Translations under genes and position numbers: made by a program | The notes under the pieces: generated by a model | The model's database searches: none | What the model saw: only the letters and a program-made list of their open reading frames with translations | Told to the model about the DNA's origin: nothing | From: an uncultured Clostridia bacterium | GTDB taxonomy: Bacteria; Bacillota; Clostridia; Christensenellales; UBA1242 | Direction: 5' to 3' | NCBI GenBank assembly: GCA_947627545.1 | Contig: CANQWK010000005.1 | Location: 16,377-80,376, forward strand | Length of the DNA: 64,000 bases | In this document: in pieces, positions 1-64,000 of the stretch | How positions within the stretch are numbered: position 1 is the first letter of the stretch | Layout of the letters: the number at the start of each line of letters is the position of its first letter

Positions 1-205
1 ATGAAATATATGGATAAGTTAGCACATCGGTAACTTTATCAATATTTCTAGTTGTTTTATTTAATTGCTTTATTTCTTTTTCATTTACAAAATTTAAATT
101 AACTTGCACACTTTTAGGCAAATTGAATTTATTTACAATTTCATTATAAACTTTATTTAAATTTTCTATTATTGAGCTGTTTTTAAAATTAGATATTAGC
201 AACAT
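1..205 (-). CDS. ybeY: Endoribonuclease YbeY (rRNA maturation), partial, C-terminus outside window
   Basis: Reverse strand from ATG at 205 reads MLLISNFKNSSIIENLNKVYNEIVNKFNLPKSVQVNLNFVNEKEIKQLNKTTRNIDKVTDVLTYPYIS; the 'INxLNxxxRxIDKxTDVLSFP' motif is typical of YbeY; next to yqfD/yqfC as in many Firmicutes. Confidence 0.82.
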   Translation of the reverse strand, partial: MLLISNFKNSSIIENLNKVYNEIVNKFNLPKSVQVNLNFVNEKEIKQLNKTTRNIDKVTDVLTYPYIS

Positions 206-373
206 ATCTTACTCCTTACAATAAATTTAGCATAAAATATTTTTATTTGCAAGTTTTTAAAAACAGCATAAAAAAGATTTTTTAATATAAAAATTTTTAA
301 ATTTTTAAAATTTACATATAAATTTGCAAAAATTTTTGAAAATTTTGTAGTTTTTATATTTTTAAAATTTTTT

Positions 374-1462
374 TTAACAAATATAACTATCTGCTTCCAA
401 ATTAACAATAATTAATAATTCATCTTTTTCAATTACTGCTGAAACATTTTCCTTTAAATTGTCAACATTATTAGGCAGTAATTTATAACTTTCTATTAAT
501 GCCTTTTCCTTTTCGGTTTCTTGCTCTTGTTCAAAATTATGTTTTATTATTTTAGGTGCAAGTTCATAATATTTAATAACATATCTTTTTAAAGGCAGTA
601 AGCATGTAACATTTTCAGTAATTATATTTGTTTCGTAAAATTGAAAATTATTTTTTCTTTTTCCTTTAAATAAATTGAATTTTAAAAATTTATACTCATA
701 GCAAATTAAAGTTTTATTTGTTCGTGCAAGTACCATTTCTTCACTTTTAATTTTTTTGTTATACACTACAAGTACCTTTGCTTTAATTTGCGCAATAGGC
801 TTAACGCTAACCTGTTCTCCATTTGAATTTACATTAAAAGGCAAAACTAAAACATCACCTTTATTAACATAATCGCCGACCTTAACATTAACAGTGCCTG
901 TAATTATATTAATGTCTGTTATTATACCATTATAATCTGCAACTAATGGTTTAAATTCTTCTTCAATATAAACTAACTTTTCACTTAAATTTATTATTAT
1001 ATGTGTTCCTTGTTTTATAACCGACACTTGAGCAATTCTATCGTAATTATTCAACAATATTGTTTCAATATCTTCACTAGATTGTAAATTAATTTTTCCG
1101 GTTTTAATTCCATTATTTTTTAGCACTTGCAAAATTTCTTGTTCTGTTAAATTTTTTGTTCCATAAATTGAAATTTTCCAAGTGTAATTTGATACATACA
1201 TGTAAAATAACATTCCAAAAAACAAAGCTAAAACAATACCTAAATTTGTATATACAAATTTTGAAAAACGCTTTTTTAAATTTAAGGTTTTATCTACTTT
1301 AAAATTTTTTATGTATTTTTTTATTTTATGTTCAAATTTATCTTCCACCTCAAATTTTACATGATTGTGTGAAAACGTTTCTACATTATATAAAGGTATT
1401 TTTTTTAAATGTAAATTTTTTAATAAATTATTGGTGTTGTAACCCATTAAATCAAACTTCAC
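374..1462 (-). CDS. yqfD: Sporulation protein YqfD (GTG start)
   Basis: 362 aa, single TM after a basic N-domain, YqfD-like domain; neighbour of YqfC and YbeY; AAGGA upstream of GTG. Confidence 0.8.
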   Translation of the reverse strand: MKFDLMGYNTNNLLKNLHLKKIPLYNVETFSHNHVKFEVEDKFEHKIKKYIKNFKVDKTLNLKKRFSKFVYTNLGIVLALFFGMLFYMYVSNYTWKISIYGTKNLTEQEILQVLKNNGIKTGKINLQSSEDIETILLNNYDRIAQVSVIKQGTHIIINLSEKLVYIEEEFKPLVADYNGIITDINIITGTVNVKVGDYVNKGDVLVLPFNVNSNGEQVSVKPIAQIKAKVLVVYNKKIKSEEMVLARTNKTLICYEYKFLKFNLFKGKRKNNFQFYETNIITENVTCLLPLKRYVIKYYELAPKIIKHNFEQEQETEKEKALIESYKLLPNNVDNLKENVSAVIEKDELLIIVNLEADSYIC

Positions 1463-1561
1463 AAAAATCCTTTTATTTTTTAATTTTTTAAAATTTAACT
1501 GTATTTTTATAAAATTTTTGCAATTTTATGTTGTTTTTTATAATTTTAAAAAATTTTTTAT

Positions 1562-1816
1562 TTATTTTATATTAATAGATTTTATATTCCCTTCTAAAAC
1601 GCAAATAGATTTATCAAGATAATTAACTTTTAATGCATTCCCTGAAACAATCAACAAGGCTTTATTTAATTGAAACTGCATTTCTTCTTCACCAAAACTA
1701 ACAACCGATTTTAAGCCTTCAATATATAAAAATTTACCACCTAAATTTATAGTTCTATAATTGATTGAAGAGCCTACCTTATTCATTAATTTTTCAATAT
1801 CATTTAACATATTCAT
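1562..1816 (-). CDS. yqfC: YabP/YqfC family sporulation protein
   Basis: 84 aa; 'FLYIEGLKSVVSFGEEEMQFQLNKALLIVSGNALKVNYLDKSICVLEGNIKSI' resembles the YabP/YqfC fold signature; adjacent to yqfD. Confidence 0.8.
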   Translation of the reverse strand: MNMLNDIEKLMNKVGSSINYRTINLGGKFLYIEGLKSVVSFGEEEMQFQLNKALLIVSGNALKVNYLDKSICVLEGNIKSINIK

Positions 1817-1895
1817 AATGAAGTATATGTAAAAAATTTTATAATTAGAATTAATTATAATTTTAGTTTTTAATATCGTTCTGTAAAATTCCTTA

Positions 1896-1924
1896 TAAAA
1901 AATAAAGCGTTTAAACGCTTTACT
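1896..1924 (-). terminator. Rho-independent terminator-like hairpin after ABC-F gene
   Basis: AAAGCGTTTAAACGCTTT palindrome followed on the minus strand by a T-rich run. Confidence 0.6.
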
Positions 1925-3506
1925 TTGAATTTTTCATTTGAGTTTCAACATAACTATCGTAGTCTATTTCATTATCGTATTCTAATGTTTTGTTTATGCG
2001 AATTATGCGATTTGCAACAGTTGATATAATTTCTTCATCGTGAGTTGAAAATATCATGCAGCCATCAAATCTTTCCATGCCTTTATTGAGTGCGGTTATA
2101 CTTTCTAGGTCCAAGTGATTTGTAGGTTCGTCTAGTAATAAGAAATTTCCAGATTGCAACATCATTCGTGCTAGCATGCATCTAACTTTTTCTCCACCTG
2201 ACAAAACTTTGGCTTGCTTATCTGCCTCTTCTCCGCTAAATAACATTCTGCCTAACCAACTACGCAAGAATGTAGCATCATTTTCTTTTGTATATTGACC
2301 AATCCATTCAACTAGCGACAAATTGCAATTTTCAAAAAATGCATTATTATTTTGCGGTAAGTATGTTTGTGTTATGGTTTTACCCCACCTAACTTCACCT
2401 TTATAATCATTATCTACGCCTGCAAGAATATCAAACAGTGCGGTTACAACATTACTATTATCGCTCATAATTGCAATTTTGTTATCAGGGCGAACGGTAA
2501 ACGAAACATTTTCAAATAAACCAGGTTTAGTAAGATTTTTAACAAAAAGAATATCATTGCCTATGCGTTGTTCAAATTTGAAATCAATATATGGATATTT
2601 TCTACTTGAAGGCTTAATATCGTCAATTGTTAAGCGTTCTAATTCTTTCTTTCGGCTTGTTGCTTGTTTAGATTTTGAAGCATTTGCTGAAAACCTTGCA
2701 ATAAATTCTTGTAATTCTTTTGCGCGTTGTTCTGCTTTTTTATTTTGTTCTTTTTGTTGTTTTAAAGCTAATTGGCTGCTTTCATACCAAAAGTCATAAT
2801 TGCCAATATATAAATTAATTTTGCCATAATCTATATCACAAATATGCGTGCAAACTTTATTTAAAAAATGGCGGTTGTGGCTAACTATAATAATTGTGTT
2901 TTGAAAATTTAAAATGAAATCTTCAAGCCAACGAATTGTTTTTACATCCAAATTGTTGGTTGGTTCATCTAAAATTAAATTGTCAGGGTTTGAAAACAAT
3001 GCCTGAGCAAGCAAAACTTTTACTTTTATTTTGCTATCTACATTTGCCATTAACTCATTGTGCAATTCTTTTGGAATATTTAAAGAATTTAGTAAATTTT
3101 CCGCATCACTTTCGGCGTCCCAGCCATTAAGTTCCATGAATTCCGCTTCAAGTTCACCCAATTTTACACCGTCTTCCTCAGTAAAGTCGGCTTTTTGATA
3201 ATATTTTTCTTTTTCGTCCATAATTTGAACAAGGCGTTTATGCCCCATTAATACAGTACGAAGAACGGTGTATTCGTTATATTTTTCTTGGTTTTGTTCT
3301 AGAACAGATAGGCGTTCTTTTGCAGGAATTGTTACATCGCCTTTGTTAGGCTCTAATTCACCTGAAAGAACTTTCATAAAAGTTGATTTTCCTGCACCAT
3401 TTGCACCTATTACTCCATAGCAGTTACCCTTTGTAAATTTTAAATTTACTTCATCAAAAAGTTTTCTGCTGCCAAATTGAACTGCCACATTATTTACAGA
3501 TATCAT
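1920..3506 (-). CDS. ABC-F family ATP-binding protein (YbiT/YkpA-like)
   Basis: 528 aa, two NBDs; Walker A GANGAGKS and two DEPTN.LD Walker B motifs; ABC-F linker; SD AGGAG. Confidence 0.9.
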   Translation of the reverse strand: MISVNNVAVQFGSRKLFDEVNLKFTKGNCYGVIGANGAGKSTFMKVLSGELEPNKGDVTIPAKERLSVLEQNQEKYNEYTVLRTVLMGHKRLVQIMDEKEKYYQKADFTEEDGVKLGELEAEFMELNGWDAESDAENLLNSLNIPKELHNELMANVDSKIKVKVLLAQALFSNPDNLILDEPTNNLDVKTIRWLEDFILNFQNTIIIVSHNRHFLNKVCTHICDIDYGKINLYIGNYDFWYESSQLALKQQKEQNKKAEQRAKELQEFIARFSANASKSKQATSRKKELERLTIDDIKPSSRKYPYIDFKFEQRIGNDILFVKNLTKPGLFENVSFTVRPDNKIAIMSDNSNVVTALFDILAGVDNDYKGEVRWGKTITQTYLPQNNNAFFENCNLSLVEWIGQYTKENDATFLRSWLGRMLFSGEEADKQAKVLSGGEKVRCMLARMMLQSGNFLLLDEPTNHLDLESITALNKGMERFDGCMIFSTHDEEIISTVANRIIRINKTLEYDNEIDYDSYVETQMKNSK

Positions 3507-3689
3507 AATTTCTCCTAATAAAAATAATTAAAATACAAATTTAAGCAATAATTAAATTTAAAAGTTTTAAATAAAATTTAAAGTTTTAAAAAATTTAAAT
3601 CGATATAAAATTTTTAAATAAAAAAATCGCTTAAAAATTACAACTAATATAATTTAGCATAAAATAATTTTTTTTGCAATAGTTATAAC

Positions 3690-4316
3690 CTATTTTTTGC
3701 GATTTAAAATTTTATTATAAATTAAAATGTTTGTTATTGTTAAGGCTAAGCCCAAAATTAAACCTGCCAAAAGGTCGCTAACAAAATGAACTCCTAAATA
3801 TGCCCTTGTGTATGCAACAATTAAAGTTAATGCAGACAAAGATATTGCAAGGAAAATTTTTAATGGTTTATTTTTTAAATATTTAAAGGCAAAATAAATT
3901 AAAACAGCAAACACTGCCATTGAAAGCATTGCGTGTGCCGATGGAAAACTAAAACCTGTTTCTGCAATATCTGCTACATTTTGTGGGCGAGCCCTTCTTA
4001 CTATATATTTTATAATAACAATTAGTAAACTAGACAAACACAAATTTGCAATTGCAAACAATCCGTCTTTTTTATGTTTTGTAAAAATTAAAAATAAAAC
4101 TGTTATTAATGCTAAAACATATATTGAGCCTATATGCGTTATAACTTTAAAAAATTTTGTTACAAAATTAGTGCGATGTTTGGCAATGTAAGGAATAAAT
4201 TTATCAATTTTAAAATTATATTTGCAAAGAACTAAAATCATAATTACAAAAAACATTGCAAAAAGCATTGCCAAAATTAATGATAATATTAAATTTTTTG
4301 TTTTTTTATTGTTCAT
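3690..4316 (-). CDS. PAP2-family phosphatase (membrane)
   Basis: KYIVRRARP ... PSAHA ... RAYLGVHFVSDLLAG matches the three PAP2 motifs; multiple TM helices. Confidence 0.88.
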   Translation of the reverse strand: MNNKKTKNLILSLILAMLFAMFFVIMILVLCKYNFKIDKFIPYIAKHRTNFVTKFFKVITHIGSIYVLALITVLFLIFTKHKKDGLFAIANLCLSSLLIVIIKYIVRRARPQNVADIAETGFSFPSAHAMLSMAVFAVLIYFAFKYLKNKPLKIFLAISLSALTLIVAYTRAYLGVHFVSDLLAGLILGLALTITNILIYNKILNRKK

Positions 4317-4399
4317 TAGTTTAATCCTCCGTTTGAATGTTTTTTTGTTTAATTTTGGGTAAAAATTATAATGTTTTGCTTCAACTTAAATTGAATTAC

Positions 4400-4549
4400 T
4401 TATAATTCCTTAGTTTTTACAGGATTTTTTGCAATGGGTTTTTTAGGTTTTTTAGATGTTTCTTCGTTTGGCAAAGGTTTTTTGCGTGAAAGATAAATTG
4501 ATGTTCTTGAAATATCTGCATTAGATTTAACATGTTTTTTTTGTTCCAT
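4400..4549 (-). CDS. Small Lys/Pro-rich hypothetical protein (49 aa), missing from ORF track
   Basis: MEQKKHVKSNADISRTSIYLSRKKPLPNEETSKKPKKPIAKNPVKTKEL*; AGGAGAAT SD immediately upstream. Confidence 0.55.
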   Translation of the reverse strand: MEQKKHVKSNADISRTSIYLSRKKPLPNEETSKKPKKPIAKNPVKTKEL

Positions 4550-4570
4550 AAAATTCTCCTATCTATTTAA

Positions 4571-5005
4571 TTACCTATTTATAAATTTACGAACACCATC
4601 AAAATTATTGCAATCGGTGTGTTGAGTAAAGTAAACCAAGCAAGCCATTGAATTTACTTCTAGCAAAACATCAAGCGCAACTTGAACAATATCTTTTGTT
4701 GAAATTTCCTGTTTTTGAAGTGCAAAAAGTTGATTTTCAATTTTACTTACAATTTGCTCTACCGGAATAGAAATATCTGCACAATAGGTTGCGTAAACTA
4801 TGCTTTCTTTTAATTTTTCAACTTTAAATGGCTCTCTTACATTATCTACATTTGTAACAACCATAGGATTATTTTCAACTGTTTCATAAGTTGTAAACCT
4901 TTTACCGCACGCAAGACACTCCCTACGCCTGCGAATAGAACTATCTTTTAAATAACGACTATCAACAACTTTACTTTCGCTGTTACCACAAAAAATACAT
5001 TTCAT
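4571..5005 (-). CDS. nrdR: Transcriptional repressor NrdR
   Basis: MKCIFCGNSESKVVDSRYLKDSSIRRRRECLACGKRFTTYE zinc ribbon plus ATP-cone. Confidence 0.97.
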   Translation of the reverse strand: MKCIFCGNSESKVVDSRYLKDSSIRRRRECLACGKRFTTYETVENNPMVVTNVDNVREPFKVEKLKESIVYATYCADISIPVEQIVSKIENQLFALQKQEISTKDIVQVALDVLLEVNSMACLVYFTQHTDCNNFDGVRKFINR

Positions 5006-5177
5006 AATATCTCCTTTTGTTCGATATTATTATTGCACAATTTGGCAGAAAATACAAACATTTTTAATTGATTTTTATAAATTTTAAAAATTTTGTTTAT
5101 GTACTTTGCTCTGCATGTTGTGTTAAAATATAAAAATAGTAACATTATATAGAAACAATAAGTAAAAACTTTTAAAA

Positions 5178-5438
5178 TTAAAGCAAAGTTGAAAAGAAAT
5201 CTTTAATGTCAAAACCTATTTTAATGCCGTGCATTAAAGCAAATTCACGTTCTTTATTAATTAGAATTTCCAACTTGTCTTTAATTAAAAATTTATAGTT
5301 ATCTAACAACATAGAATTTTCTTTTAAGATGTTTTTAAGTTGATTTTCAAGTTTTGTAATCTCCATAATATTAACACATTCGTCTATTTTTTCTTCAACT
5401 GGAAAAGAATTATAGAACAAATCAAAAATGTAACTCAT
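5178..5438 (-). CDS. Small hypothetical protein, divergent from XRE regulator
   Basis: Best start is internal M5 (MSYIFDLF...), preceded by GGAGG; consensus promoter TTGACA-17-TATAAT just upstream. Confidence 0.65.
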   Translation of the reverse strand: MSYIFDLFYNSFPVEEKIDECVNIMEITKLENQLKNILKENSMLLDNYKFLIKDKLEILINKEREFALMHGIKIGFDIKDFFSTLL

Positions 5439-5454
5439 TTTTACCTCCATAGTT

Positions 5455-5483
5455 ATTATAGACCTAAAATCTTAAAATGTCAA
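5455..5483 (-). promoter_or_regulatory. Consensus sigma-A-type promoter, -35 TTGACA (5483-5478), -10 TATAAT (5460-5455), 17-nt spacer
   Basis: Direct reading; spacer contains operator-like repeat GACCTAAAATCT. Confidence 0.8.
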
Positions 5484-5533
5484 TCGAATAGACCTAAAAT
5501 CTAAATTTTAAATAATATTTTTAGATTTTAGGT
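5461..5533. repeat. Three operator-like copies of GACCTAAAATCT (5461-5472, 5491-5502, inverted variant AGATTTTAGGT at 5523-5533)
   Basis: Two exact 12-mers 30 bp apart plus one inverted 11-bp match, all within the divergent intergenic region. Confidence 0.75.
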
Positions 5534-5544
5534 ATAGTATTTTT

Positions 5545-5823
5545 ATGGAGTTTAGGTTTATTTTAAAAGATTTATTAGATGAAAATAATTTAACAATAAA
5601 TGAATTTGCAAATAAAATGAAAATTAAAAATTCATCAATTGTGTATGGTTGGCTAAAAGGTGATTATATTCCAAAATTAGATAAATTGAATGAAATTGCA
5701 AATTTATTCAATTGTTCAATTGACTATTTATTAGGTAGAACTGAAAATATTGATATAGTAAGCCCTAAAAGTATAAAACCTTTATGTGAAAATTTAACTA
5801 AAATATTGGCAGATAAAAAATAA
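5545..5823 (+). CDS. XRE-family HTH transcriptional regulator
   Basis: LKDLLDENNLTINEFANKMKIKNSSIVYGWLKGDYIPKLDKLNEIANLFNCSIDYLLGRTEN; canonical HTH_3. Confidence 0.92.
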   Translation: MEFRFILKDLLDENNLTINEFANKMKIKNSSIVYGWLKGDYIPKLDKLNEIANLFNCSIDYLLGRTENIDIVSPKSIKPLCENLTKILADKK

Positions 5824-5840
5824 GTAGATATAAATTAAAA

Positions 5841-5972
5841 AATGATAAAGTAATTTCAAACGGATTAGATTATTCAATATTCAATTGCAAGTATATGCCA
5901 AATGCTAGTACTTTAATTAAACTTGCAGATTATTTAGGAGTTAGTGTTGATTATTTGGTTGGAAGAATTTAA
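5841..5972 (+). pseudogene. Remnant of a second XRE HTH protein (C-terminal half only)
   Basis: Reading frame gives ...KYMPNASTLIKLADYLGVSVDYLVGRI*; N-terminal half missing, upstream in-frame stops. Confidence 0.7.
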
Positions 5973-6043
5973 TAATTTTTAATATAGATTATTTTAAATT
6001 AAATGAATAAAAAATAAATTATAAAATTAGATAAAATGAATAG

Positions 6044-6069
6044 AAAAATAGGCATAACGCCTATTTTTT
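6044..6069. terminator. Bidirectional terminator-like hairpin
   Basis: AAAAATAGGCATAACGCCTATTTTTT. Confidence 0.7.
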
Positions 6070-6391
6070 AATATGGAACTTGTTTATTATCAAATGATAT
6101 TACATTTTGATTTTTGCGTTTTGGAGGAGGTGGTGGAGGAGGATTTTCATTTACATATAATTCAACCAAAATTACATCTACCCCAATTTTGCAAACGCAA
6201 TTAAACGGAATAAATAAATCTTTATTCCCCTTAAACATCCCCCAAAAGCCGCAATTTGGCTGTGGCACAATAAACCCAAGAGCATTTGCAGTAACAACAT
6301 CAAAAATGATGTCGGTAATATGCCCCAAACATTTGCCGTCAACCGTGTTTATAACTTGCTTTCGCTTTAATTCTAGGAAAGAAGCTTCCAT
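6068..6391 (-). CDS. YlmC/YmxH family PRC-barrel protein with Pro7 C-terminal tract
   Basis: LKRKQVINTVDGKCLGHITDIIFDVVTANALGFIVP... pattern of YlmC/YmxH; unusual PPPPPPPKRK tail. Confidence 0.75.
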   Translation of the reverse strand: MEASFLELKRKQVINTVDGKCLGHITDIIFDVVTANALGFIVPQPNCGFWGMFKGNKDLFIPFNCVCKIGVDVILVELYVNENPPPPPPPKRKNQNVISFDNKQVPY

Positions 6392-6500
6392 ATTTTAAAA
6401 TATGAAATAATTTGTAAAAAGTTGTCAAAAAAGTTAAGTTTATTAATCTTAAATTAAACTTTGTAATTTTTTCTATTAATAAAGTAATAAAAATTTTTTA

Positions 6501-8927
6501 CTAATTTAAATATAAGCCAACTTCTTTTAGTGTGATTTTAGATTTTTTAATTAATGGTTTGCATGCGCTTGTGCGAGTTTGAATTGGAATATCGTTTACA
6601 TCTACTGTTTGAATGTTTCCGTCTTTATCGGCTAGCACCACTTCTCCCGTTACAATTGGAGATATTATTGAGAAAATTTGTTCTTTGCCTGTTATTATTT
6701 TTAAGCCTTTGCGATTTCTTGCCCCCACAGGAATTTCGTTTAAACTGAATTTTTTAGCTGACGCATCGTTTGTTACAACTAATAATCTATCTAATGTGTT
6801 AACTTGGCTTGCAAACATTACTTTTGCATTATCGTTTAGGCTCATGCCTATAACTCCGCCGCTATTGCGTTTTGTAACAGGCACGGATTTATATTCTACA
6901 TTAACTGCCATACCGTCAGTTGCCACCATTAAAATTGAAGGAGTGTTATCGTTAATTTGCACCGAAACTACTCGGTCAAAATCTTTAAGTTTTAAGGCTA
7001 TTGAGCCGGATTTTAAATCGGCATATTCGCTTGTTTCTATGCGTTTTATAAAGCCGTCTTGTGTGGTTATAATTAATTCGGCTGCTTGTTTTAGTTCATT
7101 TTCATCAAATAAAGCAACAACTTTTTCTTTTGTTTCGGCGTTTGTTATTTGGCTGAATGCCGTGCCTTTTGTGTTGAATTTAGAATTTGGAATATCTCTA
7201 ACATTTAGGCGGAAGAAATTTCCAAAATTTGTAAACAAGCAAACCGCACTATTCATGCTGGTGTGAACAACTGCTTTATGAAGTGCGTTAATATTATCAT
7301 ATTTATAATTTGGACTAGCGTTTTGAATTTGTTTTATGTCTAGCGTTTTTAACCTTAAACCATCGTTTGTAACCGCCACCGCACATTCGGTATCTAGCAA
7401 TTTTTCTATAGGTGTTACATCGTAAGATTCAAATGATGAAACAATTTTGGTTTTTCTTGGTGTAGCATATTTGTCTTTAATTTGTTTTAATTCCTTTTTA
7501 ATTACGCCATATTGTTTTGCTTTGCTGTTTAAAATTGCTGTTAATTCGGCAATTAATTTTTTTAGGTCTTCCAACTCTTGTTTTAATTTTTCAACTTCCA
7601 AGTTTGTTAATCGGCTTAAACGCATATCTAAAATTGCTTGTGTTTGAATGTCGGTTAAATTAAAGCGTTCCATTAATCTTGTTTTAGCATCAGCTGTTGA
7701 TTTTGATGTTTTAATAATTTTAACAACTTCATCTATGTTTTTAATTGCAACGCATAAGCCTTCCACTATGTGAGCGCGAGCTTTGGCTTTATCTAGGTCG
7801 TACTGAGTTCTTCTTACAATAACATCTAGTTGAAATTTGATATAATAATTTAAATAATCTAGCAAGCCAAGTTGTTTTGGGCTGCCATCTGCAATTGCAA
7901 CAACATTATAGTTAAAATTAAGTTGCATATCGGTGTGTTTAAGCAAAATTGCAATAATGTTATCAACATCTGCATCTTTTTTAACCTGAATAACTGCACG
8001 CATTCCTTGTTTATCGCTTTCGTCCTGAATTGCGGAAATGTCGGCAAGTTCATCTTTCATTTTATCTTTTAATTCATTAACCGAACGTAAAAATTCCGCC
8101 TTATTAACTTGATAAGGCAACTCGGTAATAACTATGTTTGTTTTGCCATTTTTTTCATCTTCTAAATGGAAAACTGCACGCATTTGCACTTTGCCTCTAC
8201 CATTTAGGTAGGCTTCTACCATATCACTAGATTTGCAAACCATGCCGCCGGTTGGGAAATCTGGACCTTTAATTATTTCTAACATTTGATTTAGGCTGAT
8301 GTTTGGATTGTCTATATATGCAATGCAACCATCTATCATTTCGCCTAAATTATGAGTTGGAATGTTAGTTGCTAAGCCAACCGCTATGCCTGATGCTCCA
8401 TTAACAAATAGGTTTGGGAAGCGTCCTGTTAAATAATCCGGCTCTTTTAATGTATCATCAAAATTGAATGAGTAAGTAACTGTGTCTTTATCTAAGTCTT
8501 TCATCAATTCCAAGGCAAGAGGAGAAAGGCGAACTTCGGTGTAACGCATAGCTGCAGCAGGGTCGCCATCAATAGAGCCAAAGTTACCATGACCATTTAC
8601 CAAACATTCACCCATTACAAAATCTTGTGCCATTCTTACCATTGCACCATAAACCGAACTATCTCCGTGTGGGTGGAATTTGCCTAGTGTATCTCCAACA
8701 ATACGAGCAGATTTTTTAAAAGGTTTATCTGGAGTAACGCCAAGTTCTAGCATATCAAACAGAATGCGGCGCTGAACGGGTTTTAAGCCATCTTCAACAC
8801 GAGGCAAGGCTCGGTCCATAATAACATATTCACTATAAGGCAACATTGAAATTGACATAATTTCTTCAACAGTTTTTTCAATTAAATTACCTGTTTGTTG
8901 AAGTTCTACTTTCTTTTTTCTGTCCAT
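6501..8927 (-). CDS. Type IIA DNA topoisomerase subunit A (ParC/GyrA)
   Basis: [29 protein letters not shown], active-site AAAMRYTE; no canonical QRRGGKG GyrA box seen, so ParC-like assignment favoured but not proven. Confidence 0.93.
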
Positions 8928-10921
8928 TATTCACTCTCCTTTTTTTGTTTAGCCTTTATGTTTTTATCTGCGTTTGATTTATCATCTTTTTTTAAATCTT
9001 TATCAAAAGTATCTAACTTGTTAAAGTTGGCGTTGCGATTTATATAGTCTTTTCTTGGGCCAACTTCATCTCCCATCCACATTGTTATTTCTTTATCTGC
9101 AAGCACTGCATCTTCAAGAGTTACTCGCATCATGCTACGTTTAGAAGGGTCCATTGTTGTTGTCCAAAGTTGTTCGGCACTCATTTCGCCTAAGCCTTTA
9201 TAACGTTGAATAGTGTAATTTTTGGTGTTTTTAGTAATTTCTTCTAGCTCTTCATCCGAATAACAATAAATTTGTTTGCCAGCAGTTTCCACCATATAAA
9301 GTGGTGGCATACCAACATATATATTGCCGTTTGTTATTAGCGGACGCATATAACGGAAAAAGAAAGTTAGAAGTATGCACCTAATATGCATACCATCTTG
9401 GTCGGCATCGCTTAAAATGATAATTTTGTTATATTTTAAATTTTCTAATTTAAAATCTTCACCTATACCTGTGCCAATTGCACCAATAATTGTACGAATT
9501 TCTTCATTTGCAAGCACTTGGTCTATGCGTTTCTTTTCGCTGTTTAGTGGCTTTCCTCTTAACGGTAAAATTGCTTGGAAATATCTATCTCTACCCTGTT
9601 TTGCCGTGCCGCCCGCACTATCTCCTTCTACTATAAACACTTCGTTAATGTCGGCATTTTTGCTTGTGCAGTTTGCAAGTTTGCCTATAAGCATGCTGCC
9701 TTCTATTGAGTTTTTTGCTCGAGTTAAATCTTTTGCTCGCTTTGCCGCAGCACGAACGCGCGCTGCTCCTTTTGCTTTTTCTATAATTGCGTTACCTACA
9801 TTCTCATTCTTTTTGCTTGCAAAAAATTCGGTTAAACCTTGCGTGCAAACGCTTTCAACTCTAGCACGCGCTTCTACATTGCCTAATTTGGTTTTTGTTT
9901 GACCTTCAAATTGAACATTTTTCATTTTAATTGAAAGTACCGCCACCAAACCTTCTCTAAAATCGTCTCCAATAAAAGCAATATCTTTATCTTTAATTAA
10001 ATTATGCTTTTTTGCAAAATCGTTAAGCACCTTCGTTAAGGCTGTTTTAAAGCCAACTTCATGTGTGCCACCCTCAGGTGTTGGAATGTTGTTTACATAA
10101 CTAAATATGCTTTCGGTGTAACTATCTACATATTGCAAAGATAGCGAAACAAATGTATCTTCAATTTCATTTTCAATAAAAATAGGTGGAACAAAAAGCG
10201 GTTTTTTGTCCATGGTTAAACTTGTAACATAATCTCTTATTCCGCCTTCGTAACACAAAGTTTCTTGTTTATTTATGCGTTCATCAATAAGTTCTATATG
10301 CACGCCTTTATTTAAAAAGGCGGTTTCTTTTAAACGTTCTAAAACTGTGTTGTAATCAAATTTTATATCTTTAAAAACTCTATCATCTGGCAAAAAACGA
10401 ACATAAGTGCCTTTTAGTGTGGTGTTGCCTACCTCTTTTAATCGTTCTACAGGAACGCCACTATGAATTTTGCCACCTTTTTCTATGCTTTCAAAACGAG
10501 CATAATATTTTTTTCCGTCTTTATACACATTAACTTCTAGATAGCGGCTTAATGCGTTTGTTACCGACGCACCAACGCCGTGCAATCCGCCAGAATATTT
10601 GTAATTAGCATCGCCAAATTTACCGCCTGCATGAAGTTGTGTAAAAACAACTTCTACACCGCTAACTTTAAGCTTTGGATGTGGACTAACCGGAATGCCA
10701 CGTCCATTATCTAAAACCGATGCTGTGCCGTCCTTATGCAAAGTTACAACAACTTTATTGCCGTAGCCGTTTGCAATTTCGTCAATAGCATTATCTATAA
10801 TTTCCCATAAAAGATGATGCAAACCTTTTGGTCCGGTTGTGCCTATATACATGCCGGGACGCATACGAACTGCATCTAACCCCTCTAAAACAATTAAATC
10901 TTTACTATCATAACTTGACAC
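8927..10921 (-). CDS. Type IIA DNA topoisomerase subunit B (ParE/GyrB)
   Basis: [54 protein letters not shown]; stop/start overlap with subunit A. Confidence 0.94.
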
Positions 10922-11140
10922 AATAATATCCCCTTTTGTTATAAATTTATATATAAACTACCTAATTATATCAAAATTTTTTATTTAAAGCAATTTTTTT
11001 ACATGATAATTTAAACTTATTATTTGTAAGAATTATTAAAATTTTATTACAGATTTTGTAAATTTGACTTAATTTTGCACAAAATTTTAAAAAAAATTAA
11101 TAATTTTCTTTAAAAAACATTAAATTTTAAAAATAAAATT

Positions 11141-11171
11141 AAAAAAAGTGGACGGACAATCCACTTTTTTT
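11141..11171 (-). terminator. Terminator of the giant repeat gene
   Basis: AAAAAAAGTGGACGGACAATCCACTTTTTTT. Confidence 0.75.
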
Positions 11172-11172
11172 A

Positions 11173-14100
11173 TTAACCCCAATTTTCTTGGTTAAGTTCT
11201 TTTAACAAATGCTCTCTTTTGCGTTTTGTAACAAATCTTTCAATTAAGAATATTATAAATACAATTAAAACAATAATTAATATTATAAAGAATATTAACC
11301 ACCTAATTCCGCCTTGCAAGGCAGTTGGAGTGCCGCATATTACAATTGAGCCAACCGAATTTGCAAACACTTCTATATATTCTATATCGCCGTTCATTTC
11401 TTCAATTCGTTCCATATCTTCATCTTGAATTAATTTGTAAGAATTAAAATCTTTAAATGCCGCAATGTTGAAAAATATTCTATAATTGCCAGAAGGAGTA
11501 TAAACATTATTTACATTATCTACAAATGTTATAACATAAACATATTTAATTTCTCCTACAAGTGTTGGATTATTTTCTCTAATTGATTTAGCAAAAGCAT
11601 CGGTGTTTGTTAAAATTTGAATATTTAATTGTATGCCTTTTTCAAAGCCTGTTTCACAAACCGCGTAAAGAATATTATTGTAGCCATATATAATTCTAGG
11701 TTTAATATAAAATTCTATTCTATTTTCTTGTTCATTAATTTTAAAGTTGTTGTTTTCAATTATATATTTAGCAACATAATCTCCGCTTGTAAGTTGAGGT
11801 TGTTCTTGTTCATTTTTATAAAATTTAAAACTGCCAGAAAGATAACTTAACCTATCTAAGTAAGCATTTACAACTGTGCTTATTTTAAATTTTTGAATTA
11901 ATGTTTGAGAACTAATACCTTCAACTAAATTGTCTAAATTAGAAGCAGTTAATGTTAATTCAATTGGCAAAACTTCAATTGCAATTGTACATAATTTTGT
12001 AACATTATTTTCGCTGTAGAACACTTTTAAACTTGTTGAATCTATTGTTAATTTGCCGTCAGTTAATGTTATTGAAGATGTAAATTGACTGTTAGATTTT
12101 AATTCTGCAAAGGTTTTTTCAATTACTTCTCCATTGTTAAAGTATATTAACAAAGATAATTTGCTATCATCAAAACTATCATAGGCTGTATAGGTAAGTT
12201 TTTCTATAATGTTGCCATTGCTTTTAATTTTAATGCTAGACAACTCTATTTTTAAAGCATTTATTGTTATGTAATTGCCGGTTAGTGTTTCGTAATTTTT
12301 GTTAAATGGTGTAAATGTCCAATAAATTTTTTGTTCGCCGGCTTGCAATTTTGTTTCATTATCTTGTTGAACTGCATCAAATGTTAATGTTCCTAAATTT
12401 GAAAGCGTTTCTTTGTTGTAATTGCCAGAAATAATTAAATCATTTTCTAAAATATCTTTTAACAATTCTTGTTCAAAATAATCTCGTTTTGTTAAAGAAA
12501 TTTCAAAACTTAGTATTTGTTTTTTAACCGTAAAGTTTGTTGATAAATTACCTTCAAAATTACTGTTTGGTTTAAATTCCACAGTTACTTTATATTCCCC
12601 TGCATCAGTAACATCTTCAGGTTCTATTGTTACAGTATATTCGCTTTTATCTACAATTTTTCCGTTAAATTCTACCCTTAAATCGTCTTCAACATTGTGT
12701 GAAACACCTTCTTCATAGGTATATTCTGGCACAATAATTTCTAAGTTTTGGTTTTCCGGATTTAAGTTTTCAACATTTAATTTTGTTATTTCAAAATTAA
12801 TTGTTAATTCATTTTTGTAATTGCCTTTACCTACAATTGTTAATGAATAATTGCCAACATTTGTAAAGCCGGTGTTTAAAGTAGTTATGGTGAAATCGGT
12901 GTTTACAACTAATTTTGCTAAATTAGCATCGGCAAACATATACAAATTATTTTTAATTAATTCCAAAACATTTGCTCCTGAGTAAACGTAAGTATAATTA
13001 TTTTTGTCGCCATCGAAAATGTTTTCTAAGCCAACAACTTCCGTTATGTCTGCTTGTTGCACTTCAAAACTATAAGTTAATACACCCTCAAAGTTGCTGT
13101 TTTGATTAAATACTATTGTTAATTTGTAAGTTTTAGCATCATAAACAGGGCTAGGTTCTATATTTATAGTGTAACTATCGCTTGGAATTTCGGTTGATTT
13201 ATATTTAACAACAATATCATCTTCCACATTAAATTGTTCGTTTTTATAAGTATAAGTTTGAATTTCTATTGTGAAATTTTCAGGCAAGCCTGTTTGAGGA
13301 TTTTCTATTTTTAACTTATCTACAACAAAGTTAATTCTATATTCGCCTGTAAAGTTGTTTATGCCTGAAATTAAAATTGAATAATTGCCTGCATTAATTA
13401 TATTTTGCAATTCAATTTCTTCGCCGTTAATAAAATATCTAACAGTGTAATCTGCGTCTTTATTTAAAGTAAATGTTGCTGTTTCTTCATTGGCGGTGTA
13501 TTGTATTGTTAAACTATCTGCCGATAATTCAGCAAAATATTTTGAAAGATTTTCGCTTGTGTAAGTGTAATTAGATTTTACATTAGAATTAATGGTTGTG
13601 CCATTTTCGGCAATGTTCTTTTGAATAATTAAATATTCAATTTCAAAAGAATCGCTGTAATTGTTTATGCCCGTTATTACAATTTTAATTCTGCCAACAT
13701 TTGTAAAATCTTGAGTGGCTTCTTCTTCAAAATTATTTAATGTTGAACTGAACCTATAATAAGCAATTGTTATATCTTGCCCCTCAACTAACTCGACATC
13801 GTCAACGCTAATTTGTGGAGTGTATTTATGAATTTTGGCATCATAAGTAAATTGTTTGGTTTTATAATCATTTTTAGTTGTGCCGTCTATTTTAATTCTG
13901 CCTGAATTTTCTTCACTATCCAAATTAACGCCTACAATTTTAAAGTAAACATAAAAATTATTTTTAAAATTGCCAAGACCGTTAACAAGCACATACGCCG
14001 TTCCGTTTAAGTCGGTTTTAGAAGTGTTTTCGCCATAGCCTAAAATTTCAAAATCTTTGTCTAATTCTAGTTTATATTCGCCAAACATTAAAGAAAATTC

Positions 14101-17100
14101 TTCAGCCGATGGCTCAAATTTTGTTCCATTAAATTCTTTATTTTCAATGTTTACTTGCAATTCGGCTTGGTTTAAATCTAATTGATTAATTGTATATGTT
14201 AAAGTAATTGTTTCATTTAAAACATAATTTGATTTTTCTTTGTTAGAAATTTCAATTGTTATTGTTCCTGCATTTGTAAAATCAATTGTTTCTACGCCAT
14301 TTTTTAAATATTTAACTTCAAAATTGCTAAATATTTCCGCCACATTTTGACCATAAGTATCGGTTAATTTTAAAACTATATTAGCCAATTTGTTGGTGTT
14401 ATCGAAAGTTGAATTTGTTTCTTCCAATTCAGCAGTTGTAACTAATCTTTTTGTTATTTCAAATTCTACTTCTCTTGTGCCGGTAAAATTACCCATTCCT
14501 TCTATTACAATTGTGTAATGTCCTGCATTTTTTGCATCTTGTGCCTCTATTGGCAAATTATCGCATTTATATGATATAGAATAATCAGTTGAAAGTTGCA
14601 AAGTAAATGTTTTATCTTGAATTTCATCTCCTATTTGTTCTTTTATTGGAGTTGAAGTAAATTCTATTACAAGTGTTGGATGCTGAGTTTCGCCATTATA
14701 TTCGTAATTTGAGTTGCCTTTAATTTCGATGTTTTGTGTGTCGTTTATGTTGTGTTGGCTTATTGTGAAAGGAAGGTTGAAATCATCAAATTTAAAATTG
14801 CTATTTTCTAAGCAATGAACATTAATTGTTGCTTGCGTATCTTGTGTTGTTACGTTTAAATTATTTGTGTAATCTAAACTATAATCCATGCCTTTTTCTA
14901 GTGTTATATCGTTCCATTTAATGGTTGGTTCAGGTTTATATTCAAAGCCGTTGTATATGAAATTCTTAGTGTAATCTATTGTTAAACTTTCCTTTGTTAA
15001 TTCTGCTGGAACAATTTCAAAAGGAACGCTTATAACATCCAAAAAGTTATTTTTTCCTTCTAAGTATAAATATGCCAAGCCAATATCTACATTATCTCCT
15101 TCTTGATAGCCGTTTGTTATGTAAATTGTTGTGTCGTTAAGGTTATCATCAACTTTGCCGGCAGGTTTGAGGCCGTCATCGGTTTCAATTAGGTGATAAT
15201 CAAAATAACCGGTATATAACACATAATCTTCACCATAATACAATGTTGTTGTTTTACCTTGACCTGCACTTTGTGAATATGTTATGTTTACAATTTTAGC
15301 AATTGCCTCAATTTCTTCTGGTGTTGGTTCGGCTGGATTATTAATTGTAAATACTTCAATAGGTTTGCCTGTGTAATTATATTTAGCAGGGTTGATTACT
15401 GCTGTTATATCTTTTGCTGTTAATGAGGCTGCGCTAACACTATATTTATCCTTTTTAACGCCGGTATAATTGCCATTGCCTGTGGTTGTTACTAAATAAT
15501 TTCCTACATGTGAAAAATTATCTGCTTTTTCAGGGGCGCTTTCCATTGAAATTAAATATGAATAGTCATTTTTTGTTTCTTCGTTTGTTGACCATTTTAG
15601 CGTTTCAAGAACAATATCTCCAGACATGTATCTTAATTCTGGGCGAACGAGTTGCCCTACATAAATTTGATTTGTTTCCCATTCAACTTTTTCATCTACA
15701 AAATGTCCGCCGTCATCAACATATTCTCCTGCCGCATTAACATAATAGTATTTAATTTCTATTTCTACATCTGTAATGTTTTTGCGGTCGATAACATATG
15801 AACTTGTTAATTCTCCATTATGATTAATTTTACCTTTATCTGTTAAGGTTATGCGAATTTCTATTTCGCCTGCATTTATAAAGTCGGCATTACTGCCATC
15901 TGTATCAAAATTAGAAATTTTGCTGCCATCTCTATAATATGCAATTGAATATTCTTCTCTACTTAAAGTTAATGCACCTGCTTTAACTATAATTGATGTT
16001 GGATGTTGTGCTTTTGTGTTATATGTGAAAATGTATTGAGATAATTCTATTGTGGTTAAGTCTACTTTTTTAATTTCATATTCTGCTATTGCTGAGCCGC
16101 TAAAATTAACATTTACTAAATCTTCATTAGGAACAACTTTAACTACTATTTTGCCAGCCGAAATAAAGTCGGTTGTTTGTTTAGAATAATCTACTTCTTG
16201 CCCATTGTATCTATAATATTCTATTTTATATTCATTAGGATTTAATGTTAATGTTTCGTTAGAATTTAATGAATTTGCCAAAACATGAGCAATGCCTATT
16301 GAATGCGCTTTTTGGTTGTAATTTCCTTCCGTTTTAGATAATTCTAACTTGTCAATTTCCGCTGTTTCTATTGTAAAGGTTAAAATTAAATTGCCGTTTC
16401 TATTTTCAAAATTGCCACATCGTTTTGCGGTTTCTACATAATTAGACAATGCACTAATTTCTATTGTTGCAAAACCAGCATTTGTGTTGTTTTTATATGT
16501 TACAGTAAAGTCCACATCTTTAACTAAGGTAAAGCCTTTATATGTTAAAGTGAAATCTGGTTCTTGTTGCTTTCTATTAAATGTAACATTTGCTATTGTT
16601 GGTTTGTTAACAGCGTTAATATCTGCCGGTGTTATATTGTATGTAGCAGTTACACTTCCGCTAAAATTTTTGTTGTTGGCTTTAATTATAATGTTAATTG
16701 TGCCAACATTAACTAAATCATTTTCGCCTGTTGAGCGTGAATATTCTATTGTATATTCCGAACTATTTATATCTTCATTATATATTAGTTTTAAACTATT
16801 ATTTTGAGCATTTGTTGTTACTGATAAAACTTGAATATCTTTTTGAGTGTTATCAAATTCGCTTGAATATTCATTTAGTTCAACAGTTGCACCTATTAAA
16901 CTTGCTGGATTAATTGTAAATTGAGCTTTATATTCGCCAATTAAATAATTTTTACCATTACTTTTTATAACTAAATAATAATTTCCTGCATCTATTGCTC
17001 CTTGCCCTAATTTGTTGCCTAAGCCGGTTTCACTAACGGCATAAATTTCAGTAAGAATATCGCTTGCTAAACTTAGGCTATATGAGCCAATTGTTATTGA

Positions 17101-20100
17101 TTGAATTGACGGAGCTTGTACATTTCTATTATATGTTAAGGTTAAATTGCTAGGATTGAAAACAACATGTACATCTTCTCCTTTTAAATTTAAAGGAACA
17201 ATTTCAAAGGTTGCAGTTTTGTTTACCCCTTTTGCATTTTTTATGCCTGTTACAACAACTGTGTAAACTCCTACATTTATAATTTCGTCTGCGTTAATTT
17301 CGGTTGAACTGCTTGTTAGATAAGAAACATCATAATCGGTAGAAGAAATTAATTCTCCCGACAATTTAACAGTAATTGTTGGTGTTTGTGCTTGTGCGTT
17401 ATAAGTAAATAATTTTTTGTTTAAAGTTATTTCGGCGTTTGTTATATCTCTTGGTTCAATTTCAAAAGTATATGTTCGCGTTTCGCCATAATTATTAATA
17501 CCTTTAATTGTTATGGTTGCTTTAATTAATTCGGTGCTTGCATCTTGGTTATCTGCATAGTCTAAACTATATTCTTCGTCTTCTTGTAAAACAACTTCTC
17601 TTGTAGTGTCATGAATTGTTAGTTTTGGTCTAATATATTCACCAGTATAAACAAATTTTTCTTTTAAATCGTCTATTTGAATATCTGCCGAATTTATGTC
17701 TTTTGGTGTTATGCTAAATGACAATGTTATTTGAGAGGCGTAATTCCCTTTTCCTTCTATTATTATAGAAGCATTGTTCGTAACATTAACATTTTCATTT
17801 TCTGCAACCACTTTATAATCATTTTCGGTTAAAACTGTTGTTGATTTATAAGTTATGGTTAAGTGTAAGTCGGTTGGAGTTATTGCTTTGCCGGTATATA
17901 CTATTGAACTATCGTAACTTATTACAAATGAAGATTTATCGGTTAAATCTAAACGCCAATGAGCATAAATTGTTGTGTCTTCTGTTATAGTTGTAGTTTC
18001 TTTAACAAGTTCGCCATCGGTTAAATTGGTAAACCAGCCGTCAAATACATAGCCTGTTCTTGTAGCGGTTGGAAGTTCGCCATATTCATTGCCATAAACC
18101 AAAGATTTTTTTGCTGTTTCGCCGAAAACTTGCCAGCCGTCTAGTCCATCGGCTGAAATTATACCGCCATTTGCGTGTGCCGTTAAGGTACGATTGCTTA
18201 ACACACTTTCATATATAAGTTCAATATAAATGCTTGGATAATATTTTGTTGACATTGTCCAAGTTGCAGGGTTAGGTTTTTCGCCTAACTGAGATAGTTC
18301 TTCGCTATGAGTTGTTTCTTCTCCTGCATAAATTGTTAAACTTATAAATGTATATGTATAACCTGGTTCGGCTTCGCTTGAAAAGTTAATTGAAATAGGT
18401 TGGTCAAATGTTCCGCTGTTGCCAACTGTAAGGTTTCCGTTTGTTGCTTTTGAGGTTATTGTATAAGTTAATGGTTGCCAATTTGCTATTAAAGTTACTG
18501 TTACATTTTCTTGTGTGGTTAAATTAATAAACCAACCACCTACATTTGCCTCTTCTCCATTCCAACTTTGCAAATCATTTTGAGTGCTTCCTGCTTGAGC
18601 CGTACTGCCTAGAGTTGCAGATGTCCAACCTAAAAATTCGTAACCTTCCTTAGTTGGTTGCAAAATTTCAAAAGCCTGGTCATAAGTTGCTTGTTTTTTT
18701 GCCACACCATTAAAATTGCCGTTATTTAATTGATAGTCTATATTATAACTAATTGCAATTTCATCATAATGCAAAGTTATAACAATTATATCGTAATAAT
18801 AGCCAACATTGTTGTTAATATCGGTTAATGTTGACATATTAAATGTTATGCTTGTTCCGCCGTGTTGAGTTTTTAAAATGTTTGCATTATCTTCCGCCTG
18901 TTTATAAATTGTTAATGCGGCAGGATTTGGATATTTGTAGCCTATACGTGCATTATTTGCATAATCTATTTTAACATCGTCATCATAATTAAACTGTTGA
19001 GAGTCGCTAATTGAAGTAATTTTGCCGTTTTCTGTTTTAATTTTTATGGTGTATTGCAACACATTCCAATTTGCAACAATGGTTATGCTATCGCCTTCAT
19101 TTTCGCACAAATTTATAAACCATGTGCTAGTTTGTTCCGCTGTTAAAGTTGTTAAACTTCCATTCCAAGATGAAAGGTTATTTTCTCTTATTCCATATTT
19201 TGCGTTGCTTGCTGAAATTGTTGCAGTAAAACCGGTAAATTTATAGCCTGTTCTTGTTGGATTTGTTATTTCTATTGGTCTGTCATATTTTGCTGAAAAT
19301 TGTGAATTTTCTTTACCCTGATAACCATAATCTAAAATAATATTATAATTAATTTCTACCTTTTCATAAGAAACATAAATGAAAATTTCTTCGCAATATT
19401 TATTATTTGATTTTTCATTGCTGGACATATTAAAGGTGGTGTTTAAATCCGCACCTGAATAGCTAAATAACTCTGTGCCAGAATTTGTTGTGCCTTCATA
19501 AATTACAACTTTTTCAAATTTAAACACATAGCCGGTTTCCGTGTTACTTTGCCAACTAAAGTTTAATGGTTTGTCGTAATCATTTGTTGAAAGTTCGCAT
19601 AAAACTTCACCATTTTTGCCGCCCTTATTTATTTGATATTGTTTAACTGTCCATTCGGCCGTTAATGTTATGCTATCTTCCGTGTCTATAAGGTTTTTAA
19701 AGGTTGTTGCAGTTGTTCTGCTACCTGACCATACCGCGCCGCCAGCCAACGCATTATTAAATAATCCGCTAGCAGTCCAACCTGCAAATGTATAGCCAAC
19801 TCTAGTTGCATTTTCTATTGTAAATTCTAAATCGAATGTTGCATATATTGGACTATCAGTTTTACATTCGCCGCCAGCCAAATTTAATATAACAGTGTAT
19901 GTTTTTGCTTTCCATTCAGCGTAAAAATTAATGTCCGTTAGTATGTTGGTTGTTATTTCATAAGTTGCACCTAATGCATATATTTCTCCGTCTGCAGAAT
20001 TTAAATGCCATTGCAATAAGTTATATCCTTTATGTTCATATTCATTTATAGTAGGCAAAACTACTGAGCCTTTGTATGTTGAAGTCTCTCCACCGCCTAA

Positions 20101-23100
20101 TTGGGTTGTGTATGCCGAAGATTTATTATAATTAAAATATTCTTCCTTATAAGCGTAATCAATTTTAAGTTGCATCTTCATTTCGACAGTTGAAACATCT
20201 TCATTTTCATTCTGCCAATATAAATGTACCGACTTGCCTGTTGTATCTTGCCAACCAGAACTGCGAGCCTGAGTTTCTTTATACCATGTAGCATAATAAC
20301 TTGTTTGGCTAGGCACAAATGATGTTTCCGCTTGAATGGTGCTGTTATTGTACGAGTTTTGTGTGCTATCTGTTACCCAACCCATAAAACTATATTCATT
20401 TTCGGTTGTTGGAGTTGGTGCATCTATATCTAACCATACTAAGTTTCCACTTAAGCTAGATAAATCAAAACTTCCAAGATAGTTGGCATAAACCTTAGAA
20501 TAATTTTTAGTTGATTGTTGTTCAACCTCTATTGGAGTTTCTTCACTATAATAGAAATAAATAGTTCTTGAACCTTCTTCAACAATATAATTTTCAGCCT
20601 TCCATACTGCGTAATACGCGGTAGCGTCTGGAACAAAACTTGTACCCGCTGTAACATCAACACTAGATGAGGCTTTGCTGGTTTTTGACTTATTCCAACC
20701 ATATAACGTAAACGAAGAATCTAAATTAGATGGGTGAGGAACATCTGAAGGGTCAGGGTCTCTTATACTGTCAGTTGTTGTGCCGCTTGCTGTTCCGCCC
20801 GAACTTGATTTACTCAAATAAGATAATTTATAATCATAGTATTGTGGAACATATTTATAAGTTGTTGTTTTATTAACTTTTTGACTTATATAATCGCTTG
20901 TGCCACTGCCATAATAAAATTTTACAGTAGAAGATGAAGTAGATGTCCTTGTGCCTGTATCTTGTCTATAAACAGCATAACGAGTATAAGAAGTGCTGTT
21001 ATTTGTGTTTTTTGTTGTTAAACTAGTTGTTGTTGATGAAGAAGCAGATGTTGCCCAACCATAATATTCGTAACTGCCAACATTTGGCAACTTAAATTCA
21101 GTATATAAACTAGGACTATCTAGATAGTTAACAGTAACCGTTTTACTTGAAGTTCCACTGCCAGTGTTATAATATAATGTATAAGAGTCATCTTTAGATA
21201 TAAAACCATATGTATTAAAAGAATATCCACTAGTGGATTTGTTAGAATCAACTGTGCAGCTTGATGTTATATTTACAACAGCACTAGTAGAATCTGATTC
21301 ATTACAACCTACGCCTCCACCATTTTTTGCAGTATTTGAAGTGATATTTACATAATTTAAATTAACCTTTGAACTACTTCCTAAATCAACATATATTCCG
21401 CCACCAATGTCGTTAGCTGTGTTGTTTTTTACCTGCATCTTTGTTCCACTTGTTTTTCCTATGTTGGAAGTGCTTGAACCTGCATCAAGATAAATACCGC
21501 CACCTTGGTTTGCTGTATTGTATTCAAGAATTGTGTTAGAAGTGGCATCTGTAAAAAGTGATGTAGTAAAACTAGCATAAACACCTCCACCATTTTTTGC
21601 TGCTGTGTTATATGATATTGTTCCAGATGTTACACTAATTGTTGAATCACTGCGTGCATAAATTCCGCCTCCATTGTTTTTTGCTGTGTTATACGAAATT
21701 GTTCCACCAGTTACACTAATTGATGAATCACTGCTTGCATAAATTCCGCCTCCTTGTCCGTTTACACTAGCAGTTCCTGTGTTGGCCTTATTGTAAGATA
21801 TTTTTCCACCGCTCATAGTAAATGAAGAGTTTGTCCCTAAATATATTCCTCCACCTGCTTGTGCCGTATTGCCTGCAGCATCAGAAGTTCCTCCCACATA
21901 AGAGCCAGAATTCATATACACAGCTGTATAAGTTGCATATATTCCACCTCCAGACATAGCCGAATTTGAATATACTTTCGCAGAAGAATTTTCTAAATAA
22001 AATTTAGCAAGGAAACCAATCGTTCCTGTTTTAGTGTAAACACCCCCGCCTGAAGTTGCACTATTATTATATACACTTGCTTTTAATGTGATGGTTATAG
22101 CTTGTGTGCCAGTATAATCTACAAAAACGCCTCCCCCATACGCAAAAACATTGTTATCATAAATATCTGAGGTAATAGTAGTTGTACCTGTAACGGTTTG
22201 AGTTCCTGTTGCGGTTAGAGTTCCTGTCAAATTTATTTTTTTATCAAATCCATAGTTAAAGAACACGTTGTTAACTTGAGATGGATTCTCAATTTCTTCA
22301 ACTATTGCCAAACCTCCGCCATTGTTTGCTTTGCAATTAGATATTTCTACACCCATGTTGCTTGCACAACCTACAACAGCTAAACCTCCACCGCAATTTG
22401 CTGATTCGCAGTTTGTTATTTCGCCAGATAAATTCAATTTTTGTGGTTCATTTGTTTCTTCATCTATAATTTGACCTGCAGTTACATTATATACAAAAAC
22501 TCCACCACCATAGCATGTGCTGTTGTTTATGTTGTTTTGCACTTTTACATTATTCATTGTAAAGTCTTCACCGCTTGCTATTATTGCTGCATCACTTTTT
22601 AAGTTGTTTGCTTCTACATATTCTCGGTTACCCTCTAGGGTTATCGTTGTATTAGATTTTCCGCCTATTTCTAGTTTAGAGTTATTTCCGCTTGCTATTA
22701 ATGTTTGAGTGTTATTTTCACCTCGTGTTAATGTTGTGTTTACGGCACTTTCTAAATGCAATGTGGCATTTGCTGTTAATATAGCTGGCTCGGCTACTGT
22801 TATTTTTTCTACTATTAAATTTAGTTCAGCTGTGTCTCCATCTTTCATTGTGTTAAATGCAGTAGATAGGCTCTCTAAGTTCTCTACTTCGCCATTCTCT
22901 TTTACTAGCACATTTTCATAATAACAGCCATATATAAAGGTTTTGTTGAATTTGCTTAGTATTGGTAAATTAAATGAAAAATTTTTATTTCCTGAATAAT
23001 TGCACCAGGTTGTTTTTAATGAATATTCTGCTTTATAATTCCAAGCATTAAAATTGCTTAGTACAGGATTAGCTAATATGTGTAAAGTTTGAAGATTTGC

Positions 23101-23952
23101 ATTTTTTAACAATGCAATTTGTTTCTCAGCATTTGTAAAATAACAATAATCTATTGTGCAATTGATTATTTGGTTATTTGCGTTTTCTTCTGTTATGTTA
23201 GTACCATTTATTTCATAAATTAGCCCTGCATTGTTTGTTCCGTTTAAGGTTGTATCGGCAAATGAATTGGTTATGCTGTTATTTTGGGTTAGTGTTAATT
23301 TACCTACTATTCCGCCTACATTGTTACCTTTTATTCTGCCTACTCTTACATATACATCACTTATTGTGGTATCTATTGCTTCATCTACTATTCCGCCTGT
23401 ATATTCATTGTTCGATTGTATCTCGGCATTGTATAGGCCTATATTCTTTATTGTTGCGTTAGTGGTATAAGCAAATAGTCCACCTGACAACTTGGCATTT
23501 ATTATTGTGTAATATGCACCATCAAACGTACCTTGGAAGGTCGATTCGCCGTTTGACATCTTTTTACCTATTTGTTCAGTTGGTTTGTTTTGTAAATCTA
23601 TGTTTGTGTTTAAGTAAATTGTGTAGTCTTTAAAAAAGTTATATTTTGCGGCTTCTGTTTCATTTTGCGTTAGGTTTACAAACCAAACAAAAGAATCTGC
23701 TGAATTTATTGTAAAGGCATTTTCTCCACGATTTGCAAATTGCTCTCCGCTTAAAAAATTATCTTCACTGCTATCGCCGTTCCATTTATCTGTGTTCCAT
23801 TCGGATGGATTTACATTTTCAACCGACGTTGGATTTTGTTTCCTTTTGGAAAAGAAAATTCCAATAGCCGAAAGTGCTATTGTGAAACATAACAATATAA
23901 CTATGCTAGATAATGTTACAATTTTTACTTTCTTACTTGTTTTTATTTTCAT
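11173..23952 (-). CDS. Giant repeat-rich surface protein (GLUG-like, PMP-like GGG[IV]Y beta-helix, InlB B-repeats, MBG-like repeats, C-terminal TM + basic tail)
   Basis: ORF to 23997, but ATG at 23952 (MKIKTSKKVKIVTLSSIVILLCFTIALSAIGIFF) has SD CAGGAGAGGAT directly upstream; repeated GYxFxGWxxx and YTYNxxxxxP modules; C-term WLIFFIILIIVLIVFIIFLIERFVTKRKREH. Confidence 0.9.
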   Translation of the reverse strand: MKIKTSKKVKIVTLSSIVILLCFTIALSAIGIFFSKRKQNPTSVENVNPSEWNTDKWNGDSSEDNFLSGEQFANRGENAFTINSADSFVWFVNLTQNETEAAKYNFFKDYTIYLNTNIDLQNKPTEQIGKKMSNGESTFQGTFDGAYYTIINAKLSGGLFAYTTNATIKNIGLYNAEIQSNNEYTGGIVDEAIDTTISDVYVRVGRIKGNNVGGIVGKLTLTQNNSITNSFADTTLNGTNNAGLIYEINGTNITEENANNQIINCTIDYCYFTNAEKQIALLKNANLQTLHILANPVLSNFNAWNYKAEYSLKTTWCNYSGNKNFSFNLPILSKFNKTFIYGCYYENVLVKENGEVENLESLSTAFNTMKDGDTAELNLIVEKITVAEPAILTANATLHLESAVNTTLTRGENNTQTLIASGNNSKLEIGGKSNTTITLEGNREYVEANNLKSDAAIIASGEDFTMNNVKVQNNINNSTCYGGGVFVYNVTAGQIIDEETNEPQKLNLSGEITNCESANCGGGLAVVGCASNMGVEISNCKANNGGGLAIVEEIENPSQVNNVFFNYGFDKKINLTGTLTATGTQTVTGTTTITSDIYDNNVFAYGGGVFVDYTGTQAITITLKASVYNNSATSGGGVYTKTGTIGFLAKFYLENSSAKVYSNSAMSGGGIYATYTAVYMNSGSYVGGTSDAAGNTAQAGGGIYLGTNSSFTMSGGKISYNKANTGTASVNGQGGGIYASSDSSISVTGGTISYNTAKNNGGGIYARSDSTISVTSGTISYNTAAKNGGGVYASFTTSLFTDATSNTILEYNTANQGGGIYLDAGSSTSNIGKTSGTKMQVKNNTANDIGGGIYVDLGSSSKVNLNYVNITSNTAKNGGGVGCNESDSTSAVVNITSSCTVDSNKSTSGYSFNTYGFISKDDSYTLYYNTGSGTSSKTVTVNYLDSPSLYTEFKLPNVGSYEYYGWATSASSSTTTSLTTKNTNNSTSYTRYAVYRQDTGTRTSTSSSTVKFYYGSGTSDYISQKVNKTTTYKYVPQYYDYKLSYLSKSSSGGTASGTTTDSIRDPDPSDVPHPSNLDSSFTLYGWNKSKTSKASSSVDVTAGTSFVPDATAYYAVWKAENYIVEEGSRTIYFYYSEETPIEVEQQSTKNYSKVYANYLGSFDLSSLSGNLVWLDIDAPTPTTENEYSFMGWVTDSTQNSYNNSTIQAETSFVPSQTSYYATWYKETQARSSGWQDTTGKSVHLYWQNENEDVSTVEMKMQLKIDYAYKEEYFNYNKSSAYTTQLGGGETSTYKGSVVLPTINEYEHKGYNLLQWHLNSADGEIYALGATYEITTNILTDINFYAEWKAKTYTVILNLAGGECKTDSPIYATFDLEFTIENATRVGYTFAGWTASGLFNNALAGGAVWSGSRTTATTFKNLIDTEDSITLTAEWTVKQYQINKGGKNGEVLCELSTNDYDKPLNFSWQSNTETGYVFKFEKVVIYEGTTNSGTELFSYSGADLNTTFNMSSNEKSNNKYCEEIFIYVSYEKVEINYNIILDYGYQGKENSQFSAKYDRPIEITNPTRTGYKFTGFTATISASNAKYGIRENNLSSWNGSLTTLTAEQTSTWFINLCENEGDSITIVANWNVLQYTIKIKTENGKITSISDSQQFNYDDDVKIDYANNARIGYKYPNPAALTIYKQAEDNANILKTQHGGTSITFNMSTLTDINNNVGYYYDIIVITLHYDEIAISYNIDYQLNNGNFNGVAKKQATYDQAFEILQPTKEGYEFLGWTSATLGSTAQAGSTQNDLQSWNGEEANVGGWFINLTTQENVTVTLIANWQPLTYTITSKATNGNLTVGNSGTFDQPISINFSSEAEPGYTYTFISLTIYAGEETTHSEELSQLGEKPNPATWTMSTKYYPSIYIELIYESVLSNRTLTAHANGGIISADGLDGWQVFGETAKKSLVYGNEYGELPTATRTGYVFDGWFTNLTDGELVKETTTITEDTTIYAHWRLDLTDKSSFVISYDSSIVYTGKAITPTDLHLTITYKSTTVLTENDYKVVAENENVNVTNNASIIIEGKGNYASQITLSFSITPKDINSADIQIDDLKEKFVYTGEYIRPKLTIHDTTREVVLQEDEEYSLDYADNQDASTELIKATITIKGINNYGETRTYTFEIEPRDITNAEITLNKKLFTYNAQAQTPTITVKLSGELISSTDYDVSYLTSSSTEINADEIINVGVYTVVVTGIKNAKGVNKTATFEIVPLNLKGEDVHVVFNPSNLTLTYNRNVQAPSIQSITIGSYSLSLASDILTEIYAVSETGLGNKLGQGAIDAGNYYLVIKSNGKNYLIGEYKAQFTINPASLIGATVELNEYSSEFDNTQKDIQVLSVTTNAQNNSLKLIYNEDINSSEYTIEYSRSTGENDLVNVGTINIIIKANNKNFSGSVTATYNITPADINAVNKPTIANVTFNRKQQEPDFTLTYKGFTLVKDVDFTVTYKNNTNAGFATIEISALSNYVETAKRCGNFENRNGNLILTFTIETAEIDKLELSKTEGNYNQKAHSIGIAHVLANSLNSNETLTLNPNEYKIEYYRYNGQEVDYSKQTTDFISAGKIVVKVVPNEDLVNVNFSGSAIAEYEIKKVDLTTIELSQYIFTYNTKAQHPTSIIVKAGALTLSREEYSIAYYRDGSKISNFDTDGSNADFINAGEIEIRITLTDKGKINHNGELTSSYVIDRKNITDVEIEIKYYYVNAAGEYVDDGGHFVDEKVEWETNQIYVGQLVRPELRYMSGDIVLETLKWSTNEETKNDYSYLISMESAPEKADNFSHVGNYLVTTTGNGNYTGVKKDKYSVSAASLTAKDITAVINPAKYNYTGKPIEVFTINNPAEPTPEEIEAIAKIVNITYSQSAGQGKTTTLYYGEDYVLYTGYFDYHLIETDDGLKPAGKVDDNLNDTTIYITNGYQEGDNVDIGLAYLYLEGKNNFLDVISVPFEIVPAELTKESLTIDYTKNFIYNGFEYKPEPTIKWNDITLEKGMDYSLDYTNNLNVTTQDTQATINVHCLENSNFKFDDFNLPFTISQHNINDTQNIEIKGNSNYEYNGETQHPTLVIEFTSTPIKEQIGDEIQDKTFTLQLSTDYSISYKCDNLPIEAQDAKNAGHYTIVIEGMGNFTGTREVEFEITKRLVTTAELEETNSTFDNTNKLANIVLKLTDTYGQNVAEIFSNFEVKYLKNGVETIDFTNAGTITIEISNKEKSNYVLNETITLTYTINQLDLNQAELQVNIENKEFNGTKFEPSAEEFSLMFGEYKLELDKDFEILGYGENTSKTDLNGTAYVLVNGLGNFKNNFYVYFKIVGVNLDSEENSGRIKIDGTTKNDYKTKQFTYDAKIHKYTPQISVDDVELVEGQDITIAYYRFSSTLNNFEEEATQDFTNVGRIKIVITGINNYSDSFEIEYLIIQKNIAENGTTINSNVKSNYTYTSENLSKYFAELSADSLTIQYTANEETATFTLNKDADYTVRYFINGEEIELQNIINAGNYSILISGINNFTGEYRINFVVDKLKIENPQTGLPENFTIEIQTYTYKNEQFNVEDDIVVKYKSTEIPSDSYTINIEPSPVYDAKTYKLTIVFNQNSNFEGVLTYSFEVQQADITEVVGLENIFDGDKNNYTYVYSGANVLELIKNNLYMFADANLAKLVVNTDFTITTLNTGFTNVGNYSLTIVGKGNYKNELTINFEITKLNVENLNPENQNLEIIVPEYTYEEGVSHNVEDDLRVEFNGKIVDKSEYTVTIEPEDVTDAGEYKVTVEFKPNSNFEGNLSTNFTVKKQILSFEISLTKRDYFEQELLKDILENDLIISGNYNKETLSNLGTLTFDAVQQDNETKLQAGEQKIYWTFTPFNKNYETLTGNYITINALKIELSSIKIKSNGNIIEKLTYTAYDSFDDSKLSLLIYFNNGEVIEKTFAELKSNSQFTSSITLTDGKLTIDSTSLKVFYSENNVTKLCTIAIEVLPIELTLTASNLDNLVEGISSQTLIQKFKISTVVNAYLDRLSYLSGSFKFYKNEQEQPQLTSGDYVAKYIIENNNFKINEQENRIEFYIKPRIIYGYNNILYAVCETGFEKGIQLNIQILTNTDAFAKSIRENNPTLVGEIKYVYVITFVDNVNNVYTPSGNYRIFFNIAAFKDFNSYKLIQDEDMERIEEMNGDIEYIEVFANSVGSIVICGTPTALQGGIRWLIFFIILIIVLIVFIIFLIERFVTKRKREHLLKELNQENWG
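21601..21762 (-). repeat. Two near-identical 81-bp (27 aa) tandem units inside the giant gene
   Basis: TGCTGTGTTATA(T/C)GA(T/A)ATTGTTCCA...TTACACTAATTG(T/A)TGAATCACTGC(G/T)TGCATAAATTCCGCCTCC repeated at offset 81. Confidence 0.85.
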
Positions 23953-24128
23953 ATCCTCTCCTGACAATGCCAAAAATGAAAATATTGAATAGAACAAAAA
24001 TTTTAAGCGTAAAATTTGGCAAAATATTTATACATAAATATTATAAACAAATTTAAACAAAAAAACAAATAATTCTACATATTTATAAAAAATTATTATA
24101 GCTTGACCAATTTAAAATAAAAAAATTA

Positions 24129-24178
24129 AAAAATGCCATAAAAAAAATTAAAAAATTAAAAAATAAAGGCATTTTTTA
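24129..24178. terminator. Terminator-like inverted repeat AAAAAATGCC...GGCATTTTTT with long AT loop
   Basis: Arms flank an A-rich loop of about 30 nt. Confidence 0.45.
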
Positions 24179-24241
24179 TAAAAATTTTAAAATTTTTTAT
24201 ACTTTTTACAAATTTTATATAATTTTTTTAACTTAATTCAT

Positions 24242-25318
24242 TTATAAAATTTTTGTATTTAAAATATTTGTGTCAATATACGAAAAATCTTTACCATGAC
24301 CGGCATTTAAAATTAACTTTTCAATTAATGTAATATAATCAATTCCTTCACTCTCATAAAGGTAAAAAGACATACTGCCGGGAATGGTATTTATTTCATT
24401 GAAAAATAAGGTTTGTGTAGCTTTGTCATAAATATAGTCAACTCTTACCACTCCATTCATATTTAAATGTTTATAAATTTTAGCTGTATAGTCATTTATT
24501 AATTTTTTAAGTTTGTTAGAAATTTTTGCTGGAATAATACGGTCCTTCCCCTTATTTTTATTCTGCTGGTTATATTTTTCATCAAAAGTTAAAAAATCGT
24601 TTTTAGAAATAGGATTTTCAATTGCACTTAAAACAAGTTTTCCTTCATCTATAAAACAAGCCTGATTGTATTCTTCAATATCTACAATCCGCTCTTCAAT
24701 CAAAGCATTATCATTCAATTCAAATATTGTTTCTATTTGTTCTTTATAATTTGATTTATCACAAGCTTTTACACCTATGCTTGAACCTAAAGAATTTGGC
24801 TTTACAATTAAATTTGAAGAAAAATTTTTATCAATTATTTCAAATTTTTCACTAAAATTAAATTTAGTAACCAATTCACTTTTAATTGTTGGAACAATAT
24901 CTTTCAACAAAGTTTTTGCTAAATATTTATTCATTCCTATTTCACTAGCCAAACAATCTGCCGAAGTATATTTAATTTTGTTTATATCAAAAAAAGCTGC
25001 AAGTTCGCCGTTCTCTCCTATTCCGCCATGACAACAATTTATAACACATTCAACATCACAATATTTTTTTAACAAAACATTTTTAATATATATTGCACCG
25101 TTATAAAAAATTATTGGTTTTAATTTTAAATTATCTTTTTTAGCAAAAAATGATAAATCGTTTATTTTTGTTGCCAAATAAAAATTATTGTAAATATCTA
25201 AATAAATTTTTTCAATATCATATTTTGTTTCTAAATTTTTTGTAAGTTGCAACGCTGTTATTATTGAAATGTCATGTTCAACACTTTTTCCACCAAAAAT
25301 AACACAAATTTTTTTCAT
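24242..25318 (-). CDS. ddl: D-alanine--D-alanine ligase
   Basis: KICVIFGGKSVEHDISIITA; LIVKPNSLGSSIGV; FFNEINTIPGSM. Confidence 0.93.
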   Translation of the reverse strand: MKKICVIFGGKSVEHDISIITALQLTKNLETKYDIEKIYLDIYNNFYLATKINDLSFFAKKDNLKLKPIIFYNGAIYIKNVLLKKYCDVECVINCCHGGIGENGELAAFFDINKIKYTSADCLASEIGMNKYLAKTLLKDIVPTIKSELVTKFNFSEKFEIIDKNFSSNLIVKPNSLGSSIGVKACDKSNYKEQIETIFELNDNALIEERIVDIEEYNQACFIDEGKLVLSAIENPISKNDFLTFDEKYNQQNKNKGKDRIIPAKISNKLKKLINDYTAKIYKHLNMNGVVRVDYIYDKATQTLFFNEINTIPGSMSFYLYESEGIDYITLIEKLILNAGHGKDFSYIDTNILNTKIL

Positions 25319-25440
25319 ATTAGTATTTATGAATTAAAATAAAATTTTGATATTTATTGCAAATAATTTTAAAAAAACATTTAATTTTTTAAAAAAAGAT
25401 AAAAATTTATCAAAAAAATTGAATTTTCATATACATTAAT

Positions 25441-26142
25441 ATGAATTTTTTATTTAAAGGAGAAATTATAGATTATTCTCATTTAAAAACAAACAAAAAA
25501 ACAATATTGTTTTTGCATGGGTGGGGAGGCAACAAAAATTCATTTATACAAACAATTAATTTGTTAAAAAAAAATTATAGTATTTTAACTTTAACAATGC
25601 CAACTATCAGTCCAACAATAACATCTTGGACATTGTTAGATTATGCAAACCTAATTTTAAATTTAACACAATTATTAAATATTAAAAATTTAATTATTAT
25701 TTGCCATAGTTTTGGATTTCGAGTTGCCTGTTTGTTAAATAAAAAAATAAACATAGAAAAAATTATAGTAACGGCAGGTGCAGGGCCAAAAAAACATAGT
25801 ATAATAAAAAAAATAAATTTAAACAATAATAAAATTTTACTAAAACAAAAAAGGTTTAATTATTTATATAACAAAATAATTTCTAACGATTATAAAGTTT
25901 TAACATCTATAAACAAAAAAACTTTTAATAATATTGTTAAAATTAACACGATAAATTTATGCAATTTTTGTTGTCCTATGCTTTTATTTTGGGGTAAAAA
26001 TGACACTGACACTAAAATATGGATTGCTAAACACATTAACAAAATTAATAATTCAAAATTAATTGTAACAAAAAGCAATCATTTTGCATATTTAAATTAT
26101 AGTGCATTGTTTAACAATGCTGTTTTGGATTTTTTAAAATGA
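25441..26142 (+). CDS. Alpha/beta hydrolase
   Basis: TILFLHGWGGNKNSF oxyanion motif; CHSFGFRVA nucleophile elbow; NHFAYL His. Confidence 0.85.
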   Translation: MNFLFKGEIIDYSHLKTNKKTILFLHGWGGNKNSFIQTINLLKKNYSILTLTMPTISPTITSWTLLDYANLILNLTQLLNIKNLIIICHSFGFRVACLLNKKINIEKIIVTAGAGPKKHSIIKKINLNNNKILLKQKRFNYLYNKIISNDYKVLTSINKKTFNNIVKINTINLCNFCCPMLLFWGKNDTDTKIWIAKHINKINNSKLIVTKSNHFAYLNYSALFNNAVLDFLK

Positions 26143-27629
26143 CATATATTTTATTAATAAATTTTATTATGTTATTAATTAATGCTAGCCTTTTGTTTAA
26201 ATATTTACATATTTTTCAATTAAAAGACTACAATTTTAAAAGATATTTAAAATTTTTTAAATATAAATTAATATTTCCTATAATTTTAATTTTAGCTTTT
26301 TACATTGAATTAATTTTTAATAATTTATTTGTAATAATTAGTTTTAATATTTTAAGTTCGATATGTGAAATTGGTTTAAGTTTGCATTTAACAGCCAACA
26401 ACAAAACACCATTAAAACAAACTTCTAGAATTAAAAGATTATGTTTAATTTCAACTTTTTTAATAATTTTTCCTTGTTTTTTTAAATTTGGAGGCTTAAT
26501 TTCAATCTTTTTTACATTTTTTGCCCCTATTTTTGCAAATTTTTTAAATTTTTATGATTTTTTCAAAAACAAAAAATATATTAAACTAGCACAAAAAAAA
26601 TTAGAAAATTCCAAGGCTAATATAATTGCAATAACCGGTAGCAACGGAAAAACAAGTGTTAAACTAATATTAAATAAAATGCTTAGCGATTTTTTTGTGT
26701 TGGCTTCTCCAAAAAGTTACAATACTCCACTTGGAATTGCAAAATTTATAAACGAAAATGACATATCTAATTGCGATTATTTAATTTTGGAATATGGAGC
26801 TAGAAATAAAGGCGACATAAAAAAAATGTGCAAATTATTTGGTGCAGATTATGGAATAATTACAACCGTTGCACCTCAACATTTAGAAACTTTTAAAAAT
26901 ATTAACAATGTATATAAAACAAAAAGTGAATTGTCTAATTATTTACAAACTAAACCATGTGTATTTAATTTAGACAACATTTACACCTATAAAATGTGCA
27001 GCAATAAACCCGGAACGAAAATAGGCGTTTCTATATATTGCAAAACTGATACATATTGTACTGAATTAAAAATAAAAAATAACAAAACCTATTTTAATTT
27101 GTGCATAAACAACAATCATTATTCTATTTCATGCAAATTGTTGGGCAGGCATAATGTTACAAATATTTTGTTAGCCAGTTCGCTTGCAAAATATCTAGGA
27201 GTTAGCGACGAATATATTTTAAAATCTATAAAAAATTTAGATTATGCTCCGCATAGATTACAATTAATAAAATCTAGAATAAAAATTTTAGATGACAGTT
27301 ATAATTGTTCAATATTAAGCGCAAAAGAAGCCTTATTTGTTTTGCAAAATTTAAAAGGCAAAAAAGTTGTTGCAACGCCCGGCATAATTGAAGGTGGTAA
27401 AAAAGAAAAATTTTTAAATTATAATTTAGGTAAAATGCTTAGTGTTTGTGATGAAGTTATAATTATAGGCAATCACAACAAAAACGCAATAAAACAAGGT
27501 TTGGATGAAAAAAACTTTAAAAATGTAGTGTTTTGCAATAACTTAGAAGATGCAAAAAAACAATTTTTAAAATTAAATAATAACGATTGTTTATTATTAT
27601 TAAATGACTTGCCTGATGATTATAAATAA
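26139..27629 (+). CDS. murF: MurF-like Mur ligase with N-terminal membrane segments
   Basis: ITGSNGKTSVKLIL P-loop; LEYGARNKGDI; ATPGIIEGGKK; about 150-aa hydrophobic N-terminus in place of the usual substrate-binding domain; overlaps hydrolase stop. Confidence 0.82.
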   Translation: MTYILLINFIMLLINASLLFKYLHIFQLKDYNFKRYLKFFKYKLIFPIILILAFYIELIFNNLFVIISFNILSSICEIGLSLHLTANNKTPLKQTSRIKRLCLISTFLIIFPCFFKFGGLISIFFTFFAPIFANFLNFYDFFKNKKYIKLAQKKLENSKANIIAITGSNGKTSVKLILNKMLSDFFVLASPKSYNTPLGIAKFINENDISNCDYLILEYGARNKGDIKKMCKLFGADYGIITTVAPQHLETFKNINNVYKTKSELSNYLQTKPCVFNLDNIYTYKMCSNKPGTKIGVSIYCKTDTYCTELKIKNNKTYFNLCINNNHYSISCKLLGRHNVTNILLASSLAKYLGVSDEYILKSIKNLDYAPHRLQLIKSRIKILDDSYNCSILSAKEALFVLQNLKGKKVVATPGIIEGGKKEKFLNYNLGKMLSVCDEVIIIGNHNKNAIKQGLDEKNFKNVVFCNNLEDAKKQFLKLNNNDCLLLLNDLPDDYK

Positions 27630-28670
27630 TTACAAATTTTTTTCCATTTCAAAGCAAGTTGAACCATCTTCATAATAATTTTTGCGTTTTCTTCTAATAA
27701 CATATCCTAATTTTTTATACAAAAGATATGCTGAAATATTATTTTCGCTTACGTCTAAACTAATTTTATTTAGCAAAGTTTTTGCAAATTTTTCTCCACG
27801 TTTTATAAGTAAACTAGCTACACCTATATTTCTAAATTGTTTTTCAACTGCAATGCTTGTTATGTTAACTTCGTCTGTAATTTGCAAAATTATATAACCG
27901 ACTAATTTTTCATTTATTTCTGCAACAAAAAATTTATAGTTTTTTGAAACGAACATATTTTCTATTTCTTGTTGTGAAATTTTATTTGTTTTTATATTCC
28001 TATTTTCAAGTTCCGCTATTGTTTTTAAATCTTTTTTTCTTGCAGATAAAATTTTAATTTTAGCGTGTTTTAATTTTTCATTTTCCGCTTGCGATAATTG
28101 ATAATATATTGGCGTTAATGTTTGCATTTTATTTTTTAAATAGCAATCAAGCATAACTTTTGCATCAAATTTTACTACGAAACAATTTACATTTTCGTCC
28201 GCACTAAACATGCCAATTGACTTATTTTCTGCAACTTGTTTAAGTTCGTTTAAGGTTAATTTATGTTCATATTTATAAATAATGCCATTTATCATTTTTG
28301 CAACAAAATAACAATCTTTACTACCTAAAATTGCAACAGTGTTAACATTTTCATTTTGGTTTTTTGCTAAATAAAACAATAAATCTAAATTATTCAATCC
28401 AAACGCTGATTTTTGCAACGCATCTTTAAACGAAAGAACAGTTGCCACTCCTACCCTTATTCCTGTAAACGAACCTGGACCTAAAACTACGCCAAACTCA
28501 TCAATATCTTGAATTTTTAAATTATGTTCAGTTAACAATTGGTCTATTTTTGTTAGCATTATTTCATTATGATGTTGTTTATTCTTTTCGGCACAAAAAA
28601 ATAACTTGTTGTTTTTGCACAACAAAATTGTTAATTCTTCATTTGCACTATTAATTAATAATAAATTCAT
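27630..28670 (-). CDS. tsaB: TsaB-RimI fusion (t6A synthesis component + GNAT acetyltransferase)
   Basis: N-term GPGSFTGIRVGVA (TsaB) and C-term SIAVEKQFRNIGVASLLI...LLYKKLGYVIRRKRKNYY (RimI). Confidence 0.9.
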   Translation of the reverse strand: MNLLLINSANEELTILLCKNNKLFFCAEKNKQHHNEIMLTKIDQLLTEHNLKIQDIDEFGVVLGPGSFTGIRVGVATVLSFKDALQKSAFGLNNLDLLFYLAKNQNENVNTVAILGSKDCYFVAKMINGIIYKYEHKLTLNELKQVAENKSIGMFSADENVNCFVVKFDAKVMLDCYLKNKMQTLTPIYYQLSQAENEKLKHAKIKILSARKKDLKTIAELENRNIKTNKISQQEIENMFVSKNYKFFVAEINEKLVGYIILQITDEVNITSIAVEKQFRNIGVASLLIKRGEKFAKTLLNKISLDVSENNISAYLLYKKLGYVIRRKRKNYYEDGSTCFEMEKNL

Positions 28671-29074
28671 TTTATTTCAAACTCGCGAGTTTTATCATCT
28701 ATAAATTTTATGTTTATATTGATATGTTTTTTAGGTATTAATGGAGCTATATTTTCAGACCATTCTATAAAAAAAACCTCATTTTTTTTAGATAAAATTT
28801 CATCAAAGCCCACCTCAATTGCTTCTTCCGTGGTTATTCTATATGCATCAATATGGTTAAAAACAAATTTTCCTTGATATGTTTTTAAAATTGAAAAAGT
28901 TGGACTATTAACAACCTCTTTAACGCCTAAACTATGAAACACAAATTGTGTAAATGTGGTTTTACCTGCACCTAAATCTCCATTTAACAAAACACAATCG
29001 CCCTTTTTTAGCGATTTTGCAAAATTTTCTGCCAATTTTTTTGTTTCTTCTAACGAATGAGTAATTAATTTCAT
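28667..29074 (-). CDS. tsaE: tRNA threonylcarbamoyladenosine biosynthesis ATPase TsaE
   Basis: LLNGDLGAGKTTFTQF; NSPTFSI; HIDAYR. Confidence 0.95.
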   Translation of the reverse strand: MKLITHSLEETKKLAENFAKSLKKGDCVLLNGDLGAGKTTFTQFVFHSLGVKEVVNSPTFSILKTYQGKFVFNHIDAYRITTEEAIEVGFDEILSKKNEVFFIEWSENIAPLIPKKHININIKFIDDKTREFEIK

Positions 29075-30339
29075 TATCTAATCACCCTACGAATAACTTT
29101 ACATGGCCTAATTTTAACTTCTGTTAAATTAACAGTTTGAGCAATTAAATCTTGAAATCTTACCAAATCCAATTTATCTTTATAATAGAAAGTTAAAACT
29201 CTATCGCCTACATGAACAATATCGCCAATTTTAACATAAATTCTAAATCCAATATTGTTGTTATGAGTTAATGAGCATAACCTTCTAGTTATATCTCCTA
29301 AAGCCATAGAATTAATATTTCCAACATAACCATTTTTTATTGCAACAAAATTTACTTCATGATAAGGTTTAAATAATTTATTTTTTTCAATTGCGTCAAC
29401 CGAGCCGCCCTGACTTTTTACTAACTGCAAGAAATAATTATACGCAAAGCCATTATCTAGAGCTATATCTATCATTTCTCTAATTTCACTTTTTGAAATT
29501 TTTTTATTAACGGATGAAATCATTTCAATTGCAAACTTTGTAACAATTTCTCGTGCCAAGCATTTTTTGCCACGCAAAATTTCAACAGCATCTGCTACTT
29601 CAAGGCTATTACCAATTCCATCTCCTATTGTTTGAACAGTGTTTGTTATTACTATAGTGCATTTAACACCTTGTTGTTTAAAAATATATTTAAGAAGTTT
29701 GGCTAATTTTTTTGCATTGCTATATTTTTTTATAACTGAGCCATAACCATATTTTACATCAACCAAAACCATTCTTGCACCACTAGCTAACTTTTTGCTG
29801 GCAATGGAACTTGCAAGAAAATTAATGTTGCTTGTTAAACCATAACTTTCTAAAAATTCAAAAAATAATCTATCAGCAGGGCAAACTTCTCCGTTATGAG
29901 AAAGAATGCAAGCATTAGTTTTATCTATAACCTGCTTAATTTCTTTATCGGTTAATTTAACATTAAACCCTGGAATAGCACCAAACCTATCTGAACTGCC
30001 ATTTGTAAACACCAAAGATTTAGCAGTTGTTTTTATAATTCTATAGCCTAAGCTGGCAATTAGTGGAATAAGCACCACACTTGTAGAATCTCCAACTCCG
30101 CCGGTTGAATGTTTTTCAAAAACACTTTGATTAAATGTTAGAACTCGGCCACTATCTCGCATGGCAATTGCAAGATAATACACCTCTTTTTTTGACATAC
30201 CAAAAGAATTAAGACTTAAAAAGAATTTAACAGCTTTTCCATTTACCCCATGATTTAAAATGTAATCCACTGCTAAATAATAATCTTCCATTGTTAAGGC
30301 TTTGCCTAAACTTTTCTTTTCAGTTAATTTGCTTATCAT
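29074..30339 (-). CDS. Thymidine/pyrimidine-nucleoside phosphorylase family protein, divergent
   Basis: KHSTGGVGDSTSVVLIPLIASLG; ASSIASKKLASGA; conserved fold but altered substrate loops. Confidence 0.85.
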   Translation of the reverse strand: MISKLTEKKSLGKALTMEDYYLAVDYILNHGVNGKAVKFFLSLNSFGMSKKEVYYLAIAMRDSGRVLTFNQSVFEKHSTGGVGDSTSVVLIPLIASLGYRIIKTTAKSLVFTNGSSDRFGAIPGFNVKLTDKEIKQVIDKTNACILSHNGEVCPADRLFFEFLESYGLTSNINFLASSIASKKLASGARMVLVDVKYGYGSVIKKYSNAKKLAKLLKYIFKQQGVKCTIVITNTVQTIGDGIGNSLEVADAVEILRGKKCLAREIVTKFAIEMISSVNKKISKSEIREMIDIALDNGFAYNYFLQLVKSQGGSVDAIEKNKLFKPYHEVNFVAIKNGYVGNINSMALGDITRRLCSLTHNNNIGFRIYVKIGDIVHVGDRVLTFYYKDKLDLVRFQDLIAQTVNLTEVKIRPCKVIRRVIR

Positions 30340-30345
30340 ATAATG

Positions 30346-30374
30346 ATAATAAAATTTTTTAATTTATTTGTCAA
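30346..30374 (-). promoter_or_regulatory. Promoter TTGACA-17-TATTAT, 6 nt before ATG of phosphorylase-like gene (leaderless candidate)
   Basis: TTGACA AATAAATTAAAAAATTT TATTAT CATTAT ATG read on minus strand. Confidence 0.78.
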
Positions 30375-30424
30375 CTATTTTTTTTAATTTGTTTAAACTC
30401 TAAAAAATGTGAAATAATTTTTAT

Positions 30425-31216
30425 ATGAGTAAATTTGGAATAGTAAATTTAATAGACAAAATTTTTGTATCCGTTTCAATTTTTTTAATAATTTTTGCGT
30501 GGATAAATTTTTATTTGCGTAATTTATGGGCAACTTTTATTTTAAGCTTAATTTTTAGTTTTGCAATTGTGTTTATACTTTATTATTTTTTAAATAAGAA
30601 AGATGAAAAAATAAACCTGAACAAAAAACAACTTGAAGACATGAACAGAACATTATTAGCATTTAAATTAGCACCAAAAAGCGAGCAATTAAACATTATA
30701 AAAATGGCAATAGAAAAGGAGCATGAAGTAAAAAGCGAAAACAACAAAATATCATATATTGACGCATTTGGCAAACATTTAATTATTTTAGCAATTGATT
30801 TGCAAAAAATTACTGAAAATGATTTAATAAATTTGTTAAATAAAAATTACAAAAAAGATATTGATTGTTTTGATATTATTTGCAATGAACATGACAATAT
30901 AAATACGGAATTTTTAAAAAATAAAAAAATAAATTTAATAAACAGTAAAATTTTATATAAGAATTACATTTTAAAAAGTGGTAAAGAACTGAATGTTGAC
31001 AAATTAAATACCAACATTACAAAAATAAAGTTTAAAGATATTTTAAAAAACATTTTTACACCACAAAAAGCAAAAACTTATTTTATATGCGGATTAGTTT
31101 TAATTTTCAGCAGTATAATTTTACCTTATCATTTTTATTACATTATTGTTGGAAGTATGTTAATGTTGTTTGCTGTAATATGTAAAATTAAGCCAAAATT
31201 TGATAACAAAAATTAA
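30425..31216 (+). CDS. Hypothetical membrane protein (2 N-term + 2 C-term TM segments)
   Basis: Hydrophobic stretches at both ends with a soluble Lys/Asn-rich middle; no family recognised. Confidence 0.7.
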   Translation: MSKFGIVNLIDKIFVSVSIFLIIFAWINFYLRNLWATFILSLIFSFAIVFILYYFLNKKDEKINLNKKQLEDMNRTLLAFKLAPKSEQLNIIKMAIEKEHEVKSENNKISYIDAFGKHLIILAIDLQKITENDLINLLNKNYKKDIDCFDIICNEHDNINTEFLKNKKINLINSKILYKNYILKSGKELNVDKLNTNITKIKFKDILKNIFTPQKAKTYFICGLVLIFSSIILPYHFYYIIVGSMLMLFAVICKIKPKFDNKN

Positions 31217-31318
31217 TTTTTTATAAAAAATTTTTAAAAATTTAATTTTTTGCACTAAATTTTTAAATTTTTTGTTCTTTTTTATCAATTTTATTTTAAT
31301 TTTAAAAATTTATTCATT

Positions 31319-32437
31319 TTACATTTTATAAATTTTTATTAAGGCATTAATCAATTCATCAATTTCTTGTTTTGTGTTAAAAAAATCTAAAGAAACTCGC
31401 ACTGCTCCTGTTTCTATAGTGTTTAATTTTTTATGGATTAATGGAGCACAATGCAAACCAGACCTTACACAAATGCCAAATTCATCATTTAATATATTTG
31501 CAATTAATGCACTATCATATCCTTCTATGTTAAAACTAAAAACATTTTTAGAATCAGTTTTGGAATAAATTTTTAAAAATTTTAAATTTTTCAACTGATT
31601 ATATAGGTAATTTGATAAATTTTCTTCTATTTTTTTAATATTTTGAAAATTTTTTAAAAGAAAACTTATTCCTGCATTTAAACTTATTATTGGTAAAGTT
31701 GGAATTGTACCGGCCTCTAAACCCTCTGGTATGTCGTTTGGTTGAATTAAATTTTCACTATCTGTTCCTGTGCCTCCGCATAGCATTGGCTGTATAGTTA
31801 TTCCTTTTTTTATTAACAATCCGCCTACTCCTGTGCTAGCCAATAAACCTTTATGCCCTGCAAAAGCATATAAATCTATGTTAGTTTTTGTTAAATCAAT
31901 ATCAATATGCCCACTCGATTGTGCACCGTCAACTAAATATAACAAATTGTGCTTATGTGCTAGTTTAGATACTTCGTTTATATCTATACATTCCCCTGTA
32001 ACATTTGAACAAGCGGTTGTAATTATCATTTTTGTATTTGATTTTATAAATTTTTCTATTTCAAAAGTTAGATTATCTTTTTCGCAAAAAACAACATCTA
32101 CCTCTACTCCATTAGATTTTAATTTTTCTAACGGACGAAGTACGGAATTATGCTCAAAACAGGTTGTTATTACATGGTCGCCTGCCTTTAAACTGCCAAA
32201 AATTGCTAAATTTAATGCCTCAGTGCAATTTTTTGTAAAAACAACATCATAATTTTCTGCGTTAAAAAATTGTTTTAATTTTTCACGCGTATCAAAAACA
32301 ATTTCAGCAACTTGCTGCGACAATTTATGCCCACTTCGTCCAGGATTTGCAGTTAATTTATTTATTGCCAACGTAATTGTATTTTTAACTTGAATTGGTT
32401 TTTTAAAACTTGTTGCTGCGTTATCAAAATATATCAT
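31319..32437 (-). CDS. Cysteine desulfurase family protein (class V aminotransferase)
   Basis: MIYFDNAATSFKKP...; DGAQSSGHIDIDL; FAGHKGL; RSGLHCAP. ORF-track start (32500) is upstream of the conserved start MIYFDNAATS at 32437. Confidence 0.92.
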   Translation of the reverse strand: MIYFDNAATSFKKPIQVKNTITLAINKLTANPGRSGHKLSQQVAEIVFDTREKLKQFFNAENYDVVFTKNCTEALNLAIFGSLKAGDHVITTCFEHNSVLRPLEKLKSNGVEVDVVFCEKDNLTFEIEKFIKSNTKMIITTACSNVTGECIDINEVSKLAHKHNLLYLVDGAQSSGHIDIDLTKTNIDLYAFAGHKGLLASTGVGGLLIKKGITIQPMLCGGTGTDSENLIQPNDIPEGLEAGTIPTLPIISLNAGISFLLKNFQNIKKIEENLSNYLYNQLKNLKFLKIYSKTDSKNVFSFNIEGYDSALIANILNDEFGICVRSGLHCAPLIHKKLNTIETGAVRVSLDFFNTKQEIDELINALIKIYKM

Positions 32438-32597
32438 ATTTAACTCTATGATTTTTTTATTTTTTATGATACAACGCTCAATATAGAAGTTAATATACAC
32501 AAAATTTTTATTTTCAATATACTGTGATTTTATTTTAACCGCATATTTAATTTTAACAAAAAATTTAATAATCTAATAAAATAATTTAGAGGCTATC

Positions 32598-32858
32598 ATG
32601 AAATACTTAATAATTGCATTTAAATCTCGCACTCAATTGCAAAATTTTGCCAAAACTCTTCGCCTCTATGGCTTAAATGTAAGTGTTATAAACACGCCTA
32701 GAAGCATTTCAATTAGTTGCGGTTTAAGCATTAGAACAGAATATCATTATTTATCTACAATTAAAACAATTTTGTTGCAATCTCAATTTGAAAGTTTACT
32801 TGGCATTTATTCCATAACAAGAAACGGCCTTTATGAGCAAATTGAAAAAGTTTATTAA
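32598..32858 (+). CDS. DUF3343-like protein (putative Se/S carrier-like)
   Basis: 86 aa with 'CGLSIR' signature; next to a cysteine desulfurase as commonly seen; SD GAGG. Confidence 0.7.
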   Translation: MKYLIIAFKSRTQLQNFAKTLRLYGLNVSVINTPRSISISCGLSIRTEYHYLSTIKTILLQSQFESLLGIYSITRNGLYEQIEKVY

Positions 32859-32909
32859 GCCAATTTATTGTTGGCTTATTATTTTTATTTATATTAAGAT
32901 TTATTACAA

Positions 32910-32938
32910 TTGACAAATATATGAAAATTTGTTAATAT
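32910..32938 (+). promoter_or_regulatory. Promoter TTGACA-17-TAATAT, 6 nt before ATG of nth (leaderless candidate)
   Basis: TTGACA AATATATGAAAATTTGT TAATAT ATCAAC ATG. Confidence 0.8.
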
Positions 32939-32944
32939 ATCAAC

Positions 32945-33598
32945 ATGCAAAAGTTTAAAAAAATAAAAAATTATTTAAATGAACTTTTTCCAAATGCAAA
33001 ATGTGCATTAAATTTTACAACTCCTTACGAGTTATTAATTGCCGTTATGCTTTCCGCTCAATGCACAGACAAACGTGTAAACCTTGTTACAAAAGATTTA
33101 TTTAAAATTGCAAACACTCCGCAAAAAATTATAAATCTTGGAGAAAATAAACTAAAACAAATTATTTATCCGTGCGGATTTTACAATGCAAAAAGTAAAG
33201 CAATTTTAAAAACAAGTGAAGATTTAATAAATAAATTTAATGGACAAGTTCCTTCTACATTAGAAGAACTTACATCTTTGCAAGGTGTTGGCAGAAAAAC
33301 GGCTAATGTGGTTTTAGCAAACGCCTTTGGCGAGCAAACAATTGCTGTTGACACACATGTTCATAGGGTTTCTAAACGCCTTGGCTTAACTAGTGAAAAC
33401 TCCACTCCGTTGCAATGCGAACTTGACTTACTTAAAATTGTACCTTACGAGCAACGAAGTTTAACTCATCATCAAATAATTTTATTTGGGCGTGAAGTTT
33501 GTAAAGCAATAAAACCTAATTGTGAAATTTGCAAATTAAAAGACATTTGTTTATATTTCAATGCTAAAACTAAAACAAAAACTAAAAGCAATAAATAA
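32945..33598 (+). CDS. nth: Endonuclease III
   Basis: MLSAQCTDKRVN; LQGVGRKTANVVL; VDTHVHRVS; CxxxxxxCxxCxxxxxC FeS motif. Confidence 0.96.
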   Translation: MQKFKKIKNYLNELFPNAKCALNFTTPYELLIAVMLSAQCTDKRVNLVTKDLFKIANTPQKIINLGENKLKQIIYPCGFYNAKSKAILKTSEDLINKFNGQVPSTLEELTSLQGVGRKTANVVLANAFGEQTIAVDTHVHRVSKRLGLTSENSTPLQCELDLLKIVPYEQRSLTHHQIILFGREVCKAIKPNCEICKLKDICLYFNAKTKTKTKSNK

Positions 33599-33625
33599 AA
33601 ATGCTTAACATTCAATTAATTTTAA

Positions 33626-34906
<1,281 letters not shown>

Positions 34907-34967
34907 GCAGCTTAGCTGCCTCTACTCACAAAACAAACACACCTTAAAACGAATAATTAGGAGAAAT

Positions 34968-35453
34968 ATGTTTATTTACAGAAAAGCCAACTTAAAAGAT
35001 TTAAACACAATTTGGGATAAAGATATTAAAGAAAACAAAGACGATAAAAGATATATTAAATGGAAAGAATCTTTTATTAACTCAAACAAAAATGGAGATA
35101 TCGTTACTTTCGTTGTTTTAAACGATGGCGACCCAATTGGACAATGTACAATAGTTCTTAATGTAAACAACATAAAATTTAAATGTAAAAATTTTTTATG
35201 TGATGGTAAAGAAAAAGCATATCTTTCCACTATAAGAATTGAAAAACAATTTGAAGGGCAAGGTCATATTTCAAAACTTGTTAAAACAGTGGAAGATTTT
35301 GCTAGAAAGAAAGGATTTTATTACTTAACAATAGGAGTTGAAGCAAAAGAAAGTCGTAATCTTGCGATATATTTGCATTTTGATTATACTAATTTTATAA
35401 CAAGTGAATTAGACGACGACACCCTTATCTTGTTTTATCAAAAATCATTATAA
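34968..35453 (+). CDS. GNAT-family N-acetyltransferase
   Basis: Start at 34968 has SD TTAGGAG; STIRIEKQFEGQGHISKLVKTVEDFARKKG. Confidence 0.82.
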   Translation: MFIYRKANLKDLNTIWDKDIKENKDDKRYIKWKESFINSNKNGDIVTFVVLNDGDPIGQCTIVLNVNNIKFKCKNFLCDGKEKAYLSTIRIEKQFEGQGHISKLVKTVEDFARKKGFYYLTIGVEAKESRNLAIYLHFDYTNFITSELDDDTLILFYQKSL

Positions 35454-35495
35454 ATTAATTTATTTTATAAAAAAATTAAATTTAAAAGGAAAATT

Positions 35496-35789
35496 ATGAT
35501 AACAAAAACTGAAAGAATTAAATTAAGAAGCCTTGCATCCACAATAAAACCAACAATTTGGGTTGGCAAAGAAGGTTTTAGCGAAAACGTTTTAAAACAA
35601 ATTGACGAAGAACTTTTTAATCACGAACTTATTAAAATAAGTTTGCAAGAAAATGTTAGTCCACTAAGCGAATTTGAATTAACCGAAATGGCGGTAAAAC
35701 TAGGTGCAGAAGTTGTAACAACAATTGGCAGAAAAATTGTTTTATACAAACACAGCGAAAAAAAAGGCATTAAGCACGTTTTAGCTTAA
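35496..35789 (+). CDS. yhbY: YhbY-family RNA-binding protein (CRM domain)
   Basis: LRSLASTIKPTIWVGKEGFSENVLKQIDEELFNHELIKISL. Confidence 0.95.
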   Translation: MITKTERIKLRSLASTIKPTIWVGKEGFSENVLKQIDEELFNHELIKISLQENVSPLSEFELTEMAVKLGAEVVTTIGRKIVLYKHSEKKGIKHVLA

Positions 35790-35800
35790 TGTCTTTTTTT
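35766..35800 (+). terminator. Terminator overlapping the yhbY stop
   Basis: GGCATTAAGC ACGTTTTA GCTTAATGTC TTTTTTT. Confidence 0.75.
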
Positions 35801-35862
35801 TATTAAAATTATGTAATTTCAATATAAATTAAATTGTTAAAATTTTTAGTTTTTCACATTAA

Positions 35863-36192
35863 TTATTGGTTGTCAATTTTAAGTAGCCCATTTTGTTCTT
35901 TATAATTTAACACGCCATCATGTGCTAATTTTTTGTTTGGGGCTTTTGTTATAATATCATAAATAGCCCAAATGTCCTGCCAAGACAATTTATAATCTAT
36001 TTCAATTTTAACACCATTAAAAACAAAAATTAATTTTTGAGTTTTAGCAATTAAATGCCTTAATTTTACAACTTCTTTTGCCGCTGTATATATTTGGCAA
36101 TTATGCCCTTTTACTACTAATTTATGAGAATTTTCTTCTATTAATTCTAAAAATAAATTACATTTTAAAAAATCTTCTGTATCTATATTCAT
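35863..36192 (-). CDS. Hypothetical protein (109 aa)
   Basis: SD AGGTGGTGTT upstream of ATG; no family recognised. Confidence 0.6.
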   Translation of the reverse strand: MNIDTEDFLKCNLFLELIEENSHKLVVKGHNCQIYTAAKEVVKLRHLIAKTQKLIFVFNGVKIEIDYKLSWQDIWAIYDIITKAPNKKLAHDGVLNYKEQNGLLKIDNQ

Positions 36193-36307
36193 TTAACACC
36201 ACCTATTTAATTATATCATAAAGATTTTAATTGTCAATATCAAATTAAAATTAAATGCTAGTAAACAAGTAAAATAAGTGTTAAATTATATAAAAAGATA
36301 GTTTTGT

Positions 36308-36961
36308 TTATTCAACTCGTGTGTAATTTTTAATTTCAAAATCGGTAGATTTTATTTCGTTTTTAATATTTTGACTTTGTTTTGGTTTAAACAAATTTAA
36401 AATGTTTGATAGTCCTCCCGAAGAAGAAAAAGCCTTTATTAACGAAGAAAAATCTAAGTTTGAATTATCTTTTTCATTTTCATTGTTAGAATTATTTAGC
36501 ATAGAGATTAAATTACCAAAACTGCCTGTTCCAACACCTTTAAACAACCCAGACAATAATGGCAATAAATTTTTAAAATCTAAATTAAAACCAAAATTTT
36601 GAGGTGGGCATTTAGGTTTTGGTTTAGGTTTTGGCACACAGTTACAATTGCCCTTGATAAAATTATTGTTTAAATAAAAATTTGGCACACTTTCATAAGG
36701 TTGCTGAAAAACAACTTTTTTAGGCGAGCACATTTTTTGAGATTTTAAATTTTTGTTATCAAATGGTAAAAATTGCGGATATATATTTTGCGTAAAATTT
36801 GAAGATGAATTATTTACATTTGCATTTGGAAATAAATTATTTTGTTTTAAATTTGAAGATGAATTGTTTATTTTTGAATTAGGTGACGTATTATTGACAC
36901 TCCAATTTTGTATATAAGCGTTTGAGTCTACATATATTTTATTTTGTTCGTTTAATTCCAT
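36308..36961 (-). CDS. Hypothetical Asn/Ser-rich low-complexity protein with KPKPKPK motif
   Basis: Near-repeat SKINNSSSNLKQNNLFPNANVNNSSSNFTQN; CVPKPKPKPKCPP. Confidence 0.6.
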   Translation of the reverse strand: MELNEQNKIYVDSNAYIQNWSVNNTSPNSKINNSSSNLKQNNLFPNANVNNSSSNFTQNIYPQFLPFDNKNLKSQKMCSPKKVVFQQPYESVPNFYLNNNFIKGNCNCVPKPKPKPKCPPQNFGFNLDFKNLLPLLSGLFKGVGTGSFGNLISMLNNSNNENEKDNSNLDFSSLIKAFSSSGGLSNILNLFKPKQSQNIKNEIKSTDFEIKNYTRVE

Positions 36962-37038
36962 ACATTTATATATGAAAATATTTTTTGTTGTGCATTAACA
37001 AATTTAAAATTGATTGCATAAAAATAAACGAGGTGAAC

Positions 37039-37317
37039 ATGCCAAGAGATTTTAAAACTTTTGCAGAACAAAACAAAAATATTGTAAATGAAAATGTAAC
37101 CAAAGCAAATGATTATCAAGAATTAATAAACAAATATAAAGACATGGACAATAATGAATTAATGCAAAATTTGTTTAACGAAGCCAGCAAATTAAAACAA
37201 GAAGGCAAACTAGATTCTAACACTTTAAACAATTTAAAAACTACAATTGCTCCATTTCTAAACAATGAGCAACAATCAATGTTAAATTCTTTAATTAATG
37301 CAATTAATTCAAATTAA
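37039..37317 (+). CDS. Small hypothetical protein (MPRDFKTFAEQN...)
   Basis: Start at 37039 preceded by CGAGGTGAAC; helical, charged. Confidence 0.65.
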   Translation: MPRDFKTFAEQNKNIVNENVTKANDYQELINKYKDMDNNELMQNLFNEASKLKQEGKLDSNTLNNLKTTIAPFLNNEQQSMLNSLINAINSN

Positions 37318-37446
37318 AAAAATAAAAAGTAAAAACTTTGAAAAGAAAATTATAAAAAATTTTTAAATTTTAACAAAATTGACAAAATTTTTAATTTTTT
37401 TTGCAAAAAACAGCATTATTTTTTTAATTTTAAAAAATTTTTGTGT

Positions 37447-38562
37447 ATGAATAAAAATAAAATAAGCCCTCAACTTTTAAATTCAGTTTCTGTTTTAAAT
37501 AGTTACAACAACAAAACACAAGTTGTAATATCTTGTAACAATTTTGATGTTGCAAAACATTTTTTGCAAAATTATAAATATCAATTTGTTCCATACCGGT
37601 TTGCGAATTGTTTTTGTTTAAATGCCGATTATGATGATTTAAATATTTTTTCTAATCAAAAATTTATTAATTACATTCATGGTAATTCGCAGGTGAAAAT
37701 AGAGGCCGAAGATAAAGATTTATTAAACATTTCTGCCCTAAACGAAAACAAATTTTTTGGTCAAGGCGAAACAATATGTTTTATTGATACCGGAATTACA
37801 CCTCATTTTGATTTTGTTTTTCCTAAAAATAGAATTGTTAAATTTATTGATTTAATTAACAAAGAAAATTCATTTAACAATCTTTATGACGACAACGGCC
37901 ATGGCACTTTTGTTGCTGGCATTGCGTGTGGAAATGGAATTTTTAACAAACAATATTCTGGCTATGCCCCTCTAGCCAACATAATTGTTATAAAAGCACT
38001 GGGAGAAAATGGCGACAGCAACTCAAACAAAATTTTAGATGCAATGCAATGGGTTTACGAGAATTATAAAGCATATAATATCGGCATTGTGTGTATGAGT
38101 TTTGGAGCAGATGCAATTATTGAAAATGACCCACTTTCTAAGGGCGCTGAAAGTTTATGGAAACGTGGGCTTGTTGTGGTTGCAGCCGCTGGCAACAGCG
38201 GACCTGAAAGCAAAAGCATTAAATCGCCTGGCAATAACCCTTACATAATAACAGTAGGAGCACTTGATAGTTCAAATTTAACAATTGCAGAATTTAGCAG
38301 CCGCGGCCCCACAATTTATGGCCATAAACCTGATTTGCTTGCCCCAGCCGTTAATATTGTATCTTGCAATAATAAACTTACTCCTTACACAAAAATGTCT
38401 GGCACAAGCGTGGCTGCTCCAATTGTTGCAGCAGTTTGTGCTATAATAAAATGCAAATATAAAAATTTTACAAACCAAGATGTTAAAAATTATTTATTGG
38501 CACATTGTGTAAAATTAACAGGCGATTTAGACAAAGAAGGTGCAGGTTACTTAAAATTTTAA
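37447..38562 (+). CDS. S8 family serine peptidase (subtilisin-like)
   Basis: Catalytic triad FIDTGI..., DNGHGTFVAGI, MSGTSVAAPIVA. Confidence 0.92.
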   Translation: MNKNKISPQLLNSVSVLNSYNNKTQVVISCNNFDVAKHFLQNYKYQFVPYRFANCFCLNADYDDLNIFSNQKFINYIHGNSQVKIEAEDKDLLNISALNENKFFGQGETICFIDTGITPHFDFVFPKNRIVKFIDLINKENSFNNLYDDNGHGTFVAGIACGNGIFNKQYSGYAPLANIIVIKALGENGDSNSNKILDAMQWVYENYKAYNIGIVCMSFGADAIIENDPLSKGAESLWKRGLVVVAAAGNSGPESKSIKSPGNNPYIITVGALDSSNLTIAEFSSRGPTIYGHKPDLLAPAVNIVSCNNKLTPYTKMSGTSVAAPIVAAVCAIIKCKYKNFTNQDVKNYLLAHCVKLTGDLDKEGAGYLKF

Positions 38563-38564
38563 AT

Positions 38565-38593
38565 TTGATTTTTTTGCTAAAATATGCTAATAT
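38565..38593 (+). promoter_or_regulatory. Promoter TTGATT-17-TAATAT, 6 nt before ATG at 38600 (leaderless candidate)
   Basis: Direct reading. Confidence 0.6.
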
Positions 38594-38599
38594 ATTTTT

Positions 38600-39325
38600 A
38601 TGATAAAAATAGAAAATGTTAGCATTAAATATATAAAAGATTATTATTCGCTTTATAACCTAAATTTAGAAATTAACGGCAATACAATTTTGTTTGGAGA
38701 TGAAACAAGCGGAAACAATTTTTTATTAAGAATTTTAGCAAAAATAGATAAGCATTATGAGGGCAACATTTTTGTTGACAATGTAAATTTAAAACAATTA
38801 AAAGATAAAGATTTAAACATTGCATATTTGCCAAAACAAAATTATTTTTTTAAAAATAAAAGTATATTAAAAAATTTAACTTATCCATTAAAAATTAGAA
38901 AAATTGACGGTAAAAAAGCAAAAAATGATGTAATTTTGATGTTAAAACAATATAATTTAGAAAATTTTTTAAAAAATATAGAAAATTCTAATTTAATTTT
39001 TAACAATAATTACAATTTAAAAAAATTAAAAATTCGCAATTTTGAAAAAGATTTTTTAAATTGTAAAATGAAATATTTAAGTTTTTCTATGCAAAAAATT
39101 ATTTTACTTTTGCGAGCAATTATTTGGAAACCTAATTATATTTTATTAGAAAATTTTTTTGAAAATTTAGATAGTAATTATTATGAACTTGCAAATGAAA
39201 TTTTATTGAATTTAACAAAAACAATTATAATAGCAACCGAAAAACAAAATGGAAATTTAACATCTTATAAAAATTTTTATGAAATATCCTTTAATGCTGG
39301 CAGCATTGTTACACCTAACAACTAA
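38600..39325 (+). CDS. ABC-transporter ATPase-like protein with degenerate motifs
   Basis: ABC fold order preserved, but Walker A = GDETSGNNFL, signature = LSFSMQ, Walker B = ILLENFFENLD. Confidence 0.75.
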   Translation: MIKIENVSIKYIKDYYSLYNLNLEINGNTILFGDETSGNNFLLRILAKIDKHYEGNIFVDNVNLKQLKDKDLNIAYLPKQNYFFKNKSILKNLTYPLKIRKIDGKKAKNDVILMLKQYNLENFLKNIENSNLIFNNNYNLKKLKIRNFEKDFLNCKMKYLSFSMQKIILLLRAIIWKPNYILLENFFENLDSNYYELANEILLNLTKTIIIATEKQNGNLTSYKNFYEISFNAGSIVTPNN

Positions 39326-39339
39326 TAAATTTAAATTAA

Positions 39340-39368
39340 AAAATAAGGCTTGTGCCCTATTTTTTTAA
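39340..39368. terminator. Terminator-like hairpin
   Basis: AAAAATAAGGCTTGTGCCCTATTTTTTT. Confidence 0.55.
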
Positions 39369-39392
39369 TTATTCTTAAAAGATATTAGTTAA

Positions 39393-41858
39393 TTATTCGG
39401 CTTGTTTGGTTAAAAAGGTCAATTTATCATTTTTGCAATCTACCAACAATTGTTGACCTGCTTTTACTTCTCCTTTTAACATTTTATCTGCCAATTCATC
39501 TTCAATTTTTGTGGTTATTAATCGGCGAAGTGGTCTTGCTCCAAAATCTTCATTTGTTCCGTTTTTAACAAGATAATTTAATGTTGCAGTTGTAAATTTT
39601 AGTTCTACTCCGCTCTGTTTTAAGTTTTTGTTTAAATCGGCAAGCATTTTCTTTGCAATTTCTTTTAAAACTGGTTGTGAAAGTTTGTTAAATTGAACAA
39701 TGTTATCAATTCTGTTTATTAATTCTGGCTTAAAATATTTTTTAAGTTCGTTTAACATAACTGAAGATTTTTCTTCTTTGTTGCTATCTCCAAAACCTAA
39801 ATTTACATTTGTTTTGTTAAGTTTATCGCTGCCTATGTTAGAGGTTAAAATTACAATGGTGTTTTTAAAACTTACAACTTTACCGTGGCTATCGGTTAAT
39901 CTGCCATCGTCAAGAATTTGAAGAAGCATATTAAACACTTCTGGGTGAGCCTTTTCAATTTCATCAAATAAAACTACGCTATAAGGTTTACGCCTTACCT
40001 GTTCGGTTAATTGACCGCCATCGTCAAAGCCAACATATCCTGGAGGGCTACCTATCAATTTGCTAACGCTATGAGCTTCCATAAATTCGCTCATGTCTAG
40101 GCGGATAATTTTATTTTCATCGTCAAAAAGTGCCTCGGCAAGTGCCTTTGACAATTCGGTTTTACCTACGCCTGTTGGGCCAAGGAACAAGAAACTTCCA
40201 ATTGGACGGCGTGGGTCTCTTATGCCTATGCGGCTGCGTCTTATGGCTTTTGAAACCTTTTCAACTGCTTCGTCCTGCCCTTTAACACGTTCGGTTAACA
40301 CTTTTTCAAGATGCAATAATTTTTCAGCCTCACCCTCGGTTAATTTGGTTAACGGAATGTTTGTCCATTTACTTACAACTTCTGCAATGTCTTGTTCATT
40401 GATTTCCGCACTTTCTGTTTGCACTTTTGGTAAGGTTTTTTGCCTTTCAATTTCGTCCTTTATTTTTGTTATTTGGTCGCGCAATTTGCCAGCCTTATCG
40501 AAATCTTCTTGATTTACTGCATCTTCCTTTTCCGCCTCTAATTTTGTTAATTTTTCTTTTAAAGTTTTTATTTCCGCGCTTTCATAATTAGATTTAACTT
40601 TTGCTCGGCTTGATGCCTCATCAATAAGGTCTATTGCTTTATCTGGCAAACTTCTATCTTGAATATATCTATCGCTTAACTCGGCGGCTGCTTTAATTGC
40701 AGCATCAGTTATTTTCACTTTGTGAAAAGCTTCGTAACTATCTCTTAGCCCACGCAAAATTTCTATTGTTTGCTCAACAGTTGGAGGGTCAACCGTTATT
40801 GGTTGAAAGCGGCGTTCTAGCGCCTTATCTTTTTCAATATATTTTCGATATTCATCGGTGGTTGTTGCACCTATTGTTTGCATTTCGCCACGTGCAAGAT
40901 ATGGTTTTAGCATATCAGCAGGGTTGGTTTCTCCTTTTTCACTGCCAACTTGGGCAAGAGTGTGAATTTCGTCAATAAACACAATAATATTTTGATTGGC
41001 AATTATAGTTTCTATCGCATTTTTAAGTTTTTCTTCCATGCTGCCACGATATTTTGTGCCTGCCATAAGTCCGCCTATATCTAGGCTATATATGGTTTTA
41101 TTTTTAAGAAGAGCAGGGACATCGCCCGAAACAATCCTTCTTGCTAAACCTTCAACCACAGCGGTTTTACCCACACCAGCTTCTCCAATTAAAACCGGAT
41201 TATTTTTTGTTTTGCGGCATAAAATTTCAATCATGCGTTCAATTTCGTTTTCTCTGCCAATAATAGGGTCAATTTTTCCATTTTTTGCTCTAAGAGTTAA
41301 ATCCGAACCCATTTCTAAAAGTTCGTCTGGAAGTTCACTTCTATATTCCTCTTGATTTTGTTTTCCTGTTCGGTTGCTTGTGTTTCCAACTTGAACAAAG
41401 CCATTAGTGTTAAAGCCGTTTGTTTGATTTGTTGCCATGTTTGTTATTAAACCGATTGCTCGGTTACGCATTTCAACAATGTTCAATTTTAAAACATTAA
41501 CTAAAATATTAATAGCAAAACTATCATCTTGGCTTAAAAGTGCAACTAAGAGATGTTCGGTTGAAATATATGCACTATGAGTGCGTTTTGCAACTGACGA
41601 AGCAATAACAATTAATTCCTTAACTCGCGGAGTTATTTCTACCGTGTTAGTTGGCATGCCTTTGTTGCCAATTTGCATTAAAATATCTTCAATAATGTCG
41701 CTATCAATCCGATAAGTTTGCAATAATTTTTTAGATTTGCTATCTACTTTGGTTAACGCATATAAAATATGTTCTGTGCCAACCTCATTGCCCATTTTTG
41801 CAGCAAATTGACTAGCAACTTGAATAACTTTATTTGCTAAATCGGTTAAATTATACAT
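39393..41858 (-). CDS. clpC: ATP-dependent Clp protease ATP-binding subunit ClpC
   Basis: Two AAA+ modules GEAGVGKTA and GPTGVGKTEL; Clp N-domain; UVR motif; operon with mcsB/mcsA/ctsR. Confidence 0.97.
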   Translation of the reverse strand: MYNLTDLANKVIQVASQFAAKMGNEVGTEHILYALTKVDSKSKKLLQTYRIDSDIIEDILMQIGNKGMPTNTVEITPRVKELIVIASSVAKRTHSAYISTEHLLVALLSQDDSFAINILVNVLKLNIVEMRNRAIGLITNMATNQTNGFNTNGFVQVGNTSNRTGKQNQEEYRSELPDELLEMGSDLTLRAKNGKIDPIIGRENEIERMIEILCRKTKNNPVLIGEAGVGKTAVVEGLARRIVSGDVPALLKNKTIYSLDIGGLMAGTKYRGSMEEKLKNAIETIIANQNIIVFIDEIHTLAQVGSEKGETNPADMLKPYLARGEMQTIGATTTDEYRKYIEKDKALERRFQPITVDPPTVEQTIEILRGLRDSYEAFHKVKITDAAIKAAAELSDRYIQDRSLPDKAIDLIDEASSRAKVKSNYESAEIKTLKEKLTKLEAEKEDAVNQEDFDKAGKLRDQITKIKDEIERQKTLPKVQTESAEINEQDIAEVVSKWTNIPLTKLTEGEAEKLLHLEKVLTERVKGQDEAVEKVSKAIRRSRIGIRDPRRPIGSFLFLGPTGVGKTELSKALAEALFDDENKIIRLDMSEFMEAHSVSKLIGSPPGYVGFDDGGQLTEQVRRKPYSVVLFDEIEKAHPEVFNMLLQILDDGRLTDSHGKVVSFKNTIVILTSNIGSDKLNKTNVNLGFGDSNKEEKSSVMLNELKKYFKPELINRIDNIVQFNKLSQPVLKEIAKKMLADLNKNLKQSGVELKFTTATLNYLVKNGTNEDFGARPLRRLITTKIEDELADKMLKGEVKAGQQLLVDCKNDKLTFLTKQAE

Positions 41859-42777
41859 CTTTTTCTCCTTTTAAAAGTTTTTGCACTTCGCTTGATAAAT
41901 TTATTAATTCGCTTTTTGCTACAAATTCGCCTGTTTTTGTGGCTAATTGTTGCAATTTATTTAGTGTTGTTTGGCTAATTTTAACGAGGTTTAAATTTGA
42001 AGCAGTGCGAAGAATTGACAAGTGTTTTTTAAGTTCGTCATAATTTAGTAAATATGCCGATTTTAAAATTGCCAAACTTCTTAAAGAAGCGTCTAAAAGT
42101 TCATCATGATTAGATACATCTAACATTTTTGCACTTTCAATTTCTAGGTCTTGAAGTTTGTTTATCATTTTGTCAAATTCATCTATAATTTCATTTTCAC
42201 TAAAACCTAAATTGCAAATTGTAGATAACATGTAAATGTTTTTGTCCTTTGTTGCTGTTAAAGAATAACCTAATTTGCCTATGTTTTGCTTTACTTGTTC
42301 AATTTTGCCAAGCGAATTTATTGCATTTAAATCAATAAGGCTTTCTATTTTTATGCCTGCACCTATTTTTGATAAATCACTCATTAAATAGCCATATGTG
42401 TCGTTATAGCACAAATTAACTTTATTTGCCAAACTATTTGCAATTTCTTGCGCATTTAAAAAGCAAGTTTTGTTATAGCCTATGGTTGAACTAGTTATTG
42501 TTATATGTTCACCATTAAATAATGTTAAACTTGTGTTGGTTTTTTCATTAATCAAAAGGTTTGAACAATTTAAATTTTCAATTAAACCTGCAGTTTTTAA
42601 CGCTTCTACAACTTTAGCATCGGTAGAATTTAGGTTTATTAAACTTAATTTATCTTTAAGGGCAGAAGTAATTTTACCTATAATTTCATTTTGCTTTTCA
42701 ATTTCTAGTTTTGGAACAAATTTATAATCTTTAACATTTCTAAAAATTTTAACTTTTGTGCTTATAACATTATTCAT
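41851..42777 (-). CDS. mcsB: McsB-like protein arginine kinase homologue, active site degenerate
   Basis: Alignable to McsB (VISTKVKIFRNVKDY; DTYGYLMSDLSKIGAGIK; GKLGYSLTAT; ICNLGFSENEI) and in mcsB operon position. Confidence 0.82.
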   Translation of the reverse strand: MNNVISTKVKIFRNVKDYKFVPKLEIEKQNEIIGKITSALKDKLSLINLNSTDAKVVEALKTAGLIENLNCSNLLINEKTNTSLTLFNGEHITITSSTIGYNKTCFLNAQEIANSLANKVNLCYNDTYGYLMSDLSKIGAGIKIESLIDLNAINSLGKIEQVKQNIGKLGYSLTATKDKNIYMLSTICNLGFSENEIIDEFDKMINKLQDLEIESAKMLDVSNHDELLDASLRSLAILKSAYLLNYDELKKHLSILRTASNLNLVKISQTTLNKLQQLATKTGEFVAKSELINLSSEVQKLLKGEKDV

Positions 42778-43267
42778 TTTCTGCCTCCAACTTTTGAATT
42801 TGCTTTTTTATTTTTGCAGCATCTTCATATCGTTCTTCTTTAACAGCTAAGTGCATCTCTTCTTTTAAATTTGCAATTTTTTCCGCCTTACTTTCTTTTT
42901 TCTTAACAACCGTTTTAGGTTTTGGTAAAACATCTTGTTTATGCGTTTCAAACGGAGCAATTCGTTTAACTATGTTTGCAATTTCTTCTCTAAATGCTTC
43001 GTAACAATTAGGACAACCTAGTTTTTGCGTGTTTTTAAATTCCCTTAAACTTGTTTTGCAAACCGGACAAGTAATATCGGCTACTTTTTCAAAACTTAAA
43101 AAGTCGGCAAAAGGGGCAAACATATCATCAAATATGCTTGCTGGGTTGGTGTTAAAAACCCCCTCTTTAATCGCACAATCTCGGCACAAATTTGTTGTTT
43201 GGCTAACTCCATTAACCACTAATGTTGAATGATAAACACTTGGTTTTCCGCAACGGTCACATTTCAT
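42770..43267 (-). CDS. mcsA: McsA (UVR domain, zinc-finger activator)
   Basis: CDRCGKPSVYHSTLVVNG...LCRDCA; CPVCKTSL...GCPNCYEAF; UVR motif KEEMHLAVKEERYEDAAKIKKQIQKLE. Confidence 0.93.
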   Translation of the reverse strand: MKCDRCGKPSVYHSTLVVNGVSQTTNLCRDCAIKEGVFNTNPASIFDDMFAPFADFLSFEKVADITCPVCKTSLREFKNTQKLGCPNCYEAFREEIANIVKRIAPFETHKQDVLPKPKTVVKKKESKAEKIANLKEEMHLAVKEERYEDAAKIKKQIQKLEAENE

Positions 43268-43430
43268 AATTAAATCCTCCTTTAAAAATTGTGAACATTT
43301 TGTTTTATTTTTAATTTTATTCTTTAATAATTTCTTATTTTTTCAAAAAATTTTTTAAAATCTTCAATTTTTATTGATATTTTTAAGTTTTTTGCAATTT
43401 TTAGGTTAAATTTTTTTAATTTTTAAAATT

Positions 43431-43901
43431 TTAATGTTTATCATCTCCTTTTTGCATTAATTTTATTATAACTTGTTTTAAAATGTTTGCTCTTAAATTA
43501 TTATCAATATTTATTGGATTATTTAGCGCCTTTGGGCTAATTGTGGTTTTTATTAGTTCACATTCGTGTGATGTTAGCAATTTTCTATCTTTTATATGAT
43601 TTAATAATTGGCAACTTTCGGTTAAACTAATTGGTTTGTTGCAAAGTTCTAAGGCAGATTTTAAAAAATTATCATCATTATCTGTTAACCTGGAAACTTT
43701 AATGTAACCAGCACCGCCACGCTGACTTTCCACCACAAAACCACGGTTAAGCGTAAACCTTGTGTTAAGCACGTAATTTATTTGACTAGGCACACAGGCA
43801 AAAAATTTGGCAAGGTCATTTCGAGATAGTTCAATAAAACTATCATCGTCTAGGCTTGACATTATAAATTGCTCAATAACATCACTTATGCTTTTGTTCA
43901 C
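43431..43901 (-). CDS. ctsR: Transcriptional regulator CtsR
   Basis: ISDVIEQFIMSSL...LARKDLAKFFACVPSQINYVLNTRFTLNRGFVVESQRGGAGYIKV-type sequence; SD AGGAGGG. Confidence 0.95.
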   Translation of the reverse strand: MNKSISDVIEQFIMSSLDDDSFIELSRNDLAKFFACVPSQINYVLNTRFTLNRGFVVESQRGGAGYIKVSRLTDNDDNFLKSALELCNKPISLTESCQLLNHIKDRKLLTSHECELIKTTISPKALNNPINIDNNLRANILKQVIIKLMQKGDDKH

Positions 43902-43974
43902 TATACCCTCCTTTTAAAAAAATTCAAACGCAAATATTTAATCTAAATTTAAGTTTACAGGGGTTCCCATGAGA

Positions 43975-44050
43975 ACTTGTTTCGAAATGGGGTTAAGGAG
44001 CAACCGCCTAAAGACTTACAATTTTTTGTAGCCACAAAAAATTTAGTTTT
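43975..44050 (-). ncRNA. Putative structured 5' leader of ctsR mRNA
   Basis: Minus strand: AATTTTTTGT-GGCT-ACAAAAAATT hairpin, then GGTTGCTCCTTAACC and CCCAT...ATGGG; more GC-rich than surroundings. Confidence 0.4.
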
Positions 44051-44067
44051 AAAGGTGTGTTGCGACG

Positions 44068-44091
44068 TTTGACTTTCTTTGACCTTTGACT
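44068..44091 (-). promoter_or_regulatory. CtsR operator
   Basis: Minus strand AGTCAAAGGTCAAAGAAAGTCAAA contains GGTCAAA-GAA-AGTCAAA heptad repeat plus a third abutting heptad. Confidence 0.88.
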
Positions 44092-44093
44092 AT

Positions 44094-44122
44094 ATTGTAA
44101 CACCCCGTTTTTTATTTGTCAA
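44094..44122 (-). promoter_or_regulatory. ctsR promoter TTGACA-17-TACAAT
   Basis: TTGACA AATAAAAAACGGGGTGT TACAAT read on minus strand, immediately upstream of CtsR box. Confidence 0.82.
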
Positions 44123-44270
44123 CTGTTTTTTGCCAATTTTTTAAAAAAATTTAGCAATCTTTTTATTAGACTGCTAAATTATAATTCTTTTTATTAGAAA
44201 TATTGTTTTAAAATATTGTTTTAGTTTAAGTTTGCAAGTAATATTGGACTAAAATTTAACTATATTATAA

Positions 44271-46082
44271 TTATTTATTAAATCTTTTATAAATGTTCAA
44301 GGCGGTTTGTTTGCTTATGCCTTTGGTTTGTTCTAGTTCTTGCAAAGTTGCGTTTTTTATGTTCTCTATTGTGCGGAATTTTCCTAACAACGCTCGGCGA
44401 GTTGCTGGGCCAACTCCGTCAATGCTTTCTAGCCCGCCACGGTACATTCCTTTTTGACGCAAACTACGGTTAAATGTTATTGCAAAGCGGTGGGCTTCAT
44501 CTCGGGCAAGTTGAACAAGCCTTAATGAATAACTCCCCTTCGACAACATATAAGGCAGTGGCTCGTTTGGTTTAAAAACCTCTTCTTCCCGCTTTGCTAA
44601 ACTTATTAAATCATTTGGAAAATTATATTTTTCCATAACTTCAACCGCTATGCCAAGTTGACCTTTTCCGCCATCTATAACAATTAAATCTGGCATTTGG
44701 CTAAAACTTATATCGTCACTTGAAAGTTTTTCCATGCGGCGTGTTAAAACTTCTCGCATTGAGGCAAAATCGTCAATAAATTCCACCGTTTCAATTTTAA
44801 ATTTGCGGTACATAGATGGGGCTTTTTCGCCATTAATTAGCACAACCATACTTGCAACTGTGTAAGTGCCGTATGTGTGTGAAATATCGTAACATTCTAT
44901 GCGTTTTGGCTCGTGTTTTAGCTTTAAATCCTTTTTAAGTTGTTTTATTGCGCCAATGCTTGCGTTTTGTTGTTTTATGGTTTTATCTAAATTTTTTTCT
45001 AGGTGCATTAAGGCATTTTTTTCGGCAATTTCTAAAAGTTTAAATTTAGTGCTGTCTATTTTAGGTTTGGTTACAACAATTTTCTTTTTAGCCTGATTTT
45101 GCAAAAATAGTTCAATTTCGTTGGTTTCAATTTCTGGCATTATAATTTCATCAACAATAAGCGGATGCGAAGAATAATATTGCATAATAAATTGAGTGTA
45201 AGCTTCGTTTATATCTAAATAATTTAAAATGTCAAAAGTTTCCACGCCCTGAAGTTTGCCGCCCCTGATGTTTAACACGCACATTGCTGAAAATTCGCCG
45301 CTGGTTTTTAGGTTAAACACATCATAATCTACAAGGCTGCCTAAACTTGTTATTATTTTTGCTTTCATTTTGTTTAACATATTTAGCCTATCTCTAATTT
45401 TTATTGCTGTTTCATAATTTTGAGTAGATGAAGCAAGTTGCATTTTTTCTAGCAATATTTTTTCAACTTCGTCTGTTTCGCCTTTTAAAAAGCGAATTGC
45501 TTTGTTTACAATTTGAAAATAATCCTCTTTTGAAATATATTTAGCACAAGGTGCAGAACACAAGTGCATTTCGTAAAAAATGCAAGGTTTTAGCGGTTTT
45601 TTGTTTATAGCAAGCGGAAGTTTACATTTTCGCAAAGCAAATGCATAATCCAAAATGCTTAGCACATCTTTGGCGGTTACTCCTGCCATATATGGCCCAA
45701 AATATTTGTCCGTTTTGTTAAGGCGGCGAGAAATTTCAAAATGCGGATAATCTTCTTTAAGGTTTATTTTTAAATACGCGTAAGTTTTGCTATCTTTTAG
45801 CAAAATGTTGTAATATGGCTTATATTTTTTTATAAGGTTGTTTTCTAATGCAAGTGCTTCCATTTCATCATTAACAACAAAAAAATCAAAATCGCAAACA
45901 TTTTCCACCATGTTGCGAACTTTTATATGCTCTTGCTTACGCAAAAAATATTGGCTAACTCGCTTTTTTAAATTTTTTGCTTTGCCAACATATATCACAT
46001 TTTCATCTTTGTCTTTCATAATGTAAACGCCTGGGTCGTTAGTCAAGCGTTTAACCTTATCTAAAACAATAGTTTTATCCAT
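44271..46082 (-). CDS. uvrC: Excinuclease ABC subunit C
   Basis: DPGVYIMKDKDENVIYVGKAKNLKKRVSQYF; RIECYDISHTYGTYTVASMVV; C-term HhH. Confidence 0.97.
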   Translation of the reverse strand: MDKTIVLDKVKRLTNDPGVYIMKDKDENVIYVGKAKNLKKRVSQYFLRKQEHIKVRNMVENVCDFDFFVVNDEMEALALENNLIKKYKPYYNILLKDSKTYAYLKINLKEDYPHFEISRRLNKTDKYFGPYMAGVTAKDVLSILDYAFALRKCKLPLAINKKPLKPCIFYEMHLCSAPCAKYISKEDYFQIVNKAIRFLKGETDEVEKILLEKMQLASSTQNYETAIKIRDRLNMLNKMKAKIITSLGSLVDYDVFNLKTSGEFSAMCVLNIRGGKLQGVETFDILNYLDINEAYTQFIMQYYSSHPLIVDEIIMPEIETNEIELFLQNQAKKKIVVTKPKIDSTKFKLLEIAEKNALMHLEKNLDKTIKQQNASIGAIKQLKKDLKLKHEPKRIECYDISHTYGTYTVASMVVLINGEKAPSMYRKFKIETVEFIDDFASMREVLTRRMEKLSSDDISFSQMPDLIVIDGGKGQLGIAVEVMEKYNFPNDLISLAKREEEVFKPNEPLPYMLSKGSYSLRLVQLARDEAHRFAITFNRSLRQKGMYRGGLESIDGVGPATRRALLGKFRTIENIKNATLQELEQTKGISKQTALNIYKRFNK

Positions 46083-46185
46083 AAAAATAGTATAACATAT
46101 TTTTAATATATTTTGTATTTATTTAAACAAATTAATTTAAAATTTTACATTATACTAAATTGTAAAATAAAATCATACAATAGGT

Positions 46186-47112
46186 ATGAAATTTTTTAAA
46201 ATTAGTTGGTTAAAAAAACATTGGTTTAAATTGGTTAGTTTATTCGCCTGTATTTTTTTATGTATTTATGTGCCAATGGTAGCAATAAAAAAAGCAAAAG
46301 ACAATGAAATTTATAAAGAGCCTGTGGTTGACACTAAAATTTACACAGTTTGGCACATAGAAACTTTTGAAGGCGGAGGCAAATCTCGTTTGTCGTTTTT
46401 AAACAAAATTGCAAGACAAATTGAAAAAGAAAATGCTGGTGTTTTAATTATGGTTAAGTCCATTGAGCCTGAAAATCTTGAAAGTGAATTAATTGAAAAT
46501 GAGCCAGATATTGTTTCTTTTGGTTTTGGAGTTGGCAAAGTTTTGTTGCCAAAATTGCAAGAAATAAATTCCACCTTTGATGTGCGAGATGGACTTGTAG
46601 AAAGCGGAAGTTTTAACAATAAAATTTTTGCGTTGCCATATATTGTAAGTGGCTACGCAATGTTTAGCCAAGGTGGAGAAAATTTAAATTTTTATTGTGG
46701 TGAAAATGGTTATATAAATCCTAGCAATATTTATTCAAATTTAGGATTAAAAACTGACGAAAAACAAAGCCAGTATGAAGCATATAAAAAATTTATTTAC
46801 AACAATAAAAGCACGCTTTTAGGTAGTGCAAGAGATGTTTTTAGAATTAACAATTTAAACAATATTGGTCGAATAAGTGCAAGCATATCGCCTGTTGATA
46901 GTTACACCGATTTAATTCAATATTTAGGGTTAACAAAAATTGACCAAATTACTGAAAAATTTTTAAGTTTAACACTTGATGATGAGCATCAAAGAAGTTT
47001 AATTGATTACTCACTTTTTAGCAGCAAATTTTACAAAATTTATTCAAGCGGAATATATAATGATATGGAGAATGCACTAATTAGTGCCGTAACGCCAAAT
47101 GTGTTTGAATGA
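46186..47112 (+). CDS. Extracellular solute-binding-like protein, membrane-anchored, orphan
   Basis: N-term TM; YTVWHIETFEGGGKSRLSFLNKIARQIEKEN resembles family 1 SBPs; no permease nearby. Confidence 0.65.
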   Translation: MKFFKISWLKKHWFKLVSLFACIFLCIYVPMVAIKKAKDNEIYKEPVVDTKIYTVWHIETFEGGGKSRLSFLNKIARQIEKENAGVLIMVKSIEPENLESELIENEPDIVSFGFGVGKVLLPKLQEINSTFDVRDGLVESGSFNNKIFALPYIVSGYAMFSQGGENLNFYCGENGYINPSNIYSNLGLKTDEKQSQYEAYKKFIYNNKSTLLGSARDVFRINNLNNIGRISASISPVDSYTDLIQYLGLTKIDQITEKFLSLTLDDEHQRSLIDYSLFSSKFYKIYSSGIYNDMENALISAVTPNVFE

Positions 47113-48091
47113 AAAAATTGAGGTTTTAAAAAAGGCAAATTTAAAAAATTATTGTACATTTAAAATTGGCGGAGTTGCCAAAATTGTTTTTATTGTACAT
47201 TCAACACAACAACTATATAAAGTATGTTTTATGTGTGAAATACACATGTTAAAGTATAAAGTTATTGGTTTAGGGGCAAATTTATTATTTGACGATTATG
47301 GCTTTAACGGAGTTATAATTGTAAACAAAAGCCACAAAATTAGGTTTTATAAAAATTGTGTTTTTGTTGATAGCGGAGTTAATTTATCTAATTTAATTTT
47401 AAATTGTTGCAATAAAGGTTTGGGCGGAATTGAAAATTTAATTGGCATTCCTTCCACAGTTGGAGGAGCCGTTGTTAATGGGTTAGGTGCGTTTAATGTT
47501 GACTTTGCAAATTTTGTAGAATATGTTGATTGTTTAACTGAAAACGGACAGCAAATTAGGTTAAAAAATTCTGCTTGTAGGTTTGGATACCGCACTAGCA
47601 TTTTTAAACAAAAAAATTACATTTTATTGCGTGTAAAACTAAAATTAAATGTTTCAAATTTCAAAACAATTAAACAAAATATGCTTATTGCTTTTCAAAA
47701 AAAATCCGCCACTCAACCGCTTGAAAATTTTAGTGCAGGCAGCGTGTTCAAAAGGTTTTTTATTGACACAAAAAATAAGCAATTCAATAGTAATAGTTTT
47801 ATTAAAAATAATATAACAAAAAATAGCATTTGCTACAACGAAAACAATATAACAAAAAATGAAAAATTTTTTGAAGCAAACCAAATTATTCCTGCAAAAA
47901 TTATTGACAAACTTGGGCTTAAAGGTCTTTCGGTTGGCGGTGCTATGGTTTCAACAAAACATGCTGGGTTTATTATTAACACAGGCAATGCAACAAGCAA
48001 AGATGTCAAAACTTTAATTGAACTTATAAATCAAAAAGTGCAATTGGTTTATGGCTTTACCCTTCCCCTTGAAATTGAAATTGTAAAGTAG
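47099..48091 (+). CDS. murB: UDP-N-acetylenolpyruvoylglucosamine reductase MurB with Asn-rich insertion
   Basis: LGLGANLLFDDYGF-like FAD motif; IPSTVGGAVVNGLGAF; SAGSVFK; GGAMVSTKHAGFIIN. Confidence 0.92.
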   Translation: MCLNEKIEVLKKANLKNYCTFKIGGVAKIVFIVHSTQQLYKVCFMCEIHMLKYKVIGLGANLLFDDYGFNGVIIVNKSHKIRFYKNCVFVDSGVNLSNLILNCCNKGLGGIENLIGIPSTVGGAVVNGLGAFNVDFANFVEYVDCLTENGQQIRLKNSACRFGYRTSIFKQKNYILLRVKLKLNVSNFKTIKQNMLIAFQKKSATQPLENFSAGSVFKRFFIDTKNKQFNSNSFIKNNITKNSICYNENNITKNEKFFEANQIIPAKIIDKLGLKGLSVGGAMVSTKHAGFIINTGNATSKDVKTLIELINQKVQLVYGFTLPLEIEIVK

Positions 48092-48213
48092 AATTTTTTA
48101 TTTATTTCAAAAGATGTATTCTTTATTCATTTTTTAAATCGTTACATTTATGTTATTATAATTTATATTACAAAAAATTATTTTATTTATACATTACAAC
48201 AAAGTTAATTTGT

Positions 48214-48242
48214 TTGATTTTTTTATTCGTTAGTGATATAAT
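48214..48242 (+). promoter_or_regulatory. Promoter TTGATT-17-TATAAT upstream of PHP gene
   Basis: Direct reading; -35 region shares a 22-nt exact element with 55193-55214. Confidence 0.65.
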
Positions 48243-48332
48243 AAATTTTAATTGCAATATAAGGCAAAAAAATGTTTTTTTATTGCAACAAATTATGTAA
48301 ATTTTGTTCAATTTTTATTATAAGGAGATTTT

Positions 48333-49109
48333 ATGGCACTTTTAGCAGATTATCACACTCATACAAAATATTCACGCCACCACCACGGCAAAGGCACGGT
48401 TGAGGACAATGTTCGTGCTGCTTATGAGCGTGGGCTTAGGCAGGTTGCCATAACTGACCATGGGTTTAATCAAAAATTATATGGAGTAAGGCGGACTGAC
48501 ATTCCTAATGTTAAAAAGGACATTGAAGAAGCCAAAGAACGCTACCCCATTGATGTTTTATTAGGCGTGGAAGCCAATTTAATTTCTAGCCGTGGCGACA
48601 TTGACATTTTAGAAGAAGACATGGACAAATTGGACATTTTATTATGCGGTTTCCATAGGCTTGTTAAATCAACTTCTAAAAAGGAGCAATTTGGTTTTGT
48701 GTTGAAAAACATTTTTTGCAATATTTTTCACCACACAAGCAAAAAGCAAATTGAAAAAAACACCAATGCTTACATAAACGCAATGCGAAAATACGATATA
48801 GACATTATTACTCATTTAAACCATGTTTGCAAAGTTAATGTTGAAAAAGTTGCCAGAGTTGCCAAAGAAACAAACACTTTAATTGAACTTAATGGCAAAC
48901 GCTTAGGCATGAGCGATGAAGAAATTTTAACTTGTTATAATTTAGGCTGCAAGTTCGTTGTAGATAGCGATGCTCATTCGCCTAGCCGAGTTGGAGATTG
49001 TCATTTAGGTTTAAGTGCAATTTTAAGGTTAAGAATACCAGATAGTGCAGTAGTAAATTACAATGAATTGCCAACTTTTAAAAAAGAAAAACGTAAAAAA
49101 AGGAGTTAA
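48333..49109 (+). CDS. PHP domain-containing phosphoesterase
   Basis: LLADYHTHTKYSRHHHGKG; VAITDHG; HLNHV; VDSDAHSPSRVG; SD AAGGAG. Confidence 0.9.
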   Translation: MALLADYHTHTKYSRHHHGKGTVEDNVRAAYERGLRQVAITDHGFNQKLYGVRRTDIPNVKKDIEEAKERYPIDVLLGVEANLISSRGDIDILEEDMDKLDILLCGFHRLVKSTSKKEQFGFVLKNIFCNIFHHTSKKQIEKNTNAYINAMRKYDIDIITHLNHVCKVNVEKVARVAKETNTLIELNGKRLGMSDEEILTCYNLGCKFVVDSDAHSPSRVGDCHLGLSAILRLRIPDSAVVNYNELPTFKKEKRKKRS

Positions 49110-49113
49110 AAAT

Positions 49114-49989
49114 ATGGAATGGAAGCAACAAATTATAAAAAACATTTCAAACAATGATTGTTGCGGACATTCCTTTATTTCTGTTTTGTTGAACAGTTGT
49201 GCCATTATCGATAACGCTGACCACTACATATTGTTTAACATTAGCAATTATATTGCTGATAAGGTTGCAGATTTTGTAAAAAGGTTTAGCCCTACGCTAG
49301 AGATTTTGCGATGGGACAATTTTTTAATGTTGCGTGGCGAAATTTATGAGTTTTTAATTGATTTTAATTATGAAAAACTTAACCTTGGCTCATTCGATTT
49401 AGAGTGCGACCGCCTTACCATTTTAAAAACGTTAATTGTTTTGTATGCAAACCTTTATTATAATAAGGACAGCAACAAAAACTCTACAGGCTATAATTTT
49501 GAAATTGTTATAAAAAATAAAGAAATTTTTGATGTTTTAACCTGCCTTTTAAAAGAATTTGGCTTTGAATTAAAAACAAGTAAAAGGCAATACAACACCA
49601 TAATATACACAAAAAATAGTGAATTAATTTGCGATTTGTTGGTTAAACTTGGAGCAAATCATACTGCGTTAGAAATTCAAAATAACCTTGCAATGCGTGA
49701 AGTTAGAAACAGTGCCAATAGGCAAAACAACTGCTTTGGCTACAATTTAGATAAAACTTTAAATTCTAGTGCCGAGCAAATGGAAGCAATCAATTATTTT
49801 TTTGCCAATGACTTGTTAGATAATTTAGATGAAAATTTAAAAGAAGTTGCTCTTCTCCGCCTTGCTAACCCTGAAGTTTCGCTTAACGATTTAAAAACTC
49901 TTTTAGGCAAACCTATTAGCCGAGCGGGTTTAAAATATAGGCTAGATAAAATAATCTCTACTTATAAAAAATTAAAAGGAGAAAATTAA
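49114..49989 (+). CDS. whiA: DNA-binding protein WhiA
   Basis: N-term LAGLIDADG-like fold and C-term HTH (LANPEVSLNDLKTLLGKPISRAGLKYRLDKI); ATG 49114 follows AGGAG. Confidence 0.88.
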   Translation: MEWKQQIIKNISNNDCCGHSFISVLLNSCAIIDNADHYILFNISNYIADKVADFVKRFSPTLEILRWDNFLMLRGEIYEFLIDFNYEKLNLGSFDLECDRLTILKTLIVLYANLYYNKDSNKNSTGYNFEIVIKNKEIFDVLTCLLKEFGFELKTSKRQYNTIIYTKNSELICDLLVKLGANHTALEIQNNLAMREVRNSANRQNNCFGYNLDKTLNSSAEQMEAINYFFANDLLDNLDENLKEVALLRLANPEVSLNDLKTLLGKPISRAGLKYRLDKIISTYKKLKGEN

Positions 49990-52900
49990 TGAAACCTTTT
50001 GTGCATTTGCATGTTCACACTGAATATTCGTTGTTAGACGGAGCAGCAAGAATTTCTAAACTTGTAAAGCTTTGCAAAGAATATAATATGCCAGCCGTTG
50101 CAATTACCGACCATGGCAATATGTATGGTGCTACTCATTTTTACGATGCTTGTAAAGCGGCAGGTATAAAAGCCATTTTAGGCACAGAATTTTATGTGGT
50201 TGATGACTTGCATGTTAAAACAGGCAAACAACATTTTTCTCACCTAATAATTTTAGTAAAAAATGAACAAGGTTATAAAAATATTTGCAAACTTCATTCA
50301 ATTGCTTTTAAAGATGGCTTTTATTATAAACCTAGAATAGATTATAAAACGCTTGAACAATATGCCGAGGGTTTAGTTTGTTTGTCTGCTTGTTTAGCAG
50401 GCGATATTCCTAAATTGATTGTGCAAGAACAATATAAAAAAGCTGAAGAATTAATAATGTGGTTTAAAAACCTATTTAAAGATGACTTTTATTTAGAACT
50501 TCAACACAACGGCATTGCCGAGCAGGAAATTGTTAACGCCAAGTTGCGTGAATATTCTAAACAATTTGGAATAAAAACTGTTGCAACAAATGACGTGCAT
50601 TATTTGTTTAAAGAAGACGCCGAAATGCAAGATGTTTTAATGTGCGTAGCAATGCAAAAATTTGTTGACGACCCTGACCGAATGAAATTTCCTACTGATG
50701 AATTATATTTTAAAACCTATGACCAGATGCTAGAAGGCTTGCCAAATGACGAAGACGCACTTGCAACAACTTTGGAAATTGCCGACAAATGCAATTATGA
50801 TTTCGTTTATGGACATTATTTGTTCCCTAGTTACACGCCAGAAGGCGGCTATAATGAAAAGGTTGGCTCTACTCCTAAAGAATATTTAATGCGTTTAGTC
50901 GATGAAGGCGTTAAGAAAAAATACGGCGGCTGGAATGATAAAATTAAAGAACGTATTGATATGGAAATTGGCGTTATTGAAAAGCAAGGCTTTATTGAAT
51001 ATTTCCTTATTGTGTGGGACTATATTAATGCAGCAAGAAATATGGGCATATCGGTTGGCCCAGGGCGTGGTTCTGGTGCAGGCTCGGTTGTTGCCTATAC
51101 TATGGGCATAACTAACATCGACCCTCTTAAATATGAACTATATTTTGAACGTTTTTTAAACAGCGAACGTGTTTCCGCACCTGACTTTGATGTGGACTTT
51201 GAAGATGTTAGGCGAGATGAAATTATTCAATATGTGCGAAAAAAATATGGAGATGACCGAGTTGCTCGCATAATCACTTTTGGCACAATGAAAGCAAAAA
51301 ATGCAATTAAAGATGTAGGCAGGGTTTTGCGTGTGCCATATTCGGTTACAGATAAAATTACTAAATCTATTCCTATGTACAAAAGTCCTATTTTGCCAAA
51401 GGTTTTTGGTTTTCATGTGCCTAAGGAAGGCGACAAAGATTTTGGCACAGTTTATGCCGTTCCAGAATTAGTTGAACTTTATAACAACGACCCTCAAGTT
51501 AAAAAAGTGGTTGACATTGCCATGAAAGTGGAAGATTTCCCTCGCCAAAGTTCAATTCACCCTTGTGGTGTTATTATTGGTGCAGACATTTTGGATAAAC
51601 ACGTTCCTCTAAGCCGAAACGGCGAGTTAATTTGCACGCAATACGAAGGCGTTGATATGGAACATTTAGGCCATTTAAAAATGGACTTCCTTGCCCTTTG
51701 CAACTTAACAGATATTAAGGGTGCGTTAAAATTAATTAAAGAAAATCACGGCGTTGAAATTGATTTTGATAAAAGTTCGTACGATGATGCCAACGTGTTT
51801 AAATTAATTTCTTCCGGCAACACAGACGGAATTTTCCAAATTGAATCGGGCGGTTTTAAAAAATTCTTAAAAGAATTGCAGCCAAACTGCATAGAAGATA
51901 TTGTTGCTGCCGTGTCGCTTTATCGCCCTGGACCAATGAAATATATTCCTGCTTATGTTCACAACAAGCATCACCCTGAAGACACTAAATACGACCACCC
52001 TCTTCTTGAACCTATTTTAAAGGTAACGCATGGTTATATGGTATATCAAGAACAAGTTATGAAAGTGTGCCAAAGTTTAGCAGGGTTTAGCTTGGGTCAG
52101 GCGGACAACATTAGGCGTGCAATGGGCAAGAAAAAAATTGCCGAAATGCTTAAATGGAAAGAGGCATTTCTTCATGGCCGTGAGGCTTTTACTAACGATA
52201 GAGGCAAATTTGAGCCTGCAATTAAAGGTTGCGTAGACAACGGTGTTAGTGAAGAAGTGGCAAACAAAATTTGGGCAGACATGGAAGACTTTGCTTCCTA
52301 CGCCTTTAACAAATCTCACGCAGCCGCATATTCGCTAATCACCTATCAAACTGCCTATTTAAAATGTTATTATGAACCTGAATTTATAACTTCTTTATTT
52401 AACAACCGCATAAGCAAAAGTGATAAAATAAAGCACTATTTAGCCTATGCAAAAGAAGAAAATTTGCAAGTTTTGCCGCCAGACATTAACAAAAGCCAAA
52501 CTTACTTTTCAACCGATGGCAAAACAATTCGCTTTGGGCTTGCCGCATTAAAAAATGTGGGCGTTGGCATAATTGAAAGCATTATTGAAGAACGCAACAA
52601 TAACGGTAATTATAAAGATTTGGCAGACTTTATTTGGAGAGTAGATTCGCAAGCATTAAACAAAAAATGCATAGAGGCATTGATAAAATCAGGTGCATTT
52701 GACTGCTTTAACCGTCCACGAAGTCAATTAATGGCAGTTTATAGCATTATGGTTGATAGAGCAACCGAAAGAAAAAAGAAATCGGTTAATGGGCAAATGG
52801 ATTTGTTTGGAGATATTATTGAAGATACAAAATTAATTGAAGAAAATGAATATCCAAACATTAAAGAATATGTAAGCAATGTAAAATTGCAATATGAAAA

Positions 52901-53615
52901 GGAAATTGCCGGCACCTATCTATCTGGGCATCCACTTGACGCTTACCTTGATGTAATTAAAAATTTCACATTTAATTCAAGTTTAATTCCTAGTGAAGAC
53001 GCAGGAGATGAAGGTGAAGATGATGTCCCTCAAAACCTAGCAAACAACGAATTTGAAGAAAATGACGATGAACTTTATGGCGGATTAAAAAATGGTGATA
53101 GTGTAACTTGTGGCGGAGTTATAAACGAAATTAAAGTTTTAACAACCAAAAATGGCAGTAGAATGGCATTTTTAACAGTTGAAGATTTAACAGGAAGTTA
53201 TGATGCAGTTTTATTTAGCAAAACCTACGAAAAATTTAAAGATATGCTAGCAAAAGATATTTTAGTTGCAATTAAAGGTAAATTTACAGTGCGAGATGAC
53301 CGCCGCCCTAGCATAAGCGTTGATAATTTGGAAATTTTGCAACGTAAAGAAAACGAAGAAGATTTAAACAAAGAAGAAGAAATTGAAATTAAAAAACCTA
53401 GAAAATTGTGGCTAAAATATAACATTAATGATGGAATTTTACATCAAGCAGTGCTTAAAATTTTAAGCGAATATAACGGAATTGATGAAGTTTATGTTTT
53501 AGACACCGGCTCAAATAAAGGCTATAAAACTAACAATTTAATAACAATTAAAGAAAGTTTAATTTACGAACTTGAAACAATTTTAAACAAAGATTGTATA
53601 AAAATTGTAGAATAA
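49989..53615 (+). CDS. dnaE: DNA polymerase III subunit alpha
   Basis: FVHLHVHTEYSLLDGA PHP start; GPGRGSGAGSVVAY; PDFDVDFED; C-term OB domain. Confidence 0.98.
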   Translation: MKPFVHLHVHTEYSLLDGAARISKLVKLCKEYNMPAVAITDHGNMYGATHFYDACKAAGIKAILGTEFYVVDDLHVKTGKQHFSHLIILVKNEQGYKNICKLHSIAFKDGFYYKPRIDYKTLEQYAEGLVCLSACLAGDIPKLIVQEQYKKAEELIMWFKNLFKDDFYLELQHNGIAEQEIVNAKLREYSKQFGIKTVATNDVHYLFKEDAEMQDVLMCVAMQKFVDDPDRMKFPTDELYFKTYDQMLEGLPNDEDALATTLEIADKCNYDFVYGHYLFPSYTPEGGYNEKVGSTPKEYLMRLVDEGVKKKYGGWNDKIKERIDMEIGVIEKQGFIEYFLIVWDYINAARNMGISVGPGRGSGAGSVVAYTMGITNIDPLKYELYFERFLNSERVSAPDFDVDFEDVRRDEIIQYVRKKYGDDRVARIITFGTMKAKNAIKDVGRVLRVPYSVTDKITKSIPMYKSPILPKVFGFHVPKEGDKDFGTVYAVPELVELYNNDPQVKKVVDIAMKVEDFPRQSSIHPCGVIIGADILDKHVPLSRNGELICTQYEGVDMEHLGHLKMDFLALCNLTDIKGALKLIKENHGVEIDFDKSSYDDANVFKLISSGNTDGIFQIESGGFKKFLKELQPNCIEDIVAAVSLYRPGPMKYIPAYVHNKHHPEDTKYDHPLLEPILKVTHGYMVYQEQVMKVCQSLAGFSLGQADNIRRAMGKKKIAEMLKWKEAFLHGREAFTNDRGKFEPAIKGCVDNGVSEEVANKIWADMEDFASYAFNKSHAAAYSLITYQTAYLKCYYEPEFITSLFNNRISKSDKIKHYLAYAKEENLQVLPPDINKSQTYFSTDGKTIRFGLAALKNVGVGIIESIIEERNNNGNYKDLADFIWRVDSQALNKKCIEALIKSGAFDCFNRPRSQLMAVYSIMVDRATERKKKSVNGQMDLFGDIIEDTKLIEENEYPNIKEYVSNVKLQYEKEIAGTYLSGHPLDAYLDVIKNFTFNSSLIPSEDAGDEGEDDVPQNLANNEFEENDDELYGGLKNGDSVTCGGVINEIKVLTTKNGSRMAFLTVEDLTGSYDAVLFSKTYEKFKDMLAKDILVAIKGKFTVRDDRRPSISVDNLEILQRKENEEDLNKEEEIEIKKPRKLWLKYNINDGILHQAVLKILSEYNGIDEVYVLDTGSNKGYKTNNLITIKESLIYELETILNKDCIKIVE

Positions 53616-53640
53616 AAAACTGCTTATAGCAGTTTTTTTG
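53613..53640. terminator. Bidirectional terminator after dnaE
   Basis: AAAAAACTGCTTATAGCAGTTTTTTT. Confidence 0.8.
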
Positions 53641-53646
53641 TTTAAA

Positions 53647-53898
53647 TTAAAAATCTTCAACTTCCTCATGCTTTGGAATTTTTTTCTTTTTGTAACCAAA
53701 CAATTTTAGCCTACCCTTTCCAAACACTGTTACAATCAAAATATATGCACTTGCAATGCCTATTAAAAAGTAAATAATTCGGCTAAAAACATTTGCTTGT
53801 GTTCCAAAAATGCCGGCAACAAAATCATATTGTAATGCGCCAATCATTAACCAATTTAAACCACCTAAACAGGTCAAAATAAAAGCAACAATTCTCAT
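53647..53898 (-). CDS. DUF378 membrane protein
   Basis: CLGGLNWLMIGALQYDFVAGIFG...ARIIYFLIGIASAY-type signature. Confidence 0.85.
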   Translation of the reverse strand: MRIVAFILTCLGGLNWLMIGALQYDFVAGIFGTQANVFSRIIYFLIGIASAYILIVTVFGKGRLKLFGYKKKKIPKHEEVEDF

Positions 53899-53975
53899 TT
53901 CTAAACCTCTTAATTTAGTTTAATTATCTTTTTATTTTTTATTCAATTTTTGCTTTTATTATTTTTAATGGGCTT

Positions 53976-55145
53976 TTATTCTTCTTTGTCATTATATTTT
54001 TCAATTCCATTTATTAGCGTTTTATAACTTAGTGGAATTTTTAAATCTACAACTTTATACGGACACATTTCCCTACACTTAAAGCAGAAAATACATTTAT
54101 TGTAATCTACATCGGCAAACAATTCGCCGTTTTTGTCATATTTCATCATTATTGCCCCTGTTGGACAAATTTTACTGCAAACTCCACAGCCTTTACATTT
54201 ATTTGGTTTTATTATTACTCTTTTTTGATGCGTTTTAAAATATGCTTTAGACTTGCTATTTTTATGTAATTCACTTTCGTTATTAAAATTGAACAAAGCA
54301 AAATCTTCAACTTTAAATTTTTCAATTTCTTCGCCAATTACTTTAAAAGGATTTTTTAAATTGATAAGTTTACGTTCCTCCGCTTGCTTTAAAATTGTGT
54401 TTTCATAATCTATATTTAAAATTTTTAACATAACCGCATCTAGTTTAAACACATTATCACTAACCGCTAAGCAAGATAGCACTCGTTGGCTATTGCCTGC
54501 TTCTTGTGCAACTATACCGTCTAGCACATTAAAAAACAATTTATCTTGCAATTGTTCAATTAAATCTATAGTTAAATTGTTAAAATCTTTTAAGGTTTTT
54601 AGCCTGTTTAATGCAAGCGTTTTATATTCACCAGGCATTAAACCTATAAAATTTGTACATGCTCCAAGGTAACCTAAATTTTCATCAATCTTAACCTTGC
54701 CAATGTTGACAATTGCGTCAACTTGATTAATTACATCTAACAAATATAACAATTTGGTTTTTACTCCGTTTGGCATAGGCTGTTCATAAACTTTTAAATT
54801 GTGGTTAAGCTCACATTTTGTTGTGTTAGCCATTTCAAGCATTCCTGTTTCTACATATACTCTATCTAAATAATCTGTGTTAAAATTTTTAAAAGGGCTA
54901 TCCGCAACCACGCATTTTGCTCCAAACGAGCTTAAAACATTAACCACTCCAGCAACAACCGCTGGATTAGTTGTTAGTGCAATGTCCTTCCCCACAGGGT
55001 ATGGCATGTTAACCTTAATTAAAATTTTCATTTTAGGTTTAATTAACTTATCTAAATTAAGTGCAAAAAAACTTTCTCTAATTGTGTTTTCTATGCTAGA
55101 TACATCATATTCTTCTATATAATTTAATGTAACAAATTCACTCAT
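53976..55145 (-). CDS. DUF362 domain / 4Fe-4S ferredoxin-like protein
   Basis: ILIKVNMP...TTNPAVVAGVV; two 4Fe-4S clusters CKGCGVCSKICP and CIFCFKCREMCP; start taken at MSEFVTLN. Confidence 0.85.
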   Translation of the reverse strand: MSEFVTLNYIEEYDVSSIENTIRESFFALNLDKLIKPKMKILIKVNMPYPVGKDIALTTNPAVVAGVVNVLSSFGAKCVVADSPFKNFNTDYLDRVYVETGMLEMANTTKCELNHNLKVYEQPMPNGVKTKLLYLLDVINQVDAIVNIGKVKIDENLGYLGACTNFIGLMPGEYKTLALNRLKTLKDFNNLTIDLIEQLQDKLFFNVLDGIVAQEAGNSQRVLSCLAVSDNVFKLDAVMLKILNIDYENTILKQAEERKLINLKNPFKVIGEEIEKFKVEDFALFNFNNESELHKNSKSKAYFKTHQKRVIIKPNKCKGCGVCSKICPTGAIMMKYDKNGELFADVDYNKCIFCFKCREMCPYKVVDLKIPLSYKTLINGIEKYNDKEE

Positions 55146-55151
55146 ATTTAA

Positions 55152-55180
55152 ACTATACAAAATTGGCAAAAAATTGTCAA
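55152..55180 (-). promoter_or_regulatory. Promoter TTGACA-17-TATAGT, 6 nt before ATG of DUF362 gene (leaderless candidate)
   Basis: Direct reading on minus strand. Confidence 0.78.
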
Positions 55181-55196
55181 ATAAAATGCAAATTGT

Positions 55197-55225
55197 TTGA
55201 TTTTTTTATTCGTTTTTTATAAAAT
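55197..55225 (+). promoter_or_regulatory. Promoter TTGATT-17-TAAAAT, 6 nt before ATG at 55232 (leaderless candidate)
   Basis: Direct reading. Confidence 0.6.
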
Positions 55226-55231
55226 ATCACT

Positions 55232-55486
55232 ATGGTAAAAATTTGGGGCAAAATTTTAGTTGAAGATAAAGTTATAAAAGGCAAAACCTTTGAAATTGAT
55301 GAAAAAAAATCGTCTTTCTTTGATATGCTTAAAAATGTTTGTCAAGGCATTAACATTCCTACCCCCATTTTGTTGGACAAACATGTTTACGATTTTAACA
55401 TTTTTCACATTTGCATTTTTAAGCCAGATGATTTTATTGAGCCTGTTACTTTTGAAAAATTTGTGCTAGAATTGCTTAAATATTAA
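55232..55486 (+). CDS. Hypothetical protein (84 aa)
   Basis: Intact ORF with upstream promoter; family not recognised. Confidence 0.6.
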   Translation: MVKIWGKILVEDKVIKGKTFEIDEKKSSFFDMLKNVCQGINIPTPILLDKHVYDFNIFHICIFKPDDFIEPVTFEKFVLELLKY

Positions 55487-55646
55487 ACAATTTACTATTA
55501 CACCAACATTTTTAGCTAAAATTTAGGTTTTAAGCATTAATTTTAGTAAATTTGCATATATTATTGTGTTGATATATAAATTTTAAACAAATTTAATTAG
55601 TTTTGTACATTTTTATGCTAATAAGAAGTTAAATTTATAAAAATAG

Positions 55647-55676
55647 TTGACAAATTTAAAATTTATATGATAAAAT
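55647..55676 (+). promoter_or_regulatory. greA promoter TTGACA-18-TAAAAT
   Basis: Direct reading; followed by TGCGAAGTTTGTTTAACAAATATTCGCA hairpin in the leader. Confidence 0.65.
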
Positions 55677-55738
55677 AGGGCTGTTGCGAAGTTTGTTTAA
55701 CAAATATTCGCATTATTTATTTTGTAAAGGAGGCAATT

Positions 55739-56215
55739 ATGGACGAAAAGAATTTTATGACAGCTGAAGGGCTACAAAAACTTAAAGAAAGGTTAGAATA
55801 TTTAAAAAATGAAAAGAGGCAAGAAGTAGCACAAAAAATTGCCGAGGCAAGAAGTTATGGCGATTTAAGTGAAAATAACGAATACGAAATTGCCCGTTCC
55901 GAGCAGGCTCAGGTGGAAGAGGAAATTTTTGAGCTTGAAAGCAAAATTAAATCGGCAGAAATTATTGATAACAAAAAAGTAAGCACTAGCAAAGTAAACA
56001 TAGGTTGCCGAGTAAGCATAACTAATGTTAAAACAGGCAAAAGTTTTGAATATAAAATTGTTGGAGATGTAGATAGCGACCCTATTAATGGTTTAATAAG
56101 CAACACTTCCCCTATTGGCGCAGGCTTAATTGGCAAAAAAGTTGGAGAAAGTGTTACAATTAAAACCCCAGCAGGTGCAGTTGAATATAAAATTACAAAA
56201 ATCAAAGCATCTTAA
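55739..56215 (+). CDS. greA: Transcription elongation factor GreA
   Basis: MTAEGLQKLKERLEYLKNEKRQEVAQKIAEARSYGDLSENNEYEIAR; SD AAAGGAGG. Confidence 0.98.
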   Translation: MDEKNFMTAEGLQKLKERLEYLKNEKRQEVAQKIAEARSYGDLSENNEYEIARSEQAQVEEEIFELESKIKSAEIIDNKKVSTSKVNIGCRVSITNVKTGKSFEYKIVGDVDSDPINGLISNTSPIGAGLIGKKVGESVTIKTPAGAVEYKITKIKAS

Positions 56216-56225
56216 CTTTTCTTTA

Positions 56226-56256
56226 ATAAAAAAACCGCAAATTCGCGGTTTTTTTG
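56226..56256 (+). terminator. greA terminator
   Basis: AAAAAAACCGCAAATTCGCGGTTTTTTTG. Confidence 0.78.
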
Positions 56257-56356
56257 TTTGTTAATTTGTTTTATTAATTTATTTGGATTGTAATTTATGT
56301 TAATTTGTTAATTTATTATTAATTGGTTTTGTAATTTATGTTTTTATTAATAGGTT

Positions 56357-56899
56357 TTAAATTATATTATCTTCGTTATTTACATTGTTATTTGAGTTTA
56401 AAACTTCTTCTATTGGCGGTTTGTTTTTTATACATAATGCCACAATCATAAATGCCATGGTTAACATATTTCCCATAATTGCACTTAAAATTAACAAGGT
56501 TATTATTGGCCATTTTTTATCACTACCCTTTACTGCCGTTCTTATAACCAAAATGCTAAATATTAAAATTGCTGCACCAATAGCAAGAAGGAAGGTTGCA
56601 ATTGTTATTGCTGCTGTTTTTGCTAATTTTGAAACAGCGTTAATATCTTTAACCGCATAAACATCGCCTGTTTTATTATCCATAAAAGAAAAAGTATCTT
56701 GTTTTGTTTCTGCTAAATCCCCATTAGAATCTAGCGGCGTGTAATTTTCTACATCGTCCCAATAAATGTCAAATACAAAATCCTCAGACATCAAAGGCGA
56801 AATATAAAAGAAAACTGCACTTATCAACAACATAAAAGCAGCACCTATAATGCCTAAAATTGACCCTGCATATAAAAATGACCTTTTAGTTTTTGTCAT
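56357..56899 (-). CDS. Hypothetical membrane protein (180 aa)
   Basis: Four hydrophobic segments; SD GGAGGG. Confidence 0.7.
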   Translation of the reverse strand: MTKTKRSFLYAGSILGIIGAAFMLLISAVFFYISPLMSEDFVFDIYWDDVENYTPLDSNGDLAETKQDTFSFMDNKTGDVYAVKDINAVSKLAKTAAITIATFLLAIGAAILIFSILVIRTAVKGSDKKWPIITLLILSAIMGNMLTMAFMIVALCIKNKPPIEEVLNSNNNVNNEDNII

Positions 56900-57042
56900 A
56901 AACCCTCCATTTTTTATTATTTTACATATTATAAAAATTTTTTAAAATTAAGTCAATTAATTTAATTGCTTATAATTTAATTATTAATTATATAAATTTA
57001 TTAATAATCTTAATATATAAAATAAATTGCCAACTAAATTTA

Positions 57043-57071
57043 TTGAAAAATTTTTTTTATTATGATATAAT
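57043..57071 (+). promoter_or_regulatory. Promoter TTGAAA-17-TATAAT (extended TGA), 6 nt before ATG of holB (leaderless candidate)
   Basis: Direct reading. Confidence 0.78.
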
Positions 57072-57077
57072 TAAATT

Positions 57078-58004
57078 ATGTTAGAAAGCGTTAAGCAAAC
57101 AAGCGTTTATTCTGCTTTAAAACTTAATAATGTTTTGTCCCACGCATATTTATTTTATTCAGCAGACAAAGAAAAAAATAACCAAATAGCGTTAACTTTT
57201 GCACGCAGTTTAGTTTGTACAAACGGAACAGGTTGTGGAATTTGCAATGGTTGCAAGCAGTTTGTTGGTAATAGCCATCCTGATGTTATTGTTTTGCAGC
57301 AAGACAGCATTAAAGTTGACGATGTTAAACTTTTAATTGAAAAATTAAGCACCAAGCCAATATCGGCTAACAAAAAGGTTTTTGTTATTCTTAATGCCGA
57401 AACAATAAACGAAACCGCACAAAATAAGTTGTTGAAATCGCTAGAAGAGCCAAACGAAAGCACAATCTTTGTTTTAACCACCACCAAAACGGACAAACTT
57501 TTGCCAACAATTTTAAGCCGTCTTAACAAAGTTTTTGTGCCTAATTTTAGCGTGAATGACAAATTTTTAATTTCTAACGAATTATTAAAGCAAAACATTG
57601 ATATTTCTAAATTTGTTGAAAAAGATTTTAGCCTAACCGAAATGTTAAATTTAGCAACAAATGAAGAATATTTTAAAACAATAAATCAAATTAGCCAATT
57701 GTTTTACAACCTTAACAGCACGGCAGATATTCCAAAAGTTGCCTCGGCGTTAGAGGTTGAAAATAAGCAATTATTTTTTAGTTGCTTAACCGAAATGCTT
57801 TTAAGTTGCCTAAACGAAAAGGAAAATAAATTTGATGAAAAAATCCTTCTTCCAATAAAACTTAAATTTAACAACAAGGCCTTAATGAAATGCTTGCCTC
57901 TTGTTGATGAAGGATATAAATATTTAATGAGTAATGTAAATTTTAGTTATATTTTAGACAATTTGTTGTTCAATATGTTAAAGGAGAAATTTTTATGCAA
58001 GTAA
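57078..58004 (+). CDS. holB: DNA polymerase III subunit delta' (HolB)
   Basis: LSHAYLFYSADKEKN; CTNGTGCGICNGCKQF; KLLKSLEEPNESTIFVL; upstream of ricT. Confidence 0.9.
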   Translation: MLESVKQTSVYSALKLNNVLSHAYLFYSADKEKNNQIALTFARSLVCTNGTGCGICNGCKQFVGNSHPDVIVLQQDSIKVDDVKLLIEKLSTKPISANKKVFVILNAETINETAQNKLLKSLEEPNESTIFVLTTTKTDKLLPTILSRLNKVFVPNFSVNDKFLISNELLKQNIDISKFVEKDFSLTEMLNLATNEEYFKTINQISQLFYNLNSTADIPKVASALEVENKQLFFSCLTEMLLSCLNEKENKFDEKILLPIKLKFNNKALMKCLPLVDEGYKYLMSNVNFSYILDNLLFNMLKEKFLCK

Positions 58005-58804
58005 TGGAAATTGTATTGTTTAACTCACCTATGTCGGTTTATTCAAAAAAAGATGACAATTTTAAGCGTGGAGATAGAGTTGTTGTTAATAATAACGGCA
58101 GCACCGAACTAGGAGTTGTTAAAAACACGTTGGAAGTAACTAAGCCTGAGTTGGTGGAAATTTTGCGTGCCGCCACCAAAGAAGACAACCTAACAAGATG
58201 TGAAAATTGCAAATATGCGCGTTCTCTTTTGCCAGAAATTAAAAAAGAAGCGGAAAAACTTGGGCTTGGTATGAAAGTTGGCTTTATTTCAACCAATTTA
58301 GATAGGTCGAAATTAACGGTAAATTACACGGCTGATGAGCGTGTAGATTTTAGAGAACTTATTAAAATTTTAGGTTCTAAATATAAATCTCGCATAGAAA
58401 TGCGTCAAATTGGCAACCGAGATGAGACCAAAGTTATTGGTGCAATTGGCATTTGCGGACGAGAAACCTGCTGTAAATTATATTTAAACGATTTTGACAA
58501 AGTTTCTATAAAAATGGCAAAAAATCAAAACATTGCACTTAACCCTACTCGCATAAATGGAATGTGCGGAAGATTGCTTTGCTGCTTAAAATATGAAGAC
58601 GATTTTTACGCTGATATGCAAAAGAAAATGCCAAAAATTAACTCAACTGTAACCACACCGGATGGCGTTGGAATTGTGTCTGCAACCGACTTTTTAAAAG
58701 AAACTGTTACTGTAAATTTTACAAAAGACGATAGCACCGAACAAAAAGTTTATCCACTAGCAGACATTAAAATTGAAAAATCAAAAAGAAATAACAACAA
58801 CTAG
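57995..58804 (+). CDS. ricT: PSP1 domain protein RicT/YaaT
   Basis: FKRGDRVVVNNNGSTELGVV; EMRQIGNRDETKVIGAIGICGRETCC; MCGRLLCCLKYE. Confidence 0.95.
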   Translation: MQVMEIVLFNSPMSVYSKKDDNFKRGDRVVVNNNGSTELGVVKNTLEVTKPELVEILRAATKEDNLTRCENCKYARSLLPEIKKEAEKLGLGMKVGFISTNLDRSKLTVNYTADERVDFRELIKILGSKYKSRIEMRQIGNRDETKVIGAIGICGRETCCKLYLNDFDKVSIKMAKNQNIALNPTRINGMCGRLLCCLKYEDDFYADMQKKMPKINSTVTTPDGVGIVSATDFLKETVTVNFTKDDSTEQKVYPLADIKIEKSKRNNNN

Positions 58805-58868
58805 AAAACGAATATTTCAGTATAATTTTTATAAAACCTTATCAATGTAACTAAATTTAAGGGGACAA

Positions 58869-58925
58869 ATGAAAAACTTTGATAATTTCAAACTTGAAAA
58901 CTTTGGTAATGGAATTTCGGTTTAG
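58869..58925 (+). other. Micro-ORF MKNFDNFKLENFGNGISV*: upstream duplicate of the trmN6 5' end
   Basis: Peptide closely matches first 18 aa of downstream gene (MKNLDNFVLENFGNGISV); AAGGGG upstream in both. Confidence 0.8.
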
Positions 58926-58964
58926 GCGAAACTCGGCTCTGCCTCGTATCTAGTAAACCGAAAT
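58914..58964. repeat. 11-bp perfect inverted repeat ATTTCGGTTTA/TAAACCGAAAT around a GC-richer 29-nt loop
   Basis: Arms 58914-58924 and 58954-58964. Confidence 0.85.
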
Positions 58965-58976
58965 AAAGGGGTACTT

Positions 58977-59657
58977 ATGAAGAATTTAGATAACTTTGTT
59001 TTAGAAAATTTTGGTAATGGAATTTCGGTTTACCAATGCGAAAACTTGTATAAATTTACGCAAGATGCTATTTTGCTTGCAAAATTTTGCAACATAAAAC
59101 ACACGGACAATGTGCTTGAACTTTGTGCTGGCAGCGGTGTTATTAGTTTTTACACCTATTCACTTTGCCCTTATAATAAACTTTACTTTAATGAAATTCA
59201 GCCTGAAATGTGCAAAATTATTGAAGAAAACATTAAATATAACAATTTAAAGCGTAAAAGTATGATTTTTAATTGCAATTTAAAAGATTTAAAATTGGCA
59301 GACTTTTCTAAACCAGTTGACGTTATAATTTGCAATCCGCCATATCAAAAAGTTAATAACAAAAGTTTAATTAATGAAAAAAAAGAAATAGCACTTGCTC
59401 GGCATGAAATTGAAGTTACCCTTGAAGAAATAATTGCAAAAAGCAGCGAACTTATTAAAGATAAAGGCAGGCTTTATATGGTGCATTTAGCATCTCGCTC
59501 GGCTGAACTTATTGCCCTTTGCCATAACTATAAACTTGAAGTAAAAAAGGTTAAATTCATTTTTACCAACAACAAAGAAGCCTATTTGGTGCTAATAGAA
59601 GCCGTTAAAAACGCCAACTTCGGCGTGCGAGTTTTAAAAGAAGATGTTAAAAATTAA
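58977..59657 (+). CDS. tRNA1(Val) (adenine(37)-N6)-methyltransferase-like (TrmN6/YabB)
   Basis: FTQDAILLAKF; LELCAGSGVISF; DVIICNPPYQK; AR-HE; locus order holB-ricT-X-rsmI. Confidence 0.9.
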   Translation: MKNLDNFVLENFGNGISVYQCENLYKFTQDAILLAKFCNIKHTDNVLELCAGSGVISFYTYSLCPYNKLYFNEIQPEMCKIIEENIKYNNLKRKSMIFNCNLKDLKLADFSKPVDVIICNPPYQKVNNKSLINEKKEIALARHEIEVTLEEIIAKSSELIKDKGRLYMVHLASRSAELIALCHNYKLEVKKVKFIFTNNKEAYLVLIEAVKNANFGVRVLKEDVKN

Positions 59658-59780
59658 ATGAAAATGAACTATGTATTACTTTTTAATAAATTTTCAAAGC
59701 AATCTTTTATATTAAATAAAAAAATGATAAAAAATTAAAAAATAAAAATAAAATTTACTATAATTAAAAGGAGCGTTGAT

Positions 59781-60329
59781 ATGAAAATAAATTTAAACAA
59801 ATTATGTGATATTATTTCTAAAAAATATCAAATTCCAAGAAATGATATTTATTTGAAAGCATGGTTTCCTATTCCAGAACTTTATTATAAAAATAATCTT
59901 CCATTAGGAGAAGATGACGGTGAAACCGACAAAATGTTTTTACCATATCAATACGCTGAATTGCCACAAGAAGTTAGAGAGCTTGATATAGAAGTTTATG
60001 AAAAGAAAAAACATATAATGTATATCACGGCAAAAAATGTAAGTCCAAACAAAAATAAGGTGTATGAACTTATGGACCTTGATTATACAAACATTTATGC
60101 AGGCGGAGGATTTTATTCACATTATCCATATTTTAAAATTAATGGGTGCTATTTGTTTTTAATAGGAGAAACTAATAACAAATATGCTTACTTTTTAGAA
60201 AGATATTCTCAATTTTTAACCAAAACTGAAATAGACACAGAAAATATAACAATTGACCTAGTTGAAACAGATTCTAAAGGCTTTGTTACAAAAACAAAAA
60301 GAATTAAAAATGATGATGTAATCATGTAA
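59781..60329 (+). CDS. Hypothetical protein (182 aa) inserted between trmN6 and rsmI
   Basis: SD AAAGGAG; intact; family not recognised. Confidence 0.7.
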   Translation: MKINLNKLCDIISKKYQIPRNDIYLKAWFPIPELYYKNNLPLGEDDGETDKMFLPYQYAELPQEVRELDIEVYEKKKHIMYITAKNVSPNKNKVYELMDLDYTNIYAGGGFYSHYPYFKINGCYLFLIGETNNKYAYFLERYSQFLTKTEIDTENITIDLVETDSKGFVTKTKRIKNDDVIM

Positions 60330-60415
60330 AAAAATAAAAAAACACATTTTTGTGCTTTTTTTATTTACAATGCTCCATAAAATGATGGGCTTTGTCAATA
60401 GTTTTTTAATATTTC

Positions 60416-60444
60416 TTTACTTTTACAAAAAAATTATTTACAAT
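60416..60444 (+). promoter_or_regulatory. Promoter TTTACT-17-TACAAT, 6 nt before ATG of rsmI (leaderless candidate)
   Basis: Direct reading. Confidence 0.55.
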
Positions 60445-60450
60445 ATTATT

Positions 60451-61260
60451 ATGTTATATTTTGTTGCTACGCCTATTGGCAATTTGGAAGATTTTAGTTT
60501 TAGAGCCGTTGATGTGCTTAAAAATTGCGATGTAATTGCGTGTGAAGACACAAGACACAGCAAAATTTTGCTAGACCATTATGGCATTAAAGCAAAGACA
60601 ATTGCCTATCATAAATTTAATGAAAACACAAGTGCAGACGGAATAATCGCTTTGCTAAAACAAAGCAAAAATGTGGCAGTTGTTAGCGATGCTGGCATGC
60701 CTGTTATTTCCGACCCAGGCAACATTTTAGCAAAAAAACTTATTGAGCAGAACATAAAATTCACCATTGTTCCTGGTGCAAATGCTGGACTTTCTGCCCT
60801 TGTTTTATCTGGCTTTGACGCAACTAAGTTTGCTTTTTTTGGCTTTTTAAGTGAAAAAACAAAAGAATTGAAAAATCAATTACAAGACATTAAAAATTTT
60901 AACGGAACAAAAATTTTATATTCTTCAAAATATAATATAAATAAAGATTTAGCAAATTTATATTCAACCCTTGGTGCTGTTAATGTTGCAATTGTTAGCG
61001 AAATAACAAAAATGCACGAAAATGTTATTTTTGCCACCCTGCCTTTTGAGTTAGCCGACCCTAAAGGTGAATTTGTTTTGGTTGTAGAAACAACCCCTCA
61101 AACAAGCGAAACTCCAACAGAAAAAGAAATTATTGTTGAATTAAAGCGCCTTGCAAAAACATGCGATAAAAATGATGCTATAAAGCAAATAAAAGATAAA
61201 TATAAACTTACAAAATCTTACGTTTATAACCTTTATGAAAGGAACAAAAACAATTTATAA
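60451..61260 (+). CDS. rsmI: 16S rRNA (cytidine(1402)-2'-O)-methyltransferase
   Basis: MLYFVATPIGNLEDFSFRAVDVLKNCDVIACEDTRHSKILL; ORF-track start 60352 is too early. Confidence 0.95.
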   Translation: MLYFVATPIGNLEDFSFRAVDVLKNCDVIACEDTRHSKILLDHYGIKAKTIAYHKFNENTSADGIIALLKQSKNVAVVSDAGMPVISDPGNILAKKLIEQNIKFTIVPGANAGLSALVLSGFDATKFAFFGFLSEKTKELKNQLQDIKNFNGTKILYSSKYNINKDLANLYSTLGAVNVAIVSEITKMHENVIFATLPFELADPKGEFVLVVETTPQTSETPTEKEIIVELKRLAKTCDKNDAIKQIKDKYKLTKSYVYNLYERNKNNL

Positions 61261-61277
61261 AATATTTTTAATTTATC

Positions 61278-61478
61278 TTAAATTTCCTTATCACAACGTT
61301 CTACCACTCTATCAAAATATTCAACTTCTTTTTCACGCTTTTTTATTTGCTTTACAATTCCCACTCGGCTGCGATACATTTTTGAAAAACTTAATGAATT
61401 ATATAGTTCATCAAGCTTATCTACTAATTTATCTTTACTCTCTTTAATTTTTCTTTTTTTAGACACTAATCTTTCCAT
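61278..61478 (-). CDS. Small basic hypothetical protein (66 aa)
   Basis: SD GAGG; 2 nt from upstream ORF, operonic. Confidence 0.6.
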   Translation of the reverse strand: MERLVSKKRKIKESKDKLVDKLDELYNSLSFSKMYRSRVGIVKQIKKREKEVEYFDRVVERCDKEI

Positions 61479-61480
61479 AG

Positions 61481-62224
61481 TTATTCCTCATAATTTATCT
61501 TTTGTAAAATTTTTTGTTTTAAATTTTCTGTTGTTGTTAAGCCGCAAAATTCATCGAATGTTGATTTAGTTATTAAATTTTTATTAAACAAACCTAATAA
61601 AATTGCTAAATTCTTGTTATGTTGATAGGTATTGTTCCAACTTTTTATGTCTTTTTTATTTACATCTTCCACCCAAAATGGCAAATATTTAAGAAGGCTT
61701 ATTATTAAATTGTAATCTCCATCTGTTAACGCTTGTTCATAGGTTTCATATATGTAATTAATTTGTGTTAATTGCTCATCATTACCCTTAAATTTGCCTT
61801 GAATTTTTGCACGGCAAAGATTATTAAAGAAATTTATTGATTGATATAATTGCACTAAATTAATGTCATTTGAGTAAGGAATTGTATATTTTTGGTTAGA
61901 AAATGCGTTAATAATTTCAATTTTTATATCTTTAAGCCAGCTGAAAATTGAAGAATGATATTCGCTTTTTGCTATAATGCTTATGTTTAGATATTCGCCA
62001 CAAGTTAGCATTATTTTATCTCTAAAAACCATTTTTAAAAAGCCCTTTGATACATCGGCAAAACTTTCGTTCCAAATAAAATTAGATAAAAATTCCGCTT
62101 CTTCTTTTGTTAAATTAAAGCAATCCAACGCATCGCCAACAATTTTTTGAGCGGATTTAATTTGTTTTGCATTGAACAAATTATTAAATTCTTTATAAAT
62201 AATTGGAGTTATTTTATTTTTCAC
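61481..62224 (-). CDS. Hypothetical protein (247 aa), orphan operon
   Basis: Intact ORF; overlaps the 62214-62579 ORF by 11 nt. Confidence 0.7.
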   Translation of the reverse strand: MKNKITPIIYKEFNNLFNAKQIKSAQKIVGDALDCFNLTKEEAEFLSNFIWNESFADVSKGFLKMVFRDKIMLTCGEYLNISIIAKSEYHSSIFSWLKDIKIEIINAFSNQKYTIPYSNDINLVQLYQSINFFNNLCRAKIQGKFKGNDEQLTQINYIYETYEQALTDGDYNLIISLLKYLPFWVEDVNKKDIKSWNNTYQHNKNLAILLGLFNKNLITKSTFDEFCGLTTTENLKQKILQKINYEE

Positions 62225-62579
62225 TTTGGCCTCCCTCTATATTAACAACAGAATTTAAAAAAACGCTTATTTTTTCATACTCTTCGTTGAACTCTTTTTT
62301 TAATTCAGTTTGTAATTCTTCAAGATTTAACGCTAATTCGTATGCTTTAATATAACCATTTTTATAGCATTCGCCAAGTTCATTTATTACTAAGTTAATC
62401 ATTCCATCAAATGATATGATGTTTCTTGTTAAATTTTTGTTTTTTAATTGTTTATCTTTTTTTAAATTTTCATAAATTTTGAATAACCGAACATAATTTT
62501 TGCAAGTTTCCTTAAACTGTTTAGCTTGCAATTTTTTTAGTTTTCTTTTAACTAAATTACTTTGTTTCGTTAAATTCAT
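62214..62579 (-). CDS. Hypothetical Lys-rich protein (121 aa), orphan operon
   Basis: Intact ORF with strong upstream promoter. Confidence 0.65.
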   Translation of the reverse strand: MNLTKQSNLVKRKLKKLQAKQFKETCKNYVRLFKIYENLKKDKQLKNKNLTRNIISFDGMINLVINELGECYKNGYIKAYELALNLEELQTELKKEFNEEYEKISVFLNSVVNIEGGQSEK

Positions 62580-62593
62580 ATATCTCTAAAACT

Positions 62594-62622
62594 ATTATAG
62601 CAGGCAAAATTAAATTTGTCAA
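62594..62622 (-). promoter_or_regulatory. Consensus promoter TTGACA-17-TATAAT of the orphan operon
   Basis: TTGACA AATTTAATTTTGCCTGC TATAAT on minus strand. Confidence 0.85.
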
Positions 62623-62663
62623 CAAAATAAAATTAGCAGTTTTAGGTCTTAATTGCATAAAAA

Positions 62664-62690
62664 AACTCACAAATGTGAGTTTTAGTAAAA
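62664..62690 (-). terminator. Terminator of 62713-63540 gene
   Basis: AAAACTCACATTTGTGAGTTTTTTT on minus strand. Confidence 0.75.
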
Positions 62691-62712
62691 CATTTTTAAA
62701 TAACTAAAAAAT

Positions 62713-63540
62713 TTATTCTGTTAATCCTTCTTCGTTCTTGTTTTCTTTTTCTAAGGAAGATAAATAATGTTTGCAAATCTTTTTGTAAATAGCGGTTCTA
62801 ATTTTTGCATTTTCAGGAAGGTCACCAATTTTTCCACATAAGTTAATCAACTTTTTAACAGATTCATCTTGTTTTTCAACAAAACTTTTATTAGCATAAA
62901 AGCCAAAATTGCCGGTTTCAAGCATTGTTTTAACCGCCTTTATAATAATTTCTTTAATGTTTTCGCCTTTATAGAGTATAAAAAGACTTGGATTTACACT
63001 AACTGCAAGTTTCATATATTCATCGTTAGACGCAAAAATTTTAGAATGTTCAGCAAGCCCTGAAAAAGCAAGGTATTGGCAGTAATCTTTTCCCATAAGT
63101 TTGCTAACAAGCTTTTTAATAAACTGTTCATCTTCTAACAATTTAGATTTAACAACAACAAACTTCGCTTTTTTATATGTTACTATATATTGCTTGTTTT
63201 CTTGCAATTCTTTTTTCTCGTCATCTTTCAATGGCAAACGATAATGTTTATCCAAACCAGAAATACTACCTCCATTCTGCATTATTGACATCATTACAAG
63301 TTCTTCATTAGCTTTTATTTTGTGTGAACCATAAGCAATTAATGGTCTATAAGTAATTGCTCTTCTAGTTGGAATAATTTTTTTAAAAAATTCTTCATTA
63401 TCCAAATATTCTTTTGGAACAACTCTATTCATCAAAGTCTTAGAGTCATGTATTGTGCCATCTTCTAATGGTTGAAACAATTCTACAGCCTCGTCAATTG
63501 ACATTGTTTCAGGTGTGTTGTCATATGTTAATTCTTTCAT
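62713..63540 (-). CDS. Hypothetical protein (275 aa)
   Basis: SD GGAGG; intact; family not recognised. Confidence 0.7.
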   Translation of the reverse strand: MKELTYDNTPETMSIDEAVELFQPLEDGTIHDSKTLMNRVVPKEYLDNEEFFKKIIPTRRAITYRPLIAYGSHKIKANEELVMMSIMQNGGSISGLDKHYRLPLKDDEKKELQENKQYIVTYKKAKFVVVKSKLLEDEQFIKKLVSKLMGKDYCQYLAFSGLAEHSKIFASNDEYMKLAVSVNPSLFILYKGENIKEIIIKAVKTMLETGNFGFYANKSFVEKQDESVKKLINLCGKIGDLPENAKIRTAIYKKICKHYLSSLEKENKNEEGLTE

Positions 63541-63680
63541 AATTCCTCCAATAATATAATTGTATCACACTTTTTTTAAAAAATCAATATTTTTTTACAA
63601 ACATTGCACGATTGCTCCTTACCCTCACAAAAATAAATTTTGTGAAAGACCCTTTGCTTTAACTTGGATGAAGACGAAAA

Positions 63681-63711
63681 TAAAAAAACTCCGTTTTGCA
63701 ACGGAGTTTAA
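63681..63711 (-). terminator. rRNA operon terminator
   Basis: AAACTCCGTTTTGCAACGGAGTTT perfect 10-bp stem followed by T-run on minus strand. Confidence 0.82.
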
Positions 63712-63715
63712 CAGG

Positions 63716-63835
63716 TTGATGGCAACGTCCTATCTTACCAGGCCGTCTCCAGCCAAGTATTTTCGGCGTTTGAGAGCTTAACTTTTGTGTTCGGAATGGG
63801 AACAAGTGGAACCTCTCAGCTATAATCACCATCAT
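63716..63835 (-). rRNA. rrf: 5S ribosomal RNA
   Basis: Minus strand TGATGGTGATTATAGCTGAGAGGTTCCACTTGTTCCCATTCCGAACACAAAAGTTAAGCTCTC...TTGGCTGGAGACGGCCTGGTAAGATAGGACGTTGCCATCA. Confidence 0.96.
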
Positions 63836-63940
63836 GGTACATTGAACACTAATTTATTTCTAAATTAGTTTAGAACAATGACAACTGCATATTTAACAAA
63901 TACTTTATAATTTTGCTCAAAAAGAATCATTCTCAAAAGG

Positions 63941-64000
63941 AAGGTGATTAAGCCCTCGACCTATTAGTATCAGTCCGCTGAATGCATTACTGCACTTACA
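63941..64000 (-). rRNA. rrl: 23S ribosomal RNA, 3' end only
   Basis: Minus strand TGTAAGTGCAGTAATGCATTCAGCGGACTGATACTAATAGGTCGAGGGCTTAATCACC matches the conserved 23S 3' end. Confidence 0.92.

Follow-up and report, generated by a model that had tools for sequence, protein, structure and literature searches.

The gene studied here was predicted to encode an ABC ATPase fold with all of its ATP motifs eroded, and the question that it raises is whether such a gene is a pseudogene or is maintained and, if so, in what capacity. It lies in the window, that is, the whole stretch of 64,000 nucleotides analyzed, in an uncultured member of a genus of small-genome gut Clostridia (genomes of about 1 Mb). 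The features of the locus are collected in Table 1, and the protein is referred to below as pseudo-ABC.

Table 1. Features of the pseudo-ABC locus, in window positions
Feature	Position	Strand	Remarks
Divergent Asn/Pro-rich protein	36308..36961	-	Shares intergenic promoter region with SM
Small helical protein SM	37039..37317	+	Overlaps S8 gene in many congeners
S8 (subtilisin-like) protease gene	37447..38562	+	Pfam Peptidase_S8, 9e-47; Asp/His/Ser motifs in sequence
SigA-type promoter of pseudo-ABC: TTGATT, 17 nt, extended -10 TGCTAATAT	38565..38593	+	Spacing conserved in genus and in loci L093 and L122
Pseudo-ABC ATPase, stand-alone nucleotide-binding domain, 241 aa, all ATP motifs replaced	38600..39325	+	ATG start, 241 codons plus stop
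Codons of former Walker A GDETSGNNFL, residues 33-42	38696..38725	+	
Codons of YPLKIRK, residues 95-101, Q-loop/helical-domain face	38882..38902	+	Most conserved segment; mean column entropy 0.38 versus 1.63 overall
Codons of former signature LSFSMQ, residues 160-165	39077..39094	+	
Codons of former Walker B/catalytic Glu YILLEN, residues 180-185	39137..39154	+	

Fold and ATP motifs of pseudo-ABC

The AlphaFold model of pseudo-ABC was confident (pLDDT, 92.2; pTM, 0.89), and its top Foldseek matches were all nucleotide-binding domains (NBDs) or ABC ATPases, with TM values of about 0.7 to 0.78. Pfam ABC_tran (PF00005) covered most of the NBD (E value of 1.2e-9 and 39 bits, the curated cut-off being 25), and a profile of 35 pseudo-ABC orthologues matched NBDs of the PDB end to end, at best with 5e-40. 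These results confirmed the predicted ABC ATPase fold: pseudo-ABC is a full-length ABC NBD, with a RecA-like and a helical subdomain. The protein stops after the NBD, so that the C-terminal regulatory (OB/TOBE) domain is absent (MsmX/UgpC proteins have about 350 to 370 aa). A sequence search with pseudo-ABC led to PDB chains of MalK-, MJ0796-, and FtsE-type NBDs, and its best NCBIfam and PDB matches mixed WtpC, CysA, PotA, and MalK-type NBDs with FtsE and MJ0796.

The erosion of all ATP motifs in the original prediction, with the D-loop kept, also stood. At the place of the Walker A pattern GxxxxGK[ST], the protein reads GDETSGNN, the Lys of SGK[ST] being replaced by Asn, and the LSGGQ signature is likewise replaced (Table 1). 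Walker B reads YILLENFF, with Glu for the Asp and Asn for the catalytic Glu, and the H-loop position, ATEK, has no His, while the D-loop NLD is retained. The Walker A Lys was missing from pseudo-ABC in every aligned congener. About 20 other ABC stretches of the same genome exceeded the PF00005 cut-off; those that could be resolved had Walker A and an Asp-Glu Walker B and, by a simple pattern, mostly a standard signature, L143 being left unresolved by the motif patterns. Judged by these motifs, pseudo-ABC is the odd one out among the ABC ATPases of its genome.

Selection, promoter, and neighborhood in the genus

One clear open orthologue per genome was found in 34/34 genomes of the genus, always without an internal stop. 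An extra partial match in one of them (G001), which counted a TAA, represented the same region aligned in a second segment; the open reading frame (ORF) of that genome is complete in the alignment. In close congener pairs, omega was about 0.1 to 0.3 by the Nei-Gojobori method, absolute values being rough given that AT bias lies outside its model. Thus, the pair L040-L044 had a dN of 0.05 and a dS of 0.22 (omega of about 0.2), the dN/dS values of L038-L040, L038-L044, and L024-L025 were 0.18/0.66, 0.20/0.82, and 0.28/0.94, respectively, and pairs such as L023-L048 had a pN of 0.12 at a pS of 0.61. Distant pairs, whose median omega values were 0.4 or higher, were left out of account because of saturation or AT bias. 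The neighboring genes gave lower values (0.05 for S8 and 0.03 for ClpC), that of pseudo-ABC being several times higher. These values indicate that pseudo-ABC is under purifying selection, weaker than that on S8 or ClpC, and we consider the constraint moderate because the gene evolves faster than its neighbors.

The promoter, which had been described as looking intact, proved to be better supported than stated. The TTGATT box occupies positions 38565 to 38570, and the extended -10 element (TG-C-TAATAT) ends at 38593, 6 nt ahead of the ATG at 38600; in nearly all congeners, this ATG is not preceded by a Shine-Dalgarno sequence. In 29 of the 32 congeners scored, an extended -10 (TGnTAtAAT) was found at the same short spacing to the ATG, with a gap of 6 nt and rarely of 7 to 9 nt; of the three others, L028 and L033 were off by a letter or two each. 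Among the controls, 0 of about 20 to 30 had an extended -10 at that place for clpC, obg, yhbY, mcsA, and S8, nor was there any for mcsB and ctsR, and a Shine-Dalgarno sequence was nearly always present on clpC, obg, yhbY, mcsA, mcsB, and ctsR. The promoter persisted where other genes separate S8 from pseudo-ABC (L046 and, with one letter changed, L033), and L093 and L122, from two other genera in which the gene order is identical, had this -10 spacing too. Since a start 6 to 7 nt past the -10 would coincide with the ATG, the pseudo-ABC mRNA is predicted to be leaderless. The conserved promoter was missed by a generic promoter scan, which gave no useful information at such an AT content. Translational coupling of pseudo-ABC to S8 was rejected in view of the gene's own promoter and the absent Shine-Dalgarno sequence. 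A leaderless extended -10 was also observed for nth (window 32945) in 8 of the 16 congeners scored.

With the gene open in 34/34 genomes, omega clearly below 1, promoter spacing conserved, and a confident fold, it is extremely improbable that pseudo-ABC is undergoing ordinary decay as a pseudogene on its way out of a genome-reduced lineage, even though its ATP motifs are free to vary within the genus and its evolution outpaces that of the neighboring genes. The original prediction had named a dN/dS ratio near 1 or frameshifts in close relatives as the marks of such decay; omega was not near 1, and the congener frames had no stops. Its description as a maintained pseudo-ATPase is right because of these omega values, the stop-free frames, and the confidently predicted NBD fold.

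The S8 protease gene ahead of pseudo-ABC was recognized both by Pfam and by synteny, as expected from the prediction, and lies directly upstream in about 30/33 assessable congener loci. The protease has no obvious signal peptide. SM was present in 272/396 genomes sampled from the order, so SM, together with S8, looks like an uncharacterized conserved module. The structure model of SM was poor (pLDDT, 73; pTM, 0.39), and a fold search with it gave no result. CATA..TA motifs (window about 36962 to 37038) were found upstream of SM-S8 in 23/30 cases and of the divergent gene in 17/25, compared with 0 to 2 in controls. They resemble the -10 boxes of mother-cell sporulation sigma factors of the SigE/SigK type. 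Spo0A occurs in nearly all congeners, which would suggest sporulation in very small genomes of about 1 Mb. Because of the CATA..TA motifs and Spo0A, SM-S8 is probably a sporulation unit, and pseudo-ABC has a vegetative-type promoter; the differing promoter types argue against simple coexpression of pseudo-ABC with S8.

Orthologues in the family and origin of the gene

A single-protein search led to seven related loci in metagenome-assembled genomes. In the family sample (309 genomes, 42 genera), ABC matches were present in all; clear pseudo-ABC orthologues scored below about 1e-35, and weaker matches (about E 1e-20) were ordinary paralogues. In the 42 sister-genus loci, the Walker A Lys was found in 35 and Arg in four (L084, L090, L116, and L117), both being lost in L093, L114, and L122. 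The catalytic Glu was kept in 2/42 and the H-loop His in 0/42, while an SGG signature was found in 0/42 and in none of the aligned orthologues of the family. The tree, a quick IQ-TREE of 69 rows with a mostly open or poorly supported backbone, required the Lys state to change six times or more. The motif counts and the tree changes together indicate that the hydrolysis motifs were lost first and the nucleotide-binding Lys later and repeatedly. The window's genus, L093 (g50), and L122 (g39) share an ABC gene straight after SM-S8, no adjoining gene for an HTH_30 protein (see below), and the leaderless -10; whether they form one clade is left unsettled by this tree.

In 25/42 sister-genus loci, the ABC gene is followed by an ORF of about 100 to 165 aa of the HTH_30 type, which overlaps it or starts within about 140 nt. 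The Pfam domain (PF13556, PucR C-terminal helix-turn-helix) was confirmed in the three ORFs tested. Throughout the family, HTH_30 exceeded the cut-off in 92/306 genomes, nearly always as a single copy, and it was located by hand less than 1 kb downstream of pseudo-ABC, on the same strand, in 48/48 genomes with comparable coordinates. The window's genus had 0 matches over the cut-off and hence no linked DNA-binding partner of this kind, nor did HTH_30 occur in the large genus g41; overall, about two thirds of the family genomes are without it. This absence rules out HTH_30 as a universal partner. The HTH_30 domain is that found at the C terminus of CdaR/PucR regulators; unlike CdaR, the sister-genus proteins (about 115 aa) beside pseudo-ABC have no N-terminal sensor part, and the window's genus lacks the whole gene. 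Nothing relevant was found in the literature on CdaR/ABC pairs. In genus g3 (L036 and L100 to L102), the ABC-HTH_30 pair stands ahead of plsX-rnc-smc and not near SM-S8.

Longer relatives were found in similar surroundings. In two genera of the family (L119 to L121), the ABC members have 335 to 337 aa, with an Asp-Glu Walker B in one, and the gene order is ABC, HTH_30, and then nth-obg, the same neighborhood as part of the window's (nth at 32945, obg at 33638, and yhbY at 35496, followed by SM, S8, and ABC). An acetyltransferase-like ORF between obg and yhbY (window 34890 to 35453) is found elsewhere only in a few congeners (L040, L041, and L044). Outside the family, locus L166 (genome G349, family f15) encodes an intact MsmX-type ATPase of 417 aa (GPSGCGKST, LSGGQ, and LLDEP). 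A permease-like ORF, a CdaR-like regulator of full length that carries HTH_30, and an S41 protease are also encoded there, followed by SM. The intact orthologue with a permease that the original prediction had proposed to look for thus exists in this related family, none being found inside the family itself. In families f17 (346 to 350 aa) and f20 (220 aa), degenerate NBDs overlap or abut S41 (CtpA-like) genes near SM (loci L155 to L158 and L171). The S41/S8 association may be an ancestral neighborhood rather than a function.

We read pseudo-ABC as a descendant of a sugar-importer ATPase of the MsmX/UgpC/MalK type, from an MsmX-type ATPase/CdaR locus; its placement there and not with another NBD of the CUT1/molybdate/sulfate group comes from gene neighborhood and from the relatives of 335 to 417 aa. 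It has the same NBD fold and a similar Q-loop/helical segment as the multitask ATPases of this type (Bacillus subtilis MsmX, PDB 6yir; PMC7658222), and full-length relatives of MsmX type occupy the same neighborhood in related families. Unlike these ATPases, pseudo-ABC has all ATP motifs replaced and no C-terminal regulatory domain, and no importer permease set was detected in its genus.

Pseudokinases are well known. In contrast, maintained stand-alone ABC pseudo-NBDs are hardly described, a full-text search of a limited literature collection having returned nothing related. A degenerate NBD as such is a known kind of protein; what is new is that it stands alone, extends throughout a family, and has lost the Walker A Lys several times. 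The living relatives form a graded series, from an intact MsmX-type ATPase through proteins with Walker A and no hydrolysis motifs to proteins with no ATP motif, which makes it testable what NBDs do besides burning ATP. As a caution, such genes in reduced genomes should not be annotated as transporter ATPases.

Possible roles of pseudo-ABC

The best-conserved part of the protein is YPLKIRK and not the former ATP site, for which entropy within the genus was 1.88 at Walker A and 1.84 at the signature. Individual fold residues (R44, G55, F84, N92, L97, R100, and R172), scattered along the protein, are likewise among the most conserved in the genus. In MalK and MsmX, the Q-loop region and a hydrophobic pocket accept the coupling (EAA) helix of the permease (PMC7658222). 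Conservation of YPLKIRK may, however, reflect a constraint inherited with the fold and not an interface still in use. As had been predicted for the window, no permease gene was found near pseudo-ABC there or in the congener loci (neighborhood and synteny check). BPD_transp_1 (PF00528) gave one permease per genome in 30/34 congeners, near a separate ABC locus, and an extra protein of 539 aa only in the window's genome (G000). With this one Pfam model as the search tool, we take the genus to have no sugar-importer permease set.

The conserved face could mean that pseudo-ABC is the noncatalytic half-site of a transporter, pairing with an active NBD on a permease in the manner of heterodimeric ABC transporters that have one degenerate site. 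The same face docks the transmembrane domains in MalK/MsmX (PMC7658222), active NBDs are present in other ABC systems of the genome, and degenerate nucleotide-binding sites are frequent in type I exporters, where the catalytic Glu and the signature have likewise been lost under selection (PMC7756269). We nevertheless find this role unlikely: there is no neighboring permease gene in the genus, the one PF00528 permease of most congeners lies near a separate ABC locus, and the signature region, which would face the partner NBD, is not conserved. The degenerate NBDs of exporters are transporter parts with a partner NBD, whereas pseudo-ABC stands alone and has lost the Walker A Lys too. A role as adaptor or inhibitor of the neighboring protease module (SM and S8 here and S41 in related families) has the recurrent linkage in its favor, since SM-S8 is found no more than about 6 kb away in 28/42 sister-genus loci, in addition to the close association with S8 in congeners and with S41 in f17 and f20. 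It is still a doubtful proposal, as the ABC gene of several genera has no SM-S8 nearby and the sporulation-like promoters of SM-S8, set against the SigA-type promoter of pseudo-ABC, make joint control improbable.

Retention of the first Gly and of the GD/GN start of the loop in most congeners (Gly33 in 31/34) would be expected if the altered ATP site still bound a nucleotide or another small ligand, but the P-loops vary by species (SGNN, DGTS, GPLT, LGTS, and others) with no shared replacement motif, and we regard such binding as very unlikely. A somewhat unlikely scenario for the whole family is that the dead NBD, derived from an importer ATPase, forms a split CdaR-type switch with the truncated HTH_30 protein and serves as its regulatory half; hydrolysis would have been lost first and ATP binding later, several times independently, and the window's genus would work without ATP or HTH.

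Our favored, still tentative account is that pseudo-ABC is a noncatalytic NBD of MsmX-type descent that gave up its motor role and retained a docking or regulatory one, partner binding being the inferred step. The protein is probably now a binding or regulatory protein and not the engine of a pump. It would bind its partner through the Q-loop/helical-domain face (YPLKIRK and its surroundings), as the corresponding face of MalK/MsmX docks a permease. Given that the genus is without a detectable sugar-importer permease set and that sister genera pair the ATPase with HTH_30, a transporter is a less likely partner than a regulatory or cytoplasmic protein. Candidate binders would be the SM-S8 module, a membrane protein, or, by the HTH_30 link seen in sister genera, a regulator.

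In Escherichia coli, the ATPase subunit MalK also restrains the transcription activator MalT, a precedent for a side job of an NBD. Along similar lines, the lineage may have kept the signaling or docking half of a MalK-like protein, the half by which MalK holds MalT, and dropped the motor half. The likeness, offered only as an analogy, is that the NBD gene of sister genera is linked to that of a DNA-binding protein. However, HTH_30 is not MalT, and MalK keeps its ATPase and its C-terminal domain, the latter being missing from pseudo-ABC.
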